Assembly: GCA_024709485.1 (NCBI GenBank)
Contig: JANJWO010000006.1
Span: forward strand, 1-64,000
Direction: 5' to 3'
Origin: Hydrogenophilaceae bacterium
Lineage (GTDB): Bacteria; Pseudomonadota; Gammaproteobacteria; Burkholderiales; Thiobacillaceae
DNA length: 64,000 nucleotides
The notes beneath the pieces are model-generated. The model searched no databases. It was not told the origin of the DNA and saw only the letters and a list, made by a program, of their open reading frames with translations. The position numbers were made by a program, and so were the translations under genes. Below, one piece after another: positions 1 through 64,000 of the stretch; within the stretch, counting starts at the first letter, position 1; the number at the start of each line of letters is the position of its first letter.

Positions 1-306
1 AGCCGCGGCGGCAAGGTCTTCTGGATCGGCGCCGACGGCCACCTGTGCCACCGGTTCTCGTTCAGAAAGACGGACATGGCCTGGTCCGACGAAAGCGACG
101 TCGCGGCGGCGCGCAAGGTGCTCGAGTCGCTGATCTCGGACGCGTCGCCGCACGTGCTCGAAGGCCGCCTGGAATCCGGCATGGGCCTCGTCTCGAACAA
201 CGTGCTGCATACCCGTGAAAGACTTGTGGACAGCGACGATCCCGCGCAGAAACGGCTGCTCTTCCGTGCCCGGTTCTATGACAGGGTGAATCCCGTCCCG
301 ACTTGA
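1..306 (+). CDS. TauD/TfdA-like Fe(II)/2-oxoglutarate dioxygenase, C-terminal part (5' end outside window)
   Basis: Frame +1 open from base 1 to stop at 304-306; C-terminus ...GLVSNNVLHTRERLVDSDDPAQKRLLFRARFYDRV resembles TauD/TfdA family C-termini. Confidence 0.55.
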   Translation, partial: SRGGKVFWIGADGHLCHRFSFRKTDMAWSDESDVAAARKVLESLISDASPHVLEGRLESGMGLVSNNVLHTRERLVDSDDPAQKRLLFRARFYDRVNPVPT

Positions 307-467
307 GCCGATGGGACCTTCGCACGACAGGACCGTGCCCCCCCCTTCACTTAAGGAACGGTTAACCATTGCGCGCCATGCTGTCCCCTGTCGGTTTTAG
401 CACAGGAGAAGATGATGCTCGCGCTCTTACGGTTGGCTGGCCTCGGGAAATCGACGGGGCATGAACG

Positions 468-1016
468 ATGAACGGAAACCGAACCGCTGGCCGATACGGC
501 TCTCTCACCATCGGCATCCACTGGTTGACGTTGCTGCTGTTCGTCGCCGTGTACGGAACCATCGAATTGCGGGAACTGTTCGAAAAAGGCAGTGACCCTC
601 GCGAGGCGCTGAAGACTTGGCACTTCATGCTCGGCATGCTGGCCTTCGTGCTGGTCTGGCTGCGGCTGGCAGCGCGCCTGACCGGCCGCGCACCCGCCAT
701 CCGGCCGGAGCCTCCGGGTCTGCAGAAGCTGTCGTCCAGACTGTTGCATCTCGCGCTGTATGTGCTGATGATCGGCATGCCGTTGACCGGTTGGCTGGTG
801 CTGAGCGCCGCCGGAAAGCCGATCCCGTTCTTCGGCCTGGAATTGCCTCCCCTGGTCGGTGAAAACATGGGTCTCGCCAGGCAGATCAAGGAACTGCATG
901 AAGTGGTGGGCAAGGTCGGCTATTTCCTCATTGGCCTGCATGTCGCGGCGGCCTTGTATCATCACGCGATCAAGCGTGACAACACGCTGACGCGCATGCT
1001 TCCCGAGCGGAGATGA
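468..1016 (+). CDS. cytochrome b561 family protein
   Basis: 182 aa, four TM segments, YGSLTIGIHWLT...HxxxG b561 pattern with conserved His. Confidence 0.85.
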   Translation: MNGNRTAGRYGSLTIGIHWLTLLLFVAVYGTIELRELFEKGSDPREALKTWHFMLGMLAFVLVWLRLAARLTGRAPAIRPEPPGLQKLSSRLLHLALYVLMIGMPLTGWLVLSAAGKPIPFFGLELPPLVGENMGLARQIKELHEVVGKVGYFLIGLHVAAALYHHAIKRDNTLTRMLPERR

Positions 1017-1144
1017 GCCGGACCGACCGTTTGCTCATTCAGAGCTGGCCGGTCAACTGCCACGATGGAACCTGCACCACCGAAGGCAATGGATGGGGAC
1101 CACCCCGCTTCTACGACCGCGTCGATCCCGAACGCGCCGCCTAA
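1013..1144 (+). CDS. candidate 43-aa small protein MSRTDRLLIQSWPVNCHDGTCTTEGNGWGPPRFYDRVDPERAA
   Basis: ATG overlaps the b561 stop (ATGA), complete ORF to TAA at 1142-1144; below the length cutoff of the supplied track. Confidence 0.45.
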   Translation: MSRTDRLLIQSWPVNCHDGTCTTEGNGWGPPRFYDRVDPERAA

Positions 1145-1210
1145 GCCCCGCGGACACACACGGCCTGCGCTGGCCTACACTGCAAGAAGCGCTTTCCCCA
1201 ACCCATCGCC

Positions 1211-1744
1211 ATGCGCGGATTGCCTGCCCTGCTGTTATGCGCCCTGCTGTGCGGGCCTGTCCATGCGGAGGATGCCAGGATGCAGATCAGCTCTACCGCC
1301 TTCAAGCACAACGCCGCCATGCCGGCGCCGCATACCTGCGACGGGCAGGACACTTCGCCGCCGTTGTCCTGGAGCGGCGTGCCGGCCGCGGCAAAAAGCC
1401 TGGTGCTGATCGTGGACGACCCCGACGCGCCGGACCCGGCGGCGCCGCGCCGGACCTGGGTGCACTGGCTGCTCTACAACCTGCCGCCGGGCAGCCCGGG
1501 CCTGGCCGCGGGAACGCAGGCCCTGCCGCCCGGCACCCTGGAGGGCCGCAACGACTGGAAGCGCACCGGCTATGGCGGCCCCTGTCCGCCCACGGGGCGC
1601 CACCGCTATTTCCACAAGCTCTATGCGCTCGATGTCGTGCTGCCAGACCTGGAGCGGCCGGACAAGCCCGCGCTGGAACGGGCGATGCAGGGGCACGTCA
1701 TTGCGCAGGCGCAGCTCGTCGGCACCTATGCAAAGCGGCGTTGA
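1211..1744 (+). CDS. YbhB/YbcL family (PEBP-like) protein with signal peptide
   Basis: DGQDTSPPLSWSGVP...LVLIVDDPDAPDP...WVHWLLYNLPP...YGGPCPPTGRHRYFHKLYALD signature. Confidence 0.9.
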   Translation: MRGLPALLLCALLCGPVHAEDARMQISSTAFKHNAAMPAPHTCDGQDTSPPLSWSGVPAAAKSLVLIVDDPDAPDPAAPRRTWVHWLLYNLPPGSPGLAAGTQALPPGTLEGRNDWKRTGYGGPCPPTGRHRYFHKLYALDVVLPDLERPDKPALERAMQGHVIAQAQLVGTYAKRR

Positions 1745-1782
1745 ATGCCTAGGCTTTGCCGCCCGGCCGCGCTGCCGCGCGC

Positions 1783-3141
1783 TCAGTCGGCAAAGCGGAG
1801 GCCGACCTTGAGGCCCTTGCCCCCCGCACCCTCGGCAAGCTCCAGCCTTGCGCCATGCAATTCGGCGATGCGCGCCACGATCGACAGGCCCAGGCCGCTG
1901 CCGCTTTCCGTCGCCCCTTCCAGGCGGTGGAAGCGCCTGAGGGCATCCGCGCGCTCGGCCGCGGGAATGCCGGGCCCCTGATCCTGCACTTCCAGCACCG
2001 CCGCGCCGTCCGCCCGCCGCACGCTGACGCCCACCTCGGTTTGCGGCGGCGAATAGCGCAGGGCGTTGTCGATGAGGTTTCTCAGCAGGACGGCCAGCAG
2101 CCCGGCGTGGCCGCGCACCTCGAGGCGCGCCTCGCCTTCCAGCGCCAGGGCGATGTCCTTCCTGGCCGCCGTCGGCGCGGCTTCGGCCAGCGCCTCCGCC
2201 GCCAGCCGGTGCAGGTCGACGGTTTCGGCCTGGCGCTTCCAGGCGTCGTGCTCAAGGCGCGCCAGCGTCAGCAACTGCTCGACCAGGCGCGTGGCGCGGT
2301 CGCCGGCGGCGACCGCCTTGGCGATGGCCTGCTCGCGCTCACCGCCGGCGACCGCGCCCTGCGCCACCTGCAGCTGGGTCCTGAGCGCCGCCAGCGGCGT
2401 GCGCAGCTCGTGCGCGGCATCGCTGGTGAAGCGGCGCTCGCTTTCGAGCGAGGACTGCACGCGTTCGAGCAGGCTGTTCAGGCGCTCGACCATGGGGGCG
2501 ATCTCCCTCGGCACCTCGCCTTCGAGCGGGGCGAGATAGCGCGGGTCGCGCTGCGCCAGGGCGGTGCCGATGCGGTTGAGGGGCTTGAGCGCGCCGCCCA
2601 CGCCGAACCAGACCAGCAGCCCCAGCAGCGGCAATGCCACCACCAGCGGCAGCACGAGCTTTTCCAGAACCTCCATCGCCAGGTGGTCGCGCGCTTCGGT
2701 CGCCTCGCCCACCTGCACCAGGTACTTGTCCTCGTCATCCCAGAGACTGAACACGCGCCAGCTGCGGCCGTCCACCGTGACATCGGAAAAGCCTTCCTTC
2801 GTCGCCGACAATCGGGTCGGCGGCGCCTCCGGGGAATGCAGCAGCAAGGCCTCGCCTTTCTTGCCTTTCTGCCAGATCTGGAACGCCACGCTGTGCGCGT
2901 ACTTGTGCAGGGTTTTCACGTGCTCGAGTTCGACCTCGTCGATCTCGTCGCCGATCTGCGCCGCCAGTAGGGCCGCGCTTTGCGCCAGATGCGCGTCCAG
3001 CAGTTCCTGCGTTTCCGCGCGCGTCTCCCAGGCGGTGACGGCGGCGGCGGCGAGCCAGACCAGCGCCACGCCGCCCAGCAGGGTGAGCAGCAGGCGACGG
3101 CGCACGCTGCCGCGCACGCTCAGGCTGCCTTGCGGTTTCAT
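1783..3141 (-). CDS. sensor histidine kinase, QseC/PmrB-like
   Basis: HAMP region, H-box SDAAHELRTPLAALRTQ, N-box LRNLIDNALRYSP, G-box DQGPGIP; overlaps the response regulator by 4 bp. Confidence 0.9.
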   Translation of the reverse strand: MKPQGSLSVRGSVRRRLLLTLLGGVALVWLAAAAVTAWETRAETQELLDAHLAQSAALLAAQIGDEIDEVELEHVKTLHKYAHSVAFQIWQKGKKGEALLLHSPEAPPTRLSATKEGFSDVTVDGRSWRVFSLWDDEDKYLVQVGEATEARDHLAMEVLEKLVLPLVVALPLLGLLVWFGVGGALKPLNRIGTALAQRDPRYLAPLEGEVPREIAPMVERLNSLLERVQSSLESERRFTSDAAHELRTPLAALRTQLQVAQGAVAGGEREQAIAKAVAAGDRATRLVEQLLTLARLEHDAWKRQAETVDLHRLAAEALAEAAPTAARKDIALALEGEARLEVRGHAGLLAVLLRNLIDNALRYSPPQTEVGVSVRRADGAAVLEVQDQGPGIPAAERADALRRFHRLEGATESGSGLGLSIVARIAELHGARLELAEGAGGKGLKVGLRFAD

Positions 3142-3803
3142 GGCGCCTCCTTGGGCATCAGGTAGCCGACGCCGCGCAGCGTCTGCACGATGTCGGGGGA
3201 GATTTTCTTGCGCAGATGGTGCAGATGCACGTCGATGGCATTGGATTCGATCTCCTCGCCCCAGGCATACAGCGCGGAGGCCAGCTGCTCGCGGGAAAGC
3301 ACGCGCCCGGCATTGCTCATGAACACCTGCAGCAGATCGAACTCCCGCGCCGAGAGGATTTTCGGCTCGCCGCGATAGCTGACGGTGCGCGCCGCGGGGT
3401 CCAGGCTCAGCGCGCCCACGGCGATGAGCGGGGCGGGCTGTCCGCTGGCGCGACGGATCAGCGCGCGCAGCCGCGCGGACAGCTCGCCGAGGTCGAAGGG
3501 CTTGACGAGATAGTCGTCGGCGCCGGCATCCAGCCCGATGATGCGGTCTTCCACGGTGTCGCGCGCGGTGAGGATCAGCACCGGCACCGGGTTCTTTTCC
3601 TGGCGCAGGGATTTCAGCACCTCGAGCCCGGAGCGCCGCGGCAGCCCGAGATCGAGCACCACCGCGGCATAGGGTTCGGCCGCGATGGCATGCAGCGCGC
3701 TCACGCCGTCGCGCACCCAGTCGACGACGAAGCCCCGCTGCCGGAGCCCGGCCTGGATGCCATCGCCCAGCAGGGCGTCGTCTTCAACCACCAGGATGCG
3801 CAT
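3138..3803 (-). CDS. OmpR-family response regulator, QseB/PmrA-like
   Basis: MRILVVEDDALLGDGIQAGL receiver plus winged-helix C-terminus SNAIDVHLHHLRKKI. Confidence 0.92.
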   Translation of the reverse strand: MRILVVEDDALLGDGIQAGLRQRGFVVDWVRDGVSALHAIAAEPYAAVVLDLGLPRRSGLEVLKSLRQEKNPVPVLILTARDTVEDRIIGLDAGADDYLVKPFDLGELSARLRALIRRASGQPAPLIAVGALSLDPAARTVSYRGEPKILSAREFDLLQVFMSNAGRVLSREQLASALYAWGEEIESNAIDVHLHHLRKKISPDIVQTLRGVGYLMPKEAP

Positions 3804-3819
3804 CGCGGATCGTCAGCCC

Positions 3820-4503
3820 TCAATCGTCATCGTCATGCCCGCCGTCATAGCCGGCGTGCGCCTCGGCCTGCCCGGAAACCAGGGAATCCAGATTCCCATT
3901 AAACCAGAGCCCCCAGAATCCGGCCACTGCGGCAACCAGCAGCAGGGCGACGAGGCCGCGCTTCTGGCGGATGGCGGCGTCGGTTTCGCCCTCCTTGTAG
4001 CCGGTGACCATGGCGCGCGCCAGGTTCTCGCGGTGCAGGAAGCTGCTCACGATGACGCCCGCGATGTGCACGCCCACCACCAGCAGCATGAAATTCGCGA
4101 GGAACTCATGCACCTCCTCGTACGCTTCGCCGCCGATGTCGTTATAGGTCAGCCAGCCGCTGATCCCCGTGGCCAGCCCCAGCGCCAGCAGCAGGAAGAC
4201 CGCGACGGCGCCGGCCGGGTTGTGGCCGAGATAATGCCCGGGGCTGCGCGACGCCAGCGACTTCAGGTATTGCCCGATCTTCGCCGGCGAGTAGGCGAAA
4301 TCGGCGAAGCGCGCATAGCGCGTGCCGGCAAAGCCCCACACCAGGCGGAACGCGATCAGGCCCAGCAGCGTGTAGCCCAGCATCACGTGCAGGGCGCTGT
4401 AGCGCTCGCTTTCCGAGGTCAGCCAGGCCCCGGCGAAGCTCAGCGCCAGCAGCCAGTGAAACCAGCGCGTGGGAAGATCCCACACCAGGATTTTCGATTT
4501 CAT
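3820..4503 (-). CDS. cytochrome b/b6-type membrane protein with acidic His/Asp C-terminal tail
   Basis: MKSKILVWDLPTRWFHWLLALSF...; start CAT at 4501-4503; C-terminus ...GQAEAHAGYDGGHDDDD. Confidence 0.88.
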   Translation of the reverse strand: MKSKILVWDLPTRWFHWLLALSFAGAWLTSESERYSALHVMLGYTLLGLIAFRLVWGFAGTRYARFADFAYSPAKIGQYLKSLASRSPGHYLGHNPAGAVAVFLLLALGLATGISGWLTYNDIGGEAYEEVHEFLANFMLLVVGVHIAGVIVSSFLHRENLARAMVTGYKEGETDAAIRQKRGLVALLLVAAVAGFWGLWFNGNLDSLVSGQAEAHAGYDGGHDDDD

Positions 4504-4979
4504 TTTCTTACCCCTTTGGGCAGTTTCAGGCTGCTCTCGGAAAAGTCGCCCTTGTCGGCGGCGGTGTGGCAGGCCGCGCAGTTGGCCGCCGACTTCACCG
4601 CCGGGTGCTTCCAGATGTCGCGCGGCAGTTCTTCGGAGTGCTCGTGCACGAACCAGCGCGTCTCGGTGATGCGCAATTGCGGCTTGCCCGCCGCGCGGGT
4701 GTCGCGGCGGCCGGCGTTGGCTTCGAGATAGCGCAGGATCTCGGCATGCACGGCCGGTTCCAGGCTGGCGTCGCTGCCGAAATGCTTGTCCAGGCCATTC
4801 ATGACCTCGCGCCAGGAGGCGGCCGACAGCAACTGCGGCGGATAGGCCACATGGCAGGACGCGCATTCGGCCTGGTAGGCGGGATTGCGCACGTCGTATC
4901 GCTTGCCATCGGCATGCGCGGGCAGGGCGGCGGCCAGCAGGCAGCCGGACAGGAGCATCAGGGATTTTTTCATCATCAT
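4500..4979 (-). CDS. diheme cytochrome c (DHC family)
   Basis: Signal peptide MKKSLMLLSGCLLAAALPAHA, two heme motifs CASCH and CAACH; start among the three ATGs at 4973-4979 preceded by AAAGG; overlaps the cytochrome b start. Confidence 0.88.
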   Translation of the reverse strand: MMMKKSLMLLSGCLLAAALPAHADGKRYDVRNPAYQAECASCHVAYPPQLLSAASWREVMNGLDKHFGSDASLEPAVHAEILRYLEANAGRRDTRAAGKPQLRITETRWFVHEHSEELPRDIWKHPAVKSAANCAACHTAADKGDFSESSLKLPKGVRK

Positions 4980-5064
4980 TCCTTTCACTTTTTTACCGCT
5001 GGCTTGGCCAAGCGCGGCGGCAATCAGCCAGCGCCTTGCGCGAACTTCGCGGTCAAACATGGCC

Positions 5065-5502
5065 TCATTTCACCGACAGCAGATAGGCCATCACGTCGGC
5101 CTTTTCCTCCGCGCTGCAGGCGCGCCCGAGCACGTCGTTGCAGTTGCGCTTGAACCACTTGTCGACCTTGGCCTGGCGGGTGAAGCGGGCGGCATTGGCG
5201 GACGGCGCCAACGGCTCGATGACCTTGTTGGTCACCTCGTGCCGGCCAGCGGTGACCGGATTGCTGGTGTGGCAGGAAGAACAGCTCCATTCATGGCCGT
5301 GCAGGGAGGTGAAGAAACGCTGGCCCTGCTGGGGCGAAGGCCCCTTGTAGCCGGGATTCTGCTGCTTCGCCTCCTGCGCATAGGCGTTCAGGAAATCCGC
5401 CGGCGCTTCGGCGAAAGCGGCGGTGCTGGCTACGGCCAATAAAAACAGACTGACGGAAATGCGCATGGCTTGCTCCTTGGGTGGGTGGGTCGATGGCACC
5501 AA
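5065..5502 (-). CDS. SHP-like monoheme cytochrome c (DUF1924 family)
   Basis: Signal peptide, single CSSCH, C-terminal RNCNDVLGRACSAEEKADVMAYLLSVK resembling sphaeroides heme protein. Confidence 0.85.
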   Translation of the reverse strand: MVPSTHPPKEQAMRISVSLFLLAVASTAAFAEAPADFLNAYAQEAKQQNPGYKGPSPQQGQRFFTSLHGHEWSCSSCHTSNPVTAGRHEVTNKVIEPLAPSANAARFTRQAKVDKWFKRNCNDVLGRACSAEEKADVMAYLLSVK

Positions 5503-5564
5503 GGATGGACAGCCAAAATTAAGCGGGCATTAAGTCATGCCCCTGCCAAGAGAAGGCGCACCGG

Positions 5565-6086
5565 CTAGGGCTTTTTGTTCTTGATCCCGGTGACCGTGTT
5601 CTCGAACTCCTCCCAGGAGGACTCGTGGATGTCGTAGCCTTTCTCCTTCTTGAGGTCGAGGCCCTCGCGAACGTATTCGTCCTCTTCGTCCGCGGCGATG
5701 TCCATTTCCCGCACCGCCGCCTCCGCCGCCTGCCCCTTGCCGCGGATCGGGAAGCGCCAGAAGATGCGCTCCAGCTCGACGCCGCAGGCGTGGCGTATAT
5801 GCATGCGCAGGGTGATTTCGATGATGTGGGAATAGCGGAACCGCTTCATCGGTTCCGACTCGACGAAGGCGATATAGCTTTTGCCGTCCGGGCGCGGGAT
5901 GGCCTCGACCGCAACCTCGATGCCGTCCGCGCGGAAATATTCGATGATCGTCCGGGCAACCTTCCCGGTGTTTTGCGCCAGGCGCCGCGCCCGCCGCTTG
6001 AGCAGCAGCACGTAGCCGAGGATGGCGACAAGGTTGAGGGCGACCAGATACAGCAGCGCCAGGTCGAAGATCACGGTCACGGTCAT
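5565..6086 (-). CDS. conserved hypothetical membrane-anchored protein
   Basis: N-terminal TM helix then charged cytoplasmic domain; no family recognised. Confidence 0.65.
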   Translation of the reverse strand: MTVTVIFDLALLYLVALNLVAILGYVLLLKRRARRLAQNTGKVARTIIEYFRADGIEVAVEAIPRPDGKSYIAFVESEPMKRFRYSHIIEITLRMHIRHACGVELERIFWRFPIRGKGQAAEAAVREMDIAADEEDEYVREGLDLKKEKGYDIHESSWEEFENTVTGIKNKKP

Positions 6087-6123
6087 TATTCCCGGCCTCC
6101 TCGTCGAGCTTCCCGGCGGCCCA

Positions 6124-6159
6124 TTGACGGAAAAATCATCAACATGAGTTTTCCGTCAA
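6124..6159. promoter_or_regulatory. 11-bp perfect inverted repeat TTGACGGAAAA-N14-TTTTCCGTCAA between divergent genes
   Basis: Direct reading; lies in the divergent spacer upstream of gltB. Confidence 0.5.
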
Positions 6160-6282
6160 CCGCCCGCCTGCTCCGGCATGCCCGCAGAAAATCTCGCCCG
6201 GAGCATTGCGAAGCAAGGTTTTAGGTAGTTAAAATAAAAAACTTTTCGCCATTTTTGGCCCTGCCGCTTTTTTGAACACGTC

Positions 6283-9200
6283 ATGAACAGTCAAGACCGT
6301 CTCCAAGGCACGCTCTACCGCCCCGAGTTTGAGCAGGATTCCTGCGGTTTCGGGCTCATCGCCCAGCTGGATGACCGACCTTCGCACACCCTGGTGCAGC
6401 GCGCCATCCACTCCCTTGGCTGCATGACCCACCGCGGCGCCATCGCCGCCGACGGCCTCTCCGGCGACGGCTGCGGCCTGCTGTTCAAGACGCCCGACGC
6501 CTTCCTGCGCGCAGTGGCCGCCGAGGCCGGCCTCACCCTCGCCGGGCGCTATGCCGCCGGCCTGGTGTTCCTGTCCCAGGACGAGGCCGCGCGCAAGGCC
6601 GCCAAGGACACGCTGCGCCGCGAACTGCAGGCGCAGCAGCTGGAAATCGCCGGCTTCCGCGCCGTGCCCGTCGACACCCGGGTTTGCGGCCAGTACGCCC
6701 TGGCCTCGCTGCCGGTGATCGAGCAGCTGTTCGTGAACTGCCCGGACAGCCTGGGCGAGGCGCATTTCGAGCGCGCCCTCTATATCGCGCGCCGCCGCGC
6801 GGAAAAGGCGCTCGCCGCCGACAAGGCGTTCTACATCCCCACCCTGTCCTCGCGCGTGATTGCCTACAAGGGCCTGGTGATGCCGGAAAACCTGCCGCTA
6901 TTCTACCCCGACCTCAACGACGCGCGCTTCGCCTCGTCGCTGATCGTGTTCCACCAGCGCTTCTCCACCAACACCTGGCCGCAGTGGAAGCTGGCGCAGC
7001 CCTTCCGCTTCCTCGCCCACAACGGCGAGATCAACACCGTGCAGGGCAACCGCAACTGGAGCCGCGCGCGCGAGATGAAGTTCGAGAGCGAGCTCATCCC
7101 CAACATGGACGACGTGCGCCCGATCGTCAACACCGACGGCTCCGACTCCAGCTCGCTCGACAACATGCTGGAAGGCCTGGTCATGGGCGGCACCAGCCTG
7201 TTCCGCGCGGTGCGCCTCTTGGTGCCGCCGGCCTGGCAGAACGTCGAGGACATGGACCCCGACATGCGCGCCTTTTACCAATACAACTCCATGCACATGG
7301 AAGCCTGGGACGGCCCCGCCGGCATGGTGATGACCGACGGCCGCTACGGCGTCTGCGCGCTGGACCGCAACGGCCTCAGGCCCGCACGCTGGATATTGAC
7401 CAAGGACCGCATCCTCACCATCGCCTCGGAGGTGGGGGTGTGGGATTACGGCGCGGAGAACGTCGACAAGAAGGGCCGCGTCAAGCCCGGGCAGATGGTG
7501 GCGGCCGATCTTGCCACCGGCAGGCTGCTGCTGCCGGAAGACATCGATGCCGAACTGAAGTCCGCCCATCCCTACCGCGAGTGGCTGAAGGAGGCCATCA
7601 AGCTCGAAGTCGGCGCCTATCCCGACGGCGACCTGCAGACGCTGGATGCCGCCAGCCTGCTCACGCACCAGAAGCTGTTCAACGTCAGCCTGGAGGAACG
7701 CGACCAGCTGCTGCGCGTGCTGGCGGAAGACGGCCAGGAAGCCGTCGGCTCCATGGGCGACGACACCCCCATGGCGGTGCTCTCGCAGAAAGTGCGCTCG
7801 CCCTTTGACTACCTGCGCCAGCAGTTCGCGCAGGTCACCAATCCGCCGATCGACCCGATCCGCGAAGCCATCGTCATGTCGCTCGCCACCTGCTTCGGCC
7901 CCGAGCGCAACCTGTTCCAGGAATCCCGGGCACACGCGCACCGCCTGGAAGTGAGCACGCCGCTGCTGTCGGAGACCGCGTTCAAGGCCATTACTTCGCA
8001 GACCGACCCGGCCTTCCGGAGCCGGCGCCTGTCGCTCAACTACGACCCCGCCCGGCTCACGCTGAAAGCCGCCATCGAGCAACTGGCGGCCGCGGCGGTG
8101 GCCGCCATCAAGGACGGCGCGGTGATCCTGGTGCTGTCCGACCGCGACATTTCCGACAAGACCCTGCCGATCCCGGCGCTGTTCGCCGTGGGCGCGGTGC
8201 ACCACGCGCTGATCGACGCCGGCCTGCGCTGCAACGCCAACATCGTGGCCGAAACCGGCAGCGTGCGCGATCCGCACCAGTACGCCTGCCTGATCGGCTA
8301 CGGCGCCACCGCCGTGCATCCCTATCTCGCCTATCAGGTCATCGCCGAGCAGGTGAACTCCGGCGAATGCGCGGTGCCGCTCGACAAGGCGCTGTCCAAC
8401 TACCGCAAGGGCATGGACAAGGGCCTTTACAAGGTGCTGTCCAAGATGGGCATTTCGCTGGTGGCAAGCTACCGCGGCGCCCAGCTGTTCGAGGCCGTCG
8501 GCCTCAACGAGGAAGTCATCGAGCTTTCCTTGAAAGGCACGGTGTCGCGCGTGTCCGGCGCCGACTTCAGCGATTTCGAGGCCGACCAGAAGCTGCTGCA
8601 CAAGCACGCCTACAATCCGCTGAAGCGCCTGTCCGCCGGCGGCTTGCTCAAGTTCATGTTCGGCGAGGAATTCCACGCCTACAACCCCGACGTGGTGCAG
8701 CAGCTGCAGAAGGCCGTGCAGACCGGCAGCTACGCCGAGTACAAGAAATATTCCGAGATCGTCAACACCCGCCCGGTGGCGATGATGCGCGACCTCATGC
8801 AGGTGAAGTTCGGCGCCAACCAGCCGATTCCCCTCGACGAGGTCGAGCCGCTCGAAGAGATCTTGAAGCGCTTCGACTCCGCCGGCATGAGCCTGGGCGC
8901 GCTGTCGCCGGAGGCGCACGAGGCGCTGGCCGAGGGCATGAACCGCATCGGCGGCCGCTCCAACTCGGGCGAAGGCGGCGAGGACCCCAAACGCTACGGC
9001 ACCGCCAAGATGTCCAAGATCAAGCAGGTGGCCTCCGGCCGCTTCGGCGTGACGCCCGCCTACCTGATCAACGCCGAGGTGCTGCAGATCAAGATCGCCC
9101 AGGGCGCCAAGCCCGGCGAGGGCGGCCAGCTGCCCAGCAACAAGGTGACGCCGCTCATCGCCAGCTTGCGCCACTGCAAGCCGGGCACGCTGCTGATTTC

Positions 9201-10764
9201 GCCGCCGCCGCACCACGACATCTATTCCATCGAAGATCTGGCGCAGCTGATTTTCGACTTGAAGCAGATCAACCCCGCCGCGCAGGTGTCGGTGAAGCTG
9301 GTAGCCGAACCCGGCGTGGGCACGGTCGCCGCCGGCGTGGCCAAGGCCTATGCCGACCTCATCACCATTTCCGGCTATGACGGCGGCACCGGCGCCTCCC
9401 CGCTCTCCTCGGTGAAATATGCCGGCACGCCCTGGGAGCTGGGGCTGTCCGAAGCCCAGCAGGTGCTGCGCGCCAACGGGCTGCGCGGGCGGGTCAGGGT
9501 GCAGACCGACGGCGGCTTGAAGACCGGGCTGGACGTGGTCAAGGCCGCGATCCTCGGCGCCGAGTCCTTCGGCTTTGGCACCGGGCCCATGGTGGCGCTG
9601 GGCTGCAAGTATCTGCGCATCTGCCATCTCAACAACTGCGCCACCGGCGTCGCCACTCAGAACGACAAGCTGCGCAAGGAGCACTTCATCGGCCTGCCCG
9701 ACATGGTGGTGAACTACTTCACCTTCATGGCCATGGAAACCCGCGAACTGATGGCGCAGCTGGGCATTCGCAAGCTCACCGACCTCATCGGCCGCACCGA
9801 TCTGATCGAGCTGCAGCCCGGCCAGACGGCCAGGCAGCAGAAGCTCAAGCTCGACGCGCTGCTGAGCCAGGGCGGCATCCCCACCGATGCGCCGCGCTTC
9901 GCGCAGCAGGAGCGCAACCCCTCGTTCGACAAGGGCGAGCTGGCGGAAAAAATGGTGGCCGACTGCGCGCCCTACATCAAGAGCGGCAGGAAGAAGGCCT
10001 TCACCTACGCCATCCGCAACGTGAACCGCTCCATCGGCGCGCGCCTCTCGGGCGAGATCGCGCGCGCGCGCGGCAATGCCGGCCTGCCCGACGACACCCT
10101 GCACCTCAAGCTCTTGGGCTCGGCCGGCCAGAGCTTCGGCGTATGGAACGCCAACGGCCTCACCCTGGAACTGGAAGGCGACGCCAACGACTACGTCGGC
10201 AAGGGCATGAACGGCGGCCGCCTGGTGATCTATCCGCCCAAGGTGTCGAGCTTCGAGCCGCACCGCAGCAGCATCATCGGCAACACCTGTTTGTACGGCG
10301 CCACCGGCGGCGAGCTGTTCGCCGCCGGCCAGGCCGGCGAGCGCTTCGGCGTGCGCAACTCCGGCGCCTTTGCCGTGATCGAAGGCGCGGGCGACCACTG
10401 CTGCGAATACATGACCGGCGGCGCCGTCATCGTGCTGGGCGATACCGGCCCCAACTTCGGCGCCGGCATGTCCGGCGGCATGGCCTTCGTCTACGACGAG
10501 TCGGGGAAATTCCCCACCCGCATCAACCACGAGCTGGTGGACGCCAGCAAGCTGGTGGGCGAGGGCAGCGAACCCTACCGCGTGTTCCTGAAAACCGGCA
10601 TCGCGCGCCACCTGGCGCTCACCGGCAGCCCGCGCGCGAAGTGGCTGCTCGACAACCTCGACACCGAAATCGACAAGTTCTGGCTGGTGAAGCCCAAGCG
10701 CATGTCGCTGGAGGCCCTGCTCGACGACCTGCCCGGCGTCCACCAAGAGGCGGCCGCCGCCTGA
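6283..10764 (+). CDS. gltB: glutamate synthase large subunit
   Basis: 1493 aa; N-terminal [16 protein letters not shown] domain [29 protein letters not shown]-terminal GXXGXXXG repeats. Confidence 0.98.
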
Positions 10765-10789
10765 TGAACGCAACGCCTGCAAACACCTT

Positions 10790-10852
10790 GAACAGGGAGG
10801 ACTTGAGGACGGGAGGACGACGAAATCGTATCCCCTCATGTCCTCCTTGTTC
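10790..10852. repeat. long imperfect hairpin, family 1 copy A
   Basis: Left arm GAACAGGGAGGACTTGAGG (10790-10808), right arm CCTCATGTCCTCCTTGTTC (10834-10852), 17/19 complementary, followed by GTTTTTTC; right arm identical at 34407-34425. Confidence 0.75.
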
Positions 10853-10904
10853 GTTTTTTCAGGCCGCCCCTCCCACCCTGGGCGGCCTGCCGATACTGGT
10901 ATGA

Positions 10905-12338
<1,434 letters not shown>

Positions 12339-12356
12339 GCCGCGGCCGCGCCGCAC

Positions 12357-12395
12357 AAAAAGACACGGCCGGGAAATCCCGGCCGTGTGCTTTTT
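12357..12395. terminator. bidirectional intrinsic terminator between convergent gltD and FadL-like gene
   Basis: AAAAAGACACGGCCGGGAAATCCCGGCCGTGTGCTTTTT. Confidence 0.9.
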
Positions 12396-12410
12396 AGTAG
12401 CTGCGGCGGA

Positions 12411-13580
12411 TCAGAACAGATAGCTGTAGGTCAGCTGCCAGTTCGTCTGGCTGTGCTCGACGCGCATGCCGTAGTTGCCGTACGGCGCCATCGGGCCGGT
12501 GCCGGTCACCGACACTTCCGGCACATGGCTCAGCGCGAAATTGAGTTGCGACTGCTTGTCGAAGGCATAGCCGAAGCCCGCAGTGTAGTGATGCTCCGCG
12601 GTTGCCGGCCACAGGTAGTTGACCAGATCGTCGGGAATGGGGTTCTTGCCGTAGTTGTAGCCCGCGCGCGCCGTGAGGCTTTCGCTGATCTTGTAGGAAA
12701 GGCCGAGCGCGACCACGGTCTGGTTTTCCCAGTCCTGGCGGAACGGCACCGCGCCGCCGCCCGGCATATGCATGGTGACGGTGTTCATGCTGTCGTTCCA
12801 CAGCACCTGCTTGAGGTCGAGCGCCGTCATCAGGCGCTCGCTGGCTTGCCAGGCGAAGCCCAGGCCGAGCATCGCCGGCATGTCGAAGCCGGTGACTTTG
12901 TAGCCGCCGCCCTTGAGATCGGGCAGATTGCCGGCGGTCTGGTAGACGCCGCCGACGCTCAGCGCCCCATTCAGCCTGTAGGTGAAGCCGAGCTTGGCCG
13001 CGAGGCTGTAGCCCTTGGCCTTGCCGGTGAAGTCGCTGTCGTCCTTGAAATTGAGGTCCTTGCTGCCATTGCCGTCCAGATCGACCACGAGGTCCATGCC
13101 CGACCATACGACATCGACGCTGCCGCCCAGGCTGAGACGCGGATTGACGCGCCAGGCCAGCGGGAAGATGACGCGGCCCACGCCGACCTGCGCCATGTCG
13201 CCGTTGGCATATTCCGTGCCCATGCCGCCCTGGCCGTAGATGCCGGCGCCGTACACCACCTCGCCGTGCTTCCTGACATAGCCAAAGGCCGGCATGTAGA
13301 ACGCGTCCGCGCTGGAGCCGCCGATGCCCGGCTGGGTTTTCACGTCCGGTCCGACATAGCCGAGCATCACATCCAGGCGCCCGCCTTCCTTCATCAGCGC
13401 CAGCGTGGCCGGGTTGTTGGCCATCGCCGCCGTGCCATTGTCGTAGGCCATGGCGGCACCGCCCATGGCGGTGGCGATCGGGCCGTAGCCCTCCATGATC
13501 ATGCCGTTGGTAGCCAGCGCCAGGCCGGGCACGAAAACGCCCATCGCGGCGAAGCTGGCCGCGATATTCTTGCGACGCAT
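12411..13580 (-). CDS. FadL/OMPP1/TodX-type outer membrane transport protein
   Basis: Signal peptide MRRKNIAASFAAMGVFVPGLALA then TNGMIMEGYGPIATAMGGAAMAYDNGTAAMANNPA; terminal aromatic Y-L-F. Confidence 0.9.
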   Translation of the reverse strand: MRRKNIAASFAAMGVFVPGLALATNGMIMEGYGPIATAMGGAAMAYDNGTAAMANNPATLALMKEGGRLDVMLGYVGPDVKTQPGIGGSSADAFYMPAFGYVRKHGEVVYGAGIYGQGGMGTEYANGDMAQVGVGRVIFPLAWRVNPRLSLGGSVDVVWSGMDLVVDLDGNGSKDLNFKDDSDFTGKAKGYSLAAKLGFTYRLNGALSVGGVYQTAGNLPDLKGGGYKVTGFDMPAMLGLGFAWQASERLMTALDLKQVLWNDSMNTVTMHMPGGGAVPFRQDWENQTVVALGLSYKISESLTARAGYNYGKNPIPDDLVNYLWPATAEHHYTAGFGYAFDKQSQLNFALSHVPEVSVTGTGPMAPYGNYGMRVEHSQTNWQLTYSYLF

Positions 13581-13847
13581 CAAGGAAGCTCCTAACAGGG
13601 GGAAACGCAACAAAGACGCGGATTCTACCGAATGCCGCGCCAGGCAAACACCCCGGCCATGTACGGTTATTTGGGCTTCGCGGCGCCCGCGCGAAAATTT
13701 CGCCCTGAAACAGACGGTTACAACTCCTTACATCCGGTGACGCCCGGCAAACAAGCGGCTCACCACGCGCGGATACAGTGCGGACGTGCCCCGATGATTG
13801 TTTCGATTGCGGCGGCGCACAAAACCAACCGATCAAGGAGTTGCGTG

Positions 13848-14258
13848 ATGAATACCCGAACAATTGTTCAGACCTTGGGGCTGGCTGCGCTGCTGGGCGC
13901 CTCTGCCGGCGCCTTTGCGTACGGCAGCGAAGACCACCGCGCCTTCGAGCAGCATCCCGCCTTCAGGGAAAGCCTGCGCCTGATGCAGGAAGTGGACGAG
14001 CGCCAGGACAGGCAGATGGAGCGCATTCTCAGTGGCCTTTATGAAAAGCGCATCACCCTGCCGGAGTTTCGCAGGCTGATGGACAGGCAGCGCGACATCC
14101 GGAGAATGGAGCGCCAATTCCTGGCGGACGGCCTGTTGAGCCGCGCCGAATACCGCAAGCTCGATGCCGCCCTGAATGCCGCCAGCCGCGGCATCCACCG
14201 CGAAGCGCACGACGCCCAGGGCCGCCCCGCCTACGGCGGCGGCCAGGTCTACCGCTGA
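13848..14258 (+). CDS. hypothetical periplasmic protein
   Basis: MNTRTIVQTLGLAALLGASAGAFAYG signal peptide, helical charged mature part; AAGGAG upstream. Confidence 0.7.
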   Translation: MNTRTIVQTLGLAALLGASAGAFAYGSEDHRAFEQHPAFRESLRLMQEVDERQDRQMERILSGLYEKRITLPEFRRLMDRQRDIRRMERQFLADGLLSRAEYRKLDAALNAASRGIHREAHDAQGRPAYGGGQVYR

Positions 14259-14300
14259 GTGGGCGCGCGCTGCATGACAGCACAGGCGCTGAAGTTGAGC

Positions 14301-14320
14301 GCGATATCATCCGATATCGC
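14301..14320. promoter_or_regulatory. perfect 8-bp palindrome GCGATATC-ATCC-GATATCGC upstream of 14350 gene
   Basis: Direct reading; 30 bp upstream of the ATG. Confidence 0.45.
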
Positions 14321-14349
14321 TCCTACGTTCAAATTTGAGAGGTGAGGAC

Positions 14350-14889
14350 ATGAAAGTCAAACTCGTTCTGGGCATGATGCCCCTGTTTTGCGCCGGCGTG
14401 GCGCTCGCCACCCCACCGAGCCATGCGCCCGCGCACGGCTGGCGCGCGAAGCACGACCCGTATTACGCCGGCCATAGCGGCCGCAAGTACCGGGAGGACT
14501 TCGGCATCCTTTCCGGCCGCTGCAATCGCGACGCCATCGGCGCGGTGCTGGGCGGCGTGGGCGGCGCCGTCATCGGCGGGCAGGTTGCCGGCAGGGACGA
14601 TCGCGCCGTCGGCATGGTCGTGGGCGGCGTGCTGGGCGCCGTGCTCGGCCATGCCATCGGCGAGGAGCTGGACAAGAGCGACCGCGCCTGCATGGGCCAT
14701 GCGCTGGAGCTGGGCAAGGCGGGCACCCCGGTCGAGTGGCGCCATGGCGGCCACCATTACCGCTTCACGCCGCGCGGCGACGCCGCCGGCGGCTGCCGCT
14801 ACGCGACCCTGGTGATGGACCGCCGCAAACCCAGGGAAATTCTTGCCTGCCCCGACCCGCGCGGCGAGTGGACATTCAAAAAGCGCTGA
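14350..14889 (+). CDS. glycine-zipper 2TM domain envelope protein
   Basis: Signal peptide and GAVLGGVGGAVIGGQVAG...GMVVGGVLGAVLGHAIGEELD. Confidence 0.8.
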   Translation: MKVKLVLGMMPLFCAGVALATPPSHAPAHGWRAKHDPYYAGHSGRKYREDFGILSGRCNRDAIGAVLGGVGGAVIGGQVAGRDDRAVGMVVGGVLGAVLGHAIGEELDKSDRACMGHALELGKAGTPVEWRHGGHHYRFTPRGDAAGGCRYATLVMDRRKPREILACPDPRGEWTFKKR

Positions 14890-14961
14890 CGTGAGCCCAT
14901 TCAGGCCGGGGCGCCGCCCCGGCCTGTTAAACTCGGGGTTTGAAGAATTTTGCCCAAGCCC

Positions 14962-16029
14962 ATGTCCGCACTCAAAAACGATACCTTCCTGCGCGCCCTG
15001 CTGCGCGAGCCCGTCGACTACACGCCCACCTGGCTCATGCGCCAGGCCGGGCGCTATCTGCCGGAATACAACGCGACGCGCGCGCGTGCCGGCGATTTCC
15101 TGGCGCTATGCAAGACGCCGGACCTGGCCACCGAGGTGACGCTACAGCCGCTCGCGCGCTATCCGCTGGATGCGGCCATCCTGTTTTCCGACATCCTGAC
15201 CGTGCCGGACGCCATGGGCCTCGGCCTCTACTTCGCCCAGGGCGAAGGCCCGCGCTTCGAGCGGCCCTTGCGCGAAGAATGGGCGATCCGCGCCCTGGCC
15301 GCGCCCGACCCCGCCGACAAGCTGGGCTACGTGCTGGACGCCGTCAGGAGCATCCGCAAGGCGCTGGACGGTTCGGTGCCGCTGATCGGCTTTTCCGGCA
15401 GCCCCTTCACACTGGCCTGCTACATGATCGAAGGCAGCGGCTCGGACGACTACCGCACGGTGAAGTCGATGCTGTACCAGCGCCCCGACCTGTTGCACCA
15501 TATTCTTGAAATCAACACCCGCGCGGTCACCGATTACCTGAACGCGCAAATCGAGGCCGGCGCCCAGGCGGCGATGATTTTCGACACCTGGGGCGGCATG
15601 CTGTCCCACCGCGCCTACCGCGAATTCTCGCTGGCCTACATGGCCCGTATCGTGGCCGGCCTCAAAAAGGAAAACGAGGGCCGCCGGGTGCCCAGCATCC
15701 TGTTCACCAAAGGCGGTGGACTGTGGCTGGAGGACATGGCCGCCACCGGCTGCGACGCGCTGGGGCTGGACTGGACCATCGAGATCGGCGACGCGCGCAG
15801 GCGGGTGGGGGACAAGGTCGCGCTGCAGGGCAATTTCGACCCGCTGTGCCTGATGGGCAGCCCCGAAGCCATCGTGAACGAAGTCGAAGCCATTCTAGAG
15901 AGCTACGGGCCGGGTTCCGGCCATGTCTTCAATCTCGGGCACGGCATCAATCAGCATACCCCGCCCGAGAACGTGAACGTGCTGCTCGATGCCATCAGGA
16001 AAACCAGCCCCGGCTATCATGCCGGCTAG
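14962..16029 (+). CDS. hemE: uroporphyrinogen decarboxylase
   Basis: [17 protein letters not shown] and [14 protein letters not shown]-type motifs (here [15 protein letters not shown]), [16 protein letters not shown]. Confidence 0.98.
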
Positions 16030-16049
16030 CGGCCGGATAGCAAATTAGT

Positions 16050-16349
16050 TGGTACTTATGCACAAATGATGTGTTCCGCACAGGGTTTTTGCGTGCCTGG
16101 CTTGACAGCCGGGCAGAAAATATAACTCTCTGTTTATTAAAAACAATCTCCCTTGCCCGTTTTTTGACCGAATCGCCGCGATGGCGTATTTACGCCCTTT
16201 GGGAGGAATGGCGAACAGTCATCCACAAAATTATCCACAGATTTCGTGGACAACCCAAAAACCTTTAATAATCATAAAGGTTTAGCTCGATCTTCACGAA
16301 ATAACAGCAACTTTGGCCGCTAACTAAAGCCTCTTATCCACTGCCCGCC
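16050..16349. promoter_or_regulatory. AT-rich spacer with a cluster of DnaA-box-like 9-mers
   Basis: TTATGCACA 16056-16064, TCATCCACA 16219-16227, TTATCCACA 16231-16239, TTATCCACT 16334-16342; inverted repeat ACCTTTA..TAAAGGT about 16261-16281. Confidence 0.55.
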
Positions 16350-18521
<2,172 letters not shown>

Positions 18522-19088
18522 TCAACCGATCGCTTCTGGCGTGTTGATGTTGGCCATCTCGGCGGGTTCGAAGGACGCCGTGGCGTAGCCCGCGCTTTCC
18601 TGAAACCCGCGCACCGAACGCTTGCCGCTCGCCAGATAATCGGCCAGCGCCTGCGCCTGGCTGGCGCGGGCCAGCATGACCGCGGGATGGATCCGCAGGC
18701 CGTCATCCGCCACCACGATGCCAACCCCGCGGCTGGCCGCGAGCAGCCGCTCGGCAAGCTGCTTCGGCAGTTGCGGCATGTCGCACGGAACAGTAAGCAC
18801 CCACTCATGCCGCGCCGCCTGCAAACCGGCGAGCACGCCGGCAAGCGGGCCCTGAAAATCCAGCAGGCTGTCGCGGATTACCGGATAACCGCGGCGCCCA
18901 TACTCCTCAAGATTGCGATTGGCCGAGATCAGCAACTCGTCGACTTGCGGCGCGAGGCAGGCGATCGCATGGTCGATCAAGGGCTTGCCGCGATAGGGCA
19001 CCAGCCCCTTGTCGCGCCCGCCCATGCGGCTGCCCTGGCCGCCGGCGAGGATGAGCCCGGTGATCTTCTCGCGCGCCGGCGCCTTCAC
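18522..19088 (-). CDS. mobA: molybdenum cofactor guanylyltransferase
   Basis: ITGLILAGGQGSRMGGRDKGLVPYRGKPLIDHA; GTG start at 19086-19088 overlapping the upstream stop. Confidence 0.93.
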   Translation of the reverse strand: MKAPAREKITGLILAGGQGSRMGGRDKGLVPYRGKPLIDHAIACLAPQVDELLISANRNLEEYGRRGYPVIRDSLLDFQGPLAGVLAGLQAARHEWVLTVPCDMPQLPKQLAERLLAASRGVGIVVADDGLRIHPAVMLARASQAQALADYLASGKRSVRGFQESAGYATASFEPAEMANINTPEAIG

Positions 19089-20692
19089 GCCTGGCGCCGG
19101 TAGAGCCGGAAGCGCGCGTCCTTTTCGCCCGGCAAGCCGCCCTCCCAGCGCTTCGTCCAGCCGCCGCCGGGCGCGGCCGGCCGGCGCTCCTTCTGGAAAA
19201 CCAGCAGCCAGTCGCAGGCGCCGGCCGCGCCGGGCCGGATGTCGAGGCCGCCGTGATACGCCAGCAGATGCCGCAGGGTGGCATCGAGGTTCTGCGACGC
19301 GATGCATCCGCTGCCAGAAACCTCGTTCGCGATTTCCCGCGCGACCTGCTGGTAGCCGATGCGCTGGTCCAGCGGCTTCATGAAAAACGCCAGCAGCAGG
19401 CACCAGGCAAATGTCGTCCCCACGCACCACACCAGGACGGGCCGTTGCGGCGTGCGCGGCCGGGCTTTGAGCCACACCAGCCAGGCCACCCATGACAGCG
19501 TGATCAACAGCCCGAGGGCCAGCGCCAGCGGCCTGAGCCCGCGGCTTTCCATGCCAAGCCGGGACAGCCGCGCCGCCAATTGCGCCGGCCAGCCGAGATC
19601 GAATGCCGCCCAGTACACCCAGAACACCACGGCGAAGAAACTGAACGCCATGAGCGAGAACCACAGCAGGGCATTGGCCGCGCCGCGCTTGAGCTCCCCC
19701 AGGCCCGCGCCCGCCAGCAGCGCAATGGCGGGCAGCAGGATGATGGCCTGGATCTGCTCGCTTGCGGTATGCAGGCTGAGCGCCGCCAACGCCACGGCCA
19801 GCACGCCGAGCGGCAGCCACAGCTTGACCGAATCCCAGCCCTGGCGCCTTAGCCGGTACACCGCCCAGCCGGCGAGCAGCCAAGCCGGCCAGGCGAACCA
19901 GGAAAGCGCGTTGAGGAAATAAAACGGGGTGTAGCGCGCCTTCTCCCCCATGCCGAAAACGGTTTGCCCGAGCGCGTCATGCTGCCACCAGTCCGCGAGC
20001 CGGCCAGGATAGTGGGCATGCACCGAAAGCAGCCACGCCCCGCAGAGCGCGAACGCGCCGATCAGCGCGAACCACGAGCCGCCCACGCGCGCCGAGCTGC
20101 GCCAGCTCGGCAGCAAGAGCGGCAGGAGAAGCAGCGCCAGCGCCAGCGCCAGCGCCGGCAGCCAGGCGCCGGAAAGAAACAGCCCCGCCAAGCCCAGGCC
20201 CGCGAGCCCGCCGCCCCGCAGGGGCTGTTGCAACATGCGCGCCAGCCCGTAGAGAAACAAGGCGAGGGCGGCAAGCTGCGCGGTATAGGGATTGGTTTCG
20301 TGCGCCGGCACCAGCAGCCCCATGCAGCCCATCAGCGCCAGGGCCGTGGGCCAGGCCGCGCCGGGGCCGTACAGGATGCGCGCGGAAAGCGCGGTCAGCC
20401 ACAGCGCGGCGCCGACGAAGACGCCGCTGGCCAGGCGCGCGGCATCATGCAGCGGCAGCAGCGGCGAGAGCAGGCCGCCCAGTCCCTGCGCCAGCCACAG
20501 ATAGGGCTGCGGCAGCAGATGCGCGCCCTCGGCCCGGGCCGGGAACAGCCAGTCACCCTGCTGCCGAACCGCCAGCAGCTGCGCGAAGGTCTCGGCGTCC
20601 GGCCCCTTCCAGGGCACGTGCCCGACGAGGCCGGGCAGCAGCCAGGCCAGGCACAGCCCGAGCAACCAATAATGGGTCGGGAGCCGATTCAC
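19085..20692 (-). CDS. ArnT-like glycosyltransferase (GT39/83 family membrane protein)
   Basis: Multi-TM, N-terminal DAETFAQLLAVRQQGDWLFP...YLWLAQGLGGLL. Confidence 0.82.
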   Translation of the reverse strand: MNRLPTHYWLLGLCLAWLLPGLVGHVPWKGPDAETFAQLLAVRQQGDWLFPARAEGAHLLPQPYLWLAQGLGGLLSPLLPLHDAARLASGVFVGAALWLTALSARILYGPGAAWPTALALMGCMGLLVPAHETNPYTAQLAALALFLYGLARMLQQPLRGGGLAGLGLAGLFLSGAWLPALALALALLLLPLLLPSWRSSARVGGSWFALIGAFALCGAWLLSVHAHYPGRLADWWQHDALGQTVFGMGEKARYTPFYFLNALSWFAWPAWLLAGWAVYRLRRQGWDSVKLWLPLGVLAVALAALSLHTASEQIQAIILLPAIALLAGAGLGELKRGAANALLWFSLMAFSFFAVVFWVYWAAFDLGWPAQLAARLSRLGMESRGLRPLALALGLLITLSWVAWLVWLKARPRTPQRPVLVWCVGTTFAWCLLLAFFMKPLDQRIGYQQVAREIANEVSGSGCIASQNLDATLRHLLAYHGGLDIRPGAAGACDWLLVFQKERRPAAPGGGWTKRWEGGLPGEKDARFRLYRRQA

Positions 20693-22140
20693 TGGATGGT
20701 CTTCAGCATCTGGCCGGGGCGCGGCTCGCCCGCGGGATAGAGGTCGTTGATCAGCCTCAGTTGCGCCTCCGCGCTTTTGCCGAGCGGGGATTGCGCGGCC
20801 AGTTGCGCCATGCTCGTGCCCGCCTGCGCCTTGATCACGCGAACGATGTAGGGGCGCGCACGCTTGCGCTCCTCCGCGGGGAGCGTATGGAAGCTGTTGA
20901 TGGCGGCCTTCATTTCATCGCGGTTCTGATTGTAGGCGCTGGCGTCCCTCGCCAGGGCGGCGAAGAGAAACTGGCTGCCGCCGTGATTGATCGCCGCCGC
21001 CAGCACCGGCTTGCCCTGCAGGTAACCGGCGGCGAAGGCGGCGGAATTGCCATTGACGCTGCCCGATTCATAACGCGCGCCCTGGTCGAGCTTGAGGCCT
21101 TTCTGCAAGGCCTCCATGGGCTGCGCATTCCTGGGGCCCGGCTTCAATTCCACCAGCGCCGTTTTCTGGGGGTTGAGCGCGACGACGCGGTCGGGCTGGT
21201 TCTGTACCCGCCAGCCCTGCGGAAACTGCACGGCGATGCCAAGCTTTTCGTGCAACAGGGCGTTGTTGCGAATCACGCCCTGCTCGGGGCTGTCGCCGAA
21301 ATACATGCCGTCTGTCGCTTGCAGATAGGCCTCGCGGTTTTCCAGCGGATTCGCTACCTGGTATTTCTTCGCTTCCCCCACCACCTGCCTGAGGCGGGTG
21401 TCGTTGTCGGGGTGGCTTTCGAACAGGCCATGATAGCGGCGCGGCTCGCGCCCTTCTTCCTTGGCCAGCTGAATGTCGTAGCGCTCCTGATTTTTCAGCA
21501 CGCCGATGACCTCCACCATGGCCTGCGGGTCGTACCCGCTTCTAGCGAGGTATTCGGCGCCCAGCCGATCCGCTTCCAGCTCGTGCTCGCGCCCATAGCC
21601 CGCCACCAGAGACTGGCTCAGCGCTTGCAGCAGCGAGGAGCCGGCCTGGGTGTTCAGGCCCGGCACCAGGATCGAGCCGAGAATCGCGCCCAGCCCCACC
21701 GCGGTGGACGCGCTTTGCTGGCGCACGCCGTGGCGCGCCGTCACATGGCCGATTTCATGGCCGACCACGCCGGCAAGCTCCGCCTCGCTATTCAGGTAGG
21801 CCATGATGCCGCGGGTGACGTAGACATAGCCGCCGGGCAGGGCGAAGGCGTTCACCTCGGGACTGTCGACCACGGTAAAGTGCCAGTCCAGGTTGGCGCG
21901 ATGGCTTTTCGCCGCCAGTCCCTTGCCGATCCGGCTCACATACGCCTGCAGCCCGGGATCGTTCAGCATGCCGTATTCCTGCAGCACTTCCTTGTGCGCC
22001 TGCGCGCCCTGCTGGATTTCCTGCTGTTCGGACATCAGCACGAAATCCCGGCCGCCGGAAACCGGATTCTGGGCACAATGCGTCAGCAGCAAGGCGCCGC
22101 TGGCAGCGACAACGATGCGGCGCAAGGCGGAAGAACTCAT
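20689..22140 (-). CDS. M48 family metalloprotease, BepA/YfgC-like with lipoprotein-type signal
   Basis: HEIGHVTARHGVRQ zinc motif, LTHCAQNPVSGGRDFVLMSEQQE. Confidence 0.93.
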   Translation of the reverse strand: MSSSALRRIVVAASGALLLTHCAQNPVSGGRDFVLMSEQQEIQQGAQAHKEVLQEYGMLNDPGLQAYVSRIGKGLAAKSHRANLDWHFTVVDSPEVNAFALPGGYVYVTRGIMAYLNSEAELAGVVGHEIGHVTARHGVRQQSASTAVGLGAILGSILVPGLNTQAGSSLLQALSQSLVAGYGREHELEADRLGAEYLARSGYDPQAMVEVIGVLKNQERYDIQLAKEEGREPRRYHGLFESHPDNDTRLRQVVGEAKKYQVANPLENREAYLQATDGMYFGDSPEQGVIRNNALLHEKLGIAVQFPQGWRVQNQPDRVVALNPQKTALVELKPGPRNAQPMEALQKGLKLDQGARYESGSVNGNSAAFAAGYLQGKPVLAAAINHGGSQFLFAALARDASAYNQNRDEMKAAINSFHTLPAEERKRARPYIVRVIKAQAGTSMAQLAAQSPLGKSAEAQLRLINDLYPAGEPRPGQMLKTIQ

Positions 22141-22230
22141 GACGACCCTCGGCAAAGCTCCTGCAGGACAAGACCAGATGATACCCGCGCCGTGCGCAAA
22201 TAAACAAAGACGGCCGGCGCGGCCGAATGG

Positions 22231-22257
22231 AAAAAGGCAGCCGAAGCTGCCTTTTTT
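22231..22257. terminator. bidirectional intrinsic terminator
   Basis: AAAAAGGCAGCCGAAGCTGCCTTTTTT. Confidence 0.9.
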
Positions 22258-22284
22258 GGGTCCTGCGCGCTGCGTGCCGCGGAA

Positions 22285-22491
22285 TTACTTCCTGGTGCCG
22301 TAGCGCTGGCGGAATTTCTCGACGCGGCCAGCGGTGTCGACGATCTTCTGCTTGCCGGTGTAGAAGGGGTGGCATTCGGAGCACACTTCCACGTGCAGGG
22401 CCTTGCCCAGCGTGGAGCCGGTCTTGAACGTATTGCCGCAGGAGCAGGTCACGTCGATTTCGGTGTATTCGGGATGGGTGTCAAGTTTCAT
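22285..22491 (-). CDS. rpmE: 50S ribosomal protein L31 (zinc-binding form)
   Basis: [60 protein letters not shown]. Confidence 0.97.
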
Positions 22492-22661
22492 GGGATGTCC
22501 TTTTATCTCGGTCTTCGCGGCGAGTACGCGAAAGAGCCGTTCAATATAAAGGAAATCAAGCTGTTACGCAAGCCGCGCATTTCCGGAAATCTTCCCGCAG
22601 CGGGGCCGGTCCTGATCTAGACTGGATTATTGTGTTTTGCCTTCAATAACAGGAGGTCGTC

Positions 22662-23216
22662 ATGAAACCCTGGCCCACCATCCCCCGGTTCGCGGCATTG
22701 CTGTGCGTGCTGCTGGCCTTCGGCGCAGCGCCTGCCGGCGCGGCCAGCTCCGCTGAAATCGAAGCGGGGGTAAACAACACCCTGTCCCGCTTCACCAAGG
22801 ACGTCGCCGGCGCCGAGGCTTTTCTCAAAAGCGCAAAGGGCGCGCTGGTCTTCCCCCATGTTTACAAGGGCGGTATCGGCATCGGCGGCGAATACGGCGA
22901 AGGCGCCCTGCGCATCGGCGGCAAAACCGTGGATTACTACAGCACGGCGGCGGCCTCGATCGGCTTCCAGCTCGGCGGTCAGGTCAAATCCATCATCATC
23001 CTGTTCATGCAGGACGAGGCCTTGCGGAAATTCCGCGACAGCGCGGGCTGGAAGGCCGGGGTGGACGGTTCCATCGCCCTCATCGACATCGGCGCCGGCC
23101 GCGAGCTTTCCACCCAGACCATCAAGGATCCCATCGTCGCCTTCATCTTCGACCAGAAGGGCCTGATGTACAACCTGACTCTGGAAGGCTCGAAATTCAC
23201 CAAACTGAAAAAATAG
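22662..23216 (+). CDS. SYLF/YSC84 lipid-binding domain protein
   Basis: Signal peptide; AKGALVFPHVYKGGIGIGGEYGEGAL...SIGFQLGGQVKSIIILFMQDEAL. Confidence 0.9.
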   Translation: MKPWPTIPRFAALLCVLLAFGAAPAGAASSAEIEAGVNNTLSRFTKDVAGAEAFLKSAKGALVFPHVYKGGIGIGGEYGEGALRIGGKTVDYYSTAAASIGFQLGGQVKSIIILFMQDEALRKFRDSAGWKAGVDGSIALIDIGAGRELSTQTIKDPIVAFIFDQKGLMYNLTLEGSKFTKLKK

Positions 23217-23228
23217 CCGGGAAACGAC

Positions 23229-23642
23229 ATGAACAAGATATTACCGCTGATGGTTCTGCTGGCCGGTGTTGCCGGCATGAGCGGCTGCGTGGTGCAGCCC
23301 ACCTATGGGGATGTGCGGGTCCATGGCCGCGACTACGACGTCCGGGTGGCATTCTCCGACCAGGACCGCCAGTTGATCCGCGACTATTACCGCGTCAACT
23401 ATCGCAATCTGCCGCCCGGGCTCGCCAAGCAGGGCAAAGTGCCGCCCGGCCATGCCAAGCGGCTTTATCGCGGCGAGCCGCTGCCGCCCGGCCTCGAATG
23501 GCGCTACCTCCCGGAAAACCTGGAAAGGCGCCTGAGCCGCCTGCCCGATGATTACGTGCGCATCACCATCGGCGGCGACATCGCCATCATGAACGTGCGC
23601 ACCCGCGTCGTCATGGACCTGGTCGAGGACCTGGACGACTGA
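23229..23642 (+). CDS. lipoprotein-type protein of the RcnB/CigR-like group
   Basis: Lipobox-like GMSGCVV; NLPPGLAKQGKVPPGHAKRL...DIAIMNVRTRVVMDLVEDL. Confidence 0.75.
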   Translation: MNKILPLMVLLAGVAGMSGCVVQPTYGDVRVHGRDYDVRVAFSDQDRQLIRDYYRVNYRNLPPGLAKQGKVPPGHAKRLYRGEPLPPGLEWRYLPENLERRLSRLPDDYVRITIGGDIAIMNVRTRVVMDLVEDLDD

Positions 23643-23668
23643 GGCAGGGTAAGAGAAACTCAATTCAC

Positions 23669-23735
23669 ACAGAGGCAACAGAGGGAGCAGAGGAATACTT
23701 GAGAGGATTTCCTCTGTTACTCCTGCTTCCTCTGT
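23669..23735. repeat. long imperfect hairpin, family 2 copy A
   Basis: Left ACAGAGGCAACAGAGGGAGCAGAGGAA (23669-23695), right TTCCTCTGTTACTCCTGCTTCCTCTGT (23709-23735), 21/27 complementary. Confidence 0.7.
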
Positions 23736-24072
23736 ACTAATCAGCAGCGACGAAACCTGGGCGGCCTTACTTGCCGCTGCGCATGGAATCGAAGAACTCG
23801 GCGTTGTTCTTGGTGGCGCGCATCTTGTCCAACAGGAATTCCATCGCTGGAAGGTGCGGCCGTGGAGCGCGGAGCCTCGGCACGTGCGACCGCGGAGCGG
23901 CCGCGACCTGGAAGCGGCCTTATTTCCCTGAGCGCATGGAATCGAAGAACTCGGCGTTGTTCTTGGTGGCGCGCATCTTGTCGAGCAGGCATTCCATCGC
24001 TGGAAGGTGCGGCCGTGGAGCGCGGAGTCTCGGCACGTGCGACCGCGGAGCGGCCGCGACCTGGAAGCGGCC

Positions 24073-25335
<1,263 letters not shown>

Positions 25336-25439
25336 GGGTTAAGGCGGCGCGGGGCCGAAGAAGGAAGACAGTGGTTTGAGGCGTCGCCCGCGAACGCGGG
25401 CGGCGAGATTAGGTCTTGTTTAAGTTAAGCCTAGATGGG

Positions 25440-25766
25440 TTAGATGTTGCTGTCAACAAACGCGGTGAGCTGGGACTTGGAGAGGGCGCCGACCTTGGTC
25501 GCCTCGACATTGCCGTTCTTGAAGATCATCAGGGTGGGGATGCCGCGAATGCCGTACTTGGGGGGGGTGGCCTGGTTTTCGTCGATGTTGAGCTTGCAGA
25601 CCTTGAGCTTGCCAGCGTATTCCTTGGCCACTTCGTCCAGCACCGGGGAGATCATCTTGCAGGGTCCGCACCATTCGGCCCAGTAGTCCACCAGCACCGG
25701 CAGCTGGGATTGCAGAACCTCCTGCTCGAAAGAGGCATCGGAGATGTAGTTAATGTGTTCGCTCAT
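25440..25766 (-). CDS. trxA: thioredoxin 1
   Basis: [22 protein letters not shown]. Confidence 0.98.
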
Positions 25767-25938
25767 TGGGGAGAACTCCTGACGGAAACGTAGACATGCC
25801 GGATCGTCGCGGCAACAGGGAAAGTTTATGGCTCAATTTGGCAAAACCAAGGCGTTCCCGCTATCCTACCCGAAAATCCATGAAAATTGAAAGCACCCGC
25901 CCAGCGGGCCGCTTTATTGATTCGACGAGGCTGTCACC

Positions 25939-26262
25939 ATGACTTATGTCGTTACCGAGTCCTGCATCAAGTGCAAATACACCGACTGCGTGGACGTTTG
26001 CCCTGTGGATTGCTTCCGCGAGGGCGAGAACTTCCTGGCCATCGACCCGGACGAGTGCATCGACTGCACCCTGTGCGTGGCGGAGTGCCCGGTAGAGGCC
26101 ATTTTCGCCGAGGACGACTGCCCGGCCGACCAGCGCCACTTCCTCGAAATCAACGCCGAGCTGGCGAAGAAATGGAAGCCCATCATCGAGAGCAAGGATC
26201 CGCTGCCGGACGCGGATGACTGGGCCAAGGTCGAAGACAAGCTCCAGTACCTGGAACGCTAG
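25939..26262 (+). CDS. fdxA: 7Fe-type ferredoxin
   Basis: [29 protein letters not shown]...[18 protein letters not shown]. Confidence 0.96.
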
Positions 26263-26279
26263 CCACCGGGGGAATCGCC

Positions 26280-28898
26280 TTGATTCCCGCCGACGGCGCC
26301 ACCCTTGCCGGGCAGGTCGCCCGCCATCTGCTGTTGCAGCATGCCGCGGCGCTGCCGGACCTCTCCGGGCTCGTCGTACTCGTTCCCAATCACCGCGCCG
26401 GCCAGGATTTCGCCCGCGCGCTTGCGCATGCCGCCGGCCTGCCCGCGCTCATCCCGCCCCGCATCACCCCGCTGAAAGCCTGGGCCGAAAGTCTGGCCGC
26501 GACCGCCGCCGAGCCGCAGGCGCGACGCCTCGCGCGGCTCGCCGCCGTGCTGCGGCGCGAGAAATGGCTGGGCGATGTGGACCGGTGGGCGCTCGCCAGC
26601 GAGTTGCTGGCGCTGGCCGACGAACTGTCGGCGGCGCGGCTGGGCGGCGAGATCGCCAGCCGCATCCGCGCCCTGCGCGGCGATCTGCTCGACCGCGAAA
26701 CTGCGCTGATCGAGGCCGTGTGGCAGGCCTTGAACAGCGACGGCAGCGACCCGCAGGCCGTCTACGCCGGCGCGCTGGCGCGCCTGCTCGACGAGGCGGA
26801 TGCGCCGCTGTACGGCTATGCGCTGGGGCCGCTCACCGCGCTGGAAAAACGCTTTCTCGAACGCTATGCGCAAGCGGCGCCCGTGCAGCTGTTCGACACC
26901 GCCACGGCACTGGGCCCGCATGCGGCCGCCCAAGTCCTGCACGGCGCCTGGTGCCGCACCGAGCCCCCGCTCAGGGAACGGGCGGCGGAACTGGCGCGCC
27001 TGCATGACGCCTCGCCGCTTGCCCCGCGGCTCAAGCTCTGCCCGGCGCCGCACCTGGAAGCCGAGGCCCGCGCGGTTGCGGCCTGGGTGGCGGAACAACT
27101 GCAGGCGGGACGGCGCGACATCGCCATGATCGCGCTCGACCGCGAAACCGCGCGCCGCACCCGCGCCCTGCTGGAACGCCTCGATGTGCTGGTCGCCGAC
27201 GAAACCGGCTGGACGCTGTCCACCACCGCCGCCGCCGCCGTCATCGACCGCTGGCTGGAATGCGTGGCCGGCGACTTCCCGCACGTGGAACTGCTCGATC
27301 TGCTGAAGTCGCCGTTCGCGCTGGGCGATCCGGCCGCGCGCCAGGATGCGGTATGGGCGTTCGAACTCGCGCTGCGTCGCCAGGGCGTGGCGCGCGGCGG
27401 CGCCGACATGCGGCGGCTCGCGCAGGGCCTGGACGTGCCCTGTCCCTGGCTCGACACCCTCCTGGCGGCGGCGCGCGGCTTCCCGCGCGCGCGCGCGCCG
27501 CTGGCCCTCTGGCTCGCGCGCCTCGTTGACAGCCTCGCCGCCATCGGCGCCCTGGCGCCGCTTGGCCAGGATGCCGCCGGCGCCGACCTGCTTGCGCTCT
27601 TCGAACGGCTCGGCCGCGAGCTGGCCGACGACGGCGAAAAATACAGTTTCAACGAGTGGCGGCGCTGGCTCAATCTCGCGCTGGAATCGGAGAGCTTCAC
27701 CGACAAGCGCCTGTCCAGTTCCCTCGTCTTCACCTCGCTGCCGGCGGCGCGCGGGCGCCGCTTCGATGCCGTTGCGGTTGTCGGCGCCGACGCCGCGCGA
27801 CTGCCCGCGCGCCCCGCGCCCGGCCTGTTCAGCCAGGCGACGCGCGCGCAGCTCGGGCTTGCCACGGCCGGCGAAGCCGCCGAGCAGGCGGCCGACGACC
27901 TCATCCAGCTTCTCGTGCAAGGCCCGGCATTGTTGAGCTGGCAAGCGTGGCTGGAAGACGAGCCCAATCCGCCCTCGCCTTTCGTCACCCGTCTGCAAGC
28001 GCTGCATCAGGCGGCGTGGGGCGGCGCGCTCGCCATTCAGGGCAGCGCCGTGCCGCCCGCGGCCGCAGACGGCGTGCTGCCCGCGCCCGGGCGCCGGCCG
28101 ATGCCGGCGGTGGCCGCTGCGGCCTTGCCGCGGCGCTATTCGCCCACCGCCTACCAGACCCTGCTCGACTGCCCCTATCGCTTCTTTGCGCGCGGCGTGC
28201 TGGGGTTGAAAGAGCTGGATGAAGCCGACGAGGCCCTGGACAAGAGCGATTACGGCAGCGCCCTGCACGCCATACTCAAGCGCTTCCACGACGGCAACCC
28301 GCCAACAGAGCGCGAAGCCGCGCTGAAACTGCTGGATGACTGTGCCGCGGCCGAATTCGCCGCGCTGCCCGCCTACACCGCCTGCGCCTGGCGCGCGCGC
28401 TGGCAAAAAATCCAGCCGGCCTACATCGACCTCTGGCTCGCGCAGACAGCCGAGGGCTGGCACTACCAGTCCGGCGAAAAAGACTTGCGCGCCACGCGCC
28501 GCGTGCCCGGCCTGGGCGAAGTCGAACTGCACGGCATCATCGACCGCATCGACAGCCGCATTACTCGAGACGGCGGCGAAGCCTTGCGCGTCACCGACTA
28601 CAAGACCGGCAGCGCCGCCGCCCTGAAAAAGAAACTCAAGGATCCCGCCGAAGCCGTACAGCTGCCTTTCTATGCCTGGCTCGCCGACGCCGAAGCGATG
28701 TTTTTGCCGATCAACGACGAGCCGGTTTCGCCGCTCACCCTCGATGGCGAAACCGATGTCGAAGCCATCGCGGAGCGGCTGCCCGCGCTGCTCGAAGCCA
28801 TGGCAGGCGGCGCGCCCTTGCCCGCCAACGGCATCGACGCCGTGTGCCGCCGCTGCGAAGCGCGCGGGCTGTGCCGCAAGGGCGCCTGGCATGAGTAA
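26280..28898 (+). CDS. addB: AddB-like PD-(D/E)XK exonuclease subunit
   Basis: DYKTG nuclease motif, C-terminal CRRCEARGLCRKG Fe-S type cysteines plus LLDCPYRFF; TTG start proposed by the track, not confirmed. Confidence 0.82.
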   Translation: MIPADGATLAGQVARHLLLQHAAALPDLSGLVVLVPNHRAGQDFARALAHAAGLPALIPPRITPLKAWAESLAATAAEPQARRLARLAAVLRREKWLGDVDRWALASELLALADELSAARLGGEIASRIRALRGDLLDRETALIEAVWQALNSDGSDPQAVYAGALARLLDEADAPLYGYALGPLTALEKRFLERYAQAAPVQLFDTATALGPHAAAQVLHGAWCRTEPPLRERAAELARLHDASPLAPRLKLCPAPHLEAEARAVAAWVAEQLQAGRRDIAMIALDRETARRTRALLERLDVLVADETGWTLSTTAAAAVIDRWLECVAGDFPHVELLDLLKSPFALGDPAARQDAVWAFELALRRQGVARGGADMRRLAQGLDVPCPWLDTLLAAARGFPRARAPLALWLARLVDSLAAIGALAPLGQDAAGADLLALFERLGRELADDGEKYSFNEWRRWLNLALESESFTDKRLSSSLVFTSLPAARGRRFDAVAVVGADAARLPARPAPGLFSQATRAQLGLATAGEAAEQAADDLIQLLVQGPALLSWQAWLEDEPNPPSPFVTRLQALHQAAWGGALAIQGSAVPPAAADGVLPAPGRRPMPAVAAAALPRRYSPTAYQTLLDCPYRFFARGVLGLKELDEADEALDKSDYGSALHAILKRFHDGNPPTEREAALKLLDDCAAAEFAALPAYTACAWRARWQKIQPAYIDLWLAQTAEGWHYQSGEKDLRATRRVPGLGEVELHGIIDRIDSRITRDGGEALRVTDYKTGSAAALKKKLKDPAEAVQLPFYAWLADAEAMFLPINDEPVSPLTLDGETDVEAIAERLPALLEAMAGGAPLPANGIDAVCRRCEARGLCRKGAWHE

Positions 28899-31800
28899 GC
28901 CGCTCGACCCCGCGCGCGCGCTCGACCCGCGCGTCTCCTGCGTGGTGGAAGCCTGCGCCGGCAGCGGCAAGACCTGGCTCCTGGTGTCGCGCATGCTGCG
29001 CCTGCTGCTCGCGGGCGCCAGGCCGGCGGAGCTGCTGGCCATCACCTTCACGCGCAAGGCGGCGCAGGAAATGACCGACCGCCTGCACGAATGGCTGCAA
29101 TTCCTGGCGCTGCGGGACGATGAGGCGGTGCGCGACTTTCTGCGTCAGCGCGCAGTGCCGGAACACGAAATCGGCGCGCTGCTGCCGCGCGCGCGCAGCC
29201 TTTTGGAAAGCGTGCTGACGGCGCAGCCCGGCCCGACCGTCACCACCTTCCACGGCTGGTTTCTGGAATTGCTGAAGCGCGCGCCGCTGGAAGCCGGCCT
29301 GCCCTGGGGCGCGCCGCTCCTGGAGCGCGAACGCCTGCTGCAGCGCGAAACGTGGGATGCGCTGGCGGCGAAATGGGCAGCCGAGACCGACACCCCGCAT
29401 GCGCTCGCCTTGCGCGGCCTGCTCGAAGAATGCGGCCAGCACAATCTGGAAACCCTGCTGTTCAATTTCCTGCAGCGCCGCGCCGAATGGCGGGCCTGCA
29501 CCGAAGGCCGGCCCGACCCCGTGGCCCATGCGCTGGAGCGCTTGCGGAGCTGCCTGCGGTTCGATCCCGACATCGACCCGGCGGCGGCATTCTGGGCGGA
29601 TGCAATGATGCTCGCGCGCGTGCAGCGCGTGGGCCAGGCCTTGACGCAAGGCGGCAAGGACGAGGCCCGGTACGGTGCAAACATTCTTGCCGCGCTCCAC
29701 GCGCGCGACCTCGACGGCGTAATTTACAACGTGCTCACCGGCAAGGGCGAGCGGCGCGCCAAAAAACCGACGGCCGCTTTGCAAACCGCTCTGGGCGCAG
29801 GATTCGAAGCTCACCGGCGCGATGTGCTGGCGCTGGAAGACGCCTTCATTGCGCTGATCGAGCACCAGGCCGAAATCAGCGCCTGGCACCTCAACCGCCA
29901 CGGCCTGCTGCTGGGCCATGCGCTGCTGGAACAATACCAGCAGGCCAAGGCCGGGCAGGGCGTGATCGATTTCACCGACGCCGAATGGCTGGGCTGCAAG
30001 CTGCTTCAGGACGAGGCGCTGGCCCCCGCCATCAACCTCAAGCTCGACGCGCGCTACCGGCATCTGCTGCTGGACGAATTCCAGGACACCAACCCGCTGC
30101 AATGGCAGGCGCTGTCGGCCTGGCTTGCCGACGCGTGCGCGGCGGACGCGGATATGACCGTGTTCATGGTAGGCGACCCCAAGCAGGCGATCTACCGCTT
30201 CCGCCGCGGCGAGGCGCGCGTGTTCGATGCCGCCGCCGATTTTTTGCAGCAGCGCTTCGCGGCGGCGCGCTTCGCCAACAACACGACCCGCAGGCTCGCG
30301 CCCGCGGTGGTGGCCGCGATCAACCCGGTGTTCGCCGGCGTCGAGGGTTTCGCGGCGCACGCCCCCGCGCAAGAGAACGCCGGCCTGGCCGGCGCGGTGC
30401 GCTGCCTGCCGCTCGCAGCGCCCGCAGGCGAGGAGGCGGAGGCGGGCCTGCGCAACCCGCTCACCGACCCATTGCCGGATGCGGCGGAGCGGGCGGTGCA
30501 TGAAGAGGCGCGCGCCTTCGCCCGCACCTTGCAAGAAGACATCCTCGGCAAGTGGTCCATCCGCGACGGCGACGGCGACCGCGCCGCGCGCCATGGCGAC
30601 GTGATGGCGCTGGTCAGAAAGCGCACGCACCTGCAGATCTACGAACGTGAACTGGAAAAGGCGGGCATCCCCTTCATCACCTCGCGGCGCGGCGGCCTGC
30701 TGCACGCGCTGGAGGCGCAGGACATCATCGCCCTGCTGGAAACGCTGGGCATGCCGCACGCCGACCTCAAGCTCGCGCATGTGCTGAAAAGCCCGCTGTT
30801 CGACTGCAGCGACGACGAGCTGATGGCGATTTTCGGCCCTGCCGGCGCACCTGGCTGGGACCGCCTGCTCGCGCGGGCGGCGACAAACGATTGCCCGCCC
30901 ACGCTGCAGCGCGCCGCGCGGCTGCTCGCGGATTGGCGCGCACGCGCCGGCGCGCTGCCAGTGCACGACCTGCTCGACCGCATCTACTGCGAAGGCGATG
31001 TCGAGGCGCGTTACGCCGCCGCGATGCCGGAGGCGATGCGGCCCCAGGTTGCCGCCAACCTGCGCGCCTTCGTGCAACTGGCCCTCACGCAGGATGCCGG
31101 GCGCTACCCTTCGCTGGCGGGCTTCATCCGCGAGCTGAAAAGCCGCGTCGACGATGCCGATGCCGCGCCCGACGAGGGCATTGCCGCCGCAGGCGAAAAC
31201 GCCGTGCGGCTTTTGACCATCCACGGCGCCAAGGGCCTGGAGGCGCCCATCGTGTGGCTGCTGGGCGGCAGCGACCACAACCGCGGCGACAGCTACGCCG
31301 CGCTGGCGCCATGGCCGCCCGAGGACGCCGCGCCGCCGCATTTTTCGCTGTACGCCGGCAAGGAGGCGCGCGGCGCATTCCGCGCGCACTGGTTTGCCGA
31401 GGAAGCGGCGCTGGCCGCGCGCGAAGACCTCAACCTGCTGTACGTGGCGATGACCCGCGCCAGGCAGGCGCTGGTGGTGAGCGGCGACGCCGGAAAAAAC
31501 GCCTGGCTCAAGCGCATCGCCGCGGCATGGGAAGCGGGCGCGCACCCCGCCGACCTGCCGCGCGCCGCCGTGGCCGGCAGCATGCCGCCGGCGCCGGCCT
31601 TGTCCGGGATCGTTGCGCCGGCGGTCGGCCAGCGCCTCGCCGCCACGCAGCAAAGCGCCGCCGGCGCCGTCGGCGAGCTGTTCCACGCCTGGCTCGAACG
31701 CCTGGCGCCGCCGGGGGCGAAGCGGGATCCGGCCGCGCTGGCGGCGCGACTCGGGCTGGACGGCGCGACGCTGGCCGCCGTCGCGGCGCGCGCCCATGCG

Positions 31801-32109
31801 CTGATCCACGACGCCGGGCTGGAGCCGTTCTTCAATCCCGCGCGCTATCTGCGCGCGCGCAACGAACTGACATTTGCCGACAGCGGCGGCCAGCTGCATC
31901 GCATCGACCGCCTGGTCGAGTTCGCCGACGCAACCTGGGTGCTGGACTACAAGACCGGCGACGCGGATGCGGCGAGCAGCCGCGAAGCGCTCGCCGCGAA
32001 CTACGGCGCCCAGCTGCAAACCTATGCGCAGGCCATTGCGGCTATCATGCCCGGCAAGCCGGTGCGGGCCGGCATCATCCTGGCCGACGGACGCCTGATC
32101 GAGCTATGA
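28891..32109 (+). CDS. addA: AddA-like UvrD-type helicase/nuclease subunit
   Basis: CVVEACAGSGKTWLLVSRM, LLLDEFQDTNPLQWQ, LLTIHGAKGLEAPIVWL, C-terminal VLDYKTGD; ATG 28891 overlaps the addB stop. Confidence 0.88.
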   Translation: MSKPLDPARALDPRVSCVVEACAGSGKTWLLVSRMLRLLLAGARPAELLAITFTRKAAQEMTDRLHEWLQFLALRDDEAVRDFLRQRAVPEHEIGALLPRARSLLESVLTAQPGPTVTTFHGWFLELLKRAPLEAGLPWGAPLLERERLLQRETWDALAAKWAAETDTPHALALRGLLEECGQHNLETLLFNFLQRRAEWRACTEGRPDPVAHALERLRSCLRFDPDIDPAAAFWADAMMLARVQRVGQALTQGGKDEARYGANILAALHARDLDGVIYNVLTGKGERRAKKPTAALQTALGAGFEAHRRDVLALEDAFIALIEHQAEISAWHLNRHGLLLGHALLEQYQQAKAGQGVIDFTDAEWLGCKLLQDEALAPAINLKLDARYRHLLLDEFQDTNPLQWQALSAWLADACAADADMTVFMVGDPKQAIYRFRRGEARVFDAAADFLQQRFAAARFANNTTRRLAPAVVAAINPVFAGVEGFAAHAPAQENAGLAGAVRCLPLAAPAGEEAEAGLRNPLTDPLPDAAERAVHEEARAFARTLQEDILGKWSIRDGDGDRAARHGDVMALVRKRTHLQIYERELEKAGIPFITSRRGGLLHALEAQDIIALLETLGMPHADLKLAHVLKSPLFDCSDDELMAIFGPAGAPGWDRLLARAATNDCPPTLQRAARLLADWRARAGALPVHDLLDRIYCEGDVEARYAAAMPEAMRPQVAANLRAFVQLALTQDAGRYPSLAGFIRELKSRVDDADAAPDEGIAAAGENAVRLLTIHGAKGLEAPIVWLLGGSDHNRGDSYAALAPWPPEDAAPPHFSLYAGKEARGAFRAHWFAEEAALAAREDLNLLYVAMTRARQALVVSGDAGKNAWLKRIAAAWEAGAHPADLPRAAVAGSMPPAPALSGIVAPAVGQRLAATQQSAAGAVGELFHAWLERLAPPGAKRDPAALAARLGLDGATLAAVAARAHALIHDAGLEPFFNPARYLRARNELTFADSGGQLHRIDRLVEFADATWVLDYKTGDADAASSREALAANYGAQLQTYAQAIAAIMPGKPVRAGIILADGRLIEL

Positions 32110-32696
32110 GCGAAAAACCCTACTCCGAATCCTGCGCGCGCAACAAGGATCCCATCCTTGCCATCCTGCGCGCAGTCTTCACCCGGCCGGCGCGCATTCT
32201 GGAGATCGGCTCCGGCAGCGGCCAGCACGCGGTGCATTTCGGCGCGGCGCTGCCGCACCTGACATGGCAGACCAGCGACCTGCCCGCCTGCCATGCCGGC
32301 ATAAACGCCTGGCTGGACGAGGCGGCGCTGCCCAATGTGCTGGCGCCGCTCGTCCTGGATGTCAACGATGCCTGGCCCGCCGGGCCCTATGACGGCGTGT
32401 TCACCGCCAACACCCTGCATATCCTTGCCTGGGACGCGGGGCAAAAATTGATAGCCGGCGCCGGCCGCTTGTTAAGCAGCGGCGGCCGCCTGCTGATCTA
32501 CGGCCCGTTCAATTACCGCGGCACCTTCACTGCGGACAGCAACGCCCGCTTCGACGAATGGCTGAAAGACCGCAATCCGGCATCAGGCATCCGCGACTTC
32601 GAGGCCGTGCGGCAATGCGCCGAAAGCCGCGGTCTGCGCCTGGAAGCCGACCACGCCATGCCGGCAAACAACCGGCTGCTGGTTTTCAGCAAATAA
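32106..32696 (+). CDS. DUF938 family SAM-dependent methyltransferase-like protein
   Basis: ARILEIGSGSGQHAVHFGAALPHLTWQTSD...GVFTANTLHI. Confidence 0.9.
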   Translation: MSEKPYSESCARNKDPILAILRAVFTRPARILEIGSGSGQHAVHFGAALPHLTWQTSDLPACHAGINAWLDEAALPNVLAPLVLDVNDAWPAGPYDGVFTANTLHILAWDAGQKLIAGAGRLLSSGGRLLIYGPFNYRGTFTADSNARFDEWLKDRNPASGIRDFEAVRQCAESRGLRLEADHAMPANNRLLVFSK

Positions 32697-32734
32697 AACT
32701 TGGTTGGCGCCGCGGCTGGACTATAAAAATAATC

Positions 32735-33076
32735 ATGAAGATCAGCGACCTCATCCCGCGCTGGACGGGTCATGTGCATCCGCCGCTGGCCGGCAGGCCT
32801 TACCGCATGCATCTGCCCTTGCGCGACGCCGCGCGCATCGAGGCGCTGCAGATCATGTACCCCGGCTGCACGGAAGAGGAGATTTTGTCCGACCTTTTGC
32901 ACGCGGCGCTGGACGAGCTCGAAATCGCCATGCCTTATGTGCCCGGCGAGCACATCATCGCCGAAGACGACCAAGGCGACCCCATTTACGAGGACCTTGG
33001 CCCGACCCCGCGCTTCTACAGCCTGAGCCATGAACTCATGCGCCAGCTGGCCGGAAAAAAACCTGACAGGACATAA
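32735..33076 (+). CDS. conserved small protein of unknown function
   Basis: MKISDLIPRWTGHVHPPLAG...EILSDLLHAALDELEIAMPYVPG...GDPIYEDLGPTPRF; family recognised, function not known to me. Confidence 0.78.
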   Translation: MKISDLIPRWTGHVHPPLAGRPYRMHLPLRDAARIEALQIMYPGCTEEEILSDLLHAALDELEIAMPYVPGEHIIAEDDQGDPIYEDLGPTPRFYSLSHELMRQLAGKKPDRT

Positions 33077-33130
33077 AATCCACAGACGCAGGCTCTAAAA
33101 TGGCGGCTTTCGTGCAATAAAAGCGCCATC

Positions 33131-34357
33131 ATGCCCGTCAATCTCGTCGCCCCCGACCCCGCCTCGCTGCTTCCCGTCGCCGGCATCAAGCTCGGCATCG
33201 CCTCCGCCGGCATCAAGAAGCCCGGACGCCGCGACCTCACCCTGATCGAACTTGCCGCCGGCGCGAAAGTTGCCGGGGTGTTCACGCAAAACCGCTTCTG
33301 CGCCGCGCCGGTGACGGTGTGCAAACAGCACCTTGCCGGCGGCGACATCCGCGCCCTGCTCATCAACACCGGCAACGCCAATGCCGGCACCGGCGCGGAG
33401 GGCATCAAGCGGGCAACGCAAAGCTGCGCCGCGGTGGCGGAAATGTTGCACATCCGGCCGCAACAGGTGCTGCCTTTCTCCACCGGCGTGATCCTGGAGC
33501 CGCTGCCCATCGACAAGATCCTGCCCGCGCTGCCGGCGGCCCAGGCCGATCTCGCGGCCGATCGCTGGTCGGAGGCGGCGCACGCCATCATGACCACCGA
33601 CATCGTGGCCAAGGCGGCGTCGGCGCAGGCGCAAGTCGGCGGCAAGACCGTGACCGTTACGGGAATCGCCAAAGGCTCCGGCATGATCCATCCCAACATG
33701 GCCACCATGCTGGGCTATGTCGCCACCGATGCCGCAGTGTCGCAGGCGCTGCTCGAGCGGCTGGCGAAGGAGGTCGCCGACGTCTCGTTCAACTGCGTGA
33801 CCGTGGACGGCGACACCTCGACCAACGACAGCTTCATCCTCATCGCCACCGGCCAGGCCGGCAATGCCGAAATCAGCGACACCGCCTCCGTCGACTGCGC
33901 GGCCTTGAAAAACGCCCTGTCGGAAGTGTCGATCCGGCTCGCCCAGGCCATGGCGCGCGACGGCGAGGGCGCCACCAAGTTCATGACCGTGCGGATCGAG
34001 CAGGGCCGCGACCATGCCGAGTGCAAGCAGATCGCCTACGCCATCGCGCGCTCGCCGCTGGTGAAGACCGCGTTCTTCGCTTCCGATCCCAACCTCGGGC
34101 GCATCCTCGCCGCCATCGGCTATGCCGGCGTGGCGGACCTCGACGTGGACAACATCCGGGTCTATCTCGGCGACGTGCTGGTGGCGGAAAAGGGCGGGCG
34201 CGCGGCGAGCTACACCGAGGCGCAGGGCGCGGCGGTGATGCAGGAAGCCGAGATCACGATTCGCGTCGTGCTGAATCGCGGCGAGGCGAACGCCACGGTG
34301 TGGACCTGCGATTTCTCCTACGATTACGTGAAGATCAACGCGGAATACAGAACATGA
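33131..34357 (+). CDS. argJ: bifunctional glutamate N-acetyltransferase/amino-acid acetyltransferase
   Basis: Cleavage motif GYVATDA ([15 protein letters not shown]), [13 protein letters not shown]. Confidence 0.97.
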
Positions 34358-34362
34358 TTGCC

Positions 34363-34425
34363 CACAAGGAGAGCGGGAGGACAGGAGGAAAAACAAAACC
34401 TCTTGTCCTCATGTCCTCCTTGTTC
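34363..34425. repeat. long imperfect hairpin, family 1 copy B
   Basis: Left ACAAGGAGAGCGGGAGGACAGGAGG; right CCTCTTGTCCTCATGTCCTCCTTGT; CCTCATGTCCTCCTTGTTC identical to 10834-10852. Confidence 0.75.
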
Positions 34426-34438
34426 AAGGTTTAAACGT

Positions 34439-35284
34439 ATGAGTTCACTAGACACCCTGCTGCCGCGCATCGAACGCCTGCTCGACCGCCTCGAAGGCGC
34501 ACCGGCGCCCGCCATCGACTGGCAGAAAACCCATGCCGCGCGCTGGGCCGCGGAAACCCGCAGCCTGCGCCCGATCGCGCGGCCGCATCGCATCGAGGCC
34601 CGGCACCTGCTCAACATCGACGAGCAGAAGCAGAAGATCGATGCCAACACGCGCCAGTTCGTGGCCGGCAAGCCGGCCAACAACGTGCTGCTCACCGGCA
34701 GCCGCGGCACCGGCAAGTCCTCGCTGGTGAAGGCCATGCTTGCCAAGTACGCGCGCAAGGGCCTGCGCCTGGTGGAACTCGACAAGGCCGGACTCGCGCA
34801 CCTGCCCGAGCTCTTTGAGCTGCTGCCGCAGGGCCCGCAGCGCTTCATCCTGTTCTGCGACGACCTCTCGTTCACCGCCGACGAGCCCGGCTATCCGGCG
34901 CTGAAGGCCGCGCTCGACGGCTCGCTCGCCACCCCCGCCGACAACGTGCTGATCTACGCCACCAGCAACCGCCGCCACCTCATGCCCGAATACATGGCGG
35001 AAAACGAGGAAGCGCGGCACCTGGGCGGCGAAGTGCATCCGGGCGAGGCCACCGAGGAGAAAATCTCGCTGTCCGAGCGCTTCGGGCTGTGGATCAGTTT
35101 CTATGCCATGGATCAGGATGACTACCTCGCCATCGCCGCGCACTGGGCCGGCGAGCTGGGCGCGCGGGATTTCCGTTCCGAGGCCTTCATCCGCGCCGCG
35201 CTGCAATGGAGCCTGGGCCGCGGCGCGCGCTCCGGGCGCACCGCCTGGCAATTCGCGCGCGACTGGGCGGGGCAGGGCAAATGA
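34439..35284 (+). CDS. DUF815-family AAA-type ATPase
   Basis: NNVLLTGSRGTGKSSLVKAMLAKYA...RFILFCDDLSF...IYATSNRRHLMPE. Confidence 0.9.
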   Translation: MSSLDTLLPRIERLLDRLEGAPAPAIDWQKTHAARWAAETRSLRPIARPHRIEARHLLNIDEQKQKIDANTRQFVAGKPANNVLLTGSRGTGKSSLVKAMLAKYARKGLRLVELDKAGLAHLPELFELLPQGPQRFILFCDDLSFTADEPGYPALKAALDGSLATPADNVLIYATSNRRHLMPEYMAENEEARHLGGEVHPGEATEEKISLSERFGLWISFYAMDQDDYLAIAAHWAGELGARDFRSEAFIRAALQWSLGRGARSGRTAWQFARDWAGQGK

Positions 35285-36231
35285 CCGGAGGCCGAAAGGG
35301 CGAGGACATCATCGAGGTCGTCGCCGCGGTGCTGACGCGGCCCAACGGCGAAGTCATGCTGGCCTCGCGCCCGGCCGGCAAGGTGTACGCCGGCTACTGG
35401 GAATTTCCCGGCGGCAAGGTGGAAGCGGGCGAATCGCTGGACCATGCGCTCGCCCGCGAGCTGAAGGAAGAGCTCGGCATCGCGGCGCTGCGCGCCACGC
35501 GCTGGATCACCAGGGTGTTCGCCTATCCGCACGCCACGGTGCGGCTGAATTTTTTCCGCATATGGCACTGGCAGGGCGAGCCGCATCCGCACGAAGGCCA
35601 GACTTTTGCCTGGGACAACCCGGCGGCGCATTCTGTCGAGCCGCTGTTGCCGGCCAATTTCCCCATCCTCAAGGCGCTCATGCTGCCGCCGGTCTACGGC
35701 ATCAGCCATGCCCAGGCGCTGGGGCAGGATGTCTTCCTGCAGCGCCTGGATGCCGCACTCGCAAACGGCCTGCGCCTCGTCCAGGTGCGCGACAAGGATT
35801 TGCCCGAGAGCGAGCGGCTGGAGCTGGCGCGCGAAACGGTCAAGCGCGCCAGGCCTTACGGCGCGCGCGTGCTGGTCAACGGTACGCTTGACCTGGCGCG
35901 CGCCGCCGGCGCCGATGGCGTGCACCTGGACGCCGGCGCGCTGATGAACTGCGCCGCGCGCCCGGACTGCGACTGGGTCGGCGCCTCCTGCCACAATGGG
36001 GAGGAGCTTGCGCGCGCCGCCGACATCGCCGATTTCGCCATGCTCTCGCCGGTATTGCCCACGGCAAGCCACCCCGGCGAGCCCACGCTGGGCTGGGAAG
36101 CGTTCGCGCGGCTGGCGGCGCAAAGCCCGATTCCGGTCTATGCCCTGGGCGGCGTCGCCTACGCCGACCTCGATACCGCGCGCAGCCACGGCGCGCACGG
36201 CATCGCCATGCTGAGAGGCGCCTGGGCATGA
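35281..36231 (+). CDS. Nudix (MutT-like) hydrolase fused to thiamine-phosphate synthase-like domain
   Basis: Nudix box GKVEAGESLDHALARELKEELGI; C-terminal RLVQVRDKDLPESERLELA...GADGVHLDAGAL...LSPVLPTASHPGEPTLGWEAF. Confidence 0.93.
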   Translation: MTGGRKGEDIIEVVAAVLTRPNGEVMLASRPAGKVYAGYWEFPGGKVEAGESLDHALARELKEELGIAALRATRWITRVFAYPHATVRLNFFRIWHWQGEPHPHEGQTFAWDNPAAHSVEPLLPANFPILKALMLPPVYGISHAQALGQDVFLQRLDAALANGLRLVQVRDKDLPESERLELARETVKRARPYGARVLVNGTLDLARAAGADGVHLDAGALMNCAARPDCDWVGASCHNGEELARAADIADFAMLSPVLPTASHPGEPTLGWEAFARLAAQSPIPVYALGGVAYADLDTARSHGAHGIAMLRGAWA

Positions 36232-36644
36232 AGCGGCTCGTCGCGCCCGGGCTGATCATACTCGCGCTGGCGGCGCTGGCGCTGTGGGGCGTCTGGCAGA
36301 AAGCGCCGCAACCGGCGGCGCAAGCCATCGTCTGCACGGACCCGGTGGCGGGCTGCGTTTTCATGCACAACGGCGCGCCCTGCCGGCTGCGCTTTTCCGC
36401 CCCGCCCGAGGCGCTCAAGCCCTTCGCGCTCTCGCTCGCGGCCCCGAACCTGGGCCAGGCCTCGGTTTCCTTCCGGATGCTCGGCATGGACATGGGCATC
36501 ACCCGCTACGAGCTGCGCCAGGAGGCCTCCGGCAACTGGGCGGCCCAGGTCACCCTGCCGGTCTGCACGGCAAGCCGGGCCGACTGGGAGGCGGAACTCA
36601 ATCTGGATGGCCGACTCTATACCCTGGCGTTCATTACCCGCTGA
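36228..36644 (+). CDS. hypothetical membrane-anchored protein
   Basis: Overlaps upstream stop (ATGA); one N-terminal TM, four cysteines. Confidence 0.65.
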   Translation: MKRLVAPGLIILALAALALWGVWQKAPQPAAQAIVCTDPVAGCVFMHNGAPCRLRFSAPPEALKPFALSLAAPNLGQASVSFRMLGMDMGITRYELRQEASGNWAAQVTLPVCTASRADWEAELNLDGRLYTLAFITR

Positions 36645-36713
36645 TCGCGGCCGTCGTTGTCATGCGTTTGCCACACTCCGGCATATAATGGACCCGTTCC
36701 AGGAGAGATAAAG

Positions 36714-37415
36714 ATGCCCACCGAACACATCTTCAAGCAGTTTGACATGGACTTGGAAAGCATTCGCGCCAATGTCCTGAAAATGGGCGGCCTGGTGGAA
36801 GAGCAGATCATCCACTCGGTCGAGGCGCTGACCGGCGGCGACCTGTCTTTGGCGGACGAAGTCATCGCCCACGACCACAGCGTCAACGCGCTCGAGGTGC
36901 AGATCGACGAGGATGTCGCCCACGTCATCGCCCGGCGCGCGCCCACCGCTTCGGATCTGCGCATGCTGATGATGGTGGTGAAGACCATCACCGACCTCGA
37001 ACGCATCGGCGATGAAGCCGCCAAGATCGCGCGCATGGCCAAGCTCGTCCATCAGAGCGAGCGCCTCAGCCTGCCGCGCTTCAACGAGGTCAAGTACATG
37101 TCCACGGTCGTGCTGGACATGCTGCGCAAGGCGCTCGACGGCTTCGCCCGCCTGGACGTCAGCAGCGCCGCCTCGATCGCGCGCCAGGACGACGAGGTGG
37201 ACGAGGAGTTCCGCCTCAACCTGCGCCATCTCATCACCTTCATGATGGAGGATCCGCGCACCATTTCGGTATCCATCGACATCCTGTTCGCGGCCAAGGC
37301 CATCGAGCGCATGGGCGACCACGCCAAGAACATGTCCGAATACGTGGTCTACATGGTCAAGGGCAAGGACGTGCGCCATACCTCGCTGGAGGAGATGGAA
37401 AGGGAATTGATGTAA
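36714..37415 (+). CDS. phoU: phosphate signalling protein PhoU
   Basis: HIFKQFDMDLESIRANVLKMGGLVEEQI...AIERMGDHAKNMSEYVVYMVKGKDVRH. Confidence 0.95.
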   Translation: MPTEHIFKQFDMDLESIRANVLKMGGLVEEQIIHSVEALTGGDLSLADEVIAHDHSVNALEVQIDEDVAHVIARRAPTASDLRMLMMVVKTITDLERIGDEAAKIARMAKLVHQSERLSLPRFNEVKYMSTVVLDMLRKALDGFARLDVSSAASIARQDDEVDEEFRLNLRHLITFMMEDPRTISVSIDILFAAKAIERMGDHAKNMSEYVVYMVKGKDVRHTSLEEMERELM

Positions 37416-37433
37416 GCCCCTGCGGCGCCAAGC

Positions 37434-37460
37434 AAAACGGGCTCGAATGAGCCCGTTTTT
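37434..37460. terminator. intrinsic terminator
   Basis: AAAACGGGCTCGAATGAGCCCGTTTTT. Confidence 0.92.
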
Positions 37461-37480
37461 CGTGGTGCGGCCGATGCGCG

Positions 37481-37753
37481 CTATTTGGTCGGCGGCACGT
37501 AGCCCGCCACCTGGTGGGCGCCGGCGCCGAAGAAGTATTGCTCCATCTGCGTCATCAGGTACTTGCGCGCCTGCGGGTCGGCGAGGCTCAGGCGGTTCTC
37601 GTTGATGAGCATGGTCTGATGGCGGGTCCACGCGGCCCAGGCCTCCTTGGACACGCTCTCGAAAATCCGCTTGCCGAGGTCGCCGGGAACGGGAGGAAAA
37701 GCCAGGCCTTCAGCTTCGCGGCCGAGTTTGACGCAATGCACCATGCGGGTCAT
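37481..37753 (-). CDS. oxidative damage protection protein YggX-like (Fe(II) trafficking)
   Basis: [39 protein letters not shown]. Confidence 0.95.
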
Positions 37754-37791
37754 GTTCTGCTCCTGAAATCAGTCAAATGTTAACGGCACGA

Positions 37792-38121
37792 TTATAAGCC
37801 CAGGCTCTTCTCGATGCGCCGGGCAAACACCTTCATTTCCTTCGCCGCCTGGATGTCGCCCCTGGCCTCGGCGACCTCGATTCCCTTGCGGTAGGCGGCC
37901 AGCGCACCAGGCGCATCGCCCGCCTCGTTGAGCGCGCGGCCCAGCAGCTTCCAGGCGGCCGAATAGGCGGGGTCGTGTTCGAGCGCCTTTCGCAGGTGCG
38001 GCACGGCATTCGCCGCCTGGCCGGCACCGAGGTAGGCATTGCCGAGCGACACGCGCAGCAGGGCATTGTCCTTGCCCGCGGCCAGCATTTTTTCGAAGTT
38101 CTCGATGGCAGGGTTCATCAT
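37792..38121 (-). CDS. TPR-repeat protein
   Basis: MMNPAIENFEKMLAAGKDNALLRVSLGNAYLGAGQAANAVPHLRKALEHDPAYSAAWKLLGRAL. Confidence 0.85.
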   Translation of the reverse strand: MMNPAIENFEKMLAAGKDNALLRVSLGNAYLGAGQAANAVPHLRKALEHDPAYSAAWKLLGRALNEAGDAPGALAAYRKGIEVAEARGDIQAAKEMKVFARRIEKSLGL

Positions 38122-39572
38122 TTTCTCCAGAAAGCCGGCGTCAGCACCACCAGAAACGTGAACATCTCGAGCCGCCCCAGCAGCATGGCCAGCGTGCACA
38201 GCCAGGTCTGAAAATCGTTGAGCGCCGCGAATGTCGTGGACGGCCCGACGCCGCCCAGCCCGGGGCCGATGTTGGAAAGCGTGGCAATGACGGCCGTCAC
38301 CGCCGTGACCGGCTCCAGCCCGGTCGCCATCATGGCCAGGGTCATGATGATCGCGGCCAGCACGAACACGAAAAAAAAGGCCAGCACGGCAAAGATGATC
38401 TGGTTGGAGACCGGCACGCCCGCATAGCGTACCGGAATCTGGGCGCTGGGGTGCAGCAGGCGCTTGAGCTCGCGGTAAAGCTGCTGTATGAGCAGGCGCG
38501 CGCGGATCATCTTGATGCCGCCGCCGGTCGATCCGGAGGAAGTCGAGAAAGTGCCCAACAGCAGCATCCAGAAGCCCGCGAACGCGGGCCACAGGCCGAA
38601 ATCGGTCGTCGCATAGCCGGTGGTGGTGGCGACCGACACGGTGTTGAACAGGGCGTAGCGCAGGGCGCTCGGGAAATCGCCGTACTGCCCCACGCCCCAG
38701 AGATAGAACGCGATCAGCACGCCGCTGCCCAGCACGGTGAACACGAACACCTTGGCTTCGCCGTCATTGACATACACCCCGAACGTGCGCGTGCGCAGGA
38801 AGTTGAAATGGGTGGCGAAGTTTATCCCCGAGATCAGCATGAAGGTGATGGCGATGATTTCCAGCGCCTGCGAGTCGAAGTAGCCGAAGGAGGCGTCGTG
38901 GGAGGAAAAGCCGGCCAGGCCCATGGTGGAAAAGGCATGCATCAGCGCATCGGTCCAGCTCATGCCGAATGCCCAGTACGCGAGAAAACAGACGAGCGTG
39001 AGGCCGGCGTAGATGAGCCACAGCCCCTTCGCGGTTTGCGCGATGCGCGGCGTGAGGCGGGTGTCTTTCATGGGGCCGGGGGTTTCGGCCTTGAACAGCT
39101 GGCGCCCGCCGATGCCGAGCATGGGCAGAATCGCCACCGCCAGCACGATCACGCCCATGCCGCCGAACCACTGCAGCTCGCCGCGCCAGATATTGATCGA
39201 GGCGGGCAGGGCATCGAGCCCGGACAGCACGGTGGCGCCGGTGGCGGTCAGCCCGGAAACCGCTTCGAAATAGGCGTCGGTGACGCTGATGTCCAGATGC
39301 GACAGCAGCGGCAGCATGCCGAAAACGGGCAGCCCCGCCCACACCAGGAACACCAGCAGAAAGCCGTCCTTGATGCGCAGTTCGCGGCGGAACGGGCGGA
39401 AAACGACCCACAGCAGGAAACCCGCCAGGCAGGTGAACAGCAGAGCCTCCGCGAACAGACGCAGCGTCGGCTCGCCATTGAGCCAGGCCACCAGCATCGG
39501 CAGGCTGAGCGTCAGCCCGAACAGGAAGACGACGCCGCCGAGCACGTGCAGCAGTGAAAACAGGGACTGCAT
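38118..39572 (-). CDS. trkH: Trk-type potassium uptake membrane protein
   Basis: SGLTATGATVLSGLDALP, STSSGSTGGGIKMIRA. Confidence 0.92.
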   Translation of the reverse strand: MQSLFSLLHVLGGVVFLFGLTLSLPMLVAWLNGEPTLRLFAEALLFTCLAGFLLWVVFRPFRRELRIKDGFLLVFLVWAGLPVFGMLPLLSHLDISVTDAYFEAVSGLTATGATVLSGLDALPASINIWRGELQWFGGMGVIVLAVAILPMLGIGGRQLFKAETPGPMKDTRLTPRIAQTAKGLWLIYAGLTLVCFLAYWAFGMSWTDALMHAFSTMGLAGFSSHDASFGYFDSQALEIIAITFMLISGINFATHFNFLRTRTFGVYVNDGEAKVFVFTVLGSGVLIAFYLWGVGQYGDFPSALRYALFNTVSVATTTGYATTDFGLWPAFAGFWMLLLGTFSTSSGSTGGGIKMIRARLLIQQLYRELKRLLHPSAQIPVRYAGVPVSNQIIFAVLAFFFVFVLAAIIMTLAMMATGLEPVTAVTAVIATLSNIGPGLGGVGPSTTFAALNDFQTWLCTLAMLLGRLEMFTFLVVLTPAFWRK

Positions 39573-40957
39573 CAGAAGAACCCGAAGCCGACCTGGAACA
39601 GTTTTTCGACCTTGGCGATGATGCGCTTGTTGAGGACGAAAATGATGACGTGATCCTCCGCCTCGATCAGCGTGTCGTGATGGGCGATGATGACCTCCTC
39701 GCCGCGGATGATGGCGCCGATGCTGGCGCCCTCGGGCAGCCGGATCTCCTCGATGCGGCGGCCGACGACCTTTGAATTCCTGGCATCGCCGTGCACCACG
39801 ACCTCCAGCGCCTCGGCCGCGCCGCGGCGCAGCGAGTGCACCACCGCCATGTCGCCGCGGCGGATCCTGGACAGCAGCGGCCCGACGGTGGCCTGCGCCG
39901 GCGAGATGGCGATGTCGATCTGGCCGCCTTGCACCAGGTCGACATAGGCCGTGCGGTTGATCAGGGCCATGACCCGGCGCGCGCCCATGCGCTTGGCCAG
40001 CAGCGCGGACATGATGTTGTCCTCGTCGTCGTTGGTGAGCGCGCAGAAAATGTCCATGTCATGGACGCTCTCCTGGTCGAGCAGCTCCTCGTCGGTCGCA
40101 TCGCCGTGCAGCACCAGGGCACGGTTCAGCTCCGCGCCCAGCTGGGCGCAGCGCGGCTTGTTGTGGTCGATGATCTTGACCTCGTAGTCGCGCTCCAGCG
40201 CCGCGGCCAGGCGTTTGCCGATATTGCCGCCGCCCGCGATCATGACTTTCTTCACCGGCCGGTCGATGCGGCGCAACTCGCGCATGACCCGCTGGATATC
40301 GTCCTTCCTGGCCAGGAAGAACACCTCGTCGCCCGGCTCGATCACCGTGTGACCTTCGGGCACCAGGCCGCGGTCCTTGCGGAAAATGGCCGCCACCCGG
40401 CAGTCGAGATCCGGCGTGTGCTTGCGGATCACCTGCAGCTCGTGGCCGACCAGGGGGCCGCCGTGATAGGCGCGCACCGCCACCAGGCGCACGCGTCCGT
40501 CGGCGAAATCGAGCACCTGCAGCGCCTCCGGATACTCGACCAGGCGGTGCAGGTAGTGGGTGATTTCCTGTTCGGGGCTGATGGTGTGGTCGACGGAAAA
40601 ACGCTTGCGCGCCAGGGTTTCGCCGTCCTCCTGGTCCTGGGCGAGATAGTCGAGCGAGCGCAGCCGCGCCACCCGCGTCGGCACATTGAACTCGCTCGCG
40701 CAAATCTTGCAGGCGACCAGGTTGGCTTCGTCGCTTTGCGTGACGGCCACCACCATGTCGGCGTCGGCCGCGCCGGCCTTTTGCAGCACCGAAGGGTGTG
40801 CCGCGTGCCCCTGCACGGTGCGCAGGTCGAGGCGGTTCTGGAGCAGCGCCAGGCGCTCGCGGTCGAGGTCCACCAGGGTGAGGTCGTTGTTCTCCGCCAC
40901 CAGGCTTTCCGCCAGAGTGCTGCCGACCTGGCCGGCGCCGAGGATGATGATCTTCAT
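39572..40957 (-). CDS. trkA: Trk system potassium transporter TrkA
   Basis: Two RCK_N domains: MKIIILGAGQVGSTLAESLV and VMIAGGGNIGKRLAAAL. Confidence 0.95.
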   Translation of the reverse strand: MKIIILGAGQVGSTLAESLVAENNDLTLVDLDRERLALLQNRLDLRTVQGHAAHPSVLQKAGAADADMVVAVTQSDEANLVACKICASEFNVPTRVARLRSLDYLAQDQEDGETLARKRFSVDHTISPEQEITHYLHRLVEYPEALQVLDFADGRVRLVAVRAYHGGPLVGHELQVIRKHTPDLDCRVAAIFRKDRGLVPEGHTVIEPGDEVFFLARKDDIQRVMRELRRIDRPVKKVMIAGGGNIGKRLAAALERDYEVKIIDHNKPRCAQLGAELNRALVLHGDATDEELLDQESVHDMDIFCALTNDDEDNIMSALLAKRMGARRVMALINRTAYVDLVQGGQIDIAISPAQATVGPLLSRIRRGDMAVVHSLRRGAAEALEVVVHGDARNSKVVGRRIEEIRLPEGASIGAIIRGEEVIIAHHDTLIEAEDHVIIFVLNKRIIAKVEKLFQVGFGFF

Positions 40958-41054
40958 GTTCGCAAGGGATTGGGGAGCAGGGGGCGGGGAGCCGCGGCTT
41001 GCGGCCGCGCTGTCGAAAGAAGGCGCTTGGCCTTTCGCGGAATCCCGCGCCGCG

Positions 41055-42329
41055 TCAAAGGTCCTCGTCCAGGCGCTTGCCGTGCCGGATGTTGAGCTGC
41101 TTGAGCTTGCGGTACAGATGGGTGCGCTCGAGCCCCGCCCGGTCCGCCACGCGGGTCATGCTGCCGCCCTCCTTCTGGATGAGCTGCTCGAAATACAGGC
41201 GCTCGAAGATGTCGCGCGCTTCGCGCAGCGGCGCATCCATCGGGATCATCTGCGCGACCGAAGGGCTGGTCGACTGCTTCAGCGGCGCCAGCACGCGGCT
41301 CACATCCTCGCTGTCGATCTCGTCGGAGAGCGCGGCGATCGCCAGGCTGCGCACGATGTTGTTGAGCTGGGGCAGGTTGCCGGGCCAGTCGAAATGGCGC
41401 AGCTGGTTGAGCGCGGCGATGCTGAATTTGCGCGCCGGGCACTCGCCGCCCTCGATCAACTGCGTGAGCATGAAATTGGCGATGTCGGGAATGTCCTCGC
41501 GGTGCTCCCTGAGCGGCGGGATATGCACGCTCACCGTGGACACCCGGTAATACAGGCGCGAGTCGAATTCGTTTGCCGCGATCATTTCATCGATGTTGCG
41601 GCTGGTCGCGCACACCAGCCGGGCCGTGCTGCCGTTGAGCTTGTCGATCAGCAGGGACAGGCCTTTCTGCTCCAGCTTGCTGAGTTCGCACAGCTCGGAC
41701 AGGTAGAGCGTGCCGTTTTCGACCTTTTCCGCCAGCTCGGAGGGGGACGCCACCAGCTGGCCGCGCTCGGTGATCTCCACCCACGGCGTGCTGGCCGGGT
41801 GCAGGAAACGCGCGCACAGGTCGAAGCCGCTGCCGGGCTCGCCCGAGAGCAATACCGGATGCGTATGGCCGGCGATCTGCGCCAGGCGCTTTTTCAAGTC
41901 CTGCACGACCTGGCTCTTGCCCAGCGCGGACAGCTCGAACGAGGGCAGGCGGCGCGGCGCATCGGCCTTCTTGATGGCCTTGGTCACGGTGGCGAGCAGC
42001 TTGGCCAGGGCGATGGGCTTTTCCAGGAAATCCACCGCGCCGAGCTTGGTCGCCTCGACCGCGGTATCGATGGTGGCATGCCCCGACATCATGACCACGG
42101 GCATGGTGAGCTGGCCGCCGGCGGCCCATTCCTTCAACAGGGTGACGCCGTCCGTATCCGGCATCCAGATGTCGAGCAGCACCAGGTCGGGGCGCCGCTG
42201 CGCGCGATAGCGCCGCGCCTCCTCGGCGTTCTCGGCCGCGTGAACGTCGTAGCCTTCCTCGGTCAGGATCTCGGACAACAGGTCACGGATGCCGACTTCG
42301 TCATCCACCACCAAAACATAACCGCTCAC
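41055..42329 (-). CDS. NtrX-like response regulator with degenerate AAA+ domain
   Basis: Receiver VLVVDDEVGIRDLL...; AAA+ remnants GEPGSGFD, NGTLYLSEL, CATSRNIDEMIAANEFDSRLYYRVSTVSVHIPPLREHREDIP; Fis-type HTH. Confidence 0.88.
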   Translation of the reverse strand: MSGYVLVVDDEVGIRDLLSEILTEEGYDVHAAENAEEARRYRAQRRPDLVLLDIWMPDTDGVTLLKEWAAGGQLTMPVVMMSGHATIDTAVEATKLGAVDFLEKPIALAKLLATVTKAIKKADAPRRLPSFELSALGKSQVVQDLKKRLAQIAGHTHPVLLSGEPGSGFDLCARFLHPASTPWVEITERGQLVASPSELAEKVENGTLYLSELCELSKLEQKGLSLLIDKLNGSTARLVCATSRNIDEMIAANEFDSRLYYRVSTVSVHIPPLREHREDIPDIANFMLTQLIEGGECPARKFSIAALNQLRHFDWPGNLPQLNNIVRSLAIAALSDEIDSEDVSRVLAPLKQSTSPSVAQMIPMDAPLREARDIFERLYFEQLIQKEGGSMTRVADRAGLERTHLYRKLKQLNIRHGKRLDEDL

Positions 42330-44458
42330 TGCTTACCCCCCGTGGAGCCCTTGTAAATGGGCAAGGTTACGCATACGCAGGCGCCTCCGGCGGGCAGATT
42401 CTCCACCCGGATGCCGCCCCCGAGTTCCTCGACGATTTTTTTCACTATAGGCAAGCCCAGCCCCGTGCCCTTGGGTTTCGTCGTCGCATATGGCTCGAAC
42501 ATCCTCGCCATCATGTGCTCGGCAAAGCCCGGGCCGTTGTCGGAAACCACCAGCCGCACGCCGTCCTCGGCCGCCTCGGTGCGGATGCCGACGCGTCCTT
42601 CCGGCTTGCCGGCCAGCGCATCCTGCGCATTTTGCAACAGATTATGTATCACTTGGCGCATGAGTGTAGAGTCCCCCGCCACCAGCGGCAGCTCCGCGGA
42701 CAAATCCGGCAGCACGCCGGCGCCGTCATAAAGCGTCAACACTTCGCGCACCAGCGCGTTCAGATCCAGCGGCGCGACCTGGGCGCTGGGCATGCGCGCA
42801 TAGCTGGCGAAGGCGTCCACCATGCCCTTCATGGCGCCCACCTGGTTGATGATGGTGGCGGTCGCGCGCGTCAGCATTTCGGCATCGCCGCCCGCCAGCT
42901 TGTCCTTCAGCCGCAGCGACAGGCGTTCCGCGGAAAGCTGGATGGGGGTGAGCGGGTTCTTGATTTCGTGCGCCAGCCGCCGCGCCACCTCGCCCCAGGC
43001 GGCATCGCGCTCGGCGCGGATGAGCTTGGTCACGTCGTCGAACACCAGGGTATAGCCGCGCTGCACTTCGGCCGGCAACTTGCTGCCGCGCACCAGCAGC
43101 ATCTGCATGTAGCCGGTGCGCGGAAATTCCAACTGCGCATGCCAGTCCCCGCCTTCGGCGGCGATGAAGCGCTCCGCCGCCGCCTCGCCGAACTCGCGCA
43201 GCGGCGAGCCGTCCTCCCCCCACTCGACCAGGGCTTTGCCGGTAAGCCCCGCGGCGCCGGCTTCCAGGATGCGCGCGGCGGCGTCGTTGACGGCGCGCGC
43301 GCGCAGCTTGTGATCGAGCGCCACCACCCCGGAAGACAGATTGGCCAGCACGCTTTCCAGGTAGGCCTTGGCCTGCTCGGTCTGCAGCTGGTTGCGCTCC
43401 GCCTCGCCGCGGGCTTCCGACAACTGCCGCGTCATGTCGTTGAAGGAGTGGATCAGCGCGCCCAGTTCGTCCCTGCTCTGCACCGACTGCATCTGCGAGA
43501 AGTCGCCCTTGGCCACCGCGCGCGTGCCGCGCGCCAGGGTGCGCAGCGGGGCGCCCATCCTGTCCGACAGCAGATAGGCGAGGGCGATGGTCAGGAACAG
43601 GGCCAGCAGCAGGGTCAGCGTCAAGGCCATGCCGTACATGCGCTTCAGGCCCAGCCGCGAGGCGGCGATTTCCTGATAGTCGCGATAGGCGCTCTGCACC
43701 GCCTCCGCATCCCGCGCCAGGCTCGGCGGCACGGCCTGCAGCACCTGCAGCACGCGCGTCTCGCCGGCGAACGAGGTGCTGTACACCGGCACCAGCACGC
43801 GCATCACCAGGCCCTTGCCGGGCAGGTCGTCGACCCGGCTGTAGGATTTTTCCTGCAACACCTGCCAAAGTATGGCGCGCTCCGGAATCACCGGCAGCAG
43901 CCCGGCCTGCTCGCCGGCCGCCGTCACGATCACGCCGCCCTTGTCGTCGAACAGCGTGGCCTCGTTCACGGCGGCCTGCTCGCGCAAGGACGACAGCATG
44001 GTGATCACCGAGCCCGGGCCGACGTCGGACAGGGCCAGCGCCATGCGTTCGGTCTTTTTGGACAGATCGGCGAGCAGGTCGTCGAGCGCGGCCTGGCCCA
44101 GGCTGACGCCCGAGCCGAGCGCGGTGTCGACCCGCACGTCGAACCAGGTCTCGATGCTGCGATTGAGGAAAAACACCGAGGCGCCGAACACCACGGTCGC
44201 CGGCAGCAGGGCGACGAGGCCGAACCACAGCATCAGCCTGAAGGTGAGCTTGCTGCCGAACACGCCCGCGCGGATGCGGCGGCGCAATTGCCAGAGCTGC
44301 CAGCCGACCAGCGCCAGCAAGGCGGCGGCGATGACGGCGCCCGTCAACAGCAGCGCCGGGAAGCTTTCCGAAAGCAGCGGGGTGTCGCCGCTGGCCGGAA
44401 ACAGCAAGGTCAGCACCGCCGCGCCCAGCAAGGCGGCGGCCACCAGCAGATAGCGCAT
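42326..44458 (-). CDS. NtrY-like membrane sensor histidine kinase
   Basis: HAMP, PAS, H-box ARRLAHEIKNPLTPIQLSAERL, MARMFEPYATTKPKGTGLGL. Confidence 0.93.
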   Translation of the reverse strand: MRYLLVAAALLGAAVLTLLFPASGDTPLLSESFPALLLTGAVIAAALLALVGWQLWQLRRRIRAGVFGSKLTFRLMLWFGLVALLPATVVFGASVFFLNRSIETWFDVRVDTALGSGVSLGQAALDDLLADLSKKTERMALALSDVGPGSVITMLSSLREQAAVNEATLFDDKGGVIVTAAGEQAGLLPVIPERAILWQVLQEKSYSRVDDLPGKGLVMRVLVPVYSTSFAGETRVLQVLQAVPPSLARDAEAVQSAYRDYQEIAASRLGLKRMYGMALTLTLLLALFLTIALAYLLSDRMGAPLRTLARGTRAVAKGDFSQMQSVQSRDELGALIHSFNDMTRQLSEARGEAERNQLQTEQAKAYLESVLANLSSGVVALDHKLRARAVNDAAARILEAGAAGLTGKALVEWGEDGSPLREFGEAAAERFIAAEGGDWHAQLEFPRTGYMQMLLVRGSKLPAEVQRGYTLVFDDVTKLIRAERDAAWGEVARRLAHEIKNPLTPIQLSAERLSLRLKDKLAGGDAEMLTRATATIINQVGAMKGMVDAFASYARMPSAQVAPLDLNALVREVLTLYDGAGVLPDLSAELPLVAGDSTLMRQVIHNLLQNAQDALAGKPEGRVGIRTEAAEDGVRLVVSDNGPGFAEHMMARMFEPYATTKPKGTGLGLPIVKKIVEELGGGIRVENLPAGGACVCVTLPIYKGSTGGKQ

Positions 44459-45057
44459 CAAGGCGTGACTTCCCACTCGTGCCAATCGCTTTCCACTTCC
44501 CATTTGCCCGAGGCCAGCGCACTGATCTGCAGCGGCTTGGACAGTTGCCCGACATCCAGCCGCAGGCGCAAGCCGGCAACATAGGTGTTGCCGGCCTTGA
44601 CGGATTTGCCCGCGACGATGGCCCAGTTTTCGACGCGCCCCAGTTCGGCCAGCGCCTCGGCCAGCGTGTCATAGGCCTTGAAGCCCTCCCGCGTTTCGAG
44701 CTGATAGCGCCGGGTGAGCGGGCTGTAATTCAGGCGGCCGATGCGGCTCGCCACGGCAATGTCTTCATTGAACCACCAGGGCCGCACGCGCCGCAGCCTG
44801 GCCTCGGTCACGAAATTCAGCGGAATGCCTTTTTTCAACCCGTCCTCCTGGGTGCGGTTGAGCCGCACATTCAGCGCCGCGTCGAGCACCCAGTCGTCGC
44901 CCACCGGCTTGAGCGCCGCATACAGCACGGTGACCGCCTCGTCCGCGGCGGCCGCGCGGGCCGGCAGCGACGCGGCCAGCAGGGAAAACAGCATGAGGAT
45001 AACGCGGGCCGCAAAGAAATTATTCTGGCGTGCGCGGGGCGCGCTGGAGAAGCGCAT
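44458..45057 (-). CDS. DUF4390 family protein
   Basis: VRPWWFNEDIAVASRIGRLNYSPLTRRYQL; internal ATG at 44994 is an alternative start. Confidence 0.82.
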   Translation of the reverse strand: MRFSSAPRARQNNFFAARVILMLFSLLAASLPARAAAADEAVTVLYAALKPVGDDWVLDAALNVRLNRTQEDGLKKGIPLNFVTEARLRRVRPWWFNEDIAVASRIGRLNYSPLTRRYQLETREGFKAYDTLAEALAELGRVENWAIVAGKSVKAGNTYVAGLRLRLDVGQLSKPLQISALASGKWEVESDWHEWEVTP

Positions 45058-46303
45058 GGTAAAAGCCGTCGTGATTGTCATCTGGCAAAAGTTGGCCGTC
45101 GCCCAGTTCCGGCGGCAGCGCCAGCCATGCAGCATCGGCCTGGCGCGCCACGAAATTTTTTATCTGTTGCGCGTTTTCCTCGGGAAAAATGGAGCAGGTT
45201 GCATAAAGCAATTTACCACCGGGGGCGAGCGTCTGCCAGAGCGCGTCGAGGATGGCCGCCTGCTGCGTCGCGAATTTGGCGATGTCCTGCGGCCGCCGCA
45301 GCCACTTGATGTCGGGGTTGCGCCGCACCACCCCGGAAGCGGAGCAGGGCACGTCGGCGAGGATGCGGTCGAACGGGCGGCCGTCCCACCAGGCTTGCGG
45401 GCGGGCGGCATCCCCGGTGCGCAGTTCCGCCGTCAGCTCCAGCCTGTCGAGATTCTGCCGCACGCGCGCCAGGCGCGCCTCGTCGATGTCGAGCGCCAGC
45501 ACCGCGGCATCGGCCAGTTCCAGGATGTGGCCGGTCTTGCCGCCCGGCGCCGCGCACGCATCCAGCACGCGCATGCCGTCGCCCACGTCCAGCAGGCGCG
45601 CCGCCCATTGCGCGCCGGCATCCTGCACGGAAACGCGGCCCTCGGCAAAACCCGGCAGCCGGTCCACGGGAACCGGCGTGTCCAGGGTCAGCGCGGACTC
45701 GCCGCTCTGGCGGCACCCCAGGCCGGCCGCCTGCAGCTCGGCCCGATACGCCTCGACGCCGGTTTTTCGGCGGTTGACGCGCAGCGTCATGGGCGGGTGC
45801 AGCTGGCTTGCCGCCAGCACGGCTTCCCAGCGCGCGGGATACGCCTGCCGCAGCCTGTCCACCCACCACTCGGGAAAATTGCTGCGGCCGGCCGGGGTTT
45901 GCCGCGCCGCCGCGAGCAGCTCCTCGCGCTGGCGCAGGAAATTGCGCAACACCGCATTGACCAGCCCCTTGAGGTGGCGCGGCGCGGCATGCACCGCATT
46001 GTCGACCACGGCATAGGGCGCGTCCTGCGTGTAGGCCAGCAGGTAGAGCGAGGCCAGCAACAGGGCGTGGGTGGGCATGTCGTCCAGCGGTTTTTTCAGC
46101 AACCGCGCCAGCACGGCTTCCAGCGTGCCCTTGTAGCGCAGCGCGCCGTAAGCCATGTCGAGCACCGCGCCGCGCCGGGCGGGATTCGGCGACACGGCGG
46201 CCAGCGCCTGGGTCAGGGTACGCCCGGCCAGGACCCTGGAAAGCACATCGGCGGCCTGCGCCGCCGATGTGTTGGCGCGCTCGCCCCCCGGCTTATGCGC
46301 CAC
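45020..46303 (-). CDS. rsmB: 16S rRNA (cytosine(967)-C(5))-methyltransferase
   Basis: NusB-like N-terminus, [40 protein letters not shown]. Confidence 0.95.
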
Positions 46304-47135
46304 GCGCGAGAGCCAGCAGCTTCGCCACCCGCTCGTCGGTCGAGGGATGGGTGGAGAACAGGCTCTTGATGCCGTTGCCCGAAAGCGGGTTGATGATCAT
46401 CATCTGCGCGGTTTCCGGATGCGCGTCCGCCACCGGCATGGGCAGCCCCTTGGCATAGGCCTCGATCTTTCTCAGCGCCGAGGCCAGCGCCTCGGGGTCG
46501 CGCGAGATTTCCGCGCCGCCGGCATCGGCGCCGAACTCGCGGCTCCTGGAAATCGCCATCTGGATCAGCATGGCCGCGATCGGCGCGATGATCATCACCG
46601 CCAGCGCCACGATCGGATTGGGGCGGTCCTCGCCGCGCCCGCCGAAGAACATGGCGAAGTTGGCCAGCATGGAAATGGCGCCGGCCACGGTGGCGCTCAT
46701 GGTGGAAATCAGGATGTCGCGGTGCTTGATGTGCGCGAGCTCGTGCGCCATCACCCCGCGCAGCTCGCGCTCGGACAAGAGCTGCATGATGCCGGTGGTC
46801 GCCGCCACCGCGGCGTGCTCGGGATTGCGCCCGGTGGCGAAGGCGTTGGGCTGGGCCTGGTTGATGAGGTAGACGCGCGGCATCGGCAGGCCGGCATTGG
46901 CCGCGAGTTCGCGCACGATGGCGTAATAGCGGCCGCCGCTTTGCGCGTCGACTTCCTGCGCGTGGTACATGCGCAGCACCATCTTGTCCGAGTTCCAGTA
47001 GGCGAACACGTTCATGCCGGCGCCGATCAAAAGCGCGATCAGCATGCCCTGCGCGCCGCCCAGCGCCAGGCCCACCGCGCCGAACAGCGCGACGATGCCG
47101 GCCATGAGAATGGAAGTCTTGATCCAGTTGAACAT
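46293..47135 (-). CDS. htpX: membrane zinc protease HtpX
   Basis: [14 protein letters not shown]...[16 protein letters not shown]...[13 protein letters not shown]. Confidence 0.97.
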
Positions 47136-47199
47136 ATGCTTGGGTGCTCCTCGAAACAGCTTCAAACCAGCACTATAGATGCGGCTTCGGGCAAAAAAT

Positions 47200-48120
47200 T
47201 CAATCAGTTAGGCACGCGCCGGGGGCGATTTTCACCCCCGCCAGGAAGGCCTCGGCGTCCATGCGGCGGGCGCCGGCCTTCTGCAGTTCGGCGAGCCGCA
47301 GCGCGCCTTCGCCACAAGCCACGACCAGCTGTCCGGCGGCCGCCTGCAGCACTTCGCCGGGGCGGCCGGTGCCGGGCACGGCTTCGGCCTGCCAGATCTT
47401 CAGCGGCACGCCGTCGAACTCGGTCCACGCGCCGGGCACCGGATTGAAGGCGCGGACCTTGCGCGCCAGCACCGCGGCCGGCAGCGACCAGTCCAGCCGC
47501 GCCTCCTCCTTGGCAAGCTTGGCGGCATAGGTGACGCCTTGCTGGGGCTGCGGCGTCGGCCTCAGTTCGTCCAGCCGGGAGATCGCCTCCACAATGGCCG
47601 CAGCCCCCAGGGCGGCGAGCTTGTCGTGCAGGCTGGCGCCGGTGTCGGCGTCGAGGATGGGCAGGCGCTTTTCCAGCAAGACCGGGCCGGTGTCCAGTCC
47701 AGCCTCCATCTGCATGTTGGCGATGCCGGTTTCGCGGTCGCCCGCCTCGTTGGCGCGCTGGATGGGCGCGGCGCCGCGCCAGCGCGGCAAGAGCGAAGCA
47801 TGGATGTTGAGGCAGCCGCGCGGCGGAATGTCGAGCACCGCCTGCGGCAGAATCAGCCCGTAGGCCGCCACCACCATGGCTTCGGCAGCGGCCTCTCGGA
47901 TCGTCTGATGGCTGGCCGGGTCCTTGAGACTGGCCGGCTGATACACCGGAATACCGTGCTTTTCGGCCTCCTGCTTGACCGGGCTGGGCGTGAGCTTCAT
48001 GCCGCGACCGCTGGGGCGGTCCGGCTGGGTCAGCACCAGGGCAAGCTCATGGCCGGCGCCGATGAGGGCGGCCAGCGCCGCGCGCGCGAATTCCGGCGTG
48101 CCGGCGAAAACCAGTCTCAC
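47200..48120 (-). CDS. fmt: methionyl-tRNA formyltransferase
   Basis: [19 protein letters not shown]...[20 protein letters not shown]. Confidence 0.97.
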
Positions 48121-48124
48121 GCGA

Positions 48125-48658
48125 TTACAGCACCGGCTGGCGCTCGGCCGGGGCCTGCTTGTGCTCGCGCTCCTGCTTGACGAGCTTGGTCTTGATGCGC
48201 ACCTGCTTGAGGCGCGAGAGATACTCGACGAAGACGCGGCCCATGAGGTGGTCCATCTCGTGCTGCACGCACACCGCCAGCAGGCCGTCGGCGTCGAATT
48301 CGTAGGGCCGGCCGTCGCGGTTCAGGGCGCGCACGCGGATCTTTTCGGCGCGATGCACCTTGTCGTAGATGCCGGGCACCGACAGGCAGCCCTCTTCCCA
48401 TTCGATGTCGCCGGATTTGGAAACGATCTCCGGGTTGATCAGCACCCTGAGCTCGCTTTTGTTCTCGGAGATGTCGATGACGATGACGCGCTCGTGCACA
48501 TTGACCTGGGTTGCCGCCAGGCCGATGCCGGGCGCGGCGTACATGGTCTCGGCCATGTCGTCGACCAGCTTGCGGATGCGTTCGTCCACCGCCGGCACCG
48601 GCTTGGCCACGGTGTGCAGGCGGGGGTCGGGGTAGCGCAAAATGTTAAGCTTGGCCAT
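48125..48658 (-). CDS. def: peptide deformylase
   Basis: [27 protein letters not shown]. Confidence 0.97.
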
Positions 48659-48786
48659 AAACTCGTGTGTTTCCAGGGGCTTGGTCGCGGGCGTTCAGGA
48701 AAAATATGAGCATGTGCTAAATTCCTGTCGCGATTGTCCGTAAACGCAACAGTAGCTTCTCCAAGAAAATTAGACAAGGTCTAAAC

Positions 48787-49989
48787 ATGCGCAAACTGCT
48801 GTCCGCCCTGACTTTATCCGTCTTCGCCCTGTCCGCGCCTGCGTGGGCGGACACCCTGGCGCTCCAGGAAAACGCCCCGGACAAGTATGTGGTCGTCAAG
48901 GGCGACACCTTGTGGGACATTTCCGGCAAGTTCCTGACCCAGCCCTGGCGCTGGCCGGAAATCTGGCAGCTCAACAAGGACAGCATCAAGAATCCGCACT
49001 GGATCTATCCCGGCGACACGGTCGTGCTCGACCGCAGCGGCGCCGAACCCAGGCTGCGCCTGCTCAAGGGCGACGGCCATGGCCTCGCCAGCGTCAGGCT
49101 CTCGCCCGGCGTGCGCGAGGAAAAAATCGAGAGCGGCGCCATCCAGACCATTCCCATTTCCGCGATTCACGCCTTCCTGTCGCAGCCGCGCGTGGTTTCC
49201 GCGGGCGCCATGGACGACGCGCCCTTCATCCTCGGCAGCAATGACGAGCGCGTGATCTTCGCACGGGGCGACAGCGCCTACGCCACCGGCGGCCCCGCCG
49301 GCGCCACGCGCTGGAACATCCTGCGCCCGGGCAAGGCATTGAAGGATCCGGAAAGCGGCGAAGTGCTGGGCTACGAAGTCGAATACATCGGCGACGCCAA
49401 GACGGTCGCGCCCGGCGCGCCGCAAAAAATCCTCATCACCCGCACCGCCCAGGAGGCGCTGGCCAAGGACAAGCTGCTTCCCGCCGTGGACAGCGACACC
49501 TTCGAGTACGTGCCGCGCGCGCCCGAATCCGACATCAACGGCCGCATCATCTCGGCCTACGGCGGCGTCTCCGACACCGGCCGCTACCAGACCGTCGTGC
49601 TCAACCGCGGCAGCAGCCATGGCCTCGCGCTCGGACACGTGCTGGCCATCTACCGTACCGGCAACACCGTCGCGCTCAGCGCCGCCGAGCGGGAAAAAAT
49701 GACCTGGCTCGCCGCGCGCAACAGCAGCGTGCCCGATGGCGGCGCTTGGCTATACAGCGACGTGCGCTGCCTCAAGGACGCCGACAGCAAGCTCACCTAC
49801 GACCAGACCGCGGACCTCAAGGCCGTGACGCGCGTGGGCTGCCTGGAACACGACGAAAACAAGATCAAGCTGCCGGATGCGCGCACCGGCCTGGTCATGG
49901 TCTACCGCGTGTTCGACAAGGTTGCCTATGCGCTGGTGATGCAGTCGGACGGGCCGGTATTCCTGCTGGATTCGGTGAAGAACCCGTAA
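48787..49989 (+). CDS. LysM domain-containing exported protein
   Basis: Signal peptide; YVVVKGDTLWDISGKFLTQPWRWPEIWQLNKDSIKNPHWIYPGD. Confidence 0.92.
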   Translation: MRKLLSALTLSVFALSAPAWADTLALQENAPDKYVVVKGDTLWDISGKFLTQPWRWPEIWQLNKDSIKNPHWIYPGDTVVLDRSGAEPRLRLLKGDGHGLASVRLSPGVREEKIESGAIQTIPISAIHAFLSQPRVVSAGAMDDAPFILGSNDERVIFARGDSAYATGGPAGATRWNILRPGKALKDPESGEVLGYEVEYIGDAKTVAPGAPQKILITRTAQEALAKDKLLPAVDSDTFEYVPRAPESDINGRIISAYGGVSDTGRYQTVVLNRGSSHGLALGHVLAIYRTGNTVALSAAEREKMTWLAARNSSVPDGGAWLYSDVRCLKDADSKLTYDQTADLKAVTRVGCLEHDENKIKLPDARTGLVMVYRVFDKVAYALVMQSDGPVFLLDSVKNP

Positions 49990-50031
49990 TCCGGGCAATG
50001 ACCGGGGATTCCGCCACCAAGGCGTAAGCTC

Positions 50032-50057
50032 AAGCCGCCCACCGGGGCGGCTTTTTT
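50032..50057 (+). terminator. intrinsic terminator
   Basis: AAGCCGCCCACCGGGGCGGCTTTTTT. Confidence 0.88.
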
Positions 50058-50083
50058 CGGCCCCCAACCACTCGGAGGAGAAC

Positions 50084-50416
50084 ATGACCCAAGACCTGCA
50101 AAAAGCCCGCGACCTCACCCAGATCGTTTATTTCCTTTACGCCGCTTCCGTCTTTGCCGGGATCACCGCCCTCATCGCCATCATCATCAACTACCTGAAG
50201 CAGGACGCGGTCGCCGGCACCTGGCTGGAAAGCCATTTCCGCTGGCAGATGCGCACCTTCTGGTTCACGCTGTTGTGGTGCGCCGTCGGCTGGCTCACGT
50301 TCATCGTCGGCATCGGCTTCCTTGTCTGGGGCGTCGCCGGCATCTGGGCGATCTACCGCATCGTCAAGGGCATGCTGAATTTCTACGACAACAAGCCCAT
50401 GTACCAGAACGCCTGA
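50084..50416 (+). CDS. small membrane protein (DUF4870-like)
   Basis: Three TM helices, ESHFRWQMRTFWFTLLW. Confidence 0.8.
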   Translation: MTQDLQKARDLTQIVYFLYAASVFAGITALIAIIINYLKQDAVAGTWLESHFRWQMRTFWFTLLWCAVGWLTFIVGIGFLVWGVAGIWAIYRIVKGMLNFYDNKPMYQNA

Positions 50417-50421
50417 GCGCC

Positions 50422-51489
50422 ATGCAGAACCGCGAGGCCTGGCTCAGGATCGCCACCGTTCCCGGCATCGGCGATGGCGCCCAGCGCCGGCTGCTCGAGG
50501 CGTTCGGCTCGCCCGAAGCCGCGCTCGCGGCTTCGCGCACGCAGCTTGCCGACTGTTTGGGCGCACGGCAGCTCGAGGCGCTCAAGGCCGGTCCGGATCC
50601 CGCCGGCCTGGCGCAAACCCTGACCTGGCTCGATGCGCCCGGCCATCATCTCGTCACCTGGCTGGATGCGGACTATCCCGCGCAATTGCGCGAAACGGCC
50701 GACCCGCCCGCGCTGCTCTACGCCAAGGGCCGGCGCGAGCTGCTGGCGCAGAACTGCATCGCCATCGTCGGCAGCCGCAATGCCACCGCGCAGGGCGCGG
50801 CCAATGCCGAGGCCTTCGCGCAGGTTCTTTCCGACGCCGGCATCACCATCGTCAGCGGGCTGGCGCTGGGCATCGACGCCGCCGCCCACCGCGGCGGCCT
50901 CAAGGGCATCGGCTCCACCATCGCCGTGGTCGGCACCGGGCTCGACCGCGTCTACCCGGCGCGCAACAAGGCGCTGGCGCACGAAATCGCGGAGCAGGGC
51001 CTGCTGCTGTCGGAGTTTCAGCTGGGCGCGATTTCCGCGCCGGGCCACTTTCCCAGGCGCAACCGCATCATCTCCGGGCTGTCGCACGCCGTGCTGGTGG
51101 TGGAGGCGGCGCTCAACTCCGGCTCGCTCATCACCGCCAAACTGGCGCTGGAGCAGGGGCGCGAAGTCATGGCCGTGCCCGGTTCCATCCACTCGCCGCT
51201 GTCCAAGGGCTGCCATGCCCTCATCAAGCAGGGCGCCAAGCTGGTGGAATCGGCGCAGGACATCGCGGAAGAACTGGCCTGGCCGGTTGCGCCCCCGGCC
51301 TTGCGCGCCCCCGCACCGGCCGAGCTTGACCCGCTTTTGCAGCACCTCGGCTTCGATCCGGCCAGCCTGGACCAGCTGGCCGAACGCAGCGGGTTGACGG
51401 TGGAAGCGCTTTCGGCGAAGCTGTTGACGCTCGAACTGGAGGGCCTGGTAACCCAGCTCCCCGGCGGGCGCTATCAACGACTGGCGTGA
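50422..51489 (+). CDS. dprA: DNA-processing protein DprA
   Basis: AIVGSRNATAQGAANAEAFA...SGLALGIDAAAHRGGL...HFPRRNRIISGLSHAVLVVEA. Confidence 0.96.
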   Translation: MQNREAWLRIATVPGIGDGAQRRLLEAFGSPEAALAASRTQLADCLGARQLEALKAGPDPAGLAQTLTWLDAPGHHLVTWLDADYPAQLRETADPPALLYAKGRRELLAQNCIAIVGSRNATAQGAANAEAFAQVLSDAGITIVSGLALGIDAAAHRGGLKGIGSTIAVVGTGLDRVYPARNKALAHEIAEQGLLLSEFQLGAISAPGHFPRRNRIISGLSHAVLVVEAALNSGSLITAKLALEQGREVMAVPGSIHSPLSKGCHALIKQGAKLVESAQDIAEELAWPVAPPALRAPAPAELDPLLQHLGFDPASLDQLAERSGLTVEALSAKLLTLELEGLVTQLPGGRYQRLA

Positions 51490-51494
51490 AATGC

Positions 51495-51576
51495 GTGAGG
51501 CGTAAGGCGTGAGGCGTAAGGAAAAAGTGCGAAGCTGCTGCTTTTTACGACTCACCCCTCACTCCTCACCCCTGAC
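51495..51576. repeat. long imperfect hairpin, family 3
   Basis: Left GTGAGGCGTAAGGCGTGAGGCGTAAGGAAAAAG (51495-51527), right CTTTTTACGACTCACCCCTCACTCCTCACCCCTGAC (51541-51576). Confidence 0.75.
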
Positions 51577-51583
51577 TGATTAA

Positions 51584-52027
51584 ATGCTCGACATCCTGGT
51601 TTATTTGTACGAAAGCTACCGCATGGCCGAACTGGCGCCCGACCGCGACGCCCTGGAAAAAAGGCTGTTTGCCGCCGGCTTCGACGCGCCCTCGGTGAAG
51701 GAGGCGCTGGACTGGTTCGGCCGCATGACGGCTTCGGAGGCGCATCCGCGCCTCGCCGAAATCGCGCATTTCCGCCACTACGCGCGCGAGGAGCTGGACA
51801 AGCTGGATGAAGACTGCCGCGCCAGCCTGCGCTTTCTGGAAGAGGCGCAGATCCTCGATGCCGAATCGCGCGAATGGGTGATCAACGGACTGATGCACCT
51901 GACCGACGGCGACATCGGCCCCGAGCAGGTGCGCTGGATGAGCCTGGTGGTGCTGTGGAGCCGCGGCTACATCGAGCACTTCACCTTCCTGGAAGAATTG
52001 CTGCTCAGCGAGGCCACGCTGCATTAA
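51584..52027 (+). CDS. smg: DUF494 (Smg) family protein
   Basis: MLDILVYLYESYRMAELAPDRDALEKRLFAAGF; dprA-smg-topA order. Confidence 0.9.
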   Translation: MLDILVYLYESYRMAELAPDRDALEKRLFAAGFDAPSVKEALDWFGRMTASEAHPRLAEIAHFRHYAREELDKLDEDCRASLRFLEEAQILDAESREWVINGLMHLTDGDIGPEQVRWMSLVVLWSRGYIEHFTFLEELLLSEATLH

Positions 52028-54505
<2,478 letters not shown>

Positions 54506-54525
54506 ACCGAAAAAGCCTCAACACC

Positions 54526-54579
54526 GAGGCAACAGCGGAAGCAGAGAAAATCTCTTTAAAATGCTTCCGCTGTTACCTC
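54526..54579. repeat. long imperfect hairpin, family 2 copy B
   Basis: Left GAGGCAACAGCGGAAGC (54526-54542), right GCTTCCGCTGTTACCTC (54563-54579), 16/17 complementary. Confidence 0.75.
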
Positions 54580-54601
54580 TGCTTCCCCTGTGTCATAAGA
54601 C

Positions 54602-55549
54602 GTGTCCGTACTCAACATCTCCGCCTACAAGTTCGTCACCCTCGACGACCGCGAAGACCTGCGCGCGCGCCTGCAGGCGCAATGCGGCGCGCGCGGGCTC
54701 AAGGGCACCATCCTGCTCGCGCCCGAAGGCATCAACCTGTTTCTTGCCGGCGCGGCCGACACCATTCGCGGCTTCATGGACTGGCTGCACCAGGATGCGC
54801 GTTTCGCCGACATCCAGGCCAAGGAAAGCTGGTCCTCGTCCGCGCCGTTCAGGAAAATGCGCGTGCGGCTGAAAAAGGAAATCATCACCATGAAGGTGCC
54901 GGACATCCGCCCCGAGGCGCATCGCGCCGCAACCGTATCGCCGGCCGAATTGAAAGCCTGGCTGGACCGCGGACAGGACGACGCCGGGCGCGAGGTCGTC
55001 ATGGTCGACACGCGCAATGCGTTCGAAGTGGACGCCGGCTCCTTCGTCCATGCCCTGGATTTCGGCATTGAACGCTTTTCGCAATACCCACAGAGAATCG
55101 CCGCGCAGCAGGACGATTTCGCCGGCAAGACCGTGGTCACCTTCTGCACCGGCGGCATCCGCTGCGAAAAGGCGGTCCTGTACATGAACAGCCTGGGCAT
55201 GCGCAACGTCTATCAGCTCGACGGCGGCATTCTCAAGTATTTCGAGGAAGTCGGCGGCGCCCACTGGACGGGCCACTGCACGGTGTTCGACGACCGCCAG
55301 GCCGTCGACCCCGGCCTGGCGCCGGCCCGCGTGCCCATGCCGCACCGCGGACGGCCCCGCCGCTCGCCGGCGCAAAAAAAAACGGGGACCGCGGTCCCCG
55401 TTCATGCTGAAATCCGTCTGCTTATTGCTGCGGAATCAGTTCCACACGGCGGTTCTTGTAACGGCCTTCCTCGGTTTCGTTGTCGGCCACCGGCTGCGAC
55501 TCGCCGTAGCCCTTGGCGGTCAGGCGGTCGGCGGCAACACCCTTGCTGA
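54602..55549 (+). CDS. TrhO/YceA-like rhodanese-domain sulfurtransferase; C-terminal extent uncertain
   Basis: GLKGTILLAPEGINLFLAG, VVTFCTGGIRCEKAVLYM; GTG start; conserved part ends about 55320, ORF then crosses a terminator and the 3' end of the opposite gene. Confidence 0.85.
   Translation: MSVLNISAYKFVTLDDREDLRARLQAQCGARGLKGTILLAPEGINLFLAGAADTIRGFMDWLHQDARFADIQAKESWSSSAPFRKMRVRLKKEIITMKVPDIRPEAHRAATVSPAELKAWLDRGQDDAGREVVMVDTRNAFEVDAGSFVHALDFGIERFSQYPQRIAAQQDDFAGKTVVTFCTGGIRCEKAVLYMNSLGMRNVYQLDGGILKYFEEVGGAHWTGHCTVFDDRQAVDPGLAPARVPMPHRGRPRRSPAQKKTGTAVPVHAEIRLLIAAESVPHGGSCNGLPRFRCRPPAATRRSPWRSGGRRQHPC
55374..55400 (-). terminator. intrinsic terminator of the OmpA-like gene
   Basis: Minus strand CGGGGACCGCGGTCCCCG followed by T tract of about 9. 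Confidence 0.88.
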
Positions 55550-56255
55550 CCAGATAGTCGCGCACGGCATTGGCGCGGCGCTCGGACAGTTTCATGTTGT
55601 AGTCGTCGCTGGCCCGGGCGTCGGTATGACCCGCCACCTCGACCTTCACGTTGCCCCACTCCTTGAGCGTGGCCGCCATCTGATCCAGGGTTGCCATGGC
55701 TTCGGGCCGCAGCGTCGCCTGGTCGTTGTCGAAGTTCACGCCTTCCAGAACCAGCTTCTTGGGCGCAGCGGCAGCGGGCGCGGGCGGCGGCGGGCAGCCG
55801 TCGGCGGTCTTGGCATAAACCGTCGGGCACTTGTCCACGCCATCGACCAGACCGTCGCCATCGCTGTCCAGTTCGCAGCCATTGGCATCAACCTTGCGGC
55901 CGGCGGGGGTGTTGGGGCACTTGTCCAGGCCGTCGACCACGCCGTCGCCATCGCTGTCCAGCTCGCAGCCGTTGGCGTCAACCTTGCGGCCGGCGGGGGT
56001 GTTGGGGCACTTGTCCTTGTCGTCGGTCACACCGTCGCGGTCGCTGTCCTTGGGCGGGACGTCCTTGCAGGGAGCGCCGAACAACTGCTGGCCGGGGCAG
56101 CCGATGGTCTTGAAGAGCTCGTAACCGACGGTCTTGCCGGTCGGGCTGGCCGCGTTCGAGGGATCGTAATAACCCTCCTGCGCCTGCGCGCCCACCGCGC
56201 CCACGGAAATGAGCGCGGCGCCCATGAGTTGGATGACGAGACGTTTTGTTTGCAT
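55422..56255 (-). CDS. OmpA-family protein with thrombospondin type 3 repeats
   Basis: DSDRDGVTDDKDKCPNTPAGRKVDANGCELDSDGDG...; OmpA C-terminus VAGHTDARASDDYNMKLSERRANAVRDYLV. Confidence 0.95.
   Translation of the reverse strand: MQTKRLVIQLMGAALISVGAVGAQAQEGYYDPSNAASPTGKTVGYELFKTIGCPGQQLFGAPCKDVPPKDSDRDGVTDDKDKCPNTPAGRKVDANGCELDSDGDGVVDGLDKCPNTPAGRKVDANGCELDSDGDGLVDGVDKCPTVYAKTADGCPPPPAPAAAAPKKLVLEGVNFDNDQATLRPEAMATLDQMAATLKEWGNVKVEVAGHTDARASDDYNMKLSERRANAVRDYLVSKGVAADRLTAKGYGESQPVADNETEEGRYKNRRVELIPQQ
55846..56035 (-). repeat. in-gene 90-bp tandem repeat (30 aa, TSP3)
   Basis: ACCTTGCGGCCGGCGGGGGTGTTGGGGCACTTGTCC begins at 55891 and 55981. Confidence 0.85.
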
Positions 56256-56546
56256 TTTTAACTCCTCTGAGTAGGTTGATCCAACATGAATGACTCAATC
56301 AAACTTATTGTACACATGGCGAAGAAGAACCGGCCGCCAAAATCCGGATTCCTTAGTTTAGACTGGCAAAACATCCGGCATGTTTACAGGCTGTTTGATA
56401 TTTATAGATAATTTCTCGAAATTTTTCCCGGTTTATCCGCACGCCCGACAAAAATTTGTCGGACCGCGGCTGCCCTTGAAAGCTCCACCCCCAATTGCCA
56501 TGGATTCACTTTTCCGTTGTCCGCGCGGCAAGCGCTCCGTGCTGCC

Positions 56547-56921
56547 ATGAGCCAAGCAAAAAAACTTCTCCTCGTCATGGAGGCGGGCGGCTACGGCAAC
56601 CTGCAGCCGCTGTTCGAAGAGCTGGGTTTCGAAGCCGTCATCGAAACCTCCGCGCGGCGCGGCATGAGCCGCCTTAAAAACTGGCGGCCCGATGTCGTGG
56701 TGGCGGATTTCTACAAGCGCTATTTCCACGACCGCGTCAGCAACCTGGAATCGCTGCTGGCCGTCGCCACGCGCCACCCCGAGACGCGCATCATCGTCAT
56801 TTACGATCCCTTCCACGCGCCCGACCTGGCGCTTTTGCGGCAGCGCCATCGCATCGATGTCGCGCTGGCGCTGCCCCTGTCGCAGGCCGCGCTTCAACAG
56901 GCCCTGTCGGGCTCGACATAA
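56547..56921 (+). CDS. stand-alone receiver-like protein, function unknown
   Basis: KKLLLVMEAGGYGNLQPLFEELGFEAVIETSARRGMSRLKNWRPDVVVADFYK alternating alpha/beta pattern. Confidence 0.65.
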   Translation: MSQAKKLLLVMEAGGYGNLQPLFEELGFEAVIETSARRGMSRLKNWRPDVVVADFYKRYFHDRVSNLESLLAVATRHPETRIIVIYDPFHAPDLALLRQRHRIDVALALPLSQAALQQALSGST

Positions 56922-57583
56922 CACCATTCGCCCGGCGCCAGGTCGGGCGGGAGGGAATACGCGCCCATGCTTTCCCGGTGCAGGGCTGCCACGCGGTTGC
57001 CCGCCGCCGCGACCATGCGCTTGACCTGATGGTATTTGCCGCCGGTCAGGACCAGTTCGAGCGTGTGCGCATCGCGCGCCGTGGCGGCGCGCGCCGCCAC
57101 CGGCTCGGGATCGTCATGCAACACCACTCCCGCGCGCAGCGCCGCCAGCTGTGCCTCCGACAGCGCATGCTTCAGCGTCACCCGATACACCTTGGCGATG
57201 TGTTTTTTGGGCGAGGTGTAGACATGCAAAAACTGCCCGTCATCCGTCAGCAGCAGCAGGCCCGTGGTGTCCTCATCCAGTCTGCCCACGGTCTGCAGGC
57301 CGCGATTGCGCAGCGGCAGCGGCAGCAGGCTCAGCACGCTGGGATGGTGCCTGGGCCTTTGCGAGCATTCGTATCCTGCCGGCTTGTGCAGCATGACATA
57401 GGCCTTTTCGCGGTAGCGCCAATCCTGGCCGTCGACCGCAAACCGCAGATTCTCGGGATTCACGTCGGCATCGGCATCCGTCACCCTTGCCCCCGCGATG
57501 TCAACGCGCCCGGACAGCACGAGCCCGCGGCATTCGCGGCGCGTGCCGAATCCTTGCGACTGGAGCAGCTTGGTCAGATTCAT
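56894..57583 (-). CDS. rsuA: 16S rRNA pseudouridine(516) synthase
   Basis: S4-like N-terminus MNLTKLLQSQGFGTRRECRGLV, VGRLDEDTTGLLLLTDDG. Confidence 0.93.
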   Translation of the reverse strand: MNLTKLLQSQGFGTRRECRGLVLSGRVDIAGARVTDADADVNPENLRFAVDGQDWRYREKAYVMLHKPAGYECSQRPRHHPSVLSLLPLPLRNRGLQTVGRLDEDTTGLLLLTDDGQFLHVYTSPKKHIAKVYRVTLKHALSEAQLAALRAGVVLHDDPEPVAARAATARDAHTLELVLTGGKYHQVKRMVAAAGNRVAALHRESMGAYSLPPDLAPGEWCYVEPDRAC

Positions 57584-57646
57584 GTGGCGATTTTACCTGC
57601 CGGCGCCGCAAGTTTCCGCCGGCCGCCGCATCCGGCCGCAACGAGA

Positions 57647-58528
57647 TCAGCGCTTTTTCTGCCCGCCCAGGCTGGCGCGCATTTTCTCGAAGCGGGTCAG
57701 CGCTTCCGCATCGGGCTGCGGATACTCAAGCTTCAGCGATTTCAAGGTGTCGCGCACGATTTCCGCCACGGCAAGGCGCATGTAATCCTTGTTGTCGGCG
57801 GGGATGGCATACCATGGCGCCCATGGCCGCGAGGTTTGATTCAGGGCCTCCTCGTAAGCCTGCTGGTATTCGTCCCAGTATGCGCGCTCGGCCACGTCCT
57901 TCTCGGAAAATTTCCAGTGCTTGTCGGGTTCGTCCAGGCGCGACAGAAAGCGCCTGCGCTGCTCGTCCTTGGACACATTGAGAAAGAACTTCAGGATCGC
58001 CGTGCCGCTGCGCGCCAGATGCTGCTCGTGCGCGCGGATGGATTCGTAGCGCTCCTGCCAGAACTCCTTTTTGCCCGCGCCATTAGGCAGGCGCTGCGCC
58101 GTCAGGAATTCCGGATGCACCCGCACCGCCAGCACTTCCTCGTAATAGCTGCGGTTGAATACGCCGATGCGGCCGCGCTCGGGCAGGTGGCGCGTCGTGC
58201 GCCAGAGGAAATCGTGGTCGAGCTCTTCCGCCGACGGCGTCTTGAACGAAGTCACCTGGCAGCCCGCCGGGTTGACGCCGGAGAGCACGGCGCGCATGGT
58301 GCCGTCCTTGCCCGCCGCGTCCATGGCCTGGAAAACCAGCAGCAGCGCATAGCGGTCGTGCGCGTAGAGCACCTGCTGCAACTCGGCGATCTCGGCGACG
58401 CACTCCGCCAGGCGTCGCCCGCACGCGTTTTCATCAGGGGCTTTCTTGCCAGGGTCGGTATCCGCTTTTTTCAGGCTGAAGCTGCCGTCATGCGGCACCA
58501 GGAGGAAATGCTCTGCGGCCTTGAACAT
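57647..58528 (-). CDS. polyphosphate kinase 2 family protein
   Basis: LLVFQAMDAAGKDGTMRAVLSGVNPAGCQVTSFK...DFLWRTTRHLPERGRIGVFNRSYYEEVL. Confidence 0.95.
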   Translation of the reverse strand: MFKAAEHFLLVPHDGSFSLKKADTDPGKKAPDENACGRRLAECVAEIAELQQVLYAHDRYALLLVFQAMDAAGKDGTMRAVLSGVNPAGCQVTSFKTPSAEELDHDFLWRTTRHLPERGRIGVFNRSYYEEVLAVRVHPEFLTAQRLPNGAGKKEFWQERYESIRAHEQHLARSGTAILKFFLNVSKDEQRRRFLSRLDEPDKHWKFSEKDVAERAYWDEYQQAYEEALNQTSRPWAPWYAIPADNKDYMRLAVAEIVRDTLKSLKLEYPQPDAEALTRFEKMRASLGGQKKR

Positions 58529-58824
58529 GCGACTCGATCTCGAAGGTGAACGAAAATTGCCGCTTTGACTTTATGCGCCGGCAAAGCGGGTTTCAAGTGC
58601 AAAACCACACGCCGCCGGGGCGGGCGTGAACGCGCGGGCGCGCCGTGCCATGCGCGCCGGCTGCGCGCGAACGGACATCATCCTGCAGCGGCCGCGGCCG
58701 TGACGGCATCAAACCGGAAATTAAGTTTGCGCCAAATGTGCAAATTCAATATAACTATCCGCATAGGCATTACACAAGAGCAATAATCAAGGGAGCCACC
58801 GCATGTCGTACCGGCTTGCTGGCG

Positions 58825-61800
58825 ATGTCTGATCGCCAATTGCCTCCGGCCATGGAGGTAACAGGAAAAAACCGCCCCGCCGGCAGATGGGCGATGACCC
58901 TGCGTACGCGCCTGTTGTTGCTGGTGCTGATTGCCCTGTTGCCAAGCTTGCTGTTGATCATCGATGCGGCCGACGACCACTACCATCACCTCAAGCAGGA
59001 TGCCGAAAACGAGCTGCTCAAGATCGCCCGCCTCGCCGCCCGGCATAACGAGGGGCTGCTCGACGAAACGCGGCAAGTGCTCAACCTCATGGCCGAAATC
59101 CGCCCGATACGGCAACCCGACCCCGGCGCCTGCGACAAATTCCTGAAAGATCTGCTGTTCGGCAGCCTGCATTACGAGAACCTCGGCGTCATTCGCCCCG
59201 ATGGAACGGTGATGTGCAGCGCCGTCCCATCCGAGCAAGCGATCAACCTGGCCGACCGGCCATACTTTCAAAACGCCCTCAGGACCAAGCGCCTGGTCAT
59301 TGGCGATTATCAGATCGGCCGGTTCGTGAAAAAACCCGTCCAGGTTGTGGCAATGCCTTATCTGGATGCCGATGGGCGGGTGTGGGCGGTTGGCTATGCC
59401 GCGCTGAAACTGGACAGCCTCATGCGATTCTCGCCGCTGGCGGAATTGCCGGCGGGCTCGATCATCACGATTGCCGACCGCCACGGCACGATCCTCTCCA
59501 GCACCCTGGATCCCGAAGGCAAACGGGCCGGCGGCCGCCTGGAAAATTTCGTCCCCTTCGCCGCGGAATTCTTCCGCAGCGAAGACGACACGCGCATCCG
59601 GGAAGCCTATGGCATGGATGGCGTGCACCGCATTTACGCGCTTGCCAGACTCGGCAGCCACCAAAGCACCTATGGCTACATCCTCATCGGCACGCCTTCC
59701 AGCACGCTACACGCCACGCTCTTTTCCGAGGCGGCGCCTCACGTCGCCTTCGCTTTCGCCGCCTTCCTGGCCATCCTGCTGCTTGCCCGCGTCGGCGGCG
59801 AGATGCTGGTGTTGCGACGCATGCGCGCCCTGTCCTCCGCCGTGCAGAAGATCGGCGGCGGCGACCTCGGCGCGCGCGCCCTGGTCGACGGCAATGACGA
59901 AATCGCCCAGCTTGCCGACGACTTCAACAGAATGGGCGAGACGCTGCAGAAGAACGATCGGCAGATTCATCGGCTCAACCGCATCCACGGGGTTCTCAGC
60001 AGCATCAACGGCGTCATTCTGCGAATTCGGGACCGCGAGGCGCTGGCCAGCGAAGCCTGCCGGATATCGGTCGAGCGCGGCGGTTTGAAATTGGCCTGGA
60101 TCGGCTTGCTCGATGGCGCGACCGGGAAAATCAGCAAGATCGCCAGCCACGGCGAGGGCGAGGGCTTTCTGCATGAGCATTGCCTGGCGGCGCCCGCCGA
60201 TTTCGATGGCGAGCCTTGCCCTTGCGCCATCGCCATCCCGGAAGACCGGCCTGTCGTATACAACCATATCGGTGACGAAACGGAAAGCGCGCCCTGGCAG
60301 GCCCGGGCTTACGCATACGGGTTCCGTTCCATGGCCGGACTCCCGCTGCGCCGCGACGGCAAGGTCATCGGCATTTTGGGCCTTTATTCGGGCGACCCCG
60401 GCTTCTTTGAAAGCTCGGAGGCCGAGCTGTTCGTTGAGCTTGCCGCCGACATTTCGCTTGGCCTGGAATATATCGACAAAGACCAGCGCATCGCGCACCT
60501 GCTCTACCACGACGCGCTGACCGGCCTGCCCAACCGCAAGCTGTGCGAGGACCGCCTGCATCAGGCGATCGCCCAGTCGCGGCGCCATCGCCACTCTGTC
60601 GGGGTGATCGTGTTGAACGTCACCGGCTTCAGACGCGTGGTCGGGGTCTATGGCCATCACGTCGCCGACGAAACCCTGAACCTGATCGCCACGCATCTGG
60701 TCAGCCACCTGCGCGAAGGGGACACGGTTGCCCGTCTGGAAGGCGACGAGTTCGCCATTGTGCTCGCCGACGTCGCGACAACCCGGGATGTCATTCGCCT
60801 GGCCAAAATCCTGATCGCCGGCATCCCTTCGACCTTGTCCTGCTCCGGCAAGGAAATCCATCTGGTGATGCGCGGCGGAGTGGCGATCTGCCCGAGCGAC
60901 GGCAAGGATGCCGAAACGCTGCTCAGGAACGCCAAGCTGGCCTGCAGCGGCGGCAAAGAGGCGGGCCTGCATTCCGTCAATTTCTATTCGGCTGACATTC
61001 AGCAAACCGCGCAAGAACGCGAACGGCTCGAACAGGCGCTGCACCACGCCATCGAAGCCGGGGATGAGCTGGAATTGCATTATCAGCCGGTCGTGGATAT
61101 CGCCAGCCGCCGCATCGTCAGCCTAGAGGCATTGGCGCGCTGGAACAGCCGCGACTTCGGCCCGGTGCCGCCGGCGCGCTTCATCCCGGTGGCGGAAGAA
61201 ACGGGCTTGATCATGCCCCTGGGGGATTGGGTGCTGAATACCGCAGTTCGCCAGGCGGCGGCATGGCAACGCAGCGGCTTCGGCGACATCCGGGTGGCGA
61301 TCAACGTGTCTTTCCGGCAATTGCGCAAGCCGGATTTCATCGATCGCCTGTGTGAAGCCGTGCAAGGCGCGCATAATCCGCTCGCCATCGAGCTGACCGA
61401 GTCCGAGCTGATGGGCAACATCGAAATGACCATCCAGCAGCTCGGCCTGCTCAAGGAGCATGATTTCACCATCTACATCGACGATTTCGGCACGGGCTAT
61501 TCTTCCCTGAGCTACCTTCAGCGGCTGCCGGTTGATGTGCTCAAGATCGATCAGAGCTTCATCGACATGCTCGGCAAGGCGGCGCGCAGCGAGGCCATCG
61601 TTCGCTCGATTATCGCCCTTGCGCACGGCCTCAAACTCAAAACCATCGCCGAGGGCGTGGAAACGGAGGCGCAACTCGCGCTGTTGCAGCGTCTTGGCTG
61701 CGACTACGCGCAGGGTTATCTGTTCAGCAGGCCAAGGCCGGCGGACGAGATAAGCCGGCTGCTTCTGCAAGGGACGCTGTTGCCCGGCACAGAACACTGA
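58825..61800 (+). CDS. membrane sensor with CACHE-like, HAMP, GAF, degenerate GGDEF and EAL domains
   Basis: ARLEGDEFAIVLADV; EALARWNSRDFGPVPPARFIPVAEETGLI; YIDDFGTGYSSLSYLQRLP. Confidence 0.93.
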   Translation: MSDRQLPPAMEVTGKNRPAGRWAMTLRTRLLLLVLIALLPSLLLIIDAADDHYHHLKQDAENELLKIARLAARHNEGLLDETRQVLNLMAEIRPIRQPDPGACDKFLKDLLFGSLHYENLGVIRPDGTVMCSAVPSEQAINLADRPYFQNALRTKRLVIGDYQIGRFVKKPVQVVAMPYLDADGRVWAVGYAALKLDSLMRFSPLAELPAGSIITIADRHGTILSSTLDPEGKRAGGRLENFVPFAAEFFRSEDDTRIREAYGMDGVHRIYALARLGSHQSTYGYILIGTPSSTLHATLFSEAAPHVAFAFAAFLAILLLARVGGEMLVLRRMRALSSAVQKIGGGDLGARALVDGNDEIAQLADDFNRMGETLQKNDRQIHRLNRIHGVLSSINGVILRIRDREALASEACRISVERGGLKLAWIGLLDGATGKISKIASHGEGEGFLHEHCLAAPADFDGEPCPCAIAIPEDRPVVYNHIGDETESAPWQARAYAYGFRSMAGLPLRRDGKVIGILGLYSGDPGFFESSEAELFVELAADISLGLEYIDKDQRIAHLLYHDALTGLPNRKLCEDRLHQAIAQSRRHRHSVGVIVLNVTGFRRVVGVYGHHVADETLNLIATHLVSHLREGDTVARLEGDEFAIVLADVATTRDVIRLAKILIAGIPSTLSCSGKEIHLVMRGGVAICPSDGKDAETLLRNAKLACSGGKEAGLHSVNFYSADIQQTAQERERLEQALHHAIEAGDELELHYQPVVDIASRRIVSLEALARWNSRDFGPVPPARFIPVAEETGLIMPLGDWVLNTAVRQAAAWQRSGFGDIRVAINVSFRQLRKPDFIDRLCEAVQGAHNPLAIELTESELMGNIEMTIQQLGLLKEHDFTIYIDDFGTGYSSLSYLQRLPVDVLKIDQSFIDMLGKAARSEAIVRSIIALAHGLKLKTIAEGVETEAQLALLQRLGCDYAQGYLFSRPRPADEISRLLLQGTLLPGTEH

Positions 61801-61847
61801 GCGCGCTCGCGGGCCTTGTCAAAGCGCATCGCGCGCGGCAGGCCCGT

Positions 61848-62756
61848 TCAGGCGGTTTCAATCCTGTTCCTGCCCCGCGTTTTGGCCTTGTACAGCGCCG
61901 CATCGGCAAGCGCGACCAGCGCGCTTTCATCGGCACAATCGCCGGCCGCGCCCGGGATTCGCGTGGCCAGGCCGATGCTGGCGCCCACCGTTTTCCCGCT
62001 GGCGGCTTGCAGGCCGATATTGCGGATTTTTTCCAATATTTTTTCCGCCACGGACAACGCGCCAGCTGGCGGCGTATCGCCCAGCACCATCAAAAACTCG
62101 TCGCCGCCGAACCGGGCCGAGAGATCGGTCGCCCGCGTGGACTGCGTGCGGAGAATCTCCGCGACCGCCTTCAGGCAGTTGTCGCCGGCAAGATGCCCGT
62201 GCTCGTCGTTGTACTGCTTGAAATGATCCAGGTCGATCATCAGGACCGACAGCGGGTGTTCGTTTCTGCGGCTCCTGTTCCATTGGTCGGCCAAAAAACG
62301 CTCGAAATGCCTGCGGTTCGGCAGCCCGGTCAGCGGGTCGTGCATGGACGAGTATGCCGCCGCCTCCTCGGCCAGCTTGCGGCGCGTGATGTTCTGATGG
62401 GAAAGGACGAAGGCCCGGCCGCCGAAGCCTCTGACCGGCGCCGCGCGCAGAATGTACCAGCGCTTCTCGTTCGGGCTGTGGCAGGGGTATTCCAGGTAGA
62501 AAAATCGCTCCTTGCCCGAAATGACGGAAGCGATCCCTTCGGCCGCCGCCACGGCCATTTCGTCCCCATACGCGCTGGCGGTTTTGCAGGCATCCAGATA
62601 ATTGGTTCCCAGCCAGCCGTATTCCGATTGGGCGCCGTTTTCGGCGCCAAAGCGGATCCAGCTGTCATTGACAAAGACAATGACGCCTTTTTGATCAATG
62701 ATCGCGATCTGTTCGTCCAGCGAATTCAATACCGCCTGGAAGAAGATTTCGTCCAT
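61848..62756 (-). CDS. PAS-GGDEF diguanylate cyclase
   Basis: PAS-like N-terminus, MIDLDHFKQYNDEHGHLAGD, ARFGGDEFLMVLGDT. Confidence 0.93.
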   Translation of the reverse strand: MDEIFFQAVLNSLDEQIAIIDQKGVIVFVNDSWIRFGAENGAQSEYGWLGTNYLDACKTASAYGDEMAVAAAEGIASVISGKERFFYLEYPCHSPNEKRWYILRAAPVRGFGGRAFVLSHQNITRRKLAEEAAAYSSMHDPLTGLPNRRHFERFLADQWNRSRRNEHPLSVLMIDLDHFKQYNDEHGHLAGDNCLKAVAEILRTQSTRATDLSARFGGDEFLMVLGDTPPAGALSVAEKILEKIRNIGLQAASGKTVGASIGLATRIPGAAGDCADESALVALADAALYKAKTRGRNRIETA

Positions 62757-62819
62757 ATCGGGGATTGCCGATTCCTCCCTACATTTTTTTATCGGCCCGC
62801 GTGTTGGCCGGCATCAATA

Positions 62820-62845
62820 ATAAAAAACGGCAGCCGTCGCTGCCG
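62820..62845 (-). terminator. intrinsic terminator
   Basis: Minus strand CGGCAGCGACGGCTGCCGTTTTTTA. Confidence 0.75.
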
Positions 62846-63067
62846 CCCGCGAACAATGCTGCTTCGCATTGAAGCCCAGCACAATTTAGCGGCATCGCAG
62901 TGTCAGCGAAATCAACGAGCTAGACCGTATTTTCATACCGTTTCCCTTCGCTGCCTAGCCGAAATAATGGCGCTACGGTGAATGTTCGCATGAAATAGCG
63001 CCGCGCCAACGGTTTATGCGCAAAAGGGGGGGCCGGTCTCGTCTGCGCCCTGGATACAGAACTTCGC

Positions 63068-64000
63068 TTAATCCAGCCGAGTGCCGCCCAGCAGGCGGCG
63101 CAGGCGTGGTCCAAGAGCGGCGCGAAAGCCTGGACTATGAATCGCCATTCCGCCCAGGAAACCAATCAGGCCGCCGACAACCGTGTCGATGAAGCGGGCC
63201 TGGATGAGCTGGGTCGCGCTGCCGAGCGGGAAGTGCGCGGCCTCGCCCAAAAGGATCGTCATGGGGGTGATGAAGACGGCAGCGAAACCATAGTGGCGGA
63301 CCACGATGGTCTCGATTATAAAAGCCAGGGCTATGATCAGGAGCGCAACGAGCCAGGGATCAAGAGGCAGGGCGAAGATGCCCCAGGCCAGCACCAGCCC
63401 AATGCTCGTGCCGAGGACGCGATGGATATGCCGCTCCCAGACTGTCCGCATGGTCGCGCCCTGGATGACGGCCAGACAGCTCACGACCACCCAGTAGGCT
63501 TTTTCCAGGCCAAGCAATTGCGCCAGCAGCAAGGATGAACCCACACTGAGGCCGATAATGACCGCGTCGAGGATGACGAAATCGAAGGTGGGTGGCTGGG
63601 AGGGGGCGATCGGCCGGGGATCGCGGGTGCGGAGAATATAGACGCTGTAGACCAGCGCAATCAGGCCGGCGCCGAGGGCGCCCAGGGCAAGCGCGCCGAC
63701 CTTGGCAGGCACTTCGGCGAGGGTGCCGGGCGAGTCCGCGCCGAGGGCGGCGGCCATCACAAAGAACAGGCTGCCCGGCGGGCCCACCTGGTAAAGGCGG
63801 CACACCATGGTAACGAGGATGGCGCAAAGGGTCAGCACCAGCATCATGGCGGCCGGCAGCAGATGGCTCAACACCCCCAGGGTAAAACAGCCGATCATGC
63901 CGAAGGCGCACGCCATGAACATCACCATCCGGTGCTGGAGCGGGGTCGAGGGCAGATAGAGGAAGACGAGCCCGCCCAGTGAAGCGATGAGTCCCAGCGC
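63068..64000 (-). CDS. FUSC-family membrane protein (aromatic acid exporter-like), 5' end outside window
   Basis: Frame stays open past 63928 to the window edge (...ALGLIASLGGLVFLYLPSTPLQHRMVMFMACAFGMIGC); multi-TM, EKAYWVVVSCLAVIQGATMRTVWERHIHRVLGTSIGL. Confidence 0.9.
   Translation of the reverse strand, partial: ALGLIASLGGLVFLYLPSTPLQHRMVMFMACAFGMIGCFTLGVLSHLLPAAMMLVLTLCAILVTMVCRLYQVGPPGSLFFVMAAALGADSPGTLAEVPAKVGALALGALGAGLIALVYSVYILRTRDPRPIAPSQPPTFDFVILDAVIIGLSVGSSLLLAQLLGLEKAYWVVVSCLAVIQGATMRTVWERHIHRVLGTSIGLVLAWGIFALPLDPWLVALLIIALAFIIETIVVRHYGFAAVFITPMTILLGEAAHFPLGSATQLIQARFIDTVVGGLIGFLGGMAIHSPGFRAALGPRLRRLLGGTRLD

Follow-up and report, generated by a model that had tools for sequence, protein, structure and literature searches.

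DnaA boxes and neighbouring genes in the hemE-priA spacer

The window (i.e., the whole 64,000-nucleotide stretch of DNA that was analysed) comes from a draft genome of 77 contigs and 2.54 Mb that is 83% complete, and it belongs to contig C71 of that genome. The element described here lies between hemE (14962..16029, + strand; TIGR01464), its upstream neighbour, and priA (16350..18521, + strand; NF004067/TIGR00595), its downstream neighbour; both gene identities had been given in a sequence-only reading of the same DNA and are upheld. That reading had also placed in the spacer four DnaA boxes facing in one direction, an inverted repeat, and an AT-rich tract, and all of these are present where it put them. 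The boxes, all on the + strand, are TTATGCACA at 16056..16064, TCATCCACA at 16219..16227, the perfect box TTATCCACA at 16231..16239, and TTATCCACT at 16334..16342, 7 bp ahead of the priA ATG; the inverted repeat ACCTTTAATAATCATAAAGGT (ACCTTTA/TAAAGGT), to which no strand applies, spans 16261..16281. Overlooked at the time was a fifth site, at 16245-16253 on the opposite strand, which proves diagnostic. It reads CGTGGACAA on the + strand and TTGTCCACG on its own (- strand), and is a DnaA box with two mismatches. We refer to this opposed site as core box I, to the perfect box as core box II, and to TCATCCACA as core box III; box III is separated from box II by 3 bp, and box I lies 5 bp from box II. 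Box IV (TTATGCACA) is found farther out, at offset -166 in terms of the trio pattern, past a degenerate IHF-like site on the - strand (AAACAGAGAGTTA, 16123..16135, offset -99) that is located within the AT tract and has two mismatches to WATCAANNNNTTR.

The DnaA boxes of the spacer are genuine and above chance. Exact matches to TTWTNCACA occur twice in 64 kb, both times in the hemE-priA spacer, and of the seven sites in the window with at most one mismatch to TTATCCACA, four fall within a stretch of ~290 bp, compared with a shuffle mean of 2.9 per whole 64 kb. A chance pattern is ruled out by these window shuffles together with the reversed-pattern controls and the free-gap test reported below. 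The only promoter match found in the spacer is a weak promoter-like one at 16247-16275, which overlaps the core. As for the box closest to priA, the same-genus relatives that we looked at have TTATCCACT or TTATCCACC just ahead of the priA start, and other genera do not, as judged by eye; 16334-16342 may be an additional DnaA box, specific to the genus, at the start of translation. Elsewhere in the window there are two tandem repeats. One, with a 153-bp unit (23761-24154; 2.6 copies, 95% match), overlaps and runs past the 3' end of rho (24073-25335, - strand), so that the terminal portion of this coding sequence recurs downstream of the gene; the other, with a 90-bp unit (55825-56049; 2.5 copies), lies within an open reading frame.

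Core geometry, flanking sites, and spread among relatives

According to reviews, DARS1 and DARS2, the DnaA-reactivating sequences (DARS) of E. coli, which recharge the initiator protein DnaA, have a common box spacing with box I opposed, and the head-to-head pair is both characteristic and essential. As read from NC_000913, DARS1 has the form TAATACACA-3-TTATCCACA-5-AGTGGATAA on one strand, and the DARS2 core, which we located via the deletion primers printed in PMC4585315, has the form TTCTTCACA-3-CTATCCACA-5-GGTGAATAA. The window trio, TCATCCACA-3-TTATCCACA-5-CGTGGACAA, with its boxes starting at 16219 (+), 16231 (+), and 16245 (-), is identical to both in box order, strands, and gaps (3 and 5 bp). 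The window locus has the three boxes, the opposed box I, and the DARS1/DARS2 spacing by which a DARS is recognised, and its location is likewise that of a DARS, being intergenic (between hemE and priA) and away from oriC (the skew origin is elsewhere; see below). A position matrix built on 53 sites of relatives, with the window's own genome excluded, gives the window site a score of 43.5, compared with -6.5 for the next best site in the 64 kb and with a top score of 9.8 among ten mononucleotide shuffles. Because the training sites were chosen with the trio pattern, what carries weight is how the matrix performs on E. coli, where its scores are 33.6 for DARS1, 28.1 for DARS2, 11.0 for datA, and 3.4 for oriC; that is, a matrix derived from the relatives recovers DARS1 and DARS2, not datA or oriC.

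Within the genus the spacer is kept, and a core of ~40 bp upstream of priA is kept across the family, even in genomes with hemE elsewhere. In the complete genome G010 (2.72 Mb), for instance, the element is at 116 kb and the end of hemE is at 2.62 Mb, showing that the element tracks priA, not hemE. With a tolerance of two mismatches, 338 of the 399 genomes of the order have the trio, and the reversed-pattern control gave only a handful of matches. When exact boxes were required and both gaps were left free (0-12 and 0-16, 221 combinations), 115 of the 118 matches listed had gaps of 3 and 5 by hand count, and the reversed control gave 0. Trio-like sites extend to further families of the same phylum. 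Of 200 genomes sampled from the phylum, 130 have a trio match; these include, by our own count, 39 of the 43 genomes that belong to the same class but lie outside the order, and the trio is missing from several other families in the sample. Exact trios were also found in a scan of genome contigs, the matches listed including records of Burkholderia, Collimonas, Nitrosomonas, Dechloromonas, Acinetobacter, Dyella, and Methylomonas; it should be noted that some of the scanned records belong to the same order, which makes this set separate by locus and not wholly by lineage. As a side observation, five genomes (G153, G226, G468, G496, and G519) carry trios on both strands 12 bp apart, with four boxes in a symmetric arrangement.

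Neighbour searches yield two main places for the trio, one upstream of the replication-restart gene priA and the other between xseA and exbB; both are occupied in the window's genome (C71:16219-16253 and C28:1832-1866, respectively). The genome-contig scan, which covers beta- and gammaproteobacteria, returned at least 82 exact trios, and among the 82 listed, 24 lie within 1.2 kb of a priA match, five within the same distance of xseA and exbB, and one, in Rodentibacter, within that distance of uvrB, as DARS1 does. The tested genes are all absent from the neighbourhood in 52 of the 82 trios listed, and those that we inspected adjoin varied genes, in our own reading.

An IHF match (at most one mismatch) is present on the box-III side in 30 of the 35 priA-type loci of the order (block-shuffle expectation 9.6) and in 22 of the 24 xseA-type loci (block-shuffle expectation 7.1), mostly at -99 to -102. 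Loci from the genome-contig scan, which had no part in defining this offset, have an IHF match at -97 to -104 in 50 of the 77 listed, compared with 0-2 in 35 control windows. Of the 74 listed scan loci with full flanks, 49 have the IHF site and 62 have a fourth DnaA box, positioned at -160 to -192 (0-5 in the control windows); the fourth box is perfect in 44 of the 74 (0-2 in the controls), and IHF site and fourth box occur together in 46. At the level of sequence, the four-box-plus-IHF layout recurs across beta- and gammaproteobacteria. The window's IHF-like site has the offset and strand seen in the relatives but two mismatches, which makes IHF binding there the weakest link; IhfA and Hda are both encoded in the window's genome. 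At the xseA-exbB trio of the same genome (C28:1832-1866), no IHF match within one mismatch is found at -100, where most relatives have one.

GC skew and alternative readings of the locus

An oriC-like locus was among the possibilities raised by the sequence-only reading, and the Caulobacter origin adjoins hemE. A chromosomal replication origin at hemE-priA would be in keeping with the combination of DnaA boxes, an IHF-like site, and an AT-rich tract, as well as with the proximity of priA to dnaA in several relatives. An oriC is, however, expected at the GC-skew minimum, and at the hemE-priA site there is no skew flip: skew in the window is negative both before and after the element, and the cumulative skew of C71 falls nearly to the contig end. 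In the same genome (G000), dnaA is found on another contig, C77, at ~9.9-11.3 kb, and the cumulative-skew minimum there is at 22.5 kb, about 11 kb beyond dnaA. In the relatives, too, the minimum coincides with dnaA or lies close to it, and the element is tens of kb or more distant. In G002, which belongs to the same genus, dnaA is at 58 kb and the skew minimum at 61.7 kb (~4 kb from dnaA), and the element follows 44 kb later, at 105.6 kb, flanked by positive skew on either side. Among the complete relatives, in which skew was sampled in 20-kb stretches, G010 has dnaA at the contig start and its skew minimum at most 25 kb away, with the element in a mostly positive stretch, and in G051 the skew turns from negative to positive at 1.40-1.44 Mb, far from the exact trio at 3.64 Mb. 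The skew in the window, on its own genome's dnaA contig, and in G002, G010, and G051 rules out an origin at hemE-priA, and the matrix fails to pick out E. coli oriC; we give this reading next to no credence. Two findings had been named in advance as speaking against the original proposal, a skew minimum elsewhere and boxes that are not conserved in relatives; the minimum does lie elsewhere, the boxes turn out to be strongly conserved, and together these results point to a conserved non-origin DnaA locus. The dnaA contig, C77, contains very few consensus DnaA boxes despite the nearby skew minimum, and the true origin of the window's genome appears to be poor in perfect boxes.

The same reading had alternatively suggested that the spacer titrates DnaA or that DnaA controls priA. 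Its view that the spacer binds DnaA is well supported and these two suggestions come close, yet the specific match is to DARS. If the element were a DnaA operator, bound DnaA would switch transcription of priA (elsewhere of xseA) with the cell cycle and the geometry would serve repression or activation only; this would fit the position of the element directly ahead of priA in many beta- and gammaproteobacterial genomes (the 24 of 82 listed trios mentioned above), the overlap of the core with the weak promoter-like match, and the fact that E. coli DARS1 and DARS2 likewise precede repair genes, uvrB and mutH. The spacing between trio and priA, however, takes values of 48 to 297 bp in different relatives, with the internal offsets constant to within a few bp, which argues against a pure operator, and the same module is found at xseA-exbB and beside varied genes, the G051 copy adjoining an ABC-ATPase gene and not priA. 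With its internal geometry fixed and its neighbours and distances varying, a simple priA operator as the sole function is disfavoured, and we consider it unlikely. Passive titration, in which the site would merely soak up DnaA, is consistent with several high-affinity boxes near the origin region and with the enrichment of DnaA boxes near oriC in E. coli (PMC12371093), but it predicts neither the constancy of the two gaps (115 of 118 matches) nor the fixed IHF offset, and strikes us as very improbable. Somewhat less remote, and still improbable, is a datA-like site at which DnaA and IHF would promote hydrolysis of DnaA-bound ATP, lowering initiation. In datA, too, tandem boxes are 3 bp apart and boxes flank an IHF site, and the priA site is at most 116 kb from dnaA in relatives with both genes placed. 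A datA site is, however, recognised by tandem boxes, an IHF site, and a box 3 without an opposed core box, whereas the window has the opposed box; in datA there is no box I at 5 bp, the matrix score is 11.0 (28-34 for the DARS sites), and the IHF site flanks the tandem boxes from the opposite side. A datA identity is disfavoured on this geometry.

A putative DnaA-reactivation locus and its counterparts in E. coli

We propose that the hemE-priA spacer probably carries a DARS2-like DnaA-reactivation locus, which may also influence priA. With the steps carried over from E. coli and the layout and position read from the sequence, ADP-DnaA would bind the core boxes of the trio, the head-to-head DnaA pair on boxes I and II would loosen ADP, IHF bending would carry DnaA on box IV to the core, and apo-DnaA would depart and reload ATP, such that ATP-DnaA would rise ahead of the next initiation at the dnaA-proximal origin. 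Core occupancy may, in addition, modulate priA transcription; the frequent priA neighbourhood could itself reflect gene control, which would count against this proposal.

To our knowledge, DARS sites have been dissected almost only in E. coli. The DARS2 core has been described as restricted to E. coli-related gammaproteobacteria (PMC4245941), DARS-like sequences in many proteobacteria are mentioned in a review on the basis of earlier work (PMC10380432), and in V. cholerae the sites lie by uvrB and mutH (PMC6090056). In the part of the literature that we covered, we found no betaproteobacterial DARS, no DARS near priA or xseA, and no four-box-plus-IHF layout; the priA/xseA placement and this layout appear to be new. 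In a betaproteobacterial order, most of the genomes sampled have this fixed, recognisable module at defined places (the priA-upstream and xseA-exbB sites), where DnaA recharging outside E. coli could readily be put to the test; the placement suggests that DnaA status is connected with genes for replication restart and repair. We raise as a tentative possibility that DARS in beta- and gammaproteobacteria ancestrally had this widespread four-box-plus-IHF form, from which E. coli DARS1 and DARS2 would be derived, and that its position before priA and xseA couples the DnaA nucleotide cycle to genes for restart and repair.

Set against known systems, the element resembles E. coli oriC and the hemE-side origin of Caulobacter in its DnaA boxes with an IHF-like site and its nearby hemE, an analogy that for Caulobacter concerns position only; it differs from oriC in lying off the skew minimum and in matrix score (3.4 for oriC). 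With E. coli datA it has in common the 3-bp gap of the tandem boxes and a combination of DnaA boxes with an IHF or IHF-like site. E. coli DARS1 (bioD-uvrB spacer) has the same core geometry and also sits ahead of a DNA-repair gene; unlike the element, it is reported to be ~101 bp long and without an IHF requirement. For E. coli DARS2, Fis sites are known (FBS2-3). Located in the rppH-mutH spacer, DARS2 shares with the element the three-box core and a further, outlying DnaA box, and with the relatives' loci an equally oriented IHF site between the two on the box-III side, where the window has its two-mismatch IHF-like site; it differs in its neighbour genes, in its IHF match at ~-90 compared with about -100 in the relatives (i.e., ~10 bp closer in), and in its box V near -188, which is oriented opposite to the relatives' fourth box.
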